This document shows, piece by piece, positions 1 to 64,000 of a stretch of 64,000 nt of DNA. A program made the position numbers and the translations under genes. The first letter of the stretch is position 1; each line of letters begins with the position of its first letter. The notes beneath the pieces are model-generated. The model was given only the letters and a program-made list of their open reading frames with translations, was not told where the DNA came from and made no database searches. This DNA is from Thermoplasmata archaeon (lineage in GTDB: Archaea; Thermoplasmatota; Thermoplasmata; Thermoplasmatales; GCA-001856825), in assembly GCA_023256475.1 (NCBI GenBank), contig JAGDXP010000012.1, positions 1 to 64,000 of the forward strand, read 5' to 3'.

Positions 1-2
1 AT

Positions 3-260
3 ACACTCAATTCAAAGGTATACCTCTGGATAAATGGAACTCTACCAGGATCAATCTCCATGTATTACAGTTATACAAAGAATCTCGGTACAGAATGGAC
101 AAGCGGGCAGAGAATAATATTAAAGAAAAATAAGGATATGAACATAGGCTTCGTTGTTCCCGCATTCGCTAGCGGGACTGGAGAGCTGACGTTCACATAT
201 GATATAGACAATGCAGTGATCATCGTCTATGACTATAATATTTCTGCAAATTTACTCTAA
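3..260 (+). CDS. C-terminal fragment of a protein truncated by the window edge (secreted or surface-like?)
   Basis: Frame is open from the window edge (TLNSKVYLWINGTLPGSISMYYSYTKNLG...) to a stop at 260; the listed ORF start is probably internal. Confidence 0.5.
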   Translation, partial: TLNSKVYLWINGTLPGSISMYYSYTKNLGTEWTSGQRIILKKNKDMNIGFVVPAFASGTGELTFTYDIDNAVIIVYDYNISANLL

Positions 261-390
261 ATTAGTTCCGTATCCTCCATCAAGATCTTTGCCACCTTTC
301 CTGCTAGCATGGATACGTAGTTCATCTCTTCTTCAATGTAACTGATAATGTTCTCTATTGTATGGTTAATTATCCGTTATTTCTCATCGC

Positions 391-418
391 TTATGTATAA
401 CCTTCGTGTTATACATAA
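391..418. promoter_or_regulatory. Perfect 11-bp inverted repeat TTATGTATAAC-N6-GTTATACATAA upstream of the 458 ORF
   Basis: Arms 391-401 and 408-418 are exact reverse complements, just upstream of a TATA-like ttataaatatt and about 40 nt before the ATG. Confidence 0.6.
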
Positions 419-457
419 TTAAGGTTAAAATTATAAATATTACAAAAATAATTTATA

Positions 458-1360
458 ATGCTCATGGAGGATCAGCCAAGATACGGATACATCAACACTA
501 AATATTTTGATAGGCAGTTAATCTTTTCACACGATATTAATAAGTTTGATGAAACAATGAGAACCATGATTAAACGGGGAATTGGGAGACTAGATCCAGT
601 ATCTGGAAAGGCTTATTTTTACATAACCAAGGAAGACCCCGATTATCATGATATACTTTTGAAAATAAGGACATATGACTTCAAGGTCAAAGAGAGAGGG
701 AATATAATATGGTACAACGTCAAAATTCCTTCATTCTCAGATGAAAGGTTCACAAGTAAACTAACTGGGGATACTTTTGCTAAGATGAACTATGTATCAA
801 TATATCCATTTACAGTTTACAACGGCAGCAAGATTTTCATTGTGGTCCAGTACAAAAATGATTCAGCCCAGGAGGTTACAGAGAGGGCGCTTTCTAATCT
901 TTTTGCCTATGAAGAAGTCTATGGCCAAGGAGCATATGAAGTTGAGGAGATATCCAAGCCAGAAGAGATACCGGATGTTATAAGGAAGCTGGGCATAGAT
1001 TCAGAACTTTATGGAATTTCGATCGAATTTGGAAGAAAGCAAAAAAAGTTAGACAATGATTTTAATGAGGCTAAGCCGGCAATTAAGTGGCCTATAATGG
1101 AGAACGGAAAGGTTAGACTGGGAACATTCGAAGAAGTTCTGACTTATACCGAGCTACCAGAATTAAGTGCCGAAATATTTCATAGTAATTTCATAAGAAA
1201 TGTGATATCTTCGATTTATTACGAAGTATTGATTGAGGAGAAAAAAATAACTTACAAAACAATAATTGAAAAGGAACTGGTCAGGAACGTTATGAATGTA
1301 TTAAGTATGGTGATGAAGGAAGGAGGTAGATTCAGAATCACTGAATTAAACCTACTATAA
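458..1360 (+). CDS. Hypothetical protein, 300 aa
   Basis: Long intact ORF with an upstream TATA-like element; no recognised family. Confidence 0.7.
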   Translation: MLMEDQPRYGYINTKYFDRQLIFSHDINKFDETMRTMIKRGIGRLDPVSGKAYFYITKEDPDYHDILLKIRTYDFKVKERGNIIWYNVKIPSFSDERFTSKLTGDTFAKMNYVSIYPFTVYNGSKIFIVVQYKNDSAQEVTERALSNLFAYEEVYGQGAYEVEEISKPEEIPDVIRKLGIDSELYGISIEFGRKQKKLDNDFNEAKPAIKWPIMENGKVRLGTFEEVLTYTELPELSAEIFHSNFIRNVISSIYYEVLIEEKKITYKTIIEKELVRNVMNVLSMVMKEGGRFRITELNLL

Positions 1361-1438
1361 TTAATGATCAATTCAAAGAACTACTTAATATATTATCCCA
1401 TCATAGTCTCATTTTTCTCCTTATGATTGTTGGGTAAT

Positions 1439-1789
1439 GTGAGCGACAAGACAGGAGTTGCGGATAAAATTTTATCCGAGCTTAAGAGAGTATTAAATGG
1501 AAAGTTCATGGGTATTTTCGACTTCTAAGACCCTGGGGACCAGGAAAATAGAAAAAGAATTTCCGAACTGGGAATGGAGTGGTCATTCTACAGGGAAGAA
1601 TTTCTGTCGAGAGTTGAAAAAATGGGACTCAAGGTGGAAGTAAAGAATTTATGCTTGGGAAGAAATGACCCCACACCTGCTGGTGAGCACTTCAGGGAAG
1701 CTACTATTGACGCCCTTCCCGTCAAGAGTACTAACTCGGAATTCTGTAGCATTGAAGCGAACCCACCTTATGGCGGAAATAAATATTAG
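1439..1789 (+). pseudogene. Unidentified small protein interrupted by one in-frame TAA
   Basis: VSDKTGVADKILSELKRVLNGKFMGIFDF*DPGDQENRKRISELGMEWSFYREEFLSRVEKMGL...; the GTG-initiated frame is the same as ORF 1574-1789. Confidence 0.45.
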
Positions 1790-1984
1790 CAAATGATTTA
1801 CGATTTGGAAAAGACGGACGATGAATGGAGGTAATGGATATGATGAAGGACAGTGGAAAAGGCTTGGTCCCGCACGCAATCATGCAGTTGTCATTTCTCT
1901 CTGTTAAATTCATTGTGCGAATAAGGATAAATCATTTTACACCAACAATTAACACAACGCCCACCCCACCACATATTTCCTCAT

Positions 1985-2264
1985 CTAACCTGCTCTATGA
2001 ACATCCTGGTATTTTTCATCATTAATTTCTATTTTCTTTAGCAGATGATCAGCTATATCGATATCTTGCTTCTGAGCCATCCGAAGCGGAAATAAGAGAA
2101 TGTCTGCCATTTCCAATGCTACTTCATCCATTTCTTTCGCATCTATAACCATAAATTCACATTCTTCGTATGTTTAACCTGAAATGTTCAAGAAGCTCTG
2201 AGCGCTCAGTTATTGTACCAGTAGAGAGACCTACGGGGTTATTGAACTTGTCACATTCTCTTTC
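1985..2264 (-). pseudogene. MazG-like nucleotide pyrophosphohydrolase relic, frameshifted
   Basis: Minus-strand pieces ERECDKFNNPVGLSTGTITERSELLEHFR and MVIDAKEMDEVALEMADILLFPLRMAQKQDIDIADHLLKKIEINDEKYQ match the MazG/dCTPase pattern (D.F..P..L......E..ELLE.F; E.AD.L...LR.A....ID......KI..N..KY). Confidence 0.6.
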
Positions 2265-2355
2265 TTAGCAGAATGATCTTACAATTTTTAGAGAAAAAGA
2301 ATATTTGTATTGTGATTACTCTCCTCATTCATAATTTTAAGTTAGTTCCTCTGAG

Positions 2356-3753
2356 TCAGGAGCCGATTATACATAGTTTAAGATTTTCAACAAGATCATT
2401 CTCCCAGTCTTTTCTATCTCCGGATAAACTCATTGGTATTCCACACACTATTAATTCTGAAGAATCAGGATTGTCCTTTCTATTTAGAAAGCTGTATCTG
2501 CATCTCTTTGACCTGTTTTTATTTGGCTCATTAATCTCATTTTCCTTGTTTGGAAGGTTTTTAAGGGGGTAAATCATTATCGCCTTACTTGCTTTGTATA
2601 GTACAGAGTATGTGAACAGCTGATACAGATGTTGATTTTTAAGTTTAATATTGCATATTTTATCAATCGATTCACCTTCATCCCCTTCATCACCTTCATC
2701 GCTTTCTATAATCTGGTATTTAGTATCTATTATTGTTTCAATTTTACCATGGTTTCTTATTATTATATCTGGCCTTGTGTATACCACAGCTTCATCCCTT
2801 TCATCAAAAATAAAATTCTTTTTTTGGGACTGAGAATTTATTGTGATTTTATTTTCTTTACCAAATATCCTCTCCTGATTCAATTTTAATGCTCTGTAAA
2901 TAAAATTCTCAAAGAGTTTGTTCATGTCATAGAGGAAGGAATAATATCTCTTGCTACTGACATTAAAAAAGGAGTGCTTGTTGACAAGGAGTTCTGCATA
3001 ATTATAAGGAATCTGAAATCTCTCGTTGAGCCTATTGAAGTGAAATTCTCTCTTATCCCACTCCTCAGTGTCTGATATTTCTTCGGGCATGAGATTTATA
3101 ATCTTTGAAAGTCTCTCTCTCTGCCTTTCTAAACCTAATCTGTTCTCAGTCAGAAATTCAGTCGCGAATAGAAGGTTTCGATTCAGTTGATGATCATAAC
3201 TTTGATTGAAATATATGACATCCATTTTTGACTTGTCTATTCTGTTAATCTGCTTTTTAAGATCGAGTTTTCCTCTAAGATATTTGCTACTTTCACTTAC
3301 TTCGATGTATTCCAGTGGGAATCCTTCAGATCCTTCATGTTCCATTGACTTTATATAATGTGAAACGAGCATATTTAGAAAGCTCTTATGCCTACTGTTA
3401 GCCCCAGAAATATAATGGTCTCCAGGTTTCTTATTTTTATAATCAAATTCAAGAGTCCCGTAAATAAAGAAATTGGAAAAATTTTCTATGGAATTCTCTT
3501 CCCTGCTGTCTTTCCATATTTTTGGGAGGATTTCAAATTGAACATTTCCTAATCTTAAAAAGCCAACATAATTATTGAATTTTATTTCATTTTCATAGAT
3601 GCTGCAGAAATTTTTAAAAATCTTCCTTAACCTCTTTAAGTTTGCTTTAAGAACAGAGATGTCGTGTTCATTAAGATCTTGACCATTAACCTTTTTGATT
3701 GAATTAATCGGAATTGAATCATATTCATACAGCAGGTTGGATTGAACTTTCAT
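2356..3753 (-). CDS. mcrC: McrC-like component of a type IV/McrBC restriction system
   Basis: C-terminal PD-(D/E)xK-like motif PDIIIRNHGKIETIIDTKYQ...HLYQLFTYS; start overlaps the stop of the upstream McrB-like gene. Confidence 0.85.
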   Translation of the reverse strand: MKVQSNLLYEYDSIPINSIKKVNGQDLNEHDISVLKANLKRLRKIFKNFCSIYENEIKFNNYVGFLRLGNVQFEILPKIWKDSREENSIENFSNFFIYGTLEFDYKNKKPGDHYISGANSRHKSFLNMLVSHYIKSMEHEGSEGFPLEYIEVSESSKYLRGKLDLKKQINRIDKSKMDVIYFNQSYDHQLNRNLLFATEFLTENRLGLERQRERLSKIINLMPEEISDTEEWDKREFHFNRLNERFQIPYNYAELLVNKHSFFNVSSKRYYSFLYDMNKLFENFIYRALKLNQERIFGKENKITINSQSQKKNFIFDERDEAVVYTRPDIIIRNHGKIETIIDTKYQIIESDEGDEGDEGESIDKICNIKLKNQHLYQLFTYSVLYKASKAIMIYPLKNLPNKENEINEPNKNRSKRCRYSFLNRKDNPDSSELIVCGIPMSLSGDRKDWENDLVENLKLCIIGS

Positions 3754-5891
3754 ACTGACTCATTATGATGTTTTTTAAGGACATTATTGATCTTATTTAT
3801 GAGATCATTATAATCTTGAATTTCCTTTCTATGAACATAGGGAATAGAATTTGTATAATCATTATCTCTCTCTTCCTTTTCATAGAATTCGTCCAGAATT
3901 TCTTGAAGTTCTGTCATATCACTGTGAAAATATTCTTCCAAGAGGGGCATTATGCTGTATGAAAAGATATACGTTACTTCTTCCCTGGCTTTTTTTTCAT
4001 CTTTGATATTCTTCAACTTCTGGAAGAAGGCGTGTCCAATTTCGTAGTCCTCTCCTCTAGTAAACTCTATGCTACGATTAATATATTCCACAAATTTTAA
4101 TATAGTTTCCTTATCATCTCCTATTATTGATAACCATTTTAACAATATATCCTTATTGAAGCCGACCCTGAAGAATGTGAATCTTCTCCTTAGTGCAACA
4201 TCTATTAATGCTACGCTTCTATCTGAGTCATTCATAGTACCTATTATATATAGGTTTGATGGAACTGAAAAACTTATTAGATTTCCTTCATCATCAGTAT
4301 ATGGAAGATTGATTACAATTCCCCTTTTATCTTCTTCAACGAGTGTTATCAACTCCCCAAATATCCTTGATATGTCACCCCTGTTAATTTCGTCGATTAC
4401 CATCACATAATTATTTGAAGGATCTTGCTCTGCCTTGTCGCAGAATTTTTTGAAAATACCATCTTCTACCCTGTATTCAAGTTGGCCATTTTTTGTTTCA
4501 GCCTTTATTCCTGCAATGAAATCCTCATATGAATATGATTTATGAAATGTAACGTATTCTATGGATTTCCTGTAGCACAGGTCCTTGCAGACTTCCTTGT
4601 TCATATCTATTAAATAATCAATTAAGGAGACGCCATTTGTATCTTCTAAATAATTTTCAAAGAGCTCTAATATACTTATGGATAAAGGGGACAGATAATT
4701 TCCTTGTTTAAGATTCAGATTTTTATCATAAAAAACATCCTCTTTCCTTTGAAGATTTATCAACGTTCCTCCGTATTTGTTTCTCAAATCTGCAAAGGAA
4801 ATATGCGTCTTCAAATCTCTATAATTTTCCAGAGGTACGTAATAATATTCCTTGGGATTATCGGAAAATGCATTAATTGTTTCTGCTTCGCCCGCTACAC
4901 TGGAAATTCCAACTATTTCATTATTTTCATTATCTAAGTCAAGGTGAAAAACAATGTCTCCTTTCTTTACCATTTTGAGATTTTCGTACACATTCCTTCC
5001 ATCGGCTGATCGGGAAGCTGAAACCAAACATCTGTTATATTCAGTGTTTTTATCCTTAATATCCTCGTGGATATGATCTTTGCGACGAAATTTCTGAAGC
5101 CATATATTTGGTTTACCTGATTCTTCCGCTTCCTCTGAATTATTACCTTTGATGATATTTATTATTTTATTAAAATCCAGATCTTCATCCTTACATATAT
5201 TGCAGCTGATTAATTTGGCTAGCCTACCAGCAGTATAGGTTTTTCCTGAGCCCACTGGGCCGTGCAATATAATATTTTTTGGTATGTCAGTTAAGGTATT
5301 TTCTTTATACTCTGATTTTGTAGTATCATCTTTATCCGAGATAGAAGGTTGGACATATTCTTCATTACCACACTCATTATATAAAACTCCCTGTGATCTT
5401 AGTCCCGCAATTATGTCGATATTCTTTCTTGATTTTATTTCCTTGAATATACAGCAATATTCTTCAAGGTTCAATCTTCTGTACTGGCCATTAACAGCTT
5501 GTAATCCTCCGCCCAATTCTTGTGATGTTCTATAATGCCCCCCATTCTGTCCAACCAAGCATTTTATTAAAATCTCGTTAACCTCAGATCTTCCATTCTG
5601 ACTTGGGAAATCAAATTCAAATAGAGTTTTAAATTCCACTCGATATGGATAGACTTCATTATCCTCCCTAATAGGCCAGATAGGAGTATAATCTACTAAT
5701 TTTTTAGTTATGGTACCAATCAAAAAGCCCTTATTCATATGTTCAATGATAATGATGCCGTTTTCCCTAACGCTATCCCATCTATTCTTATAGCTTTGGC
5801 CACTCTTAACTCCCCAATGATTGGTTTTTTTAGCTATATCATAGTCCATTGGATAATTTTGTGGAACATTACAAAGGTATACGTCTACCAT
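3750..5891 (-). CDS. mcrB: McrB-like AAA+ (GTPase-type) protein with N-terminal and internal EVE/PUA-like regions
   Basis: Walker A HGPVGSGKT; Walker B YVMVIDEINRGDISRIFGELITLVEEDKRG; McrB-type signature IGTMNDSDRSVALIDVALRRRF; EVE-like segments at the N-terminus (NHWGVKSG...) and between Walker A and B (PNIWLQKFRRKD...CLVSASRSADG...VKKGDIVFHLD...EIVGISSVAGEAE). Confidence 0.85.
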   Translation of the reverse strand: MVDVYLCNVPQNYPMDYDIAKKTNHWGVKSGQSYKNRWDSVRENGIIIIEHMNKGFLIGTITKKLVDYTPIWPIREDNEVYPYRVEFKTLFEFDFPSQNGRSEVNEILIKCLVGQNGGHYRTSQELGGGLQAVNGQYRRLNLEEYCCIFKEIKSRKNIDIIAGLRSQGVLYNECGNEEYVQPSISDKDDTTKSEYKENTLTDIPKNIILHGPVGSGKTYTAGRLAKLISCNICKDEDLDFNKIINIIKGNNSEEAEESGKPNIWLQKFRRKDHIHEDIKDKNTEYNRCLVSASRSADGRNVYENLKMVKKGDIVFHLDLDNENNEIVGISSVAGEAETINAFSDNPKEYYYVPLENYRDLKTHISFADLRNKYGGTLINLQRKEDVFYDKNLNLKQGNYLSPLSISILELFENYLEDTNGVSLIDYLIDMNKEVCKDLCYRKSIEYVTFHKSYSYEDFIAGIKAETKNGQLEYRVEDGIFKKFCDKAEQDPSNNYVMVIDEINRGDISRIFGELITLVEEDKRGIVINLPYTDDEGNLISFSVPSNLYIIGTMNDSDRSVALIDVALRRRFTFFRVGFNKDILLKWLSIIGDDKETILKFVEYINRSIEFTRGEDYEIGHAFFQKLKNIKDEKKAREEVTYIFSYSIMPLLEEYFHSDMTELQEILDEFYEKEERDNDYTNSIPYVHRKEIQDYNDLINKINNVLKKHHNESV

Positions 5892-6904
5892 AAACCTCTA
5901 TTTACTATATTAATGGAAATTAAAAATCTTTTGTTCTAAATCCGAGGCTAAACCCATATATCTAATTTGTGGCCGTATGGGTGGGTTAATTTTACTGAAT
6001 TTTAGGTTTTAATGATAATATACTGAGTTTTGATTAACGAATTTATAACACTTCATCTTAAATTTTTAGACTTTACTCCTTATTCTTTATTTTAAATTTA
6101 ATCCGTCATCTTTAAAGTCGTTCGTAATGTTAATTTTGTCTTCGTTACTCCTACATCACAACAAATTCCTTCATTTCTTCTTAAGTCTTTATTTAGGAAT
6201 GACGAATTTCCATAATGTTTAAACTGCGTAAGTTCAATATAGTTATGTGAAAGTTATATCTACATAGCCTTGCCTGGGTATGAGAACAATAACCATGACT
6301 CCTACGTCTTCCTGAATGTTTATGTACACAAACCAAATATTAAAGGAGAATTTTATCTCAGCCTCTTGTATAATACAATCCTTTATAGAACTTCAATAAA
6401 AGAGAAATCTCTCATAAAATATTGCGCGGGTATGGATAGCCTTACCAATCTCTCAAGCTGTTTCCTCTTTGTCTTCATCTGTGTCCATTCAGGAAGATGG
6501 ATGAAATTACAATCGAACCTATCGTGGCTATATCTGAGGCTAACAGCCTTTTCATATCTCAGACAAGTGAACAGGAGAGCAACATTTAATATCTGCTTTT
6601 CCCTATTTGTAATTAAATCTTTAATTATTCTATATTCTGAGAGCTTAGGTATCCCGAGTCAGTTCTTTATTATAGCATGGTCATTAAGTATGGTCTTCCT
6701 GAACAATATTATCTTATTTCCAGGCATTGAAAGTTGAACTTCAGAATGAATTGTTATCCATTCATAATTGCTTCATTTAGAATTAAAATCAGGCATATTC
6801 ATGACCATAATGATATTATTTCATTAAAATAGTGATAATTGGATGCAGACACCCCCTTTATTGGAAATGCCTTGAGTGTAATAAAATGTGAGAGACAGAT
6901 ATTA

Positions 6905-7033
6905 TCAGAACTTAATGAATAGGGATGCAATTATAATTGCAGCTGCTACGAAACATATTATCATTCCTATCAAATCTAACCTCATTCTTCTTCTATCATA
7001 ATCTGAGTATTCCTTTGTGCTATGCATCCCCAT
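6905..7033 (-). CDS. Small single-TM protein, 42 aa, not in the ORF track
   Basis: Reads MGMHSTKEYSDYDRRRMRLDLIGMIICFVAAAIIIASLFIKF*; basic N-terminal segment followed by one hydrophobic helix; GAGGGG just upstream of the ATG. Confidence 0.5.
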   Translation of the reverse strand: MGMHSTKEYSDYDRRRMRLDLIGMIICFVAAAIIIASLFIKF

Positions 7034-7124
7034 TGTTCTATTCCCCTCTTAGTATTTAATTTTGTGTTCGTAACTATGGGGGTAAAAACGGTCAGGTCCC
7101 CCATCCTATTAATATTCTCCAGAA

Positions 7125-7562
7125 ATGGCTCAGCAACTCATCCATATTCGTTACATCAATTTACATGGATATTACGGCCATGGACACGAGCCAGTTCATA
7201 AATCGAATGAAATGAAAAATATAGGAAATTTTTTAATAATCATTTTTTATAATATATTTGTGGGTCCCCTAAATGATAATAGTCGTAGCAATCATGATAT
7301 TAAGTGGACGGATGTTCTTATATTAGATATATATAACATATGGAAGTGGGACTCTGTTTTAATCGTTGTTGGTATCATCATAATTTCAGAAGGATGGGGT
7401 GTATTGTCTATAAATACCACTCCTTTTGGTACTCCTCTAGGTAGTTACTTCTGGCAAATTATAGGAATGACTATGCTCACACTTGGCTTTGTCATCATCG
7501 GAGTTAGTTCAGAACGAGTTTATAAAAGATACCTGAAACTCAGGAAGCAGGAAGAAAAATGA
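7125..7562 (+). CDS. Hypothetical membrane protein, probably 2-3 TM, 145 aa
   Basis: Hydrophobic segments VLIVVGIIIISEGWGVL and IIGMTMLTLGFVIIGV, then a basic C-terminus; ATG-TGA overlap with the following reading frame. Confidence 0.45.
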   Translation: MAQQLIHIRYINLHGYYGHGHEPVHKSNEMKNIGNFLIIIFYNIFVGPLNDNSRSNHDIKWTDVLILDIYNIWKWDSVLIVVGIIIISEGWGVLSINTTPFGTPLGSYFWQIIGMTMLTLGFVIIGVSSERVYKRYLKLRKQEEK

Positions 7563-8640
7563 AAGATATCAAAAACTTTAACAATTTAATTATTGGCAGT
7601 AGTGATTATTATATTGATTTCAACTCCATCAGTTGAGGCATTTCAATTTGGATATATCCCCTTAGTCCTCACAGTTCTATGGTGTGCCCAATAACAGTGC
7701 CCTAGATTTGGGTTTTAATTTAATTAAAGACTTGGCTTCTTACAGCAACGGATATATGTATTGCAAAATTCAGTTTGGGTCTCTTGAAGTCGGCTATGCA
7801 AGTCTGATGGAAAAATGCTTTGAATCGGAAAACCCTTATCTTAATGTTGCATCTAAATTACAACTTAGTGCCGATTTCAACACTAGCGCTTCAGGACCAT
7901 GGGGCGTAGAAATAGTAAGATTTCCGTATTTTCTATAAACAAAGAATGTTGTAGCAAGCTTAGTAATGTATGCAATCATTTATGATAACAATAGTGGGTG
8001 GATTGTTTCAAGAGAAACGAAAATTATTGTTAATTGCTCTTCGGGAGCAGATTTTTCATAATTTGGTCCATTTTAAGGTAATTAAAATCTAAGCATTTCA
8101 AGAAATTTTTTAGCAGATGATACATACTGGTTTGAATGCTACGTAAAGCCTATGACAGAGGTAGAAGTGTGTGGAATTGACACAGTAATTGCTCAAATGA
8201 ATGCAAACACTATTTTGAACTCTGTCGATTTTTACAATATTCCTCAAGGGGGAGGTGGCGGAGGCAGAAGTTGTGTATCTGGAACAAAGCCAAATCTCCT
8301 GCATAACAGGAAATCCATTGATTCATCGGAAATTCAAGTGGGTGACAAAGTAGTGACTTACAATCCTCAGGATAACACCTATGGTACTGGAAAGATCAGG
8401 AAAGTACTCGTTAAGAATCAAACAGAAGAAATAACAATCAATATTTTCAATTAGCTTCAGATCAATTTGTTTTAACACAAAAGGGATAGCTACAATCAAC
8501 CTAACACTCAATGACTCACTATTTGATGCACTAAATAATTCCTAAGTTCAAATTTTCTCAATATCTGAAACGGCAGGTGAATATTCAGTGTATGGTTTTC
8601 TAAATCGAATCCTGACAGCGATTATAAAGGAGGGAGTAAC
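7559..8640 (+). pseudogene. Decayed secreted protein with poly-Gly linker and Hint (intein/hedgehog-like) domain
   Basis: Signal-peptide-like LLAVVIIILISTPSVEA and an ectodomain fragment (7684-7938), then GGGGGGRSCVSGTKPNLLHNRKSIDSSEIQVGDKVVTYNPQDNTYGTGKIRKVLVKNQTEEITI; continuation LASDQFVLTQKG is in another frame. Confidence 0.55.
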
Positions 8641-9531
8641 GTCATGCAGGAAACGGTAATTTGTTAATTATGATTAATTCTTTATTTTTGGGCCTTTTGC
8701 AGAGGTCAAAATGATTAAGGCCTTAATAAGTTATAATTTAGAAATCATTAGAAATCCGAACCGTCTGTTATAATAATAGCGATACCATTGTAATAGAGAT
8801 CCCAGGAGTAATAGTTATGTTTCCATTGGGTAAATAGAATGCCCAAAGGCTGCAAATGGGCTAAGCATTGAAAACATTATAGGAGGTGCTTCGGTTTTTA
8901 GGTGAAACCTTTCAATGTAATCTCTGAAATGTCTCGGATATGCCTTCCTTACGAATTTCTTATGCTTCCCTTCTGGATCCTTCCTTCGAATAAACCTATC
9001 GTCCAGCTTTACAATGAAATCTCGTAAAATCTAATAAAATCGAATATTAATTATATGAAAATCTATAAAACCGAATATTAAGAACCAGCTTTTCAATGAC
9101 ACTCACAACTCTCGCTGCGTTTTATTTACTATAAATCTTTCATATCGATATTGTTGTCATGATTTTCACAACATTTAATTTTCGAATTATGCGTCCAATT
9201 TATTCCATGCTTAAAAGGAAGAGATATTAAAGAAAGACAAAGTGGGGAATCAATAAGCATTAGAAATTCTTGTAATAATGCTTTAGAGTTGGATTGAATG
9301 CAATTAATTCCTCTTATTATCATGAGAGCCTTTTATAAATATAAATCCATAAGATATGCAATACTATGAAGTGAGTCGGTACAACCTATTTACAGTATTT
9401 TTTATATTTCTAAAAAGTTGGCGAAAAAATCTGATTTAACCGCTAAAGAGTATAGGAATAATTAAATCTTTGAAACTCCTTCAGATAAATGGGTCTGGTC
9501 AATTAGCCTCCTCCCATGGCCAGACCTGTTT

Positions 9532-9545
9532 TGCAACATGTTGCA
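9532..9545. promoter_or_regulatory. Perfect 14-bp palindrome TGCAACATGTTGCA upstream of the MFS gene
   Basis: Exact palindrome 35 nt before the ATG at 9580; a further inverted repeat ggtctgg/ccagacc lies at 9492-9526. Confidence 0.5.
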
Positions 9546-9579
9546 TAAATTGTGAAATATTACCCCGACATATTATGAT

Positions 9580-10764
9580 ATGAGACCTAGGGTAGTTTTG
9601 TTGACATCATTTGGTTTTATTTTGGCAACTTTACTTTTCGTTTCTCTATCGTTGTTTACATTAATAGCACCCGTTCTTTATTCTCACTTACACATTACCC
9701 TAAATTTGAACGAATTCACTTACATAATCACCATTGCTTACTTTACAGGAATGCCACTGGGAAAAATAATTGGAAGGGTGTTCGGTATGCATCGTTATCC
9801 TGCATTATCAACATTCTTAATGGTTGCTATAATCTCAATTTCCATTCCCCTAACATACATTTCATCCAATTTCTATGAATTGATATTCTTGAGGATCATC
9901 CAGGGTATGTCAACTTTCCTCATGGAAATCTTTTCCATTGAATATTCGAAGTTACTGAAATTGCCAGAAAGAATAGTTCCATCGACTATATCTATAGGGG
10001 GTATTCCTACAGGAGTGGCGCTCGGTGCTTTCTTTGTTAATTATTTATCTATGTCTAACCTAATTCTTCTTGTGATCCTGATACTGTTAATTGGAGGGCT
10101 CTTCTCCGTGATTCTCAATTCCATCGGAGGACCGAATTATGAAATTATTAAGGGTCAGCAAATAAGAACTACCAATTACGGAAATCCTGCCACTTGGTTG
10201 ATGGGTATAATCTGGATGTCAATCGCAGGATTTAATCTTAGCCTTGCTGTTATTTTGCCATTGTATTTAATTAAAACAGATCCAACGTTGATAAACAATG
10301 CAATGAACGTGTTCGGCATTACTGGTGCACTTTTCACATTTCTAGGAGGAATCCTATCTTATTCAATATATAAATTTGGAAAGAAAGATTATGCGCTCTT
10401 TTTGGTTCCAGTTTTATCATATTCGGTTACTGCCTTTGGTTTTCTTATCATCATGGTAATGGGTGTGAAGCTTCTTATTTTCGCCTTGATATTAATTATG
10501 ATGGAAGCAATGAACATAGGTATAATTTATTCCATCCCAAGGGAAATCTTTGGTGATAAGAACTACGCCAATGCAACTTGGGAATTCTCATTAATCGGTA
10601 GCAGTGGGCATATAATAGCACCCCTTTTGCTGATCCCATTAGCATTTTCCTTCGGATTCAATTACGTTTTTCTGATTTATGCAATTTTCCCCTTGATAGC
10701 AGCAATATCATTTTTAAGAATTAAATCATATATGCGTGTGAGGAATAACAATGGGAAGCATTAG
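9580..10764 (+). CDS. MFS transporter
   Basis: About 12 hydrophobic segments; GKIIGRVFGMHRYP-type MFS loop. Confidence 0.75.
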   Translation: MRPRVVLLTSFGFILATLLFVSLSLFTLIAPVLYSHLHITLNLNEFTYIITIAYFTGMPLGKIIGRVFGMHRYPALSTFLMVAIISISIPLTYISSNFYELIFLRIIQGMSTFLMEIFSIEYSKLLKLPERIVPSTISIGGIPTGVALGAFFVNYLSMSNLILLVILILLIGGLFSVILNSIGGPNYEIIKGQQIRTTNYGNPATWLMGIIWMSIAGFNLSLAVILPLYLIKTDPTLINNAMNVFGITGALFTFLGGILSYSIYKFGKKDYALFLVPVLSYSVTAFGFLIIMVMGVKLLIFALILIMMEAMNIGIIYSIPREIFGDKNYANATWEFSLIGSSGHIIAPLLLIPLAFSFGFNYVFLIYAIFPLIAAISFLRIKSYMRVRNNNGKH

Positions 10765-12160
10765 GGATACAATTCATGAATTGAATGATGATCTATTGCG
10801 TGTAAAGGATAAATTCTCATGTGATTTGGAAATATCCGCGTTCACCAATATAGTCCAAAAGAAAAAGGGGCCAGCCCTGCTCTTTGAAAACCCTGAAGGA
10901 TATAAAAATCCTGTTTTAATTAATATTTTCGGAACAGAAAAAAGGCTAAATAGGGTTCTGGGAAAGGACCTGGAAACCATAAGAGGTGAAATAAGCGAAC
11001 TCCTAGAGATCACCTCAAAGAAGCCCGGTTTATTAGATGGCATAAAATTATACTCAAAGCTGAAATCATTTGGTACGGAAACCGTAAGTTCCGGTCCAGT
11101 CAAAGATTCAAAACTATCTGGCCTGGGAGAAATTCCAATATTGAAAACATGGCCTAAGGATGCAGGAAAATACATAACAGCTCCGGTAGTAATTACCAAG
11201 GATCCTGAAACAGGTATATACAATGCAGGGACCTACAGGATGCAGGTATTCGATGATGAAACCACAGGAATGCACTGGCAGAGGCAAAAAACCGGATACA
11301 ATCATATGCTCAAAGCTAGAAAAATGGGTAGAAACCTTGATGTGGCAGTCGTTATTGGGGTTCATCCCTCCATTTTCTTTTCTTCCATTTCTCCCTTTCC
11401 AGAAGGAATAAATGAAATGGCCTTCGCCGGATATTTGATGGGAGAGCGTGTTAAGCTCGTAAAGGGTGAGACTGTAGACCTTTATTATCCAGCTGAGGCC
11501 GAGATCGTTTTAGAAGGTTACGTAGATCCTAATGAAGCTAGAATTGAGGGTCCATTCGGCGATCATACTGGCTACTATTCACCACCTGAAGAATATCCAG
11601 TATTTCACATAAGGAGAATACTGGCACGCAAAGATTTCATTTATCATGCGACAGTTGTAGGAAAGTTCTGGAATGAAGACGTGATCATAGGGCACGCAAT
11701 AGAAAAAATATTCTTACCGGCGATTAAACTGCTCATTCCCGATATAGTTGATATATTTTTGCCAGAGGAAGGAGTGTTGAATGATATCGCTGTTGTTTCA
11801 ATTGATAAAAAATATCCAGGGCAAGGAATAAAAGTTGGAATGGCAGTCTTATCGCAGGGTCAACTGATGTTCAGCAAATATGTGGTTGTGGTAGATAAGG
11901 ACATCAATGTGAGGGACAAAAGTGAGGTCTTATGGGCCATAGCGACCAGGACTGATCCATCCAGAGATGTTGTGATCATACCAAGGGCACCTGGAGATTC
12001 TCTTGATCACGCATCTTTCTTACCAAATTTATCGGGGAAGATGATAATTGATGCCACCATCAAAACCAGGGAAGAGGGTGTTTTGAGGGAATGGCCCGAG
12101 AAGATCGAAATGGACGAATATGCATTACTGAAGGGAAAGATAGAAAAATATGGATTCTAA
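10751..12160 (+). CDS. UbiD-family decarboxylase
   Basis: Family motifs RMQVFDDETTGMHWQRQKTGYNHMLKA, IEGPFGDHTGYYSPPEEYPVFHI, ATRTDPSRDVVIIPRAPGDSLDHAS. Confidence 0.9.
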   Translation: MGSIRDTIHELNDDLLRVKDKFSCDLEISAFTNIVQKKKGPALLFENPEGYKNPVLINIFGTEKRLNRVLGKDLETIRGEISELLEITSKKPGLLDGIKLYSKLKSFGTETVSSGPVKDSKLSGLGEIPILKTWPKDAGKYITAPVVITKDPETGIYNAGTYRMQVFDDETTGMHWQRQKTGYNHMLKARKMGRNLDVAVVIGVHPSIFFSSISPFPEGINEMAFAGYLMGERVKLVKGETVDLYYPAEAEIVLEGYVDPNEARIEGPFGDHTGYYSPPEEYPVFHIRRILARKDFIYHATVVGKFWNEDVIIGHAIEKIFLPAIKLLIPDIVDIFLPEEGVLNDIAVVSIDKKYPGQGIKVGMAVLSQGQLMFSKYVVVVDKDINVRDKSEVLWAIATRTDPSRDVVIIPRAPGDSLDHASFLPNLSGKMIIDATIKTREEGVLREWPEKIEMDEYALLKGKIEKYGF

Positions 12161-13016
12161 ATTGAAAACATTTCTTAAATTTATTCGAATTGAACATACA
12201 ATTTTCGATCTGCCATTTGTGTTCATTGGTGTTGAACTTGCTCTCATTAAAATGCACATTAGTTATTTTCCTATCCTAAAGGTAGTTTTAATTGTGGCTG
12301 CGGCAATTTTGGCAAGAATATCGGGCATGACATTGAATAGGCTGATGGACCTACCTCTGGACAGAGAAAATCCAAGGACTATGAACAGAGAGTTGGTCAC
12401 AGGAAAAATTAAGGTTTCAGAAGCTCGTGCTATTTTTATTATTTCTTCCATACTTTTTGTATTAGTAGCTTTTTCACTGAACACTCTTGCTGGTATGCTT
12501 TCTCCTGTTGTCCTGCTTTCGTTCTACTTATATCCACTGACTAAACGGTTGCCCGCAATATCACACTTCGTCTTGGGTTTATCCATCGGGATAATAGTGA
12601 TAGCAGGATATATTGGAATAAGCGCATCATTTCCAAATCAGTGGCAGCTCTATGGTTATTCAATATTTACTGCCCTTTGGATTGCTTCCTTTGATGTGAA
12701 GTATCAAGATCAGGACAGGGAATTTGACAAGACAAAGGGTATTAAATCCATTCCTGTATTGTTGAATGGTAAAATTATACTTCCCATATTAATGATCAAT
12801 TTGGCTTCATCGGCAATACTGCTCCTAAGCAGCTTGGGGTTAGTGGATTTTATACTTAATCTGGTCAGCGTAGCTATAATGCTTGTATCTATACCCATGA
12901 TGAATGGAAATGACATTGACACGATTTTTAAGAGATTCTATCTTCCTATACCTTTTATAATTTTGCTGGGATTGGGACTTCAACTTATTCCTTCAATTGC
13001 CCAATTAAAGATTTGA
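12150..13016 (+). CDS. UbiA-family prenyltransferase
   Basis: NRLMDLPLDRENPRTMNRELVTGKI (NxxxDxxxD) and DVKYQDQDREFDKTKGIKSIP motifs; start overlaps the ubiD stop. Confidence 0.9.
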   Translation: MDSKLKTFLKFIRIEHTIFDLPFVFIGVELALIKMHISYFPILKVVLIVAAAILARISGMTLNRLMDLPLDRENPRTMNRELVTGKIKVSEARAIFIISSILFVLVAFSLNTLAGMLSPVVLLSFYLYPLTKRLPAISHFVLGLSIGIIVIAGYIGISASFPNQWQLYGYSIFTALWIASFDVKYQDQDREFDKTKGIKSIPVLLNGKIILPILMINLASSAILLLSSLGLVDFILNLVSVAIMLVSIPMMNGNDIDTIFKRFYLPIPFIILLGLGLQLIPSIAQLKI

Positions 13017-13071
13017 ATTTTCAGGTAATAATTCTCCTAAAATTAATTAGGGCTTTTAAAATGTGGGTTCA

Positions 13072-14478
13072 ATGAACATTAAGCGGCTAATTCTGCTAGT
13101 GGTAATGTTAGGGAGCCTTATGAGTGCAATTGATTCAACCATAGTTATCTTATCTCTTCCAGTGATAAATTATGACTTAGGGACAACATTATACTACTCC
13201 ATCTGGATAATACTCACATATCTTTTGATATTGTCCATTTTTACAACGCAGCTGGGTTCACTGGGGCAGACGTTTGGAAGGGGGAGAATTTATAACCTGG
13301 GTTTTGCCATTTTTACAATCGGAAGCCTCCTGGCAGGTTTATCCCTTAATATAAGCTTTCTCATATATTCAAGAATAATTCAAGCTTTTGGAGCTGCAAT
13401 GATGCAAGCAAATGGAAATGCTATAATATCAGATTATTTCGACATTAGAGAGCGTGGAAGAGCATTTGGATACATTACCACTGGATGGAACGTGGGTGCC
13501 GCCATAGGTATACTGCTGGGTGGAATTATTACGACATTTTTCGGATGGAGGTTCATATTCTTCATAAACGTACCCATAGGGGCGTTTGCATTATTCCTGG
13601 GTTTTAAGTATCTAAAGGATAATGAGAGAACACAATCAAAAATTGATATTCCCGGGATGTTGATTCTAGGAACATCCCTTGGGATGCTTTCATATGCTGC
13701 CATAGATATATCAACCTACGGGCTCAATCTAAGGAATTCTTTGGAACTCCTGGTATCTATATTGCTCTGGATACCATTCTACTTGGTAGAGAAACGGGTC
13801 AAATCCCCACTGATAAATTTCAAGGTTTTCAGCGAAAAGCATCTCCTATTTTCGCTGTTGGCAAGCTTTACTCAGGCATTGGGATATCTGGCCGTAGTAT
13901 TTCTTCTAATAATGTACCTACAGGGAGTAAGAGGTTTTTCTCCACTTATGGCTTCAATCATACTTCTTCCTGGATACATCTTGTCAAGCATAATAGCACC
14001 CTACATGGGAAAAATGGCCGATTCCAAGGGACCTAGAAATGTTGCGACAACCGGGATCTTATTGATGGCTCTGGGAGTTATACTTTATGCGATGCTGGAC
14101 TCCACATCACCTATTATTTTGGTGTCTCTGATAACTTTAATTACCGGTCTAGGGGCTGCCATGTTTTGGCCATCCAACAACAAAGCTATAATGTCAAGCT
14201 CACCTAAGCAATACTACGGCGTAGTTTCAGGGGTAGTTAGAACCCTGGGCAGCATAGGTACTCTGCTAAGCTATGTGCTTGCCATAACTGTTTCTTCCTT
14301 GGCAATACCCAGATACCTTGCTTTTCAGGTATTTTTAGGAACAAGCAAAATAGAGGGCGGTCTAACTACAACTTTTCTTGAGGGGATCAAGATTGCCTTC
14401 GTGTTTTCGTTTGCATTGTTAATAACCGCTGGAGCTCTTTCATATTTGAGAGGAGACTCTAATTATGAATCAGCATAA
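13072..14478 (+). CDS. MFS transporter, DHA2 (14-TM) type
   Basis: SAIDSTIVILSLPVI, RIIQAFGAAMMQANGNAIISDYFDIRERGRAFG and FFINVPIGAFAL motifs. ORF listed from 13063; ATG at 13072 preferred. Confidence 0.85.
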   Translation: MNIKRLILLVVMLGSLMSAIDSTIVILSLPVINYDLGTTLYYSIWIILTYLLILSIFTTQLGSLGQTFGRGRIYNLGFAIFTIGSLLAGLSLNISFLIYSRIIQAFGAAMMQANGNAIISDYFDIRERGRAFGYITTGWNVGAAIGILLGGIITTFFGWRFIFFINVPIGAFALFLGFKYLKDNERTQSKIDIPGMLILGTSLGMLSYAAIDISTYGLNLRNSLELLVSILLWIPFYLVEKRVKSPLINFKVFSEKHLLFSLLASFTQALGYLAVVFLLIMYLQGVRGFSPLMASIILLPGYILSSIIAPYMGKMADSKGPRNVATTGILLMALGVILYAMLDSTSPIILVSLITLITGLGAAMFWPSNNKAIMSSSPKQYYGVVSGVVRTLGSIGTLLSYVLAITVSSLAIPRYLAFQVFLGTSKIEGGLTTTFLEGIKIAFVFSFALLITAGALSYLRGDSNYESA

Positions 14479-15709
14479 ATAAATCGGAAACATTATTGCC
14501 GGTTTTCCCTGTAATTATGGCATCACCCATACGTTTTAGGAGCGTGAAACTGTCGTTATTTTCAAGGTAAGTTTCTATTTCCTCCAATCCAAAAGAATTC
14601 AAATCCGAATTATCCACAATTGCGCCAGCCGCAATGGAATTTCCATCTATACCATCGGTTCCTATGGCCAGAAATGTGAAGTTTCCTTTTAATTCCTTCA
14701 TAACCCTAAGTGCCAATTCCTGGTTTCTGCCTCCCTCACCATTTCCCTTTACTTCGACAGTTGTCTCCCCACCTCCTATTATGGCGAACCTATCTCTTTT
14801 GCTCTCAATTGCAAATCTATAAATTTCTCCTATCCAATGAGCCAACCTGTGGTTTTCCATGTTTATTCCAGAACCTAAGTCCAGAACCTCGTAACCTCTT
14901 TCTCGCAATTTCAAAGATAAATAATCCAGAAAATTTCTATTCTTAAGTATTACAGAATTAACTAATCTCCCTTCATAAGAAAATTCCTGTACTTGATCAG
15001 GACATTCCACACTGCATATGGATATCTTTCTCTGAATGCTCCTAAGATCATGTTTCCAGGGAATTGATGGACCGGAGGAGATTATACGAGGATCATCTCC
15101 CGGTACATCGGATATAATTAGAGAAACCCAAAGATCACCTTTATAATAATTTAAAAGTTTTCCGCATTTAACATTCGAAAGGCAGCACCTGACATTATTT
15201 AATCCATAAATATCAGTGCCATTATCCATAAGGCATTTGATTATCCTATTGTACTCATCAATTTTAACTCTGGGATATTCCAGCATAGCGGATCCTCCAC
15301 CCGATACCAAGAAAAGTATGGGATTTGCTTCATTGCTAATGAAGTCAATTATTCTTTTAGTTGAGGTCAAGCTATTCTGTCCCGGATATGGGTGATCTCC
15401 CCTCAATATAAGCAAATCTGTTTTCATGTGTTCAATGTCCTGGAAATTTACCTCATCTTCATTGGTCAGCACGATACATCTTTTGATCCTTTCTCTGTAA
15501 AATTTCAGTGCACCTGTTGCCATTTTCACGGAAGCTTTTCCAATGGAAATAACTGAAAATTCTTTTATTTCTTTCATTGGATCATTCTCCTTTAAGTATT
15601 GAAATATATAATTTTCAGGGGAATACTCAATAAGGACGTTTTCAGTTATTTCCAATAGGAATTTCCTAGCATCAGTCCTGGCCAGTTCTTGAAAATTTTT
15701 AATTATCAC
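14459..15709 (-). CDS. Glycerate kinase (GckA/MOFRL family, probably glycerate 2-kinase)
   Basis: GKASVKMATGAL, LFLVSGGGSAMLEYP, ISDVPGDDPRIISSGPS, GGGETTVEVKGNGEGGRNQELAL, GTDGIDGNSIAAGAIVD motifs. Confidence 0.92.
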   Translation of the reverse strand: MIIKNFQELARTDARKFLLEITENVLIEYSPENYIFQYLKENDPMKEIKEFSVISIGKASVKMATGALKFYRERIKRCIVLTNEDEVNFQDIEHMKTDLLILRGDHPYPGQNSLTSTKRIIDFISNEANPILFLVSGGGSAMLEYPRVKIDEYNRIIKCLMDNGTDIYGLNNVRCCLSNVKCGKLLNYYKGDLWVSLIISDVPGDDPRIISSGPSIPWKHDLRSIQRKISICSVECPDQVQEFSYEGRLVNSVILKNRNFLDYLSLKLRERGYEVLDLGSGINMENHRLAHWIGEIYRFAIESKRDRFAIIGGGETTVEVKGNGEGGRNQELALRVMKELKGNFTFLAIGTDGIDGNSIAAGAIVDNSDLNSFGLEEIETYLENNDSFTLLKRMGDAIITGKTGNNVSDLFMLIHN

Positions 15710-15756
15710 TAACTTAGCATTGAAAGAGATTTAATAAATGTTCATATTGGGGAGGG

Positions 15757-16761
15757 ATGTCCATTATAACTGTCAAGGGCAAAGCACTGATAGGAAATAA
15801 GTTAAAAAGCGGAGTTTTTGCTGTTACTTCCAATGGCATTGAGGAAAGAGGTGACGCAGAGCCTCAATATTCTGGAACTATCATACCTGCTCCCGTGAAT
15901 TTTCACACGCATCTTGGAGATAGTTTCATTGGGGAAGAACCAGTGGGAACACTGCCAGAAATAGTAGGACCAAATGGTTTTAAAATGAGGCATTTAAATT
16001 CATCTGATGATAAGAAGATTTCAAGGGGGATGCTCAAGTCCATTGAATTCATGAACAAATTGGGAACATATGCCTTTATTGATTTCAGGGAACAGGGTGT
16101 AAGGGGGATTGAGCTAATCCCAGAATTTCATGGTATAAGAGGAATTTTTTTATCCAGGCCATCCAGCATTGAAGAGGCTAGGATTCTCGTACAGAGATCA
16201 TATGGTTTTGCCATGAGCTCCATATCAGACCACGAATATTCATTTCTGCTTAAATTGAGGGAAATTGCAAGGGATAACGGGAAACTATTTGCCATACATT
16301 TCAGCGAAAATGTCAGGGAGAACATAGACATGCTTTTGGAGCTATCTCCCGATTTCATAATTCATGGCATTGAAGCTACTGAGGATGAAGTAAAAAGGAT
16401 ATCGGAAAAGGGAATTTATTGGGTCATAACGCCACGATCAAATATTTTTTACGGTAAAAGGCCAGATTACTCAAAATTATCAAGGAACAATGCTCATTTA
16501 ATGTTGGGGACCGATAATGTTTTCGTGACAGAGCCAGACATATTTTCCGAGATGGACTTCCTTTATAGATATCAAAGGGGCATAGGTAGGATATCGCCTC
16601 ATCAGATCATTGAAATGTCCATAACACGTCCCAGGGAATTTTTCAAAAAGAAGGGTATTAATATTGACAGGGAAAGGTATATTCTCTTTTTGGAAGAACT
16701 CGACGAATTTCAGATTGTAACTAGAGCACACATGTACGATTACGTAGTTTTTGATGTATGA
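15757..16761 (+). CDS. Metal-dependent amidohydrolase (cytosine/adenosine/aminofutalosine deaminase-like)
   Basis: NFHTHLGDS (HxH), FAIHFSE, ITPRSNIFYG and LGTDNVFVTEPD motifs. Confidence 0.8.
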   Translation: MSIITVKGKALIGNKLKSGVFAVTSNGIEERGDAEPQYSGTIIPAPVNFHTHLGDSFIGEEPVGTLPEIVGPNGFKMRHLNSSDDKKISRGMLKSIEFMNKLGTYAFIDFREQGVRGIELIPEFHGIRGIFLSRPSSIEEARILVQRSYGFAMSSISDHEYSFLLKLREIARDNGKLFAIHFSENVRENIDMLLELSPDFIIHGIEATEDEVKRISEKGIYWVITPRSNIFYGKRPDYSKLSRNNAHLMLGTDNVFVTEPDIFSEMDFLYRYQRGIGRISPHQIIEMSITRPREFFKKKGINIDRERYILFLEELDEFQIVTRAHMYDYVVFDV

Positions 16762-16797
16762 ATTAATAACATTTTTTAATTCATACTTATTATTGAC

Positions 16798-18048
16798 ATG
16801 GGTGCTGCGTTGCCGGATGAAATTATAGAAGAGATTAAATCAAAAATATTGAAAGCTACTAATAACGATCAAAATGCAATTGTGGAATTTGATAAGAGAT
16901 TGCTGGAATCTTCCGAACCTCCCATTATAGTAGCATTGAACGTCGTGGAGGATTTCCAGGGGGACATTTCAGTTTTATTCGAGGGGGAAAAGATTAGCTC
17001 CATAACCAAGGAATTTGAGGGGAACGTGGTTGGGAAAATAACAAACATCAGCTACAAAGAATTTGAAAGGAATGGAAAGAAGCATAAGATGCTCACAGGG
17101 ATTATGAGAGACAAATCTGGATCCATACCCATAACTATTTTTGATCCACCTAAGATAGGTGAGGGGGACATAATTTTAATCAAGAATGTAGTTGGTGATG
17201 AATTCAATGGAAAAATAAGGTTGAAGACGAGAAATAACTCTGAGATCACACCACTTAAGAGAGGCGTCGAGGGACAGTTAGAGCTGGTTACGATTTCTAA
17301 AATAAATCCAGATATGAAATTCCTAAGCGTTGAGGGTGAATTACGAATAATTGAAAAGGATAGACCGGTAAAGGGGGAGCAATCAAGGTTGACGGTGGGA
17401 ATACTTACAGACTCCACAGGAACAATTCAAGTAAGGGCCTGGGACATAGACTTAGAGGAAGGTTTAGTGAGGATTTACGGGGCATACCCGAGAGTTTACA
17501 ACAACAAGTTATACCTAAACGTTAACAAAAACTCCAAGATTGAAGTTTTAAGGAAAGCAGGGAAACCTGAGAATTTGTATCAGCTTGCCGAGGTTGGCAA
17601 TGGCGAAGTTGAGGTTAGTGGGAGAATACTCGGATTCATTACGAAAAATCCCTTCGTGGATGTTTGCTCAGAATGCGGAAGAGTTGTAAGGGATGGAAAA
17701 TGCAGTATTCATCCAGAGGCAAAACCAACGAGGATCATAAGAGTTACTGCAATAATAGATGATGGTTCATCATCTCAATACGCAACTATCTATCAATCCA
17801 TTTTAATAGGGCTCATAGGGGAAGAGGTAGTGAAATCATCGTTGGCCAGCCTTGACATATCCTTGGTGAGGGATAGGGTAAATGAGCTGGCTTTAAATGA
17901 ATTCAAGTTGAAAGTTACCGCTTTCAGATCTTCACGTTCGCAATCAGGTGAAGAATCCCGAACTAACATGGAGATAGTTGAACTGGAGAAATTCACAGAG
18001 GAAGATTTCAAGAGTTCCATAGAAAAGCTGAGAGGTGAATTTGCATGA
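16798..18048 (+). CDS. Archaeal replication protein A / OB-fold ssDNA-binding protein
   Basis: Repeated OB-fold segments (GKITNISYKEFERNGKKHKMLTGIMRDKSGSIPITIFD...) and a Zn-binding CSECGRVVRDGKCSIH. Confidence 0.85.
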   Translation: MGAALPDEIIEEIKSKILKATNNDQNAIVEFDKRLLESSEPPIIVALNVVEDFQGDISVLFEGEKISSITKEFEGNVVGKITNISYKEFERNGKKHKMLTGIMRDKSGSIPITIFDPPKIGEGDIILIKNVVGDEFNGKIRLKTRNNSEITPLKRGVEGQLELVTISKINPDMKFLSVEGELRIIEKDRPVKGEQSRLTVGILTDSTGTIQVRAWDIDLEEGLVRIYGAYPRVYNNKLYLNVNKNSKIEVLRKAGKPENLYQLAEVGNGEVEVSGRILGFITKNPFVDVCSECGRVVRDGKCSIHPEAKPTRIIRVTAIIDDGSSSQYATIYQSILIGLIGEEVVKSSLASLDISLVRDRVNELALNEFKLKVTAFRSSRSQSGEESRTNMEIVELEKFTEEDFKSSIEKLRGEFA

Positions 18049-18803
18049 GACCTGCTTATCTAATTACGGGCGTGGAATTGCGAGATTCCAATCCAGTTAA
18101 TTTCAACGGCGAGAATCTTAACATCTCAGGGCTCGGATTGCTGTTCAAGAAGTTCTTAATGGTGGGCCAGGTACAAAACAGGATGGAGGAAAATGATAGG
18201 AAAATAATAAAAATAATCGATCAGAACAACGAATTTTACTTTATAATAGGGCAGTATTTTACAGGTAATCCTGAAAAGATATGGGACCTGCAGATCAATT
18301 CATATGTACTGATATCTGCAACCTTAACATTCAGGGAAAAGAACTCAAGCCAGGAGAGGAATATTTACGCGGAAAACTTCAGGGAAATTAGCGATCTTGA
18401 GCTTCAGTTCTACCGCCTCCTAGGTATGAAATTTCTCCAGGATAGGCTAAATGTGGTTAAGAAGGTCATAAGTTCCGGTGCTAAGGAATTGAATGAAATT
18501 TCAGCTCTAACTAAGTCAAATTACCTCGCAGAAGGAATTTATTATAGGATTAACCAAAATCTCGGATTCGATGTATCTAGGTATGAGGCACTGCTTGACA
18601 GCTTAAAATTGTCTAGCGAGCGATCCACCAAGGACAAAATTTTGGATCTGATAAAATCGAGAGGAGAAATGTCCATGGATGAAATAATTGCATCCTTAGG
18701 AAATTCCATGACCAGCAAGGAAATAGAAGAATCGGTTTATGATTTATTGAATTCAGGAGAGATTTATGAGTCAAAAGAACATAAATACAAATATGTTATC
18801 TAA
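18045..18803 (+). CDS. RPA-associated OB-fold plus winged-helix protein
   Basis: Overlaps the RPA stop; RPA-associated-protein pattern (MRPAYLITGVELRDS...) with a C-terminal helical domain (KDKILDLIKSRGEMSMDEIIASL). Confidence 0.75.
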   Translation: MRPAYLITGVELRDSNPVNFNGENLNISGLGLLFKKFLMVGQVQNRMEENDRKIIKIIDQNNEFYFIIGQYFTGNPEKIWDLQINSYVLISATLTFREKNSSQERNIYAENFREISDLELQFYRLLGMKFLQDRLNVVKKVISSGAKELNEISALTKSNYLAEGIYYRINQNLGFDVSRYEALLDSLKLSSERSTKDKILDLIKSRGEMSMDEIIASLGNSMTSKEIEESVYDLLNSGEIYESKEHKYKYVI

Positions 18804-20284
18804 TGCTTAAATGCTCTTTCTCCAACTGAAATGAAATTTATTCCTTTCTCAGATGCGTATTTCAGTATTTCATTATCTCTTATGCTTCCTAGGGGGGCAG
18901 CTACATTTTTGATACCGTATTCATGAATTACTTCCAAATTATCCACGAATGGGAAGAATCCATCCGATATCAAAAGGGAATCGTCGTCAATTCTCCCGAG
19001 ATTCTTGGCCTTTTCCAAGGCTATTCTCACGGAGTCAACTCTGTTGGGCTGACCAGCACCGGCAGATTTTAAGTGCAGGTCTTTCACAATAGCCACTGAA
19101 TTGCTTTTGAGTGTCTTTACTATTTCCCAGCCGAACTTGAGGTCAGCTAATACCTTCTCTGGAGGATTCCCCGTTTCAATTTTAAAATTGATATCCCTCT
19201 TTACGTTCCATTCCTGCTCCAGTATAATGTTCCCTGCAATCCTTACATCAGGGACCTTATAATAATCGTAAAGTCCTTTCAATATCCTCAAATTCTTCTT
19301 CCTTTCCAAGGCATTTAGTAAATCTCTTTCATAATCAGGGGCTATAATCACCTCAATATATCTATCCTTCAAAACATTCCAGTCTTCCTTTTTAAGAGTG
19401 TGGTTGCATGCGAGAATTCCCCCGTAAGCTGAAACCTCATCGCTAAGAAAGGCCAGTTCTAGTGCATTCTTACCAGTGGCAGCACCACATGGATAATTAT
19501 GCTTCACCACAACGCACGAATTATTATCCAGCCTGTTAACCAACTCCCAAGCCGCCCAAGCATCCAAGATATTGTTGTATGATAGCTCCTTTCCTTCCTT
19601 GACCAGAGTGAAAAATGGATTGAAGAGGTTGTATGAGTGAGCTTGTTGATGTGGATTTTCTCCATATCTCAACTTTATGAAGGATCTCCCTGCTAAGTTG
19701 AAATAATTGTTTGATCCGCCAAAATAGGAGGAAATGGCATAATCATAGTAAGAGGTCAGGTGGAAAGCTTCAGAGGCCAAATATTTTCTGTCCTCCAGCG
19801 GCAATTCCCCATTTCTCATCCTTTCCATTACAAAGTTCATGTAATCGTTGCCGGGTACCACTATCACCCTATTGTAATTCTTTGCCGCTGATCTCAGGAG
19901 AGTTACCCCTCCAATATCTATGAGCTCTATCATCTGGCTAGTATTATTCTCTCCTGACTTGAGGGCGTCTATGAAATCATAAAGGGAAACCATAACAAGG
20001 TCTATTGGGATCATATGATATTTTTCCAAGTCCGGATCATTTCTATCTGATGCCAATATACCACCTAGAAGATAGGCCGAAAGCGTTTTCACTCTGCCAT
20101 TGAACATCTCTGGAACTCTGGCCAAATTGGAAACATCCTGTCCTTCAATTCCCATTTCTCTTAAATATTTCAGCGTTCCAGAAGTTGAATATATGTTATA
20201 GCCATTATCCACAAGAAACCTCGCAAATTTCTCGACACCCTGCTTTGACCATGTGGAAATAATGGCATTTTTACCATTTTCCAT
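18800..20284 (-). CDS. purH: Bifunctional AICAR formyltransferase / IMP cyclohydrolase
   Basis: SGTLKYLREMGIE, NGRVKTLS, LRYGENPHQQAHSYN, VVKHNYPCGAATG, SDGFFPFVDNLE motifs. Confidence 0.92.
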   Translation of the reverse strand: MENGKNAIISTWSKQGVEKFARFLVDNGYNIYSTSGTLKYLREMGIEGQDVSNLARVPEMFNGRVKTLSAYLLGGILASDRNDPDLEKYHMIPIDLVMVSLYDFIDALKSGENNTSQMIELIDIGGVTLLRSAAKNYNRVIVVPGNDYMNFVMERMRNGELPLEDRKYLASEAFHLTSYYDYAISSYFGGSNNYFNLAGRSFIKLRYGENPHQQAHSYNLFNPFFTLVKEGKELSYNNILDAWAAWELVNRLDNNSCVVVKHNYPCGAATGKNALELAFLSDEVSAYGGILACNHTLKKEDWNVLKDRYIEVIIAPDYERDLLNALERKKNLRILKGLYDYYKVPDVRIAGNIILEQEWNVKRDINFKIETGNPPEKVLADLKFGWEIVKTLKSNSVAIVKDLHLKSAGAGQPNRVDSVRIALEKAKNLGRIDDDSLLISDGFFPFVDNLEVIHEYGIKNVAAPLGSIRDNEILKYASEKGINFISVGERAFKH

Positions 20285-20383
20285 ATCTACTTAATTGGTT
20301 TTAATTGTTAAATTTTTATCCTTGAGAAACTAAAAAAATTTTAATTTATGATAAATATTAACTGAATATCGGAGGAATCTTTG

Positions 20384-21580
20384 ATGGAAAGAAACATAGT
20401 TGTAGAATCTTTACCGCAAGCTCCTGTAGAGGAAAGAGAAGTGGAAATAGTTGAAAGGAAAGGGATAGGTCACCCAGATTCTGTTTCGGATGGTATTGCT
20501 GAGTCAGTAAGTAGAGCACTCTCCAAGTATTATCTGGAGCATTACGGCCGAATTTTGCACCATAACACTGATCAGGTAGAGGTTGTTGGTGGTCAGGCGG
20601 CCCCAAAATTCGGGGGAGGCAAGGTTCTTGAACCGGTTTATATCCTGCTTTCGGGAAGGGCAACCACCACGGTCAATGGAGAGAGAATTCCATATAGAAG
20701 CATTGCTACAAAGGCAGCTCTGGATTACCTAAAAACCCATTTTGATACCATAGATACCGAAACAGATGTTACCATAGATTGCAGAATAGGGCAAGGATCA
20801 GTTGACCTCAGGTCTCTTTATGACACCTCAAGATTGCTCTCAAACGACACATCATTTGGTGTTGGATTTGCACCATTCTCTGAAACAGAGAGGGCAGTTT
20901 TGGAAGCTGAGAAATATATAAATGGAGAATTAAAGGGGGTATTGAAGGCCCTTGGTTATGATGTAAAGGTTATGGGATTTAGAAAGGGGGACACAATAAA
21001 TCTCACCACAGCAATTGCCATGGTTGATAGATATGTGAACTCACCAGAGCAATATATAGATATTAAGGAGAAAGCCAGGGAGCTCATACAGAAGAGGGTG
21101 CAATCGAAAGTAAAGAGGAATGTAAACGTTTACGTTAATACTGCAGACAGTCCGAAGGAGAATATATATTATCTAACGGTAACCGGCTTATCCATGGAAA
21201 ATGGTGATGATGGCTCAGTGGGAAGGGGAAATAGGGTAAATGGTTTAATAACCCCATACAGGCCAATGAGTATGGAAGCCGCTGCAGGAAAGAACCCCGT
21301 GACACACGTGGGCAAGCTTTATAATCTGGCAGCATGGAAGATAGCCGAGGACTGCTACAAGGAATCAAATGGAGAGGTCAAGGAAATTCATGTAAGGATA
21401 GTTTCGCAGATCGGTAGGCCCATAGACGATCCTCATGTGGCGAACATTCAGATTATAGGTGCAGATCAGAAGACCGCGGAGAGATACAAGAAGGACTTCC
21501 AGAGGATAGCCGATGACTGGCTGGCACATCTAGACAGGATAACCAACATGCTGGTTAAAGGAGAGGTGTCCACTTTCTGA
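20384..21580 (+). CDS. metK: Archaeal-type S-adenosylmethionine synthetase
   Basis: [102 protein letters not shown] upstream; ATG at 20384 preferred over TTG at 20381. Confidence 0.96.
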
Positions 21581-22023
21581 TTAGCTCCATAGAGTTCAGA
21601 AGGTTCACACCTGATCTGCTTCATCAGGTTACGGAGCTATCCAGAAAGAACATAACGGAAATTTATTCTGACTTTATTTTTATTGATATATATTATTCCT
21701 GGCCTTCAGGTTTTATTGTGGCCATGGAAAATGGCAAGGTTGTGGGTTTCATTTGCGGTTCAATAAATGGTGAAAAGGAAGCAAGGATAATGATCCTGGT
21801 TGTGGATAAGGAGTACAGGGGACAGGGAATCGGCAGGAAATTATTGGAACTGTTCGAGGAAGAAGCTAAAAAATTAAAAGTGGAGAAGATGAGGTTAGAG
21901 GTCAAAACTTCCAACAAGATTGCTATAAGCCTGTACAAAAAAATTGGGTTCATAATATCAAATATGCTTCCAGCATACTACAATGATGGAAGCGATGCTT
22001 ACGTGATGCAAAAGTTCATATGA
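21577..22023 (+). CDS. GNAT N-acetyltransferase (RimI/Ard1-like); start codon apparently non-canonical
   Basis: RGQGIGRKLLELFEEEAKK acetyl-CoA motif; coding continues upstream of GTG 21718 ([52 protein letters not shown]) to CTG 21577/ATT 21580. Confidence 0.75.
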   Translation: MISSIEFRRFTPDLLHQVTELSRKNITEIYSDFIFIDIYYSWPSGFIVAMENGKVVGFICGSINGEKEARIMILVVDKEYRGQGIGRKLLELFEEEAKKLKVEKMRLEVKTSNKIAISLYKKIGFIISNMLPAYYNDGSDAYVMQKFI

Positions 22024-22822
22024 TTTTTGATGCCCATGGTAAGGCTTCTTCTATGTATGATGGGCCGTGATGAGCAAAGAAGTCATACTGGGAGGGTGTG
22101 AAGAAGATCCTGTCTTCTTTCACTGCTGTAATACCATCCCATTTCCTTCTGGCAATTTCTTCCATGTACTTTTCCTTTGAAGCTTTTGAGAACATTTTAG
22201 GCTCGAATATTATAACCTCAGGATCAAAATCCATTACATCATTGAAATCAGGAACGAACCATTCCTTTCTTATTCTTGAACCGTATGTGCTGAATCCAAG
22301 GAATGAAAATCCGTGGTTTATGTAGCTCAGTGAGCCAAAGGTCACAGGTCCACCTAGGTCTATTTCGTAATAAAGCCTCAACCCCCTTCCATTTCTATCA
22401 ATAGATGCAAGCTTTTCATATAGTTCCCTGACCAAATCTCTGGATTCCTGAACTCTATTGACAACGATTCCGGTTTTTAAAACGAGGTCAAAAATTGAGA
22501 ATATGTTGAATGGCAAATCAATAGTGAACACAGGGAAGTGTTGGGAAAGCTCATCGCCAAGCTTATCCTGATATCCAGAGACCATTAGTATCAATTCTGT
22601 CTTCAATTCCTTAAGCAGTTCTATCCTTGCATATCCATAGCTTCCTATTTTCTTTATTTTCTGGGCTTCAACGGGCCTAACGCAAAATGGTGTCACTCCA
22701 ACTAAATTCTGACCTTTTCCTATTCTGAACAAAGTTTCAGTTATGGAGGGGCTCAGGGATGCTATTCTCTGGGGATCATCAGGTACGTCTACCTTTCTAC
22801 CCCTATCATCAATTAGAATCAT
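22016..22822 (-). CDS. BtuF/FepB-like ABC substrate-binding-fold protein without signal peptide
   Basis: DDPQRIASLSPSITETLFRIGKGQNLVGVTPFC, FDPEVIIFEP, DRIFFTP motifs; N-terminus MILIDDRGRKVDVPDDP lacks a hydrophobic leader. Confidence 0.8.
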   Translation of the reverse strand: MILIDDRGRKVDVPDDPQRIASLSPSITETLFRIGKGQNLVGVTPFCVRPVEAQKIKKIGSYGYARIELLKELKTELILMVSGYQDKLGDELSQHFPVFTIDLPFNIFSIFDLVLKTGIVVNRVQESRDLVRELYEKLASIDRNGRGLRLYYEIDLGGPVTFGSLSYINHGFSFLGFSTYGSRIRKEWFVPDFNDVMDFDPEVIIFEPKMFSKASKEKYMEEIARRKWDGITAVKEDRIFFTPSQYDFFAHHGPSYIEEALPWASKII

Positions 22823-23607
22823 ATGGCAAAAGCATCATCCATCTTCATTTCAGGTATTGGCGAGCTAACGTTATTTCTGTCCACTACGGTTATCCATATG
22901 GTTCCATACGGGAACTCCTGGGAAAGCAGAATTCTTCCATAAAATGAAAGATAAAGTGATGAAACAAACACATCTAGGGAATCTTCGAGTTCACCTGAAC
23001 TTATGGAATCCATGGGAAATGTCTCCGATTCCACTTCCATGATTCTGTTCCAAATTTCCCTGATAATAAGGTGCATGTCCTCCGGATGTGAATATTCACC
23101 CGCTTCTTTAATGACTCTTTTAGGCTCCTTGTTCCTATTCTTGGAAATGAATTTAACGCTCTTTATAGCATCAATTAAGTCATGAATGGATATGTTTCTT
23201 TTATCCTCCGGTATGTATGAGAGGGAAATCTGCAAATCATCATCCGGAGTTGCTTGATCCACAAAATAATCCTGGACATCATCGAGTACATAATTGCCTT
23301 CATCATCCAGCTCCGTCTTGGGTATTACCCTTTCCGATTTGTTTCTCAGGTTTAGCCATGCCATGTAAACTATCCTTCCTGCCACAGGAAAGTCCCTGAA
23401 TTCCTCGTTTATTTCGTTCATAAATATGTCTACAAATTTAGCAAGGTCAAGATTCCAAGGGTCGAAGTTGTATTTTTCCACTATCTCCAGAGCTTTAAGG
23501 ATGATGTCGTATTTCTTAGATTCAAGATTTTGAACCTCATTTTCGATGGTTCTTTGGATTATGGCTTTTTCTTCAGTATCCAGGATGAAGTCTGATATGC
23601 TGTTCAT
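22819..23607 (-). CDS. scpA: Segregation and condensation protein A
   Basis: Kleisin N-terminal pattern ALEIVEKYNFDPWNLDLAKFVDIFMNEI...RIVYMAWLNLRNKSE; directly overlaps smc. Confidence 0.85.
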   Translation of the reverse strand: MNSISDFILDTEEKAIIQRTIENEVQNLESKKYDIILKALEIVEKYNFDPWNLDLAKFVDIFMNEINEEFRDFPVAGRIVYMAWLNLRNKSERVIPKTELDDEGNYVLDDVQDYFVDQATPDDDLQISLSYIPEDKRNISIHDLIDAIKSVKFISKNRNKEPKRVIKEAGEYSHPEDMHLIIREIWNRIMEVESETFPMDSISSGELEDSLDVFVSSLYLSFYGRILLSQEFPYGTIWITVVDRNNVSSPIPEMKMDDAFAI

Positions 23608-26600
23608 GCCACTGACACCTCCTGTGTTAAATCCTTTGTAAATGTGACGCTGCTCCTGTCCTGGTATGTTACTCCTATCATCTGGTTAGCATATTTCATT
23701 GTGGATTTTCTTAAAGTTACAGCTATGATCTGGGCCCTCTCCGAATTTCTTCTGAACAATCTTCCCACATTTTCTGCATTGACTCCATCCAGGAACATGT
23801 CAACCTCGTCCATGAAGTATATCGGTGATGGGTCGTACTCCTGTATGGCCAATATCAATGCCAATGCAGCCAGACTCTTCTCTCCACCTGATAGGGAGAC
23901 AAGATTGTCAACCTTCTTCCCTTTGGATGATGCCTTTATTATGAGGCCACCTTCAAAAGGATTGCTGAGGTTCTCTAATTCCAAATAACCTTCCTGGCCG
24001 TTTGTCAACTCTGCGTAAATGCTTATAAAGTTCTTATTAACTTCATTGAAGACATCTAGGAATATGACTTTTTTCTGTTCCTCTAGCCTCTTCTCAAGCT
24101 GGTTAAGCTTTTCCATTTCATTTTCAAGGGTTGACTTCTTGACATTTAGCTCATCCATCCTCTGCTTTTCAGAGGCATAATCCTCGATTGCCTTAAGGTT
24201 TACAGGTTCCATCTCCTTTAACTGGTTCTCAAGCAGGGATATCTCTCTCTTTATTTCCTCATTTGATAGTTGTATCTGTACCTCCTGTGCATGCTTTTCG
24301 CTTATCTCTCTAAGTATCTCATCAAGCCTCCTCCTTGCCTCATCCAGCTTGCTTTCAAGTTGCAATTTGAAATCGAAATTGGTTTTGTTTATGGATTGAA
24401 GCGTCTCTATCTTCGTCTTTATCTCATTTCTCTTGTTTATGAGATCCATAAGTTTGCTTTCCTTATCTCTCACTTCTTTTTGCATCTGTGAATAAACGCC
24501 GTTCATGGATTCCAATTTGACCTTCTGTTCATCTATTTCCTTTCCTAGCTTTGCTCTGGTGCTGTTGTTATTTGAAATATCTGATTCTATGCTACTGAGC
24601 AGCTTTTCAATGCTGGATATTCTCTCATTCAGAGCAATTATCTCTTCGTCCACAGACTTTTTCTTCAAACTCAATGATTCTAGTTCAGATTTTATTTGGC
24701 CAATCTCCGAATCCAATGACTTAATGCGATCCCTGTCAGTAGCGTTGAGGAATTTTTCCTGCTTATCCTTCAAATTGTTAAGTTCCAAATCCAGTTTATC
24801 TAAACTTTCACTCAACATTTTGATTTGCTTGTTAACATCTTCAATTTCAGACTCAACCTGCTGAAGCTCCCTCCTCTTTATTATTGTCTGATTTCTCTTG
24901 GTTTGCAATTCCTTTTCCATTTGATCCTTTCTGGTTTTCAACTGTTGTATGGCCCCTTCTTCCATTCCCACCTTTAGATTTATTTCATTCAGCTCTTCCG
25001 CCAGCCTTCTCATTTCGCTATCGTAATTTTCTATATCCTTCCTTATCTCATCGCGTCTCTGCCTGAGTTCTGTCAATTTTGCATTGAGCTGTTCAAAGTT
25101 CCTATCCAAATCCCTCTTGGCCATCTGACCTCCGGTCATGGCATTGGTTGGGTCGATTAGGTCCCCGTCCAAGGTAACAATTCTTACCCCTCCCATGACC
25201 TCCCTTGCAAGGTCAAGATTCTTGGTCAGAACGGTATCAGAGAATACATATGTTACAGCGGCTTCTAATTCCTTGGGAAATTCAATATGACTTATCATTA
25301 ACCCCATGGTCCTAGGATCGTTCATTAAGAGCAGACTCTTTCCCTTTGGCCTCACAGGTATCATTTTGTTCAATGGGAGGAATGTCAGCCTGCCTTTTCC
25401 TCTCTTTTTCAGGAGCTCTATGGCTGCCTGGGCATTCTCATCAGTATCAACTATGATTGAAAACAATCTGTTGCCGCCTGCAGCTTGTACTGCAAGTTCC
25501 AGTTCTGCATCATACTTTATGAGGGAATCAACAGTGCCTCTTATTCCCTTTAGGTTTCCATTCGCAGCTTCTCTCATTATAAAATCAATGCTTTCCCAGA
25601 TACCTGACAGCTTAGCCCCCTGTGTCTTCCCTATTTCATTCTGCAGATTTTCAATTTCCTTGGTGATTGCCGTTTCCTCAGCCTTCAATTTCGTTATCTT
25701 ATCCTTCAATTCCAGGTATCTCTTTTTTAGTGAATCTACTTCCTTCGGAGTTTGTGAAGTATTCTTTATGCGCCACTCTATGTCTCTAATGGAAAACTCC
25801 AGGGTGCTGATTGCCTCCTCAAGGTCTGAGAGCTCTTTGTTGAGGTTATTCCTCTGAGCGTTCAGCAATGTGAGCTTATTTGTGTAGGAAGAAAGTGTGC
25901 TTGCAATACCATCTTTCTCCTTGTGCAATACATTCATTCTTTCCAGAATCTCTTTGCTCTGGTTCAAGGCTGCAGAATTCCTTTCTTCTATGGCCTTCCT
26001 CTCACTTTCCAATTGAGCCAGTTTCTGATTGAGTTCATCTATCTTGCTTTTTAACTGCTGTGAATTCTCATTGGAGGATTTTAATTTGTTTGAATACGCT
26101 GTCTTTTCTTTATTCAGGTTTGTTTGATCTTGCTTCAGTTGATTTATCCTTATACCCAGGTTCTCATATTCCATCTCTAATTTAGCTATGGTCAGCTTTA
26201 AGGCATCTATTTCATTTTTCAGTTTTTCTAAATTTTCGATGGATTTCCTATCTCCTTCCATGCGGCTTATTTCTATTTCTATGTTTTCGCTTTCCTTAGT
26301 AACCCTGGATATTTCATTCTCATTGGCCATCATATCATTCTTAATTTTATTTATCTGTTCGTTAAGGGCAGAAATTTCAGACTCTATGGACCTCCTTCTC
26401 CTGTGTAGTAGGATCCCATCAAGCTGTGAGATCCTGTTCTTCTTCTCAAGATATCTTTCTGCTACCTCTTTCTCGCCGCTGAGAAGCTGAACTCTAGTGG
26501 AGATTTCGGTCAGGAGAGTGGATATTGTTAAAAGGTTCTCAGATACCTTATTCTTTTCATCTCTTGCTTTGTTTATTTCGTCATTGTACGCAGATATTCC

Positions 26601-27107
26601 GCCCACTTCCTCCAATATTTGTCTCCTTTCATTGGGTGACATCTCAATTATCCTGGTGATATCACCCTGCCTGACGAAGTTGTATCCGTCTGCAAATATT
26701 TTGGCCCTCTCCAGCAGGAATTCGAAATCCTGTAACCTCGCTTTCTCATCGTTTATGAAGTACGATGAATAATAATCATCACCCTGTTCATTTATCCTTA
26801 CAACCCTTGTGAAGGTGACTTCATTGGCTTCAAGCGGTATAGCCTTATCTGAATTATCAAAAGTTACAGATGCCTTTAGATAAGATGCCATCTTTCCATT
26901 CTGACTCTTGTATATAAGATCGGTTAATTTTTGAGCCCTCAGAGACTTATTACTTTTTGTTCCAAGGACAAAGAGCAATGCATCCCCTATGTTGCTCTTC
27001 CCAGAACCATTGGGACCAGTTATGGCTGTATACCCTTTCCTGAATTCTATCACGGTTTTCCTGCCAAAGGACTTGAAATTTTCCAATTCAATTGATTTTA
27101 AGAACAT
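23604..27107 (-). CDS. smc: Chromosome segregation protein SMC
   Basis: Walker A GPNGSGKSNIGDALLFVLG, long coiled coils around a hinge, signature LSGGEKSLAALALILAIQ, Walker B YFMDEVDMFLD. Confidence 0.96.
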   Translation of the reverse strand: MFLKSIELENFKSFGRKTVIEFRKGYTAITGPNGSGKSNIGDALLFVLGTKSNKSLRAQKLTDLIYKSQNGKMASYLKASVTFDNSDKAIPLEANEVTFTRVVRINEQGDDYYSSYFINDEKARLQDFEFLLERAKIFADGYNFVRQGDITRIIEMSPNERRQILEEVGGISAYNDEINKARDEKNKVSENLLTISTLLTEISTRVQLLSGEKEVAERYLEKKNRISQLDGILLHRRRRSIESEISALNEQINKIKNDMMANENEISRVTKESENIEIEISRMEGDRKSIENLEKLKNEIDALKLTIAKLEMEYENLGIRINQLKQDQTNLNKEKTAYSNKLKSSNENSQQLKSKIDELNQKLAQLESERKAIEERNSAALNQSKEILERMNVLHKEKDGIASTLSSYTNKLTLLNAQRNNLNKELSDLEEAISTLEFSIRDIEWRIKNTSQTPKEVDSLKKRYLELKDKITKLKAEETAITKEIENLQNEIGKTQGAKLSGIWESIDFIMREAANGNLKGIRGTVDSLIKYDAELELAVQAAGGNRLFSIIVDTDENAQAAIELLKKRGKGRLTFLPLNKMIPVRPKGKSLLLMNDPRTMGLMISHIEFPKELEAAVTYVFSDTVLTKNLDLAREVMGGVRIVTLDGDLIDPTNAMTGGQMAKRDLDRNFEQLNAKLTELRQRRDEIRKDIENYDSEMRRLAEELNEINLKVGMEEGAIQQLKTRKDQMEKELQTKRNQTIIKRRELQQVESEIEDVNKQIKMLSESLDKLDLELNNLKDKQEKFLNATDRDRIKSLDSEIGQIKSELESLSLKKKSVDEEIIALNERISSIEKLLSSIESDISNNNSTRAKLGKEIDEQKVKLESMNGVYSQMQKEVRDKESKLMDLINKRNEIKTKIETLQSINKTNFDFKLQLESKLDEARRRLDEILREISEKHAQEVQIQLSNEEIKREISLLENQLKEMEPVNLKAIEDYASEKQRMDELNVKKSTLENEMEKLNQLEKRLEEQKKVIFLDVFNEVNKNFISIYAELTNGQEGYLELENLSNPFEGGLIIKASSKGKKVDNLVSLSGGEKSLAALALILAIQEYDPSPIYFMDEVDMFLDGVNAENVGRLFRRNSERAQIIAVTLRKSTMKYANQMIGVTYQDRSSVTFTKDLTQEVSVA

Positions 27108-27260
27108 TTTTCATCACTGTATGACATATGTCAGTTACTATGCATCATTATGTCATAAGAGATATATAAATCTTTCTTACCTTTAATAACATATTGATCG
27201 CGGACCAAAGATCATTGGTTTTTTATATATAATTGATGAAATAAGGTGGATCAGATAGAT

Positions 27261-28094
27261 TCATTTGAATAATAAGATAAACAAGATCAATCCCAGAAAT
27301 ATGGAATTAATTAAGAAAGGTAAGCCCGGCTGAGGTCTTTTGGTGGCAAGAATGTTAATGGGAATAAATGAAATCAGAGCCAGGATTAGAGAAATGAGAT
27401 AAGCATTCAATCCAAAATTGGTAAGTATTGAGAAGAGAACGAAAGTTGGAATTATCACGTCCCCGAATCCCATGGCAATTTTATCATCGCTCTTGCCATA
27501 TGTAAATAACAATGGCATTCCATGATCCATAGCAGTCTGGGCCATTTCCACCATGCTACCTATTAACACTACTGATAGTGCGTCGTATATGCTGAATATG
27601 GTACCTATTATGAGGGTTACATAAAATGAAAAAATTGATGCCAATAACAAAGCTACTCCAGATCCAAGTATCAGTCCTAAAATGGTTAAGGAAGCTGAGT
27701 TTCCTTTATATGTGTAATAAAGAATGACGACGGTAGTAACTATGGAAATTAACAGGTCAACTAAGGGACTCAGGAAAGAGAGGTCAAAGTTCAATATTAC
27801 CAGTAAAGTGTATCCTGTAAAAATATAAATTAAAGTTTTCAGCAAGGAAACCTTCTTAGACCTTGCCATGAATATAAAGAAGGCGGCAAAAGCCACAATC
27901 AGTATAACATAAATAATCGGAAAGCTATAAGAGCTTCCTGACGTGGACTTTATCTCCTCTGTGTATGGATTTATGTAAATGGGGAGCAGTAGATAGGATA
28001 TGCCATTTGCTATTAGGAAGAGTATTAAGAAGTAATATCTGGTTATTCTTTTTTCGCTTTTCTGGTGGATTTCTGGTGTTCCGGATTCAGACAA
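27261..28094 (-). CDS. Presenilin/signal peptide peptidase-family intramembrane aspartyl protease
   Basis: Multi-TM protein with IYDALSVV (YD), MGFGDVIIPT (GxGD) and a RPQPGLPFL PAL-like motif. Confidence 0.82.
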   Translation of the reverse strand: MSESGTPEIHQKSEKRITRYYFLILFLIANGISYLLLPIYINPYTEEIKSTSGSSYSFPIIYVILIVAFAAFFIFMARSKKVSLLKTLIYIFTGYTLLVILNFDLSFLSPLVDLLISIVTTVVILYYTYKGNSASLTILGLILGSGVALLLASIFSFYVTLIIGTIFSIYDALSVVLIGSMVEMAQTAMDHGMPLLFTYGKSDDKIAMGFGDVIIPTFVLFSILTNFGLNAYLISLILALISFIPINILATKRPQPGLPFLINSIFLGLILFILLFK

Positions 28095-30340
28095 ATTTCT
28101 TCCTCCCCCTTCTTGAATACAACTCTAACGATGGGAAAACCATCAATCTCACAGGTCTTTCCGGTGGGAAAAACCTGCCCGTTTTTCGGTATTGAAGCTG
28201 TGAAAGTGCATCTTGGGTAATTGGAACAGCCCACAAACCTGCCTCCACGTTTGTTAGTCCTCATAACCAGTGTTCCACCGTCAACAGGGCATTTCCCCAG
28301 CTCTTCCCTGTCTTTGTTGAATTTGCATTTCGGATCTATACATCTGACTACAGGAGCCCTTTTCTTATAATATACCTTGATCAAAGGCAGGCCGCATTCA
28401 GGACATTTTTCCTCGGTGAAAGTAATCTTCCCTTCTCTGGGCAGGAAAAAGAACAGATCATTTGCCTCCCCTATACATTTGATGTACCTCTTATCTTTAG
28501 TGCTTTCCATTATTAGGGGTGCTCCGCATTTTGGGCACTTCCCAACTATCTTCTCATTCTGGAGGGTCTCATGGAATTTTTTACCTATGGTGCCAGCCCT
28601 GCTAATTAGTTCATCCACTATCCTGAGGAGAAGTTCCCTACTTTCATTAAGAACATCCTCCTCCTTCTTTTCTCCGCTGGCAACTTTATCCATATCCATT
28701 TCCAACCTGGCAGTCATCTCCGGCTCTACAATTTCGACTTTGTTCAATTTTAAGGATTCTACAAGAGCCATTCCCAGGGGCTTCACATATATTGGATTTC
28801 CCTCGATAAAATCTCTATCATAAAGCTTCTTTATTATTTCATGCCTGGTACTCTTTGTTCCAAGATTCAGGCTTTCCATTTTTTCCACTAATGAACCCTG
28901 TGAATACCTCGGAGGAGGAGTTGTTTTCTTTTCTTCCTTGTTTATTTTGTAATCTTTTATAACATCTCCTTTCTCAACTGACGGGGGTTCTCTTTCTCTT
29001 GGCTGGTGGAGTGGATAATATTTTATCCATCCCTTGTCTTTAATCACTAGAGATGTATAGGAGAACTCATAATCTCCAATTTTTAAGACGAATTCTTTCT
29101 CTTCCGCCTTGGCGTTCTCAGCAACTGTTGCGAGGAACCTCCTTAGGACAAGATCATAAATTTTGAAGTAGTCTCCACCCATCTTTTCTAAAGGAGCTAC
29201 TGGATAAATTGGCGGATGATCGCTTGTTTCCACTGGTCCCCTTGAGGGAATTAACCTGCTTTCCTCTTCCAGCTTTTTAATCTCATTTTTGAGATGCGAA
29301 CCCCTTAAATTTTCCAAAATTGTTCTGATACTCAATGTTCGCGGGTAAACGGTGTTGTCTGTTCTAGGATATGATATTTTTCCATTCTGATAGAGGGCTT
29401 CCGCGATGCTCATTGCCCTCTCCACACCTATTCCTAAGTAATTGGCTTCCTTGAGGAACTCTGTTGTATTGAATGGGATAGGTCTGGGTATGATTTTATC
29501 CTTTGATGATACCCTTTCAATTACCCCCTCTTTATTCCTTATTTTCTCAATTATGTTTTCAACTTCTTCAATGGATTTCAATGGGTTACCTGTGTAGCTG
29601 AATTTAAAACCATCAACATCAACGCTGAGCTCATAATACTTCTGTGGCTGAAAATTTCTGATCTCCAATTCTTTATCCGCCAATATGGCCAGAGTGGGAG
29701 ATTGCACTCTACCCACTGATATGAAATTTTTTCCCAGCCTCTTTGTTTCAATGCTGAAGAACCTTGTTAAGATGGCACCCCAGACAAGATCTATGATTTC
29801 CCTTGACTCCGCAGCTGCAGCCAGATTATAATCCACCTCATGTAGGTTGGAGAAAGATTGTTGCAATTCCTGCTTTGTGAGTGCGCTAAATCTTGCTCTC
29901 TTTACCTTCAATTTTTTATTTATCAAATTGATGGTTTCAACTCCGATTAGTTCCCCTTCTCTATCATAATCTGTTGCAACTATAACAAAATCCACATCAC
30001 TTGCAAGTCTATTAAGCAGTGCGTCGAAATTTTTTATTTTCAGCTTCTTCACTGGCTCCTCATACACCATCTGTTTCAGAGTCTCAATATTCCAATCATT
30101 AAATTTGTCTGGAAAGTCTAGCTCAATTATGTGTCCGGACAATGGCAATACGTAGTATTCATCATCCCCATTGGCAAATTTCAATATTGTAAGTGACCCT
30201 ACCTTTGTTCTCTTAAATCCAGATTCAGACAATGATGAAGCAATCCTTATGGCTGAACTTGCTTTTTCCGCAATAATTAGAGTCTTCACTGGCACCTTTA
30301 TAAGGAATGAATACTTTATCTTATTCCTCATAAAGTACAA
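28043..30340 (-). CDS. topA: DNA topoisomerase I (type IA) with C-terminal zinc fingers
   Basis: LIIAEKASSAIRIASSL, DYDREGELIG, ISVGRVQSPTLAIL, SYPRTDNTVYP, several CxxC fingers (CPKCGAPLI..., CPECGLPLI...). Confidence 0.95.
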   Translation of the reverse strand: MYFMRNKIKYSFLIKVPVKTLIIAEKASSAIRIASSLSESGFKRTKVGSLTILKFANGDDEYYVLPLSGHIIELDFPDKFNDWNIETLKQMVYEEPVKKLKIKNFDALLNRLASDVDFVIVATDYDREGELIGVETINLINKKLKVKRARFSALTKQELQQSFSNLHEVDYNLAAAAESREIIDLVWGAILTRFFSIETKRLGKNFISVGRVQSPTLAILADKELEIRNFQPQKYYELSVDVDGFKFSYTGNPLKSIEEVENIIEKIRNKEGVIERVSSKDKIIPRPIPFNTTEFLKEANYLGIGVERAMSIAEALYQNGKISYPRTDNTVYPRTLSIRTILENLRGSHLKNEIKKLEEESRLIPSRGPVETSDHPPIYPVAPLEKMGGDYFKIYDLVLRRFLATVAENAKAEEKEFVLKIGDYEFSYTSLVIKDKGWIKYYPLHQPREREPPSVEKGDVIKDYKINKEEKKTTPPPRYSQGSLVEKMESLNLGTKSTRHEIIKKLYDRDFIEGNPIYVKPLGMALVESLKLNKVEIVEPEMTARLEMDMDKVASGEKKEEDVLNESRELLLRIVDELISRAGTIGKKFHETLQNEKIVGKCPKCGAPLIMESTKDKRYIKCIGEANDLFFFLPREGKITFTEEKCPECGLPLIKVYYKKRAPVVRCIDPKCKFNKDREELGKCPVDGGTLVMRTNKRGGRFVGCSNYPRCTFTASIPKNGQVFPTGKTCEIDGFPIVRVVFKKGEEEICLNPEHQKSTRKAKKE

Positions 30341-30372
30341 TTTTCAATACTGTTTTATAGGATAATTCATAT

Positions 30373-31143
30373 ATGAAAAATATGAAGCTAGAAGGCAAGG
30401 TTGCTCTCGTCACTGGAGGTTCCAGGGGAATAGGTGCTGAGATCGTAAAAACATTTGCCAGTGAGGGTGCAACCGTTTATTTGAATTATAATGCCAGCGA
30501 ATCCAAGGCAAGGGCAATTTCAGAGAATTTTAAGAATGTAAGGCTAGTAAAAGCTGATGTCTCAAAGAGGGAAGAAGTATCTAAAATGGTGAAGCAAATA
30601 AAAGAGGAGTCTGGTTTCCTGGATATACTGGTAAATAATGCTGGAATAATGCTCAACATGCCTCTTTTGGAGTACGATGAATCTAAAGTAAAGAAAATGT
30701 TTGACATAAACCTATTCGGAACCATATACACCACTGTAGAAGCAGCTAGAATAATGAAAGAGGGATCGGTGATTATAAACATCGCATCCAATGCCGGTAT
30801 TGGAACCAGTTTTAATAACACAACATATTACTCATTGACAAAGGCAGCCGTTATAAACTTCACAAAGAGGGCAGCGCTCGAATTAGCAAGTAAGAGGATA
30901 AGATGCAATGCCATAGCACCGGGATGGATAGAAACTGATCTAACCATAGGAGCGAGGAGCAAGGAGGAAACAGAAAATCTTAAGAAATTCCTTGAGGAAA
31001 ACACTACCATAGGAAGGTGGGGGAACGTCGAGGATGTTGCAAAAGTTGCGTTGTTTTTGGCGACAGAAGATTCAGGGTATGTGAATGGGCAGGTAATAGT
31101 GGTGGATGGAGGAAGGAAAGACTATTTAACACATTCCGTTTGA
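30373..31143 (+). CDS. Short-chain dehydrogenase/reductase
   Basis: TGGSRGIG, NNAG, YYSLTKAAV and CNAIAPGWIETDL motifs. Confidence 0.9.
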   Translation: MKNMKLEGKVALVTGGSRGIGAEIVKTFASEGATVYLNYNASESKARAISENFKNVRLVKADVSKREEVSKMVKQIKEESGFLDILVNNAGIMLNMPLLEYDESKVKKMFDINLFGTIYTTVEAARIMKEGSVIINIASNAGIGTSFNNTTYYSLTKAAVINFTKRAALELASKRIRCNAIAPGWIETDLTIGARSKEETENLKKFLEENTTIGRWGNVEDVAKVALFLATEDSGYVNGQVIVVDGGRKDYLTHSV

Positions 31144-31145
31144 AA

Positions 31146-32303
31146 ATGGAAACCATAGTAGCCATTCTGATAATATTAACGTTCTCAACCTTGATGGGAG
31201 AGATTTTTGCAAGGCTTGGTCTTGAAAAGATAGCTGGGCAACTGCTCAGCGGAATCATTCTGGGACCCTTGCTATTGAATTTGATTAGGCCCCAAGATGT
31301 AATTCAAATAAAAGATCTTGCCATATTCTTCATAATACTGTATATCGGTATCGAAGTTACCACTGATCTATTTAAAAAGGGAATTAAAAAAGCAGTAATC
31401 CTATCCATAAGTTCCTTCATAATTCCAATGATATTGCTATCATTAATTATGATTCTTATGTTCAAATTTAGCCTTAGTTCCTCCGTATCCATGTCCATGG
31501 CCATCGCCGTTCCAAGCATATCCATCATTTCAGTACTGGTGCTGGGGGCAGGAATGATAAAGTCCGAGGAAGGCCAGGGAATACTATTTGCAACTGTGCT
31601 TTCTGATCTGATTGCATTTGTGATATTATCAGTGTTTTATGTAGGTGTTAAAGGAATATCTCTAATGCTCATTGTAATTGCCGGATTCTTATTATTCATT
31701 TTCATTATTGACAATCTGTTCATTAAAAAAGGCATATCCGTAGAGAAAATAAAATTCATATCGGAAATAAGCAAAGAAGAGGGAATATTTACCATAATCC
31801 TTCTGTTTTCATTGGCCGTAGCTTCAATATTCTTATATGTGGGAGTTAGCTTTATCCTAGGGGTATTCTTTGCAGGAGTTCTAATAAGAGAAGAGATTTT
31901 GGGGAAGGAAATTTATAATAGAATATTGGGCACTTTGAGAATATTGAACAACACCTTCTTCATCCCATTATTTTTCAGTATAGCCGGTTTAATCACTTCA
32001 GTACCTACGGGGGAGTATGCCATTATTCTCCTTATTGCGCTTTCCATTGAGCTCCTATTACCTTTCATAAGTGACTATTTAGTTGCTAAGAAATTCTATG
32101 GAAGAGATGCCAGGAGAGTGGCCGGTATACTAAGCGGGAGAGGAGCAGTGGGATTACTGATCGCAACATTGGGATTGTCTTACTCTATCATCAATTCATC
32201 TCAATATTCCGTTATAATAATAGCCACGCTTGTCCTATCACTTTATGGTTCAATAATAATAAGAGGTCAATCGAAAAAGATTGATATCCGAACTGCAGAC
32301 TGA
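31146..32303 (+). CDS. Cation:proton antiporter (CPA2/NhaP-KefB-like)
   Basis: LGLEKIAGQLLSGIILGPLLL, FFIILYIGIEVTTDLFKKG, GILSGRGAVGLLIATLGL. ATG at 31146 preferred over the listed 31017. Confidence 0.85.
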   Translation: METIVAILIILTFSTLMGEIFARLGLEKIAGQLLSGIILGPLLLNLIRPQDVIQIKDLAIFFIILYIGIEVTTDLFKKGIKKAVILSISSFIIPMILLSLIMILMFKFSLSSSVSMSMAIAVPSISIISVLVLGAGMIKSEEGQGILFATVLSDLIAFVILSVFYVGVKGISLMLIVIAGFLLFIFIIDNLFIKKGISVEKIKFISEISKEEGIFTIILLFSLAVASIFLYVGVSFILGVFFAGVLIREEILGKEIYNRILGTLRILNNTFFIPLFFSIAGLITSVPTGEYAIILLIALSIELLLPFISDYLVAKKFYGRDARRVAGILSGRGAVGLLIATLGLSYSIINSSQYSVIIIATLVLSLYGSIIIRGQSKKIDIRTAD

Positions 32304-32538
32304 TCTTCTAACTAAAATCCATTTTTTGGTCAGCATGCAATTCAATATTTTAACCTGTTCAGCATGGTCAAATTGGAGCGCTTATATTCGCAATAGCAGA
32401 TTTTATTATTATATGGACTATTAATATGATCAGACAAACTTCTTGAAAATTTTCCAAATAGAATTCAAATAGCGTTCAATTCAATATTTATATTTTTTTA
32501 ATCGATGAACAAATTTAAATATCAGATTGTAAGAAACC

Positions 32539-32639
32539 TTCCGGATCTTTAAATACCCATGACCATTTTCAGATCCGGAAAGTGAATTTTTGATTTTTGA
32601 AAAATTCAATTCCCAATTTGAATTATTCAAATTGGGAAT
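32539..32639. repeat. Two perfect inverted repeats between the antiporter gene and the CRISPR array
   Basis: TTCCGGATCT (32539-32548)/AGATCCGGAA (32571-32580); ATTCCCAATTTGAA (32609-32622)/TTCAAATTGGGAAT (32626-32639). Confidence 0.75.
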
Positions 32640-32739
32640 CAAAATGAAATTTTTCCGAAGAAATAGTTAAGACAATAAATTTACAGGGCAGATAACTTAA
32701 TATAATACTAATCCATTTATCAATTGAACAATCTAACGG

Positions 32740-33117
32740 GTTTCAGAAGTACTAGTTAGTATGGAGGCCCAGGTGTTAAACCAATATACTTTCTTATCTC
32801 AATCATTTTTTACGTTTCAGAAGTACTAGTTAGTATGGAGGTTACTGTCTATTTCGTTGTATTCAAGGGTGTATTGATCAAGTTTCAGAAGTACTAGTTA
32901 GTATGGAGGCATAAATCTCTTGTTAATGGCTATTAATTCCCCGTATAGTTTCAGAAGTACTACTTAGTATGGAGGACAATACCTATAGTCATTCTTCCAG
33001 GACCCTCCAATTCTTCTTTGTTTCAGAAGTACTAGTTAGTATGGAGGACTCGTTCGCAGGGGTATATATGTATTCGTACTCTTGTTGAAGTTTCAGAAAT
33101 ACCAGTTAATATGGAGG
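32740..33117 (+). CRISPR. CRISPR array: six 28-nt repeats GTTTCAGAAGTACTAGTTAGTATGGAGG, five spacers of 38-46 nt
   Basis: Repeats at 32740, 32814, 32882, 32948 (1 mismatch), 33020 and 33090 (3 mismatches); spacers differ from one another. Degeneration at the right end suggests the leader is on the left. Confidence 0.93.
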
Positions 33118-33495
33118 AAAAAATTCCTTCGCTGTTGAAGATGTTGAAGATGAAGCATATGGTCTAAGCCAAAAAATTAGTGCTATACTCCTTTCTGCAG
33201 TTTTATTGTAAATTCTTAAAGGAATAAGGACCAGCCATTAAATTCCTGATTAATATTTTTTATATTAGCCAAAGCAGGTTCTAGATTTTTCCATTCTCAT
33301 TTTAAATCATATACACATCTACTTTCCTGAAATTATTTAGGTTGATAGTTATCCTTTGTCTATGATCAGTTCCAAATAAGCTAACCTTGTAATGAGTTCA
33401 GTATTTTATTATCCACAAATTCGTGATTTGATAATCTGATGAGAATTGTCCCATTTCTCTATCATTTAATTCAATGTACTTAACGATCAGATCGA

Positions 33496-33569
33496 AGCCA
33501 CCGGAGGGGTTCGAACCCCCGACCTGCTGATTACGAATCAGCCGCTCTTCCAGGCTGAGCTACGGTGGC
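33496..33569 (-). tRNA. tRNA-Thr (anticodon CGT)
   Basis: GCCACCG-TA-GCTCAGCCTGGAAGAGC-G-GCTGATTCGTAATCAGC-AGGTC-GGGGGTTCGAACCCCTC-CGGTGGC-T folds as a full cloverleaf with discriminator U. Confidence 0.95.
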
Positions 33570-33795
33570 TTAATTCCTAGATGCGATTATAAACCTATAT
33601 ATTAGATTTCATACAAAATGTCATAGGGCTACTATCTTAACACTAAATGGGATTATAAATCAAATCAAGTGATGAGGTTTCATAAATCCACGGATAAGGG
33701 ATTTATGCAGTTCAAGAATTTTCAGGGTTTTCATAAACAATAAAAGTGAAATTTATATAGAAGAATAAAATACGGAAACAGAGGTGTAAAGTTCA

Positions 33796-35430
33796 ATGAT
33801 GCCAGGACAGCCAATATTTATTTTGAAGGAGGGGTCAAAGAGGGAATCTGGTAAGAATGCCATGCAGAATAACATAAATGCGGCAAAAGCTATTGCAGAT
33901 GCAGTAAAGACAACACTTGGACCAAGAGGAATGGATAAGATGTTGGTAGATTCCCTTGGTGATATTGTTATAACCAATGATGGTGTAACTATTCTAAAGG
34001 AAATGGACATAGAGCATCCAGCCGCTAAGATGATGGTTGAGGTATCCAAGACACAGGATCAGGAAGTAGGAGATGGTACCACAACCGCAGCTATTTTGGC
34101 TGGCGAGCTACTTAGAAAGGCAGAGGATCTCTTAAATCAAAATGTTCATCCTACGGTGATAGCATCAGGATATAGGCTTGCCGCAGAGAAGGCAAAGCAG
34201 GTACTTGATGAAATCGCAATACCCGTCAAGGATAATGACGAAGCTCTCCTATTAAAGATTGCAAACACTGCACTCAATTCAAAGAGCGCATCAACTTCAA
34301 AACAGAAGCTTGGGGAGATTGCAGTCAAGGCAGTACTTCAAGTAAAACAAATCAGAGATGGCAGGCCATATGTTGATTTTGACGATATACAGCTGGTTAA
34401 GAAGCAGGGAGGTGCAATTGAGGACACCCAATTGATCCACGGAATCATAGTTGACAAGGAAAGGGTACATCCAGGAATGCCGGTCCTAGTTAACAACGCC
34501 AAGATCGCACTACTTAACTTCGCATTGGAAATAAAGAAGCCTGAATTCGACACATCCATAAGGATCGAAGATCCAGAATCCATAATGAAATTCAAGAAAC
34601 AGGAAGAGAACATACTGAAGGAAATGGTAGAAAAAATCAAATCCGTGGGAGCTAACGTAGTACTCACACAGAAAGGAATTGATGATCTTGCAATGCACTT
34701 CCTGTCAAAGGAAGGAATATATGCAGCCAGGAGGGTGAAGAAATCAGATATTGAGAAACTAGCAAAGGCCATTGGAGGAAATATTGTCACAAACATAGAT
34801 GATTTGACACCTTCGGACCTTGGCCATGCGGATAAAGTAGAGGAGGTTAAAATAGGAGAAGATCACCTCACGTTTGTAACAGGCTGCAAGAATCCAAAGG
34901 CTGTATCCATACTGATAAGGGGCGGAACAGAGCATGTGGTGGATGAAATTGAGAGAAGCCTTGTGGATTCACTGCATGTGGTTGCATCTGCCATCGAGGA
35001 TGGAAAAATCGTCCCAGGCGGTGGTGCGGCTGCAACAGAAATTGCTCTGAGGCTTAGAGAATACAGCGCAAAGGTTGGTGGAAGGGAGCAATTGGCAATT
35101 GAGAAGTTTGCTGAGGCATTGGAAATTATACCTAGGACTCTGGCGGAAAATGCCGGTCTGGATGCGATTGGCATACTCATAAACCTGAAGAAGGAGCATG
35201 CTGAGGGTAAGAAAACTTATGGCGTCGATGTGTTCAAGGGTAAGCCTGCTGACATGGTTGAGCTAGGCGTAATTGAACCCATAAGGGTAGGAAAGCAGGC
35301 AATCAATAGCGCTACAGATGCTGCAGTAATGATCCTCAGGATAGATGACGTAATTGCCACAAAAGCTTCATCCGGCTCATCTCCTCCCAAGACACCGGGT
35401 GGAGAAAGCAAATCTGAGAGCGAAGATTAA
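33796..35430 (+). CDS. Thermosome (group II chaperonin) subunit
   Basis: [71 protein letters not shown]. Confidence 0.98.
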
Positions 35431-35496
35431 ATCTTTTGATAATTTATTTTATTTCTGTTCCCATAAGATTTTTAATTCATTTAATATTAGGCATTT

Positions 35497-35880
35497 ATGG
35501 ATTCTATATATAACCCTTCACAGAGCGATTTGATAATTGTAAGCACTCCATACGTTCCAGGATATAAGATAGTAAAGGTAATAGGTTTTACCTGGGGATT
35601 GATAGTCAGATCCAGAGGTCTCGGAGGCAACATAATGGCATCTCTCAGAACCATAACTGGCGGAGAAATAGTTGAATATACCCAGATGCTGGATCAATCC
35701 AGGAGAGAGGCATTGGATAGGCTAAAGCAGCACGCAAAATCACTAGGTGCAAATGCTGTTATTGAAGTGAGGTTCGATTCCTCAGAAATAGGCCAGGTAA
35801 TGTCAGAAATACTAGCATATGGTACTGCTGTAGTCGTGGAGAAAGACGAAAGCGAACCACAGGCAGTGAGATTGAAATAG
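35497..35880 (+). CDS. YbjQ/UPF0145 (heavy-metal-binding-like) family protein
   Basis: GLIVRSRGLGGNIMASLRTITGGEIVEYTQMLDQSRREALDRLKQHAKSLGANAVIEVRFDSSEI. Confidence 0.88.
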   Translation: MDSIYNPSQSDLIIVSTPYVPGYKIVKVIGFTWGLIVRSRGLGGNIMASLRTITGGEIVEYTQMLDQSRREALDRLKQHAKSLGANAVIEVRFDSSEIGQVMSEILAYGTAVVVEKDESEPQAVRLK

Positions 35881-35899
35881 GGAATCGATTACATAACTA

Positions 35900-36778
35900 A
35901 TGCCTTCCTTCGTTCCACATAAGGTCATTTTCTTCGGAGAACATGCAGTGGTATATGGATATCCCTCAATATCTTCAACAGTGGATCTCTTTTCAAAGAT
36001 TCACCTCATACCAAATAGATTCCATTACCAACAAACTCCATTTGTACAGAGCGCTTTGAAATTCCTCAATAAGGAGGATGTATATGTTAAAGTAGAAAGC
36101 AATGTACCTTCAGGATCTGGATTGGGAACATCATCAATGGTCATTGTGGGCATATTGATGCACAATCCTGCACTGAGAGGGGAAAAACTAGCAAGGGAAG
36201 CTTATGAAATAGAATATTCTGTCCAGGGACTGGGGAGCCCCATAGATACATCAACTATTGTTGCTGGTGGTTTCGTCATGACAAATGGGAACTATGGAAT
36301 ACCATTATGGGAGATTACAAAAAACGACAAGAGATGGAAATTTACAAATTTGCCAGGTAAAAACCTTGACCTCATGATAGTTTATGTAGGAAGCAAAGGG
36401 AGTACTAAGGAACAGGTTGAAAAGGTAAGGAAATTCATGAATAGGGGCAGATTCGCTAGGGAAATAATGGAGAGGATAGGTGAAATAACCAGGGAAGGGG
36501 CCAGTGCCATCGTTAGGAACGACTTAGAAAAGATCGGTGAGCTCATGAAGGAAAATCATAGGGAATTGAAGATTTTTGGCCTTTCGACACCAACTATGGA
36601 TAAGGTAATTGAAATAGGAAACAGTTATGGATATGGGGCAAAATTGACAGGTGCTGGCGGTGGAGGCTCCGTTATAATAATACCTGAGGATAGAGAGAAG
36701 ATAAGGGAAAAGTTAAAAGAATTAAATCTGCAATTCTTTGAAACCAGTACCACAAGTGTGGGGGCATTTTTCAAATAG
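35900..36778 (+). CDS. GHMP kinase, mevalonate kinase-like
   Basis: [53 protein letters not shown] motifs. Confidence 0.8.
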
Positions 36779-39137
36779 TAGATGCTGAGACTACTACGTC
36801 ATTCTCATCCAGATCCATGAGCCTAACTCCCTGGGCATTTCTACCCTGAACTGGCACTGTCTCAGCCTTTATTCTAATGGTTTTACCATTCTTTGTTATT
36901 ATAATGATCTCATCGTTATTTTCCACTGAAAATGCGGATACCGGTGTCCCAGTTTTATCTGTGATCTTAATAGCTCTCATTCCCTTTGTTCCTCTGTGCC
37001 TCATGGTAAATTCCTGAGTGGAAACCCTCTTTCCCATACCTCTTTCGGTGACGATAAGCAGTGAATCCTTCTCAACATAATCAACTGCAGCAAGCTTATT
37101 GCCGTTTACCAATCTTATTCCCGTGACTCCCATGGCCGCCCTTCCCATAGGTCTGAATTCACTTTCATTAACAAGCACAAGATTTCCATCGGTTGATAGC
37201 AATGCAACCTTGCCATCTCCCTTCGTCAGAATTACATACTTCAGATTATCATCCCTTAGCTTTGTAGCAATTATGCCATTGGATCTTATATTTCTGAATT
37301 CATCCAGTCTGGTCCTCTTTCCCTTCCCCTTCTCTGTAAAGAACATAATGAACTTATTTTCATCAATGGATCTTTCGTTCATGATAAAAACAACTTTATC
37401 CTTCAATCCTTCGATTATATTTTCTATCAGCTTACCCCTGCTCCTTCTCTCCCCCTTAGGTATTTGGTAGGCCTTGATCTTGTATACCTTTCCTTTGTCC
37501 GTGAACAGGTAGATGTAATCATGACTATCTGCTGTGATGATCTGCCTTATCTGAGATTCCTGGTTTCCAGCATAGACACCCTTTCCACCCCTTCTCTGTG
37601 AGACAAATGAATCTATTTCTATTCTGTTAAGTCTATTGTCCTCGGACAATATTATTGTATTTTCTTCATGCGGGATAAGCTCTTCTTCTGTGGTTTCCAC
37701 ATAAGAATCCACTATCTCGGTTCTCCTGGAGTCTCCGTACATCCTCTTCAACTCAAGGAATTCTTCTTTGATTATCTCCCATCTTTCGTTTTCATCTGAA
37801 AGTATCTTTTCATATTCCGTTACTTTTTGAGTTAAATCTTTAAATTCAGTTTGCAGTTCTTCCATCTGCATGTTGGTCAATCTCTGTAAACGGGTATCTA
37901 GGATGGCGTTTGCCTGTTCATCATCCAGATTGAATTGAGATTTAAGCCCTTCCCTTGCTTCCTTTGGGTCCTTTGATTCCCTGATTATTTTTATGGTAAG
38001 ATCAATGGCATCAAGGGCTTTAATCAGGCCCTCCAAAATATGTAACCTGCTCTTTGCCTTCTTGAGGAAGAATTCCGTCCTCCTTCTGACCATTAGCTCC
38101 CTGTGCTTAAGAAACTCCTCAAGTATCTCCTTCAGGCTTAAAATCTTTGGAGTCTGATCCAATAGAACAAGATTGATGATTCCATATGAAACTTCCATCT
38201 GTGTATTTTCGTATATCTGCTTGAGTGTGACTTCAGGATTTGCACTGGACTCAAGCTTTACTACAATTCTGATTCCTTCCTTATTGCTCTCATCCTTTAT
38301 GCTCTGAATTCCATGTATGATTCCTGCTTTGGATAGCTCTGATATCTTGGTCAATAAGTCTGCTTTATTCACCTCATAGGGTATTTCCGTGAATATGATC
38401 TCATTTTTCTTTATTTCTCCCTTCCCCCTTAAAATAATCTTTCCTTTTCCAGTCTTATAGGCCTCAAGTATACCAGACTTGCCCATAATAACCCCGCCCG
38501 TTGGGAAGTCTGGCCCCTTGATGAATTTCATAAGTTCATCAATATCTGCATTTCTATTGTCAATTAGATAAATTAGCGCATCCACTATTTCCCCTAGGTT
38601 GTGTGGAGGAATATTGGTAGCCATTCCCACGGCTATACCAGAAGAACCATTTATCAATAGGTTCGGAAGCTTGCCCGGCAGGAACATGGGCTCCTTAAGA
38701 GTCCCATCAAAGGTAGGGGCAAAATCAACTGTCTCATATTCAATATCTTCCAAAAGTTCATTGCTGATCCTTTCCAATCTCGCTTCTGTATACCTCATGG
38801 CCGCAGGCGGATCTCCATCCATGCTTCCGAAATTACCCTGGCCATCCACCAGTGGATATCTCATGGAAAAAGGCTGTGCCATCCTGGCAAGCGATGCATA
38901 AATAGCCGCATCACCGTGAGGGTGATACTTACCCATGACCTCTCCAACAATTCTGGCCGATTTCCTATAGGGCTTGTCAAAGGTCAATCCCATTTCATAC
39001 ATGGAATAGAGAATTCTCCTTTGCACCGGTTTCAATCCATCTCTAATATCTGGAATTGCCCTTGATAGAATTACGCTCATTGCATAATCCAGATAGGAAT
39101 CCTTCATTTCCTTTTCAATGGGTCTATTTTCTAACAT
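36771..39137 (-). CDS. gyrA: DNA gyrase subunit A
   Basis: [77 protein letters not shown]-terminal repeats with the GyrA-box-like QRRGGKG. Confidence 0.97.
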
Positions 39138-39143
39138 TTCACA

Positions 39144-41069
39144 TCACACATCAATATTCTGCGCTTCCTTGGCATGGTTCATAATGAACTCCTTTCTTGG
39201 CTCCACATCTTCGCCCATCAAGAGCCTGAACAGATAGTCTGCCTGCTCTGCATCCTCTATGGTTACCCTCAACAACCGTCTGGTTTGAGGATTCATGGCG
39301 GTATCCCAAAGTTGCTGCGGATTCATTTCTCCGAGCCCCTTGAATCTCTGCACAATTGGATTATTCAGTTTAGATACAATCTCATCCTTCTCCTGATCTG
39401 AATACACATACCAAATGTCAGAACCCTTCTGTATCCTGTAGAGGGGAACCTGTGCTATGTAAATGTGTCCATTTACTATCAAATCCCTCAGGTATCTATA
39501 AAACAATGTGAGAAGCAGTGTCCTTATGTGACTTCCATCAACATCAGCATCTGTCATTATTATAATCTTATGGTATCGGAGCTTCTTTGGGTCATATTTA
39601 TCATTTGGAGACATATTTATGGCAGCAAACAGACTCTTGATCTCTTTATTCTTGACCAATTTGTCCCATCTTGCCTTTTCCACATTCAAAATCTTTCCCC
39701 TGAGAGGCAAGATTGCCTGGAAAGTCCGATCTCTACCCTGCTTTGAGGATCCTGCAGCAGAATCCCCCTCCACAATGTAAAGTTCAGTTTTCTCAGGGTC
39801 CTCAAGGGTGCAATCTGCCAATTTTCCGGGCAATGTAGTAGATAAGCTTGATTTTGACCTCACCAATTCTCTGGCATTTCTTGCGGCTTCCCTTGCCATG
39901 GCAGCCTGATAGGCTTTCCTAGCTATGGCCTCGGCAACCTTTGGATAGTCTTCAAAATATTTGCCCAGGTAGTCCGACACAACACTGAATACAATTCCCT
40001 TGACATTGCTATTACCTAGCTTCTCTTTCGTCTGACCTTCAAACTGTGGTTCCATCAATTTTACGTGTATCACTGCTGTGAGTCCTTCCCTAACATCTTC
40101 TCCGGTGAAGAAATCATCAGAATCTATTATGTTGAGTTCCTTCGCCGCATCATTCAGGGCTTTTGTGAGTGCCATTTTAAAGCCAGTGGCATGAGTTCCA
40201 CCTTCCCTAGTATTTATGTTGTTGGCAAAGGAGCTCAGATCCTCTTCTACGCCATCATTGTACTGCAGTGCGAATTCTATCTGAATTCCATCCTTTTCAA
40301 TGAAATTGTAGATAACATCTTCGTGCAGCACATTTTTACCCCTGTTCTTATCCTGAACCATTTCCTTTATTCCACCTTCATGCAGGTATTCTCTTTCCTG
40401 TCCATTCCAGTTGAATATTATTTTCAATCCTCTATTTAGATAAGATAGTTCTTCAATCCTCCTCGCTAAAATTTCCTTCGAGAAATCCGTGGTTTCCATT
40501 ATCTCGCTGTCTGGAATAAATCGCTGTAAAGTTCCGGTGGGTGAATTGAATTTGAACTCACATCTTTCTTCACCTAACCATGTTATCTTCCCATCATCAA
40601 TTTTTCCAACCACCTTGACTTCCGTCTGCTTTTCTCCTTTTGAATATTTCTGGTGATAAATGGCTCCATCCCTTTTAACAAATACTTCGAAAGTGGCAGA
40701 CAGGGCATTCACCACATGAACGCCAACACCATGAAGGCCTCCAGAAACCTTGTAAGCCTTTTTCTCAAATTTGGCGCCAGAGTGCAATTCAGTCAGCACT
40801 ATCTCAAGCGCAGGCTTGTTATATTTGGGATGGAGGTCCACAGGTATGCCTCTTCCATCATCCTCAACCGTTACCTGGTTTCCCTTAACCTCCACATATA
40901 TGTTTTTGCAATAGCCTGCCATGGCTTCATCTATGCTGTTATCTATTACTTCATACACCAGTTGATGAAGTCCCCTGGAGTCTGTACTTCCAATGTACAT
41001 GGCAGGTCTTTTTCTAACCGCTTTAAGACCTTCAAGGACAACAATATCCTTGGCTGTATAATCTTCCAT
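39144..41069 (-). CDS. gyrB: DNA gyrase subunit B
   Basis: EGLKAVRKRPAMYIGSTDSRGLHQLVYEVIDNSIDEA, VEGDSAAGSSKQGRDRTFQAILPLRGKILNVEKA, TDADVDGSHIRTLLLT. Confidence 0.98.
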   Translation of the reverse strand: MEDYTAKDIVVLEGLKAVRKRPAMYIGSTDSRGLHQLVYEVIDNSIDEAMAGYCKNIYVEVKGNQVTVEDDGRGIPVDLHPKYNKPALEIVLTELHSGAKFEKKAYKVSGGLHGVGVHVVNALSATFEVFVKRDGAIYHQKYSKGEKQTEVKVVGKIDDGKITWLGEERCEFKFNSPTGTLQRFIPDSEIMETTDFSKEILARRIEELSYLNRGLKIIFNWNGQEREYLHEGGIKEMVQDKNRGKNVLHEDVIYNFIEKDGIQIEFALQYNDGVEEDLSSFANNINTREGGTHATGFKMALTKALNDAAKELNIIDSDDFFTGEDVREGLTAVIHVKLMEPQFEGQTKEKLGNSNVKGIVFSVVSDYLGKYFEDYPKVAEAIARKAYQAAMAREAARNARELVRSKSSLSTTLPGKLADCTLEDPEKTELYIVEGDSAAGSSKQGRDRTFQAILPLRGKILNVEKARWDKLVKNKEIKSLFAAINMSPNDKYDPKKLRYHKIIIMTDADVDGSHIRTLLLTLFYRYLRDLIVNGHIYIAQVPLYRIQKGSDIWYVYSDQEKDEIVSKLNNPIVQRFKGLGEMNPQQLWDTAMNPQTRRLLRVTIEDAEQADYLFRLLMGEDVEPRKEFIMNHAKEAQNIDV

Positions 41070-41162
41070 TGTGAGTCCATACTTGATGATAAAACCGTAC
41101 TTATATCTTTTTATATTAATTGAAATAAATAATATTCTAAAACTAAGGATTTATCGCAATAA

Positions 41163-41762
41163 CTACTTTAATAATGTATATTTTATTAAAATTTCATTTC
41201 TCTGCTTCTTTTCTCCATTGATTTTTAAATAGTAAACCAGATGTTTCATGTAAATTATTTCAAAGTCAGCAAAATATAGTTCATCATCCTTAAAATAGTG
41301 GGTAACTATTCCATTTCCCCTAACAAAGGTGTTCTCCTCAACTTCCTTACCTTTTCCATACCTGAAATCGTTTATGGAAAAAACCCTTAAGAAGAGCAAA
41401 CCATCATTTTGAAGGACTCTCTTAGCCTCATTTATCGCCCTGTTCCTTTCATTCGTAAGTAAATGATCAAGGGAGTGGAAAAATATTACACTTTTAAAAG
41501 AGTTGTCCTTAAATGGTAATGAGAGCATGTTTCCGCATACTACATAGGGGTTTTTGAGCTTATAAAATCTGAGCGCGTTTATTGAAAAATCAAGCCCAAT
41601 TACTCCTTCTACCTTATTTATATCCTTTCCATTCCCGCAACCGTTATTCAATGCGGGAACTAAAATTTCATCATCAACGGAATCAATATTGCTGCCCCTC
41701 CAAAGTCTTCCTCTCTTCTTGTACTCCCTATCCCATATTTTCCTTTGGTCCCCCAATTCCAT
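41163..41762 (-). CDS. SAM-dependent methyltransferase (class I)
   Basis: VEGVIGLDFSINALRF, MLSLPFKDNSFKSVIFFHSLDHL, EAKRVLQNDGLLFLRVF. Confidence 0.75.
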   Translation of the reverse strand: MELGDQRKIWDREYKKRGRLWRGSNIDSVDDEILVPALNNGCGNGKDINKVEGVIGLDFSINALRFYKLKNPYVVCGNMLSLPFKDNSFKSVIFFHSLDHLLTNERNRAINEAKRVLQNDGLLFLRVFSINDFRYGKGKEVEENTFVRGNGIVTHYFKDDELYFADFEIIYMKHLVYYLKINGEKKQRNEILIKYTLLK

Positions 41763-41799
41763 TACATTTTGTATTTATAATTGGTATTTATAAGCCTTC

Positions 41800-42195
41800 A
41801 TGGACGATTATCCCATGATAGAAGAGCTAATTATGAGGGACCCTTTTATAAATCATCTCGGTATAAAGGTAAAGATTCTCGGTGACGGAAAGGCAGAAGC
41901 AACAGTGGATTTTAAAAGGGAATTAATGAGAACAGGAGATATAATGAATGGCGGTGCTATTGCATCATTAATAGATACCGTTGGAGGTACAGCGGTGTTG
42001 ACATTGAGCAAATCCAACCAGGTTACAGTAAATCTGAATATAAACTTCTTAAAAGCCATTGACAACGGACCTGTTAGAGCATTGGCAGAAGTTACGAAAC
42101 CTGGAAACAGGATATTTTACGTGGATATTAGAGTCTATGATGGAAAATCAAATCTATGTGCTCATGCAACTGGAGTTTGGTACGCATTTAAGTAA
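41800..42195 (+). CDS. PaaI-like hotdog thioesterase
   Basis: MNGGAIASLIDTVGGTAVLT, VNLNINFLKAIDNGPVRALAEV. Confidence 0.85.
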   Translation: MDDYPMIEELIMRDPFINHLGIKVKILGDGKAEATVDFKRELMRTGDIMNGGAIASLIDTVGGTAVLTLSKSNQVTVNLNINFLKAIDNGPVRALAEVTKPGNRIFYVDIRVYDGKSNLCAHATGVWYAFK

Positions 42196-42285
42196 GGTTA
42201 ACGGAGGCTAATAGATTTTTAAACAATTCTGAATTTTTGTCAATGTAGCATTGGAAATTGGATAAGGAATAAATATTCCGAACAC

Positions 42286-43617
42286 ATGTTCGGACATATG
42301 GTGGAGCATATAGGAATAGAGCACATAGAATCAGATATGAAAAGGGGAAACTCGAGGTCCCTGTTCTTCCTATGGTTCGCGGCAAATTTAACCATTGCTG
42401 ACTTTGCTCTTGGTTTCATTCCAATTTCATTTGGCATGTCATTTCTATCTGGAATGTTCTCCATAATCATTGGAAATGTCTTGGGAGCACTAATCGTGGC
42501 ATTTTCCGCTGCAATGGGACCAAAAACCGGTTATCCACAAATGATGAGCACCACCAACTCTATGGGAACACTTGGTATGAGAATATTTGGTTTGATCAAT
42601 CTTTCAAATACGCTGGGGTGGTTCATTGTTAACAATATAATCGCAGTTTCCGCAATTTTCCTAATATTCCACTATCCACCCTGGCTATTGATTATGCTTT
42701 ATACAATTGTAATTTTGATAATATCCTATGTTGGCCACGATTTCATACATAGGGTTGAAAAGGTACTGGCATTTTCACTGGGAATACTGTTCCTTGCCAT
42801 GCTTTCATTCACCATTTACCACTGGAATTCTAACGATATTGCCGGAAGCTTAGTTGTTAACACGCCGTTCTTTGGAATGATAGCATTTGCATACAGCTAC
42901 CTCATGAGCTGGGGACCGTATGCATCTGACTATTCAAGATATCTTCCAGAGAATGAGAAAATCAGGAAGGTTTTTCTATTCACATTTCTTGGTTCCTTTC
43001 TATCCACTACATTTGTTGAGACGGCCGCAATGTTGATTTCTTATGAGTTCAATAGTTATGCACCGATGCAAGGCTTACAGACATCATTAGGGAAATACTT
43101 TATTTTGGGTTTAGTGCTGATAGCGCTTGGAGGAATCTCTGCAAACGTCCTTAATCTTTATTCTGGCTCACTTTCTGGCCTTGTTGGCGGAATCAGAATG
43201 AAGAGAACAAATTTCATATTAATTCTAGCGTTAATTGGATTTGCATTTAGCATTCTGTTTTACAACGGCTTCTATGGTTTCTTCGAATCATTCCTGCTTG
43301 TGTTGGATTACTGGATCTCACCGTGGATATCAATACTAATTGTTGATTTCTTCATTATCGGCAACAAGAAATTGATTTTCAACAGGAAAATAATCTTCAG
43401 TGGAATAGTAGCATACATTTTAGGATTGGTCATATCCATTCCATTCATGAATGTCTCCATTGGAAATTTCAATTATGAATTCCCTATATCAAAAATGCTT
43501 GGTGGCATAGACATTAGCTATTTTGTAAGCTTCATAGCCGCAGGTATTATCTATTACTTGTTGAACTCAAGATGGAGAGGGACTAATACATTATCCTTAA
43601 ATAAAGATGTTAATTAA
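42286..43617 (+). CDS. NCS1-type purine/cytosine permease-like transporter
   Basis: Cytosine-permease-like pattern (ADFALGFIPISFGMSFLSGMFSIIIGNVLGALIVAF..., YLMSWGPYASDYSRYLPEN). Confidence 0.8.
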   Translation: MFGHMVEHIGIEHIESDMKRGNSRSLFFLWFAANLTIADFALGFIPISFGMSFLSGMFSIIIGNVLGALIVAFSAAMGPKTGYPQMMSTTNSMGTLGMRIFGLINLSNTLGWFIVNNIIAVSAIFLIFHYPPWLLIMLYTIVILIISYVGHDFIHRVEKVLAFSLGILFLAMLSFTIYHWNSNDIAGSLVVNTPFFGMIAFAYSYLMSWGPYASDYSRYLPENEKIRKVFLFTFLGSFLSTTFVETAAMLISYEFNSYAPMQGLQTSLGKYFILGLVLIALGGISANVLNLYSGSLSGLVGGIRMKRTNFILILALIGFAFSILFYNGFYGFFESFLLVLDYWISPWISILIVDFFIIGNKKLIFNRKIIFSGIVAYILGLVISIPFMNVSIGNFNYEFPISKMLGGIDISYFVSFIAAGIIYYLLNSRWRGTNTLSLNKDVN

Positions 43618-43638
43618 TGGCATAAATAAAAAGGTGAT

Positions 43639-44817
43639 ATGTCTACGAAGACAGACGACGATGTAGATCAGATAAATGAATTGGATGAGCTTCTAAGGCA
43701 GTTAAGGGAATTGGAGGAAGAAAAGAGATACACACAAATGGAAAATAAGAGACTCCAAGAGGAGATAGAGAGATTGAAAAAGGAGCTCAATAGAATGAAA
43801 CTTCCACCTTTATTAATAGGTACAATTGAGGATATTGTGGATGAAAGAAGGGTCGTAATTAGGAGCTCCACTGGGCCCAGCTTTCTAGTTTATGCCTCAG
43901 AGCACATCCCGAGAGAAAAGCTCACTCCTGGCACAAGGGTGGCATTGAACAAGGCTACTCTTAGCGTTATATCAGTAATACCGGAAGCTTATGATCCAAC
44001 GGTAGTGGCCTCTGAAATTTCAACAAAACCAAATGTGACCTATGATGAAATTGGTGGTCTATCGGAACAGATCAAGGAAATACGTGAAATGATAGAACTT
44101 CCCCTTTTGAATCCTGATATATTTAGGAAGGTTGGGGTTGATCCACCCACAGGTGTTCTGCTGGTCGGACCACCAGGAACTGGAAAGACCCTCTTGGCAA
44201 AGGCTGTTGCCAACAGCACCAACGCAACATTTATCAGGATAGTAGCTTCAGAACTGGTCAGGAAATACATAGGCGAGGGAGCAAGACTTGTGAGGGAGCT
44301 CTTTGATTTAGCTAGAAAGAGAGCGCCATCGATAATATTCATTGACGAACTCGATGCTATTGGTGCCAGAAGGATAGATTCATCAACCTCGGGAGACAGG
44401 GAAGTCCAAAGGACACTAATGCAACTTCTAGCTGAAATTGATGGCTTTGAGCCGCTTGGAAACATAAAGATAATAGCTGCTACAAATAGGCCAGATACGC
44501 TGGATGAAGCCCTGATAAGGCCAGGTAGATTTGATAGGATAATAGAGATTCCGTTGCCCAATGCGGGTGGAAGGGAGGAGATCCTGAGAATACATACTAA
44601 AAAGATGAATTTGAAGGATGTCAATATAAAGGAAATTGCTTCCATAACAGAGGGTTTTGCAGGAGCTGATTTAAAGGCGGTTACAGTCGAGGCTGGGATG
44701 TTTGCCATAAGGGAACTGAGAGACTTCGTTATGCAAAATGATTTTATAAAGGCGGTTGAAAAAATAAGAGCACAGAGGGATAGCGGGAAGCCAGCTGATC
44801 TGGGAATGTATGTATAA
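43639..44817 (+). CDS. pan: Proteasome-activating nucleotidase (AAA+)
   Basis: N-terminal coiled coil, GPPGTGKTLLAKAVA, Walker B IIFIDELDAIGARR, SRH TNRPDTLDEALIRPGRFDR, C-terminal MYV (HbYX). Confidence 0.94.
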   Translation: MSTKTDDDVDQINELDELLRQLRELEEEKRYTQMENKRLQEEIERLKKELNRMKLPPLLIGTIEDIVDERRVVIRSSTGPSFLVYASEHIPREKLTPGTRVALNKATLSVISVIPEAYDPTVVASEISTKPNVTYDEIGGLSEQIKEIREMIELPLLNPDIFRKVGVDPPTGVLLVGPPGTGKTLLAKAVANSTNATFIRIVASELVRKYIGEGARLVRELFDLARKRAPSIIFIDELDAIGARRIDSSTSGDREVQRTLMQLLAEIDGFEPLGNIKIIAATNRPDTLDEALIRPGRFDRIIEIPLPNAGGREEILRIHTKKMNLKDVNIKEIASITEGFAGADLKAVTVEAGMFAIRELRDFVMQNDFIKAVEKIRAQRDSGKPADLGMYV

Positions 44818-45449
44818 TGAAGGGTACAAGCATCCCAAATTTGTTTGAAGAGGGAAATTCCCTTTATACCTTGACAAAATTTGGAAAACCAGTTTACGGT
44901 GAAAGGATAGTTATTAGAAATTCTAGAATGTACAGAGAATTTTCACCCCTAAGGAGCAAGCTGTCTTCATCCATTAAGTTAGGATTTAAACCAGAATTCA
45001 GAGAGGAGGATCATTTACTTTACTTGGGAGCATCCACTGGCACCACAGCCTCTCACATATGTGATATACTGTCTGAAGGTGAAATATATGCGGTTGAGTT
45101 TTCACCCGTTTCAATGATTAAACTATCGGAACTTGCAAAATCAAGGGAAAATTTAATACCTCTACTTTTAGATGCCAGTAAGCCAGAGCAATATGGACCT
45201 TTTATAGACCGGGTCGATATAATTTACCAGGACATAGCCCAGCCAAACCAGATAGACATATTTTTGAAAAACGCAAAATACTATTCTCCAAAGAGGGGAA
45301 TAATAATGTACAAGAGCTATTCCATGAGGTCAGATGCTGAACTTAAGAATGAGCTGAATAAATTGAAAAAATATTTCAAAAACATCTCCATGAAGAATAT
45401 TGAGCGATATCACAAAGGGCACTACGCGATATTTGTTTCAAACTATTAG
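44817..45449 (+). CDS. flpA: Fibrillarin-like rRNA/tRNA 2'-O-methyltransferase
   Basis: FRPLRSKL-like REFSPLRSKLSSSIKLG, LYLGASTGTTASHICDILS, VEFSPVSMIKL, DIIYQDIAQPNQIDIF. Confidence 0.93.
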   Translation: MKGTSIPNLFEEGNSLYTLTKFGKPVYGERIVIRNSRMYREFSPLRSKLSSSIKLGFKPEFREEDHLLYLGASTGTTASHICDILSEGEIYAVEFSPVSMIKLSELAKSRENLIPLLLDASKPEQYGPFIDRVDIIYQDIAQPNQIDIFLKNAKYYSPKRGIIMYKSYSMRSDAELKNELNKLKKYFKNISMKNIERYHKGHYAIFVSNY

Positions 45450-46762
45450 GCGATCCAGACAGTTTTCATGTTGGTAAACTCTCTTGAACCATACTTTGAT
45501 AACTCCCTGCCTATGCCACTCTTCTTAACACCGCCGAAGGGAACTCTAGGATCGGAGAAAACTATGCTATTGACAAATACCATTCCAGCTTGTATGAATG
45601 GAACCATCTTTTCGGCCTCCTCCTCATCCCCCCATATGGATGTTCCCAGGCCAAATGGAGTTTCATTTGCAATTTTTATGGCTGTTTGATTGTCCTTGAA
45701 TTTCTTGAGAATTGCAACCGGTCCAAATATTTCATCTTGATAGTTCACATCCGTTATAACAATAGTGGGTGGAATTATATTCCCTCTCTCTTCGCCAAGC
45801 ATGATCACGTTCGATCTAGGTTTCAGCTCAGATATTTGTTTCCTAATGGTTTCCGCTTGCTCCTTGGAAGATAAGGGACCAAGATATGTTTTCTCTTCCA
45901 GCGGGTTTCCAATGGATACCTTGCTCATTTCCTCCTTAAATTTCTCTGAAAATTCATCAAATATGGCTTCATGTACCAGTATTCTCTTTGAGGCTATGCA
46001 GCTTTGTCCATTATTCTGTAATCTTCCAAGAACTGCATTCTTGGCCGCTTTTTCCAGGTCAGCGCTTTTCAAAACAATAAAGGGATCAGAACCTCCGAGT
46101 TCCATTACAACTTTCTTGAGATTTCTCCCTGCTTCTTCAGCAATTTTTGCACCTGTGGGGGTTGATCCAGTGAATGCCACACCATCCACGTATTTTATTA
46201 GGGAAGAAGCTGTTTTACCATCAACTATAAGACTTTTGAACACAGGTAAGTCGATCAATTCTTGAATTTTAAGTGATGTTCCAGTAACTAATGAAGCATG
46301 TTTCAGAACCACACCATTCCCGGCCATAAGTGCAGGGAAAGCTGCTCTTGCTACTTGCCAGACTGGAAAATTCCATGGTTCTATGGACATTATAACACCC
46401 AGGGGGTCAAATCTGACATAACTTTTTTTAGCCTCGGTGTGTATGGATTCAGGATCAAATATTTCATGAGCTTTATCTATTAAATAATCAATCAATCTTA
46501 TGCTTTTCTTAACTTCAGCCAAGGATTGGGATATTGGCTTTCCCATTTCTCTGGTCATCAATGTTGCAAGATTTTCAGTTTCCTTTTCAAAGTTCCTCTT
46601 TATCACATTTTTAAAATATTCTATTCTCTCGTCAAGATCTATACTCCATTTCTCCTGTTCCTTGTACACTTTCTTTATTTTTTCAAGAGCTTCCTGTTCC
46701 GTTTCTGTTTTATAATTTCCAAGAAGTTCTCCGGTGAAAGGGTCATAGGTCTGTATGGTCAT
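45446..46762 (-). CDS. Aldehyde dehydrogenase, succinate-semialdehyde dehydrogenase-like
   Basis: EPWNFPVWQVARAAFPALMAGNGVVLKHAS, VMELGGSDPFIVL, NNGQSCIASKRILV. Confidence 0.9.
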   Translation of the reverse strand: MTIQTYDPFTGELLGNYKTETEQEALEKIKKVYKEQEKWSIDLDERIEYFKNVIKRNFEKETENLATLMTREMGKPISQSLAEVKKSIRLIDYLIDKAHEIFDPESIHTEAKKSYVRFDPLGVIMSIEPWNFPVWQVARAAFPALMAGNGVVLKHASLVTGTSLKIQELIDLPVFKSLIVDGKTASSLIKYVDGVAFTGSTPTGAKIAEEAGRNLKKVVMELGGSDPFIVLKSADLEKAAKNAVLGRLQNNGQSCIASKRILVHEAIFDEFSEKFKEEMSKVSIGNPLEEKTYLGPLSSKEQAETIRKQISELKPRSNVIMLGEERGNIIPPTIVITDVNYQDEIFGPVAILKKFKDNQTAIKIANETPFGLGTSIWGDEEEAEKMVPFIQAGMVFVNSIVFSDPRVPFGGVKKSGIGRELSKYGSREFTNMKTVWIA

Positions 46763-48121
46763 TTAAACCACCTCTCTAATTGAAGTTTCAAATATATCCA
46801 ATCCCCTTTCGATTAAATCATTTTCTATGGTAAGGGGTGCCATGAACCTCATCACGTTTCCATAATGACCGCATGTGTGCATCAATAGGCCATTCTGGAA
46901 TAGCTTTTCCCTGAGCCTTTGAGCCATTTCTTGGTTAGGTTCACTGGTGCCATTCTTTACCAATTCAATTCCGATCATGTAACCCTTACCCCTCACATCA
47001 CCGATTACCCCATAATCACCCATCAGGTCCTGGAATCTTGATAAAATATAGTTTCCTTCTTTTGTTACCCTACCAAGTAAATCGGATTTCATAAGATATT
47101 CAAGTATTGTGGCACCCGCAGCAAGTCCAAGTGGATTTCCCCTGTAGGTTCCCAGATGGAATGCGACAGGCAGGTTATCATATTCCTCCCTATATACAAC
47201 GCTGGAAATAGGAATTCCACCACCTATACTCTTGGAAACGCACATAATGTCAGGTGTGATTCCATAGAGGTCAGAGGCCCATATCTTCCCTGTTCTTCCC
47301 ACACCGGTCTGCACTTCATCCACTATCAGGGGGATTGAATGCTTATCGGCCAATTCTCTGAGCATAGGAAGAAAATCATCCGGAGGGACTATGTATCCCC
47401 CCTCACCCTGTATGGGTTCAACCATTATTCCCGCAGGCTTTGAAATGCCAGAATATGGATCACTTATCATATAATCTAGGTAATCAATAACAACTTTTGA
47501 AATATCGTCACCTTTGATTGGAAATCTGTAGGGATATGGAAATGGAGCAAAAAAGACCTCGTGAGGGTTAAACGAAGCATAATCCCTATAATGTGGATTG
47601 GCAGTAGCATGGACAACTCCTCCTGCAATTCCATGGTATGAACCAGAGAAAGCTATGATGGTTCTCCTCTTTGTAACATATCTAGCTAAGCTTATTGCAG
47701 CCTCACATGCATCAGCACCGCTTACAGTTAATAAGACCTTAGAATGATCCTTCATCTTTCCCGGAAGCGTTGCGTTTAAATTTTTTAAGTAAGATATCCT
47801 CGCCTCTGTAGGTACTTCAGTAATGTGTGTAATCTTTTTTAACTGTTCTTCAATGGCCTTGATCACCAATGGATTGCCATGCCCCAGATTCATGACACTT
47901 ACTCCTCCGAACCAGTCAATGTAGACGTTTCCGTCCAGGTCCACTACTGTGGAACCCTTTGCATAGTCAATGGCCATTTTAAAGAATCTTGTATAGGAAC
48001 GGGTGGAGCTCTCCAATTTATCCTGAAGAGATAATATTTCCATGGATTTGGGTCCCGGCGGTTTTACCTTAATAATTGGGGCATTATCCAAACTTAGTCT
48101 TTCGGTCAACATATGTTGCAT
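46763..48121 (-). CDS. Class-III PLP aminotransferase (4-aminobutyrate aminotransferase-like)
   Basis: GGVSVMNLGHGNP, FSGSYHGIAGGV, LIVDEVQTGVGRTGKIWA, CVSKSIGGGIPISSVV. Confidence 0.9.
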   Translation of the reverse strand: MQHMLTERLSLDNAPIIKVKPPGPKSMEILSLQDKLESSTRSYTRFFKMAIDYAKGSTVVDLDGNVYIDWFGGVSVMNLGHGNPLVIKAIEEQLKKITHITEVPTEARISYLKNLNATLPGKMKDHSKVLLTVSGADACEAAISLARYVTKRRTIIAFSGSYHGIAGGVVHATANPHYRDYASFNPHEVFFAPFPYPYRFPIKGDDISKVVIDYLDYMISDPYSGISKPAGIMVEPIQGEGGYIVPPDDFLPMLRELADKHSIPLIVDEVQTGVGRTGKIWASDLYGITPDIMCVSKSIGGGIPISSVVYREEYDNLPVAFHLGTYRGNPLGLAAGATILEYLMKSDLLGRVTKEGNYILSRFQDLMGDYGVIGDVRGKGYMIGIELVKNGTSEPNQEMAQRLREKLFQNGLLMHTCGHYGNVMRFMAPLTIENDLIERGLDIFETSIREVV

Positions 48122-48223
48122 TATTCACTATGCATATATTAATGAATCCTAATGCTCACTCACTGGCCAGATAAATGAAAAATTTTCTTCAATCTCATTA
48201 AATTGGAAAAAAATTACGGTGAA

Positions 48224-48718
48224 TTACTCTTCAACGAGAAGTTTCATACTTTCAGAAATGTCCTCCTTTAGCATTTTTAAAACTATGGTTGTTTCGCTCC
48301 TCTCGATCCCCTCTGTTTTACTCAGTTCATTCACGATGGTTTCCAGTTCCTCCTTTGTCTTGGCCCTTATGAGTGCAACAAAATCATTGGTACCTATTAC
48401 GAAGTAAACAGCCCAGACCCCCTTTATCTTTGCTATTCTCTTGCCAACTTCTTCTGCATACTCAGGTCCGTATCTTGCCTTTATTAGGCTTACTGCTGTC
48501 ATGTAGCTCTCTACAAATTTTTGATCCAGGGCCAGTATCTCTCCGGTTATTATCCCAAGGGATTTTAGGCGTTTGAGCCTATTATGGACTGTTGATTTTG
48601 ACATTCCAACTTTTTTTGAAATTACTCCGAGATTTGTATTTTTGGTTTCAAATATGGCTTTTAATATTTTTTTATCTATGGAGTTTATTTGATCTTTTGA
48701 ATTTTTCCTTGATGTCAT
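48224..48718 (-). CDS. Lrp/AsnC-family transcriptional regulator
   Basis: IDKKILKAIFETKNTNLGVISKKVGMSKSTVHNRLKRLKSLGIITG plus a RAM-like C-terminal domain. Confidence 0.92.
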   Translation of the reverse strand: MTSRKNSKDQINSIDKKILKAIFETKNTNLGVISKKVGMSKSTVHNRLKRLKSLGIITGEILALDQKFVESYMTAVSLIKARYGPEYAEEVGKRIAKIKGVWAVYFVIGTNDFVALIRAKTKEELETIVNELSKTEGIERSETTIVLKMLKEDISESMKLLVEE

Positions 48719-48837
48719 AATTATGTATAAAATTCATATTAATAAATTATTACTTTTTGGGAATTTTTTCATTATGATCTAAGCAATGGGCTTTAAATAA
48801 ATATTAAATTTGAAAAATCCATTATCACAGGATACAT

Positions 48838-49665
48838 TTGAACTCTAAAAGGGGAATAATTGAGGGTATATCAGCTTTATTAGTGGTAGTACTACTGCTG
48901 GGAGCAGCATATGCTTACACCGATAATTGGCCTCCCGCAGTAATTGTGGAATCCAAATCCATGCAGCATGGTAATGGTTTCACATTAGGGGTTATAAATA
49001 CTGGTGATATAGTAGGTGTAAAGAAAATTAACAACTTCAGTCAAGTGATAACCTATGTGCAGGCCAGAACGCAGGGCAAGTCAATTAATTATGGAGATTA
49101 TGGTGATGTAATAGTTTATAAAAATAACTATCTTGGAGAATTAGTGATCCACAGGGCAATAATGTACATTGAAGGCTGGAAAGGAAATACCCCAATAATA
49201 TACTATTTTGAAAATCAATCTTGGATAACCATCAATGGAAGCAATGTGATTATAAGAGATGTGGGTTATGCTCACAGGAATCTACTGATTGAACTATCTC
49301 AGTATGTTGGAGAGAAGGGATTCGTAACCATGGGTGATTACAATCTGGCTAATTCGCCATTTATAATCAATGGCAATACCTATCTAGCGGCAGACCAGAA
49401 TGTGGGAATTGATAATACTTTGGTAAATGTTTCACAAATCATGGGAGTTGCCGTAGGTTACATACCAATATTGGGGGTCCTTAAGCTGTGGATAACAGGG
49501 AAAACTACTTACATTCCCATGGAAAGCAACATCGTAATGGCATTGGTACTGGCGGCTATAGTAATATATGCCTTAATTCCGGCTCCAAAAAAAGATAAAA
49601 AAGATGAACAAAAATTAGCGAGAGAGAAAAAATCAAAAGTAAACAAAGAGGAGAAAAAAAGTTGA
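48838..49665 (+). CDS. Archaeal signal peptidase I (S26B)
   Basis: N-terminal TM, VESKSMQHG (Ser), LVIHRAI (His), FVTMGDYN (Asp region), C-terminal TM. TTG start. Confidence 0.78.
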   Translation: MNSKRGIIEGISALLVVVLLLGAAYAYTDNWPPAVIVESKSMQHGNGFTLGVINTGDIVGVKKINNFSQVITYVQARTQGKSINYGDYGDVIVYKNNYLGELVIHRAIMYIEGWKGNTPIIYYFENQSWITINGSNVIIRDVGYAHRNLLIELSQYVGEKGFVTMGDYNLANSPFIINGNTYLAADQNVGIDNTLVNVSQIMGVAVGYIPILGVLKLWITGKTTYIPMESNIVMALVLAAIVIYALIPAPKKDKKDEQKLAREKKSKVNKEEKKS

Positions 49666-49671
49666 TTATAT

Positions 49672-50592
49672 TTATTCAGTTGTGGGCTTGCTTTTTTGAA
49701 GGATTTCAGCCCTCTTCTTTCTAGAGATGATGTGTACTCTGATATTTGGATCTATGAGCTCTGCCAATCCTTCTCCTGTGAGTGAGAATCCTAAAACTAT
49801 GAGAAATATGAATGCTGCTGGTATTAAGCCTTCATAAGGGTACGTGTAAAAAGTAGTAGTTAGGATTGATGACATTAGACCCAACTCTGGAGTATTTATT
49901 GGTATTCCGATACCCAAGAATCCCAGGGTTGATAAGGTAAGCATGGCTGTGCCAACATCCATCGTAGCGTATATGAGAAGAGGTGTAATTATATTGGGCA
50001 GAATTCCTTTAAACAGAATCTTTCTGAACGGTGTATTCAAGACCCGTGATATAGTTATGAAATCCTGAGATGCAACTTGCAGTGTGTTACCTCTAACTAG
50101 CCTAACGTAAGGAGGCCACCACACAAATATTACCGATATTGCGGCATTCAGAAGGCTTGGTCCTAGGGTTGCCGCTATGGCCATGGACATAATTATCGGC
50201 GGGAAAGCCAGGAAAAGGTCTGTCAACCTCATTATAACCTCTTCTATGGGGCCTCGGAAATATCCTGCTACAATTCCGAGAATGAGACCAATAAATGACG
50301 ATGCAATCACTATGAAGAGAGAAATACCTAGATCTATAGGAAGTGCGGCAATAACTCGAGAAAATATGTCCCTCCCCAATTCATCTGTCCCGAACCAGTG
50401 AGAACTTGAGGGAGGTAAATTGGCATTTAATAGATTTATCTCATATGGATTGTACGGAACCATTCTAGTTCCCAATAATTCGTAAAGTATGGCGATAATT
50501 GAGAATATTGCTATGATTATGAAGCCAGATCCCGAAAGCCAGTTTGAGAATATAACCTTGAAGAATTTATTTGCTGAGTCTCTGAAATTCAT
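49672..50592 (-). CDS. Oligopeptide/dipeptide-type ABC permease (DppC-like)
   Basis: HWFGTDELGRDIFSRVIAALPIDLGISL and NAAISVIFVWWPPYVRLVRGNTL (EAA loop region). Confidence 0.93.
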   Translation of the reverse strand: MNFRDSANKFFKVIFSNWLSGSGFIIIAIFSIIAILYELLGTRMVPYNPYEINLLNANLPPSSSHWFGTDELGRDIFSRVIAALPIDLGISLFIVIASSFIGLILGIVAGYFRGPIEEVIMRLTDLFLAFPPIIMSMAIAATLGPSLLNAAISVIFVWWPPYVRLVRGNTLQVASQDFITISRVLNTPFRKILFKGILPNIITPLLIYATMDVGTAMLTLSTLGFLGIGIPINTPELGLMSSILTTTFYTYPYEGLIPAAFIFLIVLGFSLTGEGLAELIDPNIRVHIISRKKRAEILQKSKPTTE

Positions 50593-51626
50593 CTTGTGCC
50601 CCTCCCTAATCTTATCCTTGGATCAAGGATTGCATACATTATATCAGCTATCAGGTTGGCTATAATTACTAGTATTGTAAATATTATTACAACATAAATC
50701 AGAGCCGGATAATCATCGGATGTTATGGCGCTGTAAGCAAACTTTCCAATTCCAGGCCAAGAGAATATCTCTTCAACAACCACTGTGCCCGTTACAAGCC
50801 AACCAAACATTACAGCTATTACTGTATTTGATTCAATCAATCCGTTTCTTAGTATATGATACCTGTTGATTTTCTTTTCATCCACTCCCTTTGCTCTGGC
50901 ATTCTTCACGTAAGGCATCCACTTTACACTGAGGATGCCATTCCTGCTTATTCTAGTCACAATACCAAAATTTAGAAAGGCAAGCGTCATAGCTGGCAGT
51001 ATCAAATGATCAAGACCATCTATGAAATCCGCAAAGTTACCTGTGAGGATTGCATCAAGAACAAAAATGCCCGTAATCCTAGGTGGTGGGGTCAATCCCG
51101 GTGAATACATGCCGCCGGAAGGAAGGATCGGTATATAGGAGGTAAAAATTAGCACTGCTAAAATCGATGCGAGAAATGTAGGTGTTGCCCATGCAGTTGT
51201 ATAAAGGAGTCTAATGAGGTCATCAATCTTTGAATTGAAGTGCACAGCCGAAATATATCCCAATCCAATGCCAATTATTATTATGAATATCAGTGCAGTA
51301 AGAACCAGCTCAATGGTATTCGGAAAGTAGTAGAAAATTTCCGATGCAATGGGTTGATGTGTGACAGGATCTATACCAAAATTACCTGTGAAGAAACCTT
51401 CAAAGAAATTTAAAAGTTGAATATAGAGGGGCTTATTCAAACCGTACTCCTTTATGACATATGCTATTGTGGAAGCTTTGGCTTTAGGCCCAGCCCAAAG
51501 TGCCGCTGGGTTTTTAGATAATACATGTGAGATGAAGAAGATAATTATGATGGTTCCGATTATAACAAAAAAAGAAAAAATTACTCTTTTCAAAATAAAA
51601 AGAATCAATTCCTTTCTTCCAATCAT
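50589..51626 (-). CDS. Oligopeptide/dipeptide-type ABC permease (DppB-like)
   Basis: LILPAMTLAFLNFGIVTRISRNGIL...YVKNARAKGVDEKKI and VVEEIFSWPGIGKFAYSAI. Confidence 0.93.
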   Translation of the reverse strand: MIGRKELILFILKRVIFSFFVIIGTIIIIFFISHVLSKNPAALWAGPKAKASTIAYVIKEYGLNKPLYIQLLNFFEGFFTGNFGIDPVTHQPIASEIFYYFPNTIELVLTALIFIIIIGIGLGYISAVHFNSKIDDLIRLLYTTAWATPTFLASILAVLIFTSYIPILPSGGMYSPGLTPPPRITGIFVLDAILTGNFADFIDGLDHLILPAMTLAFLNFGIVTRISRNGILSVKWMPYVKNARAKGVDEKKINRYHILRNGLIESNTVIAVMFGWLVTGTVVVEEIFSWPGIGKFAYSAITSDDYPALIYVVIIFTILVIIANLIADIMYAILDPRIRLGRGTR

Positions 51627-51635
51627 ACGTAATCA

Positions 51636-53468
51636 TCACGTGTAATGAACAGTATTGTAGAACATAAAGTAGCCCGCACCGCTGCCAGCCGGGTTTGGAA
51701 TTATTCCAGTAACGTCACTTGCAGTTATGGATAGAATGTATGGGGTATAGAGCCAGTCAATGGCGTATTGATAGTACATGGTGTGGGTAATGAATGAGAA
51801 GTTCTGTATTATGGCAGTTTGATTAAATGTGGCACTAGCATTAACAGAGGCGTTGAATACGCTGTTATTGTAATATGCGGATGTGCCTATGTAATATCCG
51901 TCGGCTATAGCATCTACATAATCTATGGATGCAGTGAAGTCCTCCGTGTAGAAGTTTATTCCCATGGGATATTGGGTTGTCTCATTCCCTGGCGCAAAAA
52001 CAACCTGTTCATAAGCTGGGAAAGTTAATGGGGTAAGGGTTATGTTGATCCCTATGGCTGCAAGATTTGATTGAATTATCTGGGCGGCCTCAGTCTCTGA
52101 TGTGGAATCTGAAGTGTATAGGAAATTTACACTGGGGAAAGGATTGTTTCTATTTACTACAGTTCCGTTTGGGAAAATTGCACGGTAACCAGCCTGTGCC
52201 AAATATTTTGCTGCAAGTGCTGGGTTGTATGAGTATGGTGTTAAATTTCCAATAGACTGATTGTAATATGGGAAACCTGGAGGTATCGGTCCAATCCACT
52301 GTACCGCATAACCATCAAATACCGTTTTTATAATCCCCGCATAGTTGATTGCATATGTAATAGCCTCCCTTACAGAAGTGTTGTTGAATGCTGGGAATGC
52401 CACGGGATCCATATATACAAAATATGCTCCTTGAGAGCTACCAAATATTATGGGTAAGAGTGATACATTGACGTTTGGAATTGTCTTCAGAGTATTATAA
52501 TCCTGAACAGGTGCTTCAATTATCTGAGCTGTTCCGCTCTTTAGGTCTGCTATTCTAGAAGCCAGGGACTTATATTCTATGGTTATTGTATTTAGAATCG
52601 CGGGCTGAATTGCATAGTTAAGCTGATCCTTCGGTACATAATTTCCCCAATAATTAGGGTTCTTCACGAGGGTAATACTTTGCCCCTGTATAACCTGTCC
52701 CAGTTCATAGAATCCCGTACCGACTGCATGTGTATCCATCCAGCTATTTGTTGATCCGGCAACCACACCTCCATGTTCCTCAACTACTCTTGGATCAACA
52801 GCTGCTGCAAGGGGAGTTGTAAGCGTCATTAAAAATGCGTTATATGGGTGGTGGCCGTTGTATCCATACCCAAGATGGAATATTACCTCATATGGGTTTA
52901 CAACCTGTACAGATTGGTTTGGATATTCCATATAATACAAATCCGTGGAATTGGGATTGGTATAATTTATAGAATTTAGGATATTTGCTGTGATATTGAA
53001 ATTAATGCCGTTGCCAGCGGCAAGATTCTGTCCTAGTATGAACTCTGGAGATTGATCCATGATTATGGATCTGTAAATAGAAAACCAAACATCATAGGCA
53101 TTAAACGGATCTCCATTGCTGAATGTCACATTGTGTCTCAGATAGAAGGTATAATTCATCCCATTTGGTGAAATCGTCCAATTATAAGCCAAGACACCAA
53201 CAAATGTTGTTACACTAGTGCCATTGGGTGCAACAAGTCCCTGATAGATTTGGTTCATTATTTCCCAACCAGGAGTACTGAAAGTTACAGCCGGATCAAG
53301 ACTGTCAGGGAATTCTCCTTCCTCAACAACCAGAGAAGTTTTGTTAGTTGTAGTTTGAGGTTTATGGCTCAAAGCATATGCAGCAAAACCGGCAACTATT
53401 AATATCACTATTATTATCACCACAACAAAAAGTCTTCCGGCACCCTTCCTATTATCACTCTGGGTCAT
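51636..53468 (-). CDS. ABC transporter substrate-binding protein, SBP family 5
   Basis: N-terminal TM anchor, FPDSLDPAVTFSTPGWEIMNQIYQGLV, FYLRHNVTFSNGDPFNAYDVWFSI, many N-glycosylation sequons. Confidence 0.92.
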   Translation of the reverse strand: MTQSDNRKGAGRLFVVVIIIVILIVAGFAAYALSHKPQTTTNKTSLVVEEGEFPDSLDPAVTFSTPGWEIMNQIYQGLVAPNGTSVTTFVGVLAYNWTISPNGMNYTFYLRHNVTFSNGDPFNAYDVWFSIYRSIIMDQSPEFILGQNLAAGNGINFNITANILNSINYTNPNSTDLYYMEYPNQSVQVVNPYEVIFHLGYGYNGHHPYNAFLMTLTTPLAAAVDPRVVEEHGGVVAGSTNSWMDTHAVGTGFYELGQVIQGQSITLVKNPNYWGNYVPKDQLNYAIQPAILNTITIEYKSLASRIADLKSGTAQIIEAPVQDYNTLKTIPNVNVSLLPIIFGSSQGAYFVYMDPVAFPAFNNTSVREAITYAINYAGIIKTVFDGYAVQWIGPIPPGFPYYNQSIGNLTPYSYNPALAAKYLAQAGYRAIFPNGTVVNRNNPFPSVNFLYTSDSTSETEAAQIIQSNLAAIGINITLTPLTFPAYEQVVFAPGNETTQYPMGINFYTEDFTASIDYVDAIADGYYIGTSAYYNNSVFNASVNASATFNQTAIIQNFSFITHTMYYQYAIDWLYTPYILSITASDVTGIIPNPAGSGAGYFMFYNTVHYT

Positions 53469-53594
53469 TGCAAATCATAAGTATACTATAATCTTAAATT
53501 AAAATTTTTTGATTTTGGCAGAATAATAAAAATTATACTGAAAATTATGAAAAATGATGGAAAAAATCCATTTTTACTTGATTAGAATAAAATA

Positions 53595-55052
53595 TTAAAT
53601 ATACCACTTTCCAATGACGACCTTCCTATCGGTAAAGAAATCCACATGTTCAAAGCCGCCCTGCGGATGTATTTCTCCATAGAAAGAATTTTTCATTCCA
53701 GCAAATGGGTAGAAAGCAATAGGGGCCGCTACACCAATGTTGATTCCTATATTTCCAGCCTGAACTCTTCTAACGTATTCCCTAGCATAATATCCTGACC
53801 TAGTGTAAATTGAGGAAGCATTCCCATATTGGCTTGAATTAACCATTTCTATAGCATGGTCGAAATTTTCAGCTTTTACTATTGAGGCAACTGGTCCAAA
53901 TATTTCTTCTTTTGCAATTTTCATGTCAATGGAAACGTCGTCGAAAATGGTAGGTCCAAGGAAAAAGCCGCCTGGATATTTATCAACCTTGGTCTTTCTT
54001 CCATCCAATAGAAGTTTCGCTCCCTGAGATTCTCCGGATTCTATGTAACTTACAACTCTCATAAGATGCTCCTTTCTGATTAAAGGCCCCATATCGACAC
54101 CTTTTTCCATGCCATATCCAACTTTCAATCCCTTAGCTTCCTTCAAGAATTTATTTACAACTTCGTCATGGTTTTCTTTAAATGTTACCAGCACTGAACC
54201 AGCTAGGCATCTTTCACCTGCATTTCCAAAAAATGAGCCTGTTATGTTTTTAATAGTTCCGTCGATGTCAGCATCTGGCATAACAACTATGAAATTTTTT
54301 GCTGAAGCCCCTGCCTGTACTCTTTTTCCGTTCGATGTACCTTTATTGTAAACGTATTTCGCAACAGGTGTACTGCCTACAAAGGATATGCCAACGATTT
54401 TTTTATTCTCCAAAATGAAATCCACAGTTTCTCTTCCTCCATTTACGAGTTGAACCACATTCTTTGGAACCCCAGCTTTAGCAATGAGGTCCATGATGTA
54501 CTCCATGGTCATGGGAGTCCTTTCAGATGGTTTTATAACAACCGTGTTTCCTAATGCTATTGCATAGGGCATGAACCAGAAGGGGATCATGGAGGGAAAA
54601 TTGAATGGAGATATTATGGCAAATACCCCCAATGGGAACTTGATCAATTCTTCATCTATACCACTTGCAATGTTCTTGTTGTTGACACCCATGGAGTGAT
54701 AGGTGGCTGCTGCTGCACTTTCTACATTTTGAATAGCCCTGGTCAAATCACCCTTTGACTCTTCGAAGGTCTTTCCATGTTCATTAGTTGTTATCTCAGC
54801 AATTTCATCCATGTGCTCATACAAAAGATTCTGAAGCTTGAATAGTATTTTGATCCTGTCAGGTACTGGCGTCTCCGACCATTTTAAAAAGGCATCCTCA
54901 GCGAGATCTATTGCATTATCAACCTCTTCCCTAGTAGATTCTGCAACAGTTGCAATTACCTCTCCAAATGCAGGGTTAAAAACCTCATACTTCCCCTCGC
55001 CTTTTGGTTCAACATATTGGTTCCCTATAAAATTCCTGATTTTCCTAACCAT
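53595..55052 (-). CDS. CoA-acylating methylmalonate/malonate-semialdehyde dehydrogenase-like
   Basis: FPLGVFAIISPFNFPSMIPFWFMPYAIALGNTVVIKPSE, GERCLAGSVLVTF, PFAGMKNSFYGEIHPQG (MmsA-type). Confidence 0.88.
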   Translation of the reverse strand: MVRKIRNFIGNQYVEPKGEGKYEVFNPAFGEVIATVAESTREEVDNAIDLAEDAFLKWSETPVPDRIKILFKLQNLLYEHMDEIAEITTNEHGKTFEESKGDLTRAIQNVESAAAATYHSMGVNNKNIASGIDEELIKFPLGVFAIISPFNFPSMIPFWFMPYAIALGNTVVIKPSERTPMTMEYIMDLIAKAGVPKNVVQLVNGGRETVDFILENKKIVGISFVGSTPVAKYVYNKGTSNGKRVQAGASAKNFIVVMPDADIDGTIKNITGSFFGNAGERCLAGSVLVTFKENHDEVVNKFLKEAKGLKVGYGMEKGVDMGPLIRKEHLMRVVSYIESGESQGAKLLLDGRKTKVDKYPGGFFLGPTIFDDVSIDMKIAKEEIFGPVASIVKAENFDHAIEMVNSSQYGNASSIYTRSGYYAREYVRRVQAGNIGINIGVAAPIAFYPFAGMKNSFYGEIHPQGGFEHVDFFTDRKVVIGKWYI

Positions 55053-56402
55053 TTATAAAACCTCCTTGTCCGAAATCTCAAGCGCTCTATCAATTACATC
55101 CAGCCCCCTATTGAGCTCTTCTTCCTTTATTATAAGGGGAGGCGCTATGATGAAATGCGAAACCCACGTACTTATGTAAACGCCGTTTTCCATGCAATAC
55201 TTGGCAATTTTGTCAGTCATGAGCGGATTTCCCTTTACCTTGTCTTCATAGGTATTGAAAGGGGTCTTCTTTTCCCTATTCTTGACAATTTCAATCGCGC
55301 CAAATAGACCAATGCTTCTTACATCTCCAACACTAATATGTCTTTCCATTAATTCTTCAAGTCTTCTTTTTAAAATTCTTCCAAGTTCTTTTGATCTGTG
55401 GATCAGATTTCTCTCTTTGTATTCCCTTATGGCCGCGTAAGCAGCTGCCAGAGGAACCGGATGCGCTTCATAAGTATGCCCATGCGCAAAATAATTATTT
55501 TCAAAATAATCTGCGATTTCCTTATTGGCTGCAGTGAGTGAGAGTGGTAGATGGGCACCAGTTATTCCCTTTGCTGTGGTCAGGATGTCTGGTTTAACAT
55601 TCCAGTTATCCACGGCAAACCATTCACCAGTTCTTCCCCATCCAGCCATAACCTCATCAGCCACTAGGAAAACATCATTCTCCTTGGTTATCTCCCTTAC
55701 CCTCTGAAGATAACCATCGGGAGGTATAACTACTCCGTTGGTACCGGTAACTGGTTCTAATATAACACCGCCCACGTTTCCTTCATTTCTTATCATATAT
55801 TCCATATAATTTGCACATGCAAGGTCGCATTCAGGATATTTTAACTTGAAAGGACAACGATAACAATATGGAGGCGGGCCATGGATTACATGGCTTGAGA
55901 AGTACTCCGTATCCACCATAATTCTCCTGAAGTCTCCGGTTAAAGTAACGCTTCCCATGGTGGAACCATGATATGAATTGTAATTGGAAATTATCTTTAT
56001 CTTTCTATCATTCTTATGGAACAATCTTATCATTTTAATTGCCGCTTCGTTAGCCTCTGTGCCAGATGACCCAAAAAAGTATTTTATCAAATTCCCAGGG
56101 AGTATTTCTTTTAATTCCAAAGCAACTTTAGCCCTAATTTCTGTCGCATAACCCGGTTGTACATATTCTAAGGTTTGCATTTGCTGGGTAACGGCATCTA
56201 TAATTCTCTTATTGGAATGCCCCAAATTGGAACACATCAATTGCGAGGAGAAATCCAAATACTTATTCCCCCTGGCATCCTCAAAATATGAATCGTAGGC
56301 TTTAGTTGCCAATAGTGGCATCCATCCCCCCTGCTTTCTCCATGTTCCGAAAGTATATTTTGAGGAGATTTCTGCCGGATCCAGACCTTCAAGTTCTGGC
56401 AT
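55053..56402 (-). CDS. Class-III PLP aminotransferase (omega-amino acid/taurine:pyruvate-like)
   Basis: FFGSSGTEANEAAIKMIRLF, NYNSYHGSTMGSVTLTGDFRR, LVADEVMAGWGRTGEWFA, TTAKGITGAHLPLSL. Confidence 0.9.
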   Translation of the reverse strand: MPELEGLDPAEISSKYTFGTWRKQGGWMPLLATKAYDSYFEDARGNKYLDFSSQLMCSNLGHSNKRIIDAVTQQMQTLEYVQPGYATEIRAKVALELKEILPGNLIKYFFGSSGTEANEAAIKMIRLFHKNDRKIKIISNYNSYHGSTMGSVTLTGDFRRIMVDTEYFSSHVIHGPPPYCYRCPFKLKYPECDLACANYMEYMIRNEGNVGGVILEPVTGTNGVVIPPDGYLQRVREITKENDVFLVADEVMAGWGRTGEWFAVDNWNVKPDILTTAKGITGAHLPLSLTAANKEIADYFENNYFAHGHTYEAHPVPLAAAYAAIREYKERNLIHRSKELGRILKRRLEELMERHISVGDVRSIGLFGAIEIVKNREKKTPFNTYEDKVKGNPLMTDKIAKYCMENGVYISTWVSHFIIAPPLIIKEEELNRGLDVIDRALEISDKEVL

Positions 56403-56510
56403 ACTTATAAATTGAAAATAAGTATATTAATTCTTCCAAATATTGGAAAATAATTAAATGCTGCTGTTAAATAATGGAAAAAATTATTGAAAAATAAATC
56501 ACATCTAAAT

Positions 56511-57887
56511 TTAATTCTCTCTATTGTACTCCTTGATTGAATCCTCCAGTGCTACTACGAAATTATCAACATCCTCTTCTGTATGAGCAACCGATGGAGG
56601 GATCCTTTCAGCACTGTCTGGATGATAGTAGAAGCCCCTTTGCAACATTTTTCCTTGGATTGATTTGTATTTATTCCAATCTATGTTTATGCTATCCCTA
56701 TAATTGGATATTTTCCTCAAATTTGTGAATACGAAGGACAAAACTCCAGTTTCATAGTTAACGTATATGTTTTCATTTAATGTTTCAGCAACTTCTTCTA
56801 TGCCTCTGCCAAGGCGCCTAGTGATTCTTGCCAAATGTGAGTAAGCCTGGAAATCGTTTGCCTCCAGAAGCCTTAGATTTTCGTAGGCCGCTACGAGGGA
56901 TATAGGATTCCCATAATAAGTACCGCCGTAACCAACGCCATTTCCTATGAGTTCCATATATTCTTTCTTTCCAGCAATGGCTGAGATTGGATACCCATTT
57001 CCCAATGCTTTTGCCCACGTTGAAAGGTCCGGTGTAACTCCATACAGTTTCTGGGCTCCACCCTCGCTTACTCTGAATCCTGTTATGACTTCATCGAATA
57101 TCAGCAGAATATTATATTCATCAGCCAGTTCCCTGACCCCCTTCAAGTAATCATCCTCTGGTGTAATAACAGTGGAATTGGCCATTATTGGTTCCATTAT
57201 TATGGCACCAATTTCGTTTCCTCTGATTTTAAGAATTCTGCTTAGAGATTCCAGATCATTCCATGATGCTACCACAACTGTATCCATAACCTCTGATGGT
57301 ATACCAGCTGAATATGGCAAAGACTTGGGGAACCATCTTAATCCTGCTACCGGTGGTGGAGCTTCCACAGATACCGCAGCATAATCATGCAGTCCATGAT
57401 AATGTCCTTCAAATTTGAGGACCATGTCTTTCCCTGTTGCGGCTCTTGCAATCCTTAGGGCGTTGAATGTCGCATCGCTACCGCTCAGGGCAAATATAAC
57501 CATATCCTGTGTTTTAACAAATTTTTTAAATTCCTTTGCCAATTTTATCTCATATTCATTGGGGGCCCCAAACAGGCTTCCGTTCTTCAAATATCTCTTC
57601 ACTGCTCCATTTATCTTTTCGTTGGCATGTCCGTTTATTATGGGTCCGAAAGCCATAAGGAAATCAATATACTGATTTCCATCAACGTCCCATATTCTAG
57701 TCCCCTTACCCCCCTTTATGTAAATTGGGTATGGGTCCCAGGAGCTGGTCCTCATTAGGGAGCTGGCTCCTGTTGGGATTAACTTCTTAGCTTTCTTGAA
57801 GAGATTCATCGATCTCTTGGTGCTATAATTTCTTATCTTTTCAGGCATATTCACAATACTATTGGAATCATTATTTGATTCCTCCAT
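56511..57887 (-). CDS. Class-III aminotransferase of the glutamate-1-semialdehyde aminomutase-like branch
   Basis: LIPTGASSLMRTSSWDPYPIYIKGGKGTRIWDVDGNQYIDF, LSGSDATFNALRIARAATGKDMVLKFEGHYHG, LLIFDEVITGFRVSEGGAQ. ORF listed from 57920; ATG at 57887 (MEESNN) preferred. Confidence 0.9.
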   Translation of the reverse strand: MEESNNDSNSIVNMPEKIRNYSTKRSMNLFKKAKKLIPTGASSLMRTSSWDPYPIYIKGGKGTRIWDVDGNQYIDFLMAFGPIINGHANEKINGAVKRYLKNGSLFGAPNEYEIKLAKEFKKFVKTQDMVIFALSGSDATFNALRIARAATGKDMVLKFEGHYHGLHDYAAVSVEAPPPVAGLRWFPKSLPYSAGIPSEVMDTVVVASWNDLESLSRILKIRGNEIGAIIMEPIMANSTVITPEDDYLKGVRELADEYNILLIFDEVITGFRVSEGGAQKLYGVTPDLSTWAKALGNGYPISAIAGKKEYMELIGNGVGYGGTYYGNPISLVAAYENLRLLEANDFQAYSHLARITRRLGRGIEEVAETLNENIYVNYETGVLSFVFTNLRKISNYRDSINIDWNKYKSIQGKMLQRGFYYHPDSAERIPPSVAHTEEDVDNFVVALEDSIKEYNREN

Positions 57888-58056
57888 AATCTCACATCCA
57901 ATTTTTATACTCGTAAACATTATCTTAATTGGGTATATTATCTTTTCCTCATTTTTGGTTATATTTATGGAAAATATACCAAATTAAATGTCATAATTAA
58001 AATATTTTTCATCATAATGACGCAAATCTTATATTAAATGATTTTAATATAGTAAT

Positions 58057-59208
58057 ATGAAGGTTGCAGTTTTGGGCGGGACAGGAATGACTGGGAGATG
58101 CTCAGTATATGACCTTCTAGAAAATCCATCTTTGGATGAAATAAGGGTTTTAGATATTAATAAAAATATAGAATTCAATAACCCAAAAATTAGATTCGTA
58201 CAGGTTGATGCCAGAGATACAGCATCTTTGGTAAGGGCGATTAAAGGGGTTGACGTACTTATCAATGCAGTGCAATATTATTATAACGTTGATATAATGA
58301 AGGCAGCCCTTGAAGCAAGGGTTAATTATATTGACTTAGGTGGTCTCTATTACACAACTCTTGAACAGCTAAAACTAGATCAGGAATTTAAGAATCAAAA
58401 TATACTTGCCATAGTTGGGATGGGGGCTCAGCCTGGGATTTCTAATGTTATGGCCAGTTATGGCGCATCGAAGCTAGACAAAATAGAAAACATTAAAATT
58501 AGGGACGCGTGGGTTGATAAAACTAATTATCCAAAGCTATTCTTCACATGGTCCCCAATGACCCTCTTTGATGAATTTACGCTTCAGGCGGTCTATTATG
58601 ATAATGGCATAAAAACGGCCCCGCCTTTCTCAAACAGCGAAGAATTTGACTTTGGTTGGGAAGTTGGAAAGGTAAGGGTCTTTAGAACGGTACATTCGGA
58701 ATTAGCAACAATACCTGAAAGTTTTGCAGAAAAAGGAGTAAAATATGTAGAGTGGTTAGAAGGAAGCCCAGACATCGAAAAACTGAAATTCCTCAGTGAT
58801 ATCGGTTTTGGAAAGAAAGAAAAAGTTAATTTTAAAGGTGCTGAAATATCGCCAAGAGAGTTCTTATTTGAATTCTTAAAGGAACAGGGGATGCTTTATC
58901 CCCCACCCGATCTGCAGATAAAGGATTATGAAGTAACAGTGGTGGAGTTAAATGGCATCGATGCAGGTAAGAGGAAGACTATAAGGGTGTATGCGTATTT
59001 CAAATATGATGAGAGGTGGAAGGTCTCCGCATCACAGAAAGAAGTAGGTGTTCCAGCGAGCATTGCAGCTCAAATGATTCTCAATGGAACTATTAAAGGA
59101 AAAGGTGTGAAACCTCCCGAACAAATTGTTCCTACAAAACAATTCTTCCAAGAGCTGGCCAAGAGGGATATCAAAATTTCAACTGAAGAAATGTATGATG
59201 TAAATTAA
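58057..59208 (+). CDS. Saccharopine dehydrogenase-family (lysine 6-dehydrogenase-like) oxidoreductase
   Basis: Rossmann VAVLGGTGMTGRCSVYDLL, DVLINAVQYYYNVDIMKAALEARVNYIDLGGLYYTT, GAQPGISNVMASYGA. Confidence 0.88.
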   Translation: MKVAVLGGTGMTGRCSVYDLLENPSLDEIRVLDINKNIEFNNPKIRFVQVDARDTASLVRAIKGVDVLINAVQYYYNVDIMKAALEARVNYIDLGGLYYTTLEQLKLDQEFKNQNILAIVGMGAQPGISNVMASYGASKLDKIENIKIRDAWVDKTNYPKLFFTWSPMTLFDEFTLQAVYYDNGIKTAPPFSNSEEFDFGWEVGKVRVFRTVHSELATIPESFAEKGVKYVEWLEGSPDIEKLKFLSDIGFGKKEKVNFKGAEISPREFLFEFLKEQGMLYPPPDLQIKDYEVTVVELNGIDAGKRKTIRVYAYFKYDERWKVSASQKEVGVPASIAAQMILNGTIKGKGVKPPEQIVPTKQFFQELAKRDIKISTEEMYDVN

Positions 59209-59224
59209 AAATTAGAAGACCCAT

Positions 59225-60232
59225 ATGATTAATTTACCAAGAGATATTTCAAGTGAGAAAAATTTGAACGATCTCATACTGGAGGTAAAGAATCTAAGGG
59301 TCTCAATTGAAACCATAGACAAGAGAGTGGAGGTACTGCGAGGTGTCGATTTAAAATTGAAAAGAGGAGAGGTAACCGCAATAGTTGGGGAAAGCGGATC
59401 AGGCAAGACCACTCTGGCACAGGCCATAATAGGTGTATTAGACACTCCTCCTGTTTTCATAGAATCCGGAGAAATATTTTTTGAAGGAGTGAAAATTTTT
59501 CCGCAAAAAGAAAGAATAAATTTCAGAGGTCAAGGAATCAATATGGTTTTCCAAGAGCCATTAGTATCACTTAATCCAGTGTATACAATAAGGAAACAGC
59601 TTGAGGAATCCATAGAAGTTCAAGGACTTCATATGAAAAAGAAAGAAATCGAGGAGGAATTGAAGAAAATACTTTCCGATCTTATGATAAGGGATGCTGA
59701 GAGGGTCTTGAATAGTTACCCCCATCAACTCAGTGGCGGAATGAGACAGAGGGTCGCCATAGCTATGTCAATGATTCAGAAGCCTAAATTGCTAATCTTG
59801 GATGAACCAACCACAGGTTTAGATCTATTGGTTCAAAGAAAAATCATCCAGCTTCTGTTGAAACTCAGGAGTGAATTTGGAACAACGCTCTTGATAATTA
59901 CTCATGATTTAGCTGTTGCTGCAAACATGGCAGATAGAATGTATGTAATGTATGCAGGAAAGATTGTGGAATCCGGTACTAAGGAACAGGTCATAAGAAA
60001 TCCGCTGCATCCATATTCAAAAATGCTCAGAGATTCTGTGCCATCTGGTTACAAAGATTCAGGTCCCCTCAGGGTAACCGAGGGAAATCCCCCAGATATT
60101 TCTAACCTTCCTTCTGGATGTCCATTCCATCCTAGGTGCCCAGTGGCTATGGATATATGCAGAAAGGAGGAACCATCTAGAAAGATAGTAGAAGACAGGG
60201 AGGTGCTCTGTTGGCTATATGATGGAAAATAA
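59225..60232 (+). CDS. Oligopeptide-type ABC ATPase (DppD-like)
   Basis: VGESGSGKTTLAQAI, HQLSGGMRQRVAIAMSM, LLILDEPTTGLD, CPFHPRCPVAMDICRKEEP. Confidence 0.96.
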   Translation: MINLPRDISSEKNLNDLILEVKNLRVSIETIDKRVEVLRGVDLKLKRGEVTAIVGESGSGKTTLAQAIIGVLDTPPVFIESGEIFFEGVKIFPQKERINFRGQGINMVFQEPLVSLNPVYTIRKQLEESIEVQGLHMKKKEIEEELKKILSDLMIRDAERVLNSYPHQLSGGMRQRVAIAMSMIQKPKLLILDEPTTGLDLLVQRKIIQLLLKLRSEFGTTLLIITHDLAVAANMADRMYVMYAGKIVESGTKEQVIRNPLHPYSKMLRDSVPSGYKDSGPLRVTEGNPPDISNLPSGCPFHPRCPVAMDICRKEEPSRKIVEDREVLCWLYDGK

Positions 60233-61214
60233 GATATTAGAAGTACGAGACCTGGAGGTTAAATTCCCCGTAAAGAGCAAGCTTTTTTCCCCTAAGGAAG
60301 AAAAATTCAAAACGGTCATAGATAAAGTATCATTTTCTATAGTAGAGGGTGAGACATTTGGTATTGTGGGTGAAACTGGATCAGGAAAGTCAACAATTGC
60401 CAAAACTTTAGTGGGTATAAATTATCCATCTGGTGGTGAAATTTATCTACTTGGCAGAAAGATAAATTTCAACAGAAAGTCAGACCTTATATTTCTAAGA
60501 AAAAACGTTGGAATCATATTCCAGGATCCGGTAGGTTCATTGAACCCGAAGTTGAGAATATTTGATATAATATTGGAGGGTCTCAACTTTGAAGAGAAGT
60601 ATACAAAGGAAGAGAAAAAGAGTAAGGTATTAGAGATAGCTAAAAAGGTAGGATTGAATGAATCCAAGCTCTATTCATACCCTAGTGAATTGAGTGGAGG
60701 GGAAAAGCAAAGGGTAAGCCTTGCGAGGGCCATAATATCACCTAAGAAAATACTTATATTGGATGAACCTACAAGCTCATTAGACGTATCAATCCAAGCA
60801 CAGATACTGAACTTGCTGCAAAACTTGAAGAAAGAACTTAATTTGACTTACATTTTCATTACTCATGATTTCAACGTGATAAAATATATGTGCGATCGTC
60901 TGGGAGTGCTGTACTACGGAAGGATGCTTGAAATAAGTGAGGTAAAGGATGCTTATGAAAATCCATTGCATCCCTATACAAAAGATCTAATGAATGCCAA
61001 TATCACAATAGAGGGAACCTCAGGTTTTGAGTCTGAATTAGAGATGGGAGAACCCGAAAGGAACGGGTGCATATATCTAAATTCATGCAGGTTCAAAATG
61101 GATGTATGCAGAAGTGATCCACCATTGATACAGTTGAATGCCAGATATGTCAAATGCTGGCTTTATGAGGAATCCAGAAGGGAAGAATATGCTAAAGTAA
61201 ACCGAGGCACTTAG
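60219..61214 (+). CDS. Oligopeptide-type ABC ATPase (DppF-like)
   Basis: VGETGSGKSTIAKTLVG, SELSGGEKQRVSLARAI, ILILDEPTSSLDVSIQAQILNLL. Confidence 0.96.
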   Translation: MMENKILEVRDLEVKFPVKSKLFSPKEEKFKTVIDKVSFSIVEGETFGIVGETGSGKSTIAKTLVGINYPSGGEIYLLGRKINFNRKSDLIFLRKNVGIIFQDPVGSLNPKLRIFDIILEGLNFEEKYTKEEKKSKVLEIAKKVGLNESKLYSYPSELSGGEKQRVSLARAIISPKKILILDEPTSSLDVSIQAQILNLLQNLKKELNLTYIFITHDFNVIKYMCDRLGVLYYGRMLEISEVKDAYENPLHPYTKDLMNANITIEGTSGFESELEMGEPERNGCIYLNSCRFKMDVCRSDPPLIQLNARYVKCWLYEESRREEYAKVNRGT

Positions 61215-61317
61215 AAATAATTTTTCCTGAATATTACAAATGGAGAAAATTTTTTTCCTCTGCGACAATTTTGGATCATAACCGTTATTCTTATTAAGTT
61301 TTTAGGAGTATTCAATC

Positions 61318-62817
61318 ATGTCAAAGGATTTGAAAGTCTGGGGATTATTCATAAATAACGAATGGGTAAAATCAGAGAGCGAGGAAACAGAACCTGTTGT
61401 GAATCCTGCAACAGGACAGCCTATTGCTTATATACAAAAAGCCACTACAAATGATACAAAGAAGGCTATTGAAGCAGCCCGAGAAGCCTTTGATAAGGGG
61501 GAGTGGCCAAGATTGCCCCCAGGTGTTAGGGCTGAATACATTTTTAAGCTAGCCAAGGCACTTGAGGACAGGATGCAGGAGTTTTCAACAGCCGAAACTG
61601 AAAATACTGGGAAACCTGTAAAGCAGGTTTACGATTACGATATAGCTTATACTGTAGATAATTTCAAATTCTATGCAGGTGCATCAAGGATAATCGAGGG
61701 GATCGCGGCCAATGAATATATTTCAGAAGGTACGAGCATACTCAGAAGAGAGCCTGTTGGAGTCGTGGGAGCCATAACTCCTTGGAATTATCCAATAATG
61801 ATGGCGGGCTGGAGGGCAATTTCAGCACTAGCTGCCGGCAATACTGTGGTAATAAAACCAGCATCATATACACCTTTGACTACCTTAATGCTAGCCGATC
61901 TAATTAAGCAGATCGGTTTTCCAAGGGGAGTATTTAATGTCGTAACAGGTCCCGGAAAAACAGTAGGGGAGGAGATTGCGAGAAATGAAAAGGTAGATAT
62001 GATAGCATTTACAGGTTCCAATGAAGTTGGTAAGAGGATAAGCGAAGTTGCATCATCATCCGTTAAGAGATTATCACTTGAATTGGGTGGAAAGGCTCCA
62101 TTCATAGTATTTGATGACGCAGACATCGATGCGGCAACTGAGGGTGCAGTCGTTGGGAGTCTTATAAATAATGGTCAGGACTGCTCTGCAGCTACAAGGA
62201 TTTACGTCCATGAGAAGGTATTTGATAAATTCAAAGACCTATTGATAAAGAAATTGAATAATGTGGTAGTTGGAGATCCAAAGGATCCTAAAACAGATAT
62301 CGGACCGATGATATCGAAAGAGCAGCTCAAAAAAGTGAAGGAATATATAGAAATTGGCAAGAAGGATGGAGAAGTGCTATTAGATGGGTCTTCATTTTCC
62401 CTTGGAGATGGATTTTTCATAAGACCAACACTGATTTATACGGAAAACAACAAATCAAAGATTGTGCAGGAAGAAATTTTCGGACCGGTTCCTGTAATTT
62501 TAAAGTTTAACACATATGAGGAGGTAATTGAGAAAGCAAATGATGTAATATATGGCCTTGGGTCTTCTGTGTGGACAAAGGATGTAAAGAAGGCCATGAA
62601 TGTCGCAAAAGACCTAAGGTTTGGTACAGTATGGATTAATGATCATGCACCCATTCCCTCAGAACTACCGTGGTCACCAATGAGGAAATCAGGATACGGC
62701 GCGTCAACATCCAAATATGCACTGGAGGAATTTACGGTTCTAAAGCATGTGTATGTGGATCTTACAGGGAAAGTAAGGAAGAGCTGGTACTATCAAATAT
62801 ATGGTCAAAAGGAGTAA
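61318..62817 (+). CDS. Aldehyde dehydrogenase (betaine/amino-aldehyde dehydrogenase-like)
   Basis: ITPWNYPIMMAGWRAISALAAGNTVVIKPA, LSLELGGKAPFIVFDDADID, NNGQDCSAATRIYVH. Confidence 0.93.
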   Translation: MSKDLKVWGLFINNEWVKSESEETEPVVNPATGQPIAYIQKATTNDTKKAIEAAREAFDKGEWPRLPPGVRAEYIFKLAKALEDRMQEFSTAETENTGKPVKQVYDYDIAYTVDNFKFYAGASRIIEGIAANEYISEGTSILRREPVGVVGAITPWNYPIMMAGWRAISALAAGNTVVIKPASYTPLTTLMLADLIKQIGFPRGVFNVVTGPGKTVGEEIARNEKVDMIAFTGSNEVGKRISEVASSSVKRLSLELGGKAPFIVFDDADIDAATEGAVVGSLINNGQDCSAATRIYVHEKVFDKFKDLLIKKLNNVVVGDPKDPKTDIGPMISKEQLKKVKEYIEIGKKDGEVLLDGSSFSLGDGFFIRPTLIYTENNKSKIVQEEIFGPVPVILKFNTYEEVIEKANDVIYGLGSSVWTKDVKKAMNVAKDLRFGTVWINDHAPIPSELPWSPMRKSGYGASTSKYALEEFTVLKHVYVDLTGKVRKSWYYQIYGQKE

Positions 62818-62894
62818 ATTTATTCTTTTACTTCATTATGGAAAAATAAGCATAGGGAATCAAATAAATTAAAAAATCAACAAAATTTAAGATT

Positions 62895-64000
62895 TCAGCT
62901 GGGAGCACTTTCAGAAGTGGATTTTAGATTTTCTTCGGTTATCTCTTCCAGGGATGTGTTCTTGGTTTCCTTAAGGCCAAAGGATAGTAATCCACCAATC
63001 AGTGATATGACTGCCAGTCCCATGAGTACCTCTTTTAAGCCGTATTGGAGAAGTAAATAGGTGAAGTAGAATGTAGTTATGGCTGCACCGGCCTTTCCAG
63101 CTGCTGCTGAAATTCCATGTCCCGTAGTTCTAAATTTAACAGGATATATTTCAGCAGGAATTATGAATGTGGTTGTATTTGGTCCGAAATCTATGAAGAA
63201 GAAGGTCAATGCGTAGATGAAGAACATTAAATTCACTGGGAGCAAAAATCCAGTTATCTTGGTTCCCTTTGTAAGCATCTCGGAGGATACTATGAAATAC
63301 AGTATAGCCATTCCAAAGAACCCCAGGATCTGCAGAGTCTTTCTACCCAATTTATCAATAAGTGCCACTGCGGTAAAATACCCGAAGAAACCCACCATGA
63401 ATGGAACTCCAGCCAACACTATTTTCTGTTCAAGAGAGTGAGGTGGAATGATCTGGGATGTTATAGGTCCCGAGAATATTCCAGTTCCATAGAATGCTAT
63501 ATCCAATATGAACCAGCTTCCAGCAGTAACTATTAACATTTTCCAGTAATTGGATATGAATGTTTTAAAGTTGTTTACCTTTGTTTCGCTTATCACAGAG
63601 ACATTTGCATCTGACTTGACAAATTTTGCGGCTCTTTCCGCCTTCTCCTTATCTTTTAAAACGTATGCAGAATACCTTGGAGTTTCTGGCAATTTCCTTC
63701 TTAAATAGATCACTGCCATTGCTGGAATTGCACCAAAACCAAGCATAAGCCTCCATGCTAATTCTGGGGGCAGTGCGGCTACACTTCCCAGGCCAACTGC
63801 AACAGCAGTTAGGGAACCTATACCTTGATTGGCAAATACCAAGGCAATAAGCTTTCCTCTATCCTTGACGTTAGCATACTCACTCATAATGGTGGCACTC
63901 ACTGGATAGTCTCCCCCAATTCCTATACCAAGGATAAATCTGAATGCAAAAAGGGACCAATAATTCCAGGCAAATGCACTCAATATTGCACCAAGAGCAA
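62895..64000 (-). CDS. MFS transporter (sugar/organic acid porter-like), truncated at the window edge
   Basis: FILGIGIGGDYPVSATIMSEYANVKDRGKLIALVFANQGIGS, YLRRKLPETPRY, AEIYPVKFRTTGHGISAAAGKAGA; N-terminus probably lies beyond 64000. Confidence 0.9.
   Translation of the reverse strand, partial: ALGAILSAFAWNYWSLFAFRFILGIGIGGDYPVSATIMSEYANVKDRGKLIALVFANQGIGSLTAVAVGLGSVAALPPELAWRLMLGFGAIPAMAVIYLRRKLPETPRYSAYVLKDKEKAERAAKFVKSDANVSVISETKVNNFKTFISNYWKMLIVTAGSWFILDIAFYGTGIFSGPITSQIIPPHSLEQKIVLAGVPFMVGFFGYFTAVALIDKLGRKTLQILGFFGMAILYFIVSSEMLTKGTKITGFLLPVNLMFFIYALTFFFIDFGPNTTTFIIPAEIYPVKFRTTGHGISAAAGKAGAAITTFYFTYLLLQYGLKEVLMGLAVISLIGGLLSFGLKETKNTSLEEITEENLKSTSESAPS

Follow-up and report, generated by a model that had tools for sequence, protein, structure and literature searches.

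The mcrBC locus

The window, that is, the entire stretch of 64,000 nucleotides analyzed here, contains two intact ORFs on the reverse strand: mcrB (positions 3750-5891 (-), 713 aa), which encodes a McrB-like AAA+ GTPase with an inserted EVE domain and a probable second EVE-superfamily domain at the N-terminus, and mcrC (2356-3753 (-), 465 aa), which encodes the PD-(D/E)xK nuclease partner. The mcrB stop and the mcrC start share the tetranucleotide ATGA (3750..3753 (-)), read directly from the sequence, an overlap indicative of translational coupling. Pfam searches with the McrB ORF produced a match to AAA_5 (E = 2.4e-17) and a weak match to EVE (residues 303-372), and the E. coli McrB structure was matched in the PDB (E = 8e-44). 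The McrC ORF matched PF10117 (E = 3.3e-45), and its nuclease residues can be read in the sequence as RPDII (2761-2775 (-)) and IDTKY (2716-2730 (-)); together with the ATGA overlap, these observations confirm the coupled PD-(D/E)xK McrC claimed in an earlier note on this DNA.

The motor motifs of McrB are Walker A, GPVGSGKT (residues 211-218; 5238..5261 (-)); the McrB motif TFHKSYSYEDF, at which the AAA+ fold resumes (residues 448-458; 4518..4550 (-)); Walker B, VIDEINR (residues 498-504; 4380..4400 (-)); and the McrB signature TMNDSDR, of the NxxD type (residues 552-558; 4218..4238 (-)). The pair has the features of the McrBC family, namely an AAA+ McrB that has both Walker motifs and the MNxxDR signature, and an adjoining McrC with the DUF2357/McrBC domain and the PD-(D/E)xK motif; the ORF at 3750-5891 (-) encodes a complete McrB GTPase.

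Elsewhere in the window, within an ORF-poor region (5.9-9.6 kb), a short ORF at 8152-8454 (+) ends in SCVSGTK...IDSSEIQVGDKVVTYNP, which is reminiscent of a Hint/intein N-terminal stretch; this ORF has no match in Pfam.

An insertion following the Walker A helix

The Walker A and Walker B motifs, previously put at about 280 aa apart, are indeed separated by 279 residues, compared with 64-107 residues in most of the 85 McrB-like ORFs used for comparison (from relatives, viral contigs and one Campylobacterales contig) and 96-98 residues in the closest relatives. The excess follows the Walker A helix and precedes the FHxSYxYED motif: the stretch from Walker A to this motif spans 230 residues as against 18-65 in most of the comparison ORFs and 48-49 in L002, L003, L004 and L018, the four nearest relatives. 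The additional block comprises about 174 residues and has clean borders. The genome is a draft (28 contigs, 89% complete) and a second copy of the McrB arrangement was not found, so that an assembly or annotation artefact deserves mention; we nevertheless consider it extremely improbable. A single open frame runs across both junctions, and the GC content of the insert (0.335) is within the range found on either side of it in the gene (0.33-0.35), which makes a chimeric assembly unlikely; furthermore, other genomes carry independent inserts at the same loop.

The inserted domain, EVE2 (residues 254-427; 4611..5132 (-)), can be aligned over its length with the domain that precedes the P-loop in five other McrBs, two of them from the same order (L003 and L018), two from haloarchaeal plasmids (L156 and L158) and one from an Agrobacterium plasmid (L157). 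The profile of these six sequences, which holds no EVE-HNH sequence and is independent of the AF2 alignment discussed below, matched the EVE domain of VcaM4I in the PDB (6yex, E = 9.2e-6) and canonical EVE proteins in hhalign comparisons (P = 2.2e-5, Prob 76). The match to Pfam EVE (E = 0.0012) was below the curated cut-off. Single-sequence alignments of the insert with one EVE-HNH protein and one standalone EVE protein scored above all 1000 shuffles. A single-sequence AF2 model of the full 713 aa was discarded (pLDDT 33), and the insert alone was folded; the resulting model (pLDDT 72.5, pTM 0.69) has an EVE/PUA fold, although the underlying alignment consisted of EVE-HNH homologues (21 rows), which biases the model towards EVE. 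The first Foldseek match of this model was again VcaM4I (6yex, E = 2e-7), and the other leading matches were other EVE proteins, the N-terminal domain of Staphylothermus marinus McrB and YTH domains. From the profile comparisons and the model, we assign the insert to EVE domains of the VcaM4I type, with the PUA-superfamily fold, so that the EVE/PUA-like domain that the earlier note had perceived inside the AAA+ module stands. The same evidence bears on the possibility that the stretch is merely a long helical AAA+ element shared by McrBs in general. A longer Walker A-B spacing does exist in some McrBs, but this explanation is contradicted by the short spacing in the closest relatives and by the match of the insert to EVE domains in both sequence and fold.

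Close homologues of the EVE2 subtype were detected neither in the viral contigs nor in phages, and a search of the genome contigs for related loci produced a single distant AAA+ match. Two candidates were set aside: the match of L037 to the insert involves a SNF2-like ORF and was taken as chance, and in Microvirga H1, where the match spans residues 291-669, the EVE-like region lies in front of Walker A rather than being inserted.

The base pocket of the inserted domain

In VcaM4I, the EVE domain flips 5mC and 5hmC into a pocket made up chiefly of P24, W82 and Y130, with Q128 acting as the wedge (PMC7897488). The insert retains the GD motif along with QGxYL, which aligns with the end of the EVE-HNH domain, the register relative to Q128 and Y130 being provisional; it carries Ala in place of P24 and Phe close to T11, and lacks a Trp corresponding to W82. 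The pocket Trp is present in L156, L157 and L158, and absent from L003, L018 and the insert. The specificity of the insert may differ from that of VcaM4I, or be weak. An alternative reading is that the inserted EVE lost base reading and makes non-specific DNA contact or simply decorates the ring, with the N-terminal domain alone setting the specificity. The loss of the VcaM4I pocket Pro and Trp and the canonical specificity position of the N-terminal domain speak for such a scenario, whereas the retention of GD and QGxY, the motifs best conserved in the family, and the full length of the inserted domain, with no signs of decay, speak against it; on balance, we regard it as possible but doubtful.

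The probable N-terminal EVE domain

The N-terminal region (EVE1; residues 1-157; 5421..5891 (-)) is probably a PH1033/UPF0310-like EVE domain, with weaker support than the insert. It aligns collinearly with two archaeal UPF0310 EVE proteins, with Smith-Waterman z-scores of 5.3 and 6.7 (0 of 1000 shuffles as good) and an hhalign P of 1.6e-4. The EVE-like region that had been proposed at the N-terminus receives modest support from the shuffling and profile comparisons and not from domain databases: residues 1-157 have no match in Pfam, and the sole match in the PDB, PH1033 (1wmm, E = 0.85), is not significant alone. No clear EVE1 homologue was found in plasmids, and within the order only weak matches were observed. 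EVE1 shows no similarity to the EVE-HNH type (z = 0.3), and most likely the two domains of this McrB represent different EVE subtypes.

Recurrent insertions in McrB

In the tree of the AAA+ core (79 rows), the McrB from the window groups with L002, L003, L004 and L018 (support 100/99), all of which lack the insert. Of the 79 rows, 20 carry an insert between the two Walker motifs, at two sites. In seven rows, the insert is in the loop that follows the Walker A helix, and five changes on the tree are needed to account for this distribution; in the remaining thirteen, it lies just before Walker B. EVE-like inserts at the former loop were found only in the window and in L005, the McrB of genome G032 (Pfam EVE, E = 9e-4), which belong to separate lineages; the insertion in L005 is thus an independent event within the same archaeal order. 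The VcaM4I-type domain itself precedes the P-loop in each of the five homologous McrBs and is inside the motor only in the window. The direction of transfer between the two positions is not readable from the tree, the front position being that of five of the six homologues. The complete arrangement was found in one genome only.

Several further observations concern inserts in other McrBs. In six McrBs from viral contigs (L142, L145, L146, L151, L152 and L154) and in L023-L026 of Thermoplasmata f11, 161-243 residues separate the FHxSYxYED motif from Walker B; by eye, several of these pre-Walker-B inserts look PUA/EVE-like (W-x-S-L-G ... GDIV ... GDYEY), with profile support that is not significant. 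Six viral-contig McrBs (L087, L088, L100, L102, L111 and L140) carry helical-looking, non-EVE inserts after the Walker A helix, with 128-153 residues before the FHxSYxYED motif; no EVE match was obtained for the inserts of L087, L100, L111 and L140. A haloarchaeal plasmid encodes a McrB-like protein of about 1100 aa (L156:3299-6604) with apparently three EVE-like regions before the AAA+ module. Finally, L021 lacks a pre-Walker-B insert although it is nested among the close McrBs L023-L025 that carry one, apparently as a result of a recent natural loss of the whole inserted domain. As this difference between L021 and its close sisters shows, the inserts in McrB are modular.

GTPase domains of McrB frequently hold insertions that likely encode specificity domains, according to Bell et al. 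2024 (PMC11090510). The arrangement described here is, then, an uncommon instance of a recurrent insertion habit of McrB: the EVE domain inside the motor, as claimed originally, is there, but it is less exceptional than implied, given that Walker A-B inserts recur.

Proposed function

We consider it best explained, with a probability of roughly 0.7, that the two genes of the locus encode a modification-dependent (type IV) restriction system of the McrBC type, with two EVE readers per McrB. In the McrBC family, a GTP-driven hexamer is bound by McrC, and the N-terminal domains read the substrate (PMC7680126). Like its counterparts from E. coli and Thermococcus, McrB would form an AAA+ ring that is driven by GTP and to which the McrC nuclease is recruited. 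Two readers would be presented by each subunit, the PH1033-like domain at the N-terminus, the usual position of specificity domains, and the VcaM4I-type domain, fixed at both ends in the motor loop that connects the Walker A helix with the following AAA+ strand. Under this scenario, an insert-tolerant loop took in a reader that close relatives carry before the P-loop, presumably leaving the motor unbroken. DNA is most likely bound by both EVE domains, and by one or both of them via a flipped modified base, such that the ring would load only on modified foreign DNA, which McrC would then cut. Dual modified-base sensing with the two EVE domains, as suggested in the earlier note, is a plausible inference, although part of the base pocket is not conserved in the insert. 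In a more elaborate version, a modified base bound by the inserted EVE would directly gate the GTPase inside the AAA+ core, and the N-terminal EVE would recognize another modification; such a two-key (AND-type) motor is a speculative extension that we deem rather unlikely.

A search of the 89% complete genome for PF00145 (cytosine-5 methylase) yielded no match, which fits the idea that the host's own DNA is spared, provided that the system targets cytosine-5 marks. A single match over the cut-off was obtained for PF01555; this only N6_N4_Mtase match of the genome lies at G000:C18:142154-142477.

An alternative target is modified RNA (tRNA, rRNA), as proposed for CoCoNuTs. RNA binding is common among EVE, YTH and PUA domains, and part of the McrB family is predicted to target RNA (PMC11090510). 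Here, however, the signature is NxxD rather than NxD, HEPN was not found, McrC retains the DNA-type nuclease motif, and among solved structures the insert is closest to a DNA restriction enzyme, so that RNA sensing appears improbable compared with the restriction of modified DNA.

For the question of how base recognition by McrB leads to GTP hydrolysis and translocation, the McrB with a reader embedded in the motor and the close relatives with the same reader in front make a natural pair, with which a coupling between sensing and GTP hydrolysis could be addressed. The loop that follows the Walker A helix accepted EVE domains at least twice within one archaeal order.

Comparison with known systems

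EVE-McrB is the commonest EVE architecture in defence (PMC7641849), and the locus shares with the EVE-McrB/McrBC type IV systems (Bell et al. 2020; E. coli, Thermococcus gammatolerans) the NxxD AAA+ GTPase, the coupled McrC and a PUA-superfamily reader. Unlike those systems, it has two readers, most likely of different EVE types, one of them inside the AAA+ module. Assignment to the CoCoNuTs, which combine an NxD signature with a coiled-coil fusion, was rejected on the basis of the signature, TMNDSDR being NxxD, not NxD. The VcaM4I EVE-HNH endonuclease (PDB 6yex) contains the same EVE subtype as the insert, but in the window the nuclease is McrC rather than HNH, and the modified-base pocket is partly altered. 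The McrB of L005 resembles that of the window in having an EVE-like insert at the same loop but belongs to a separate McrB lineage. The McrBs with GTPase-domain inserts described by Bell et al. 2024 are similar in that the insert likely encodes a specificity domain; the statement in the pertinent part of that work is generic, with no site or domain named, whereas here the insert is an assignable VcaM4I-type EVE domain located after the Walker A helix. Taken together, these comparisons define the locus as a variant of EVE-McrBC type IV restriction and not a new system.
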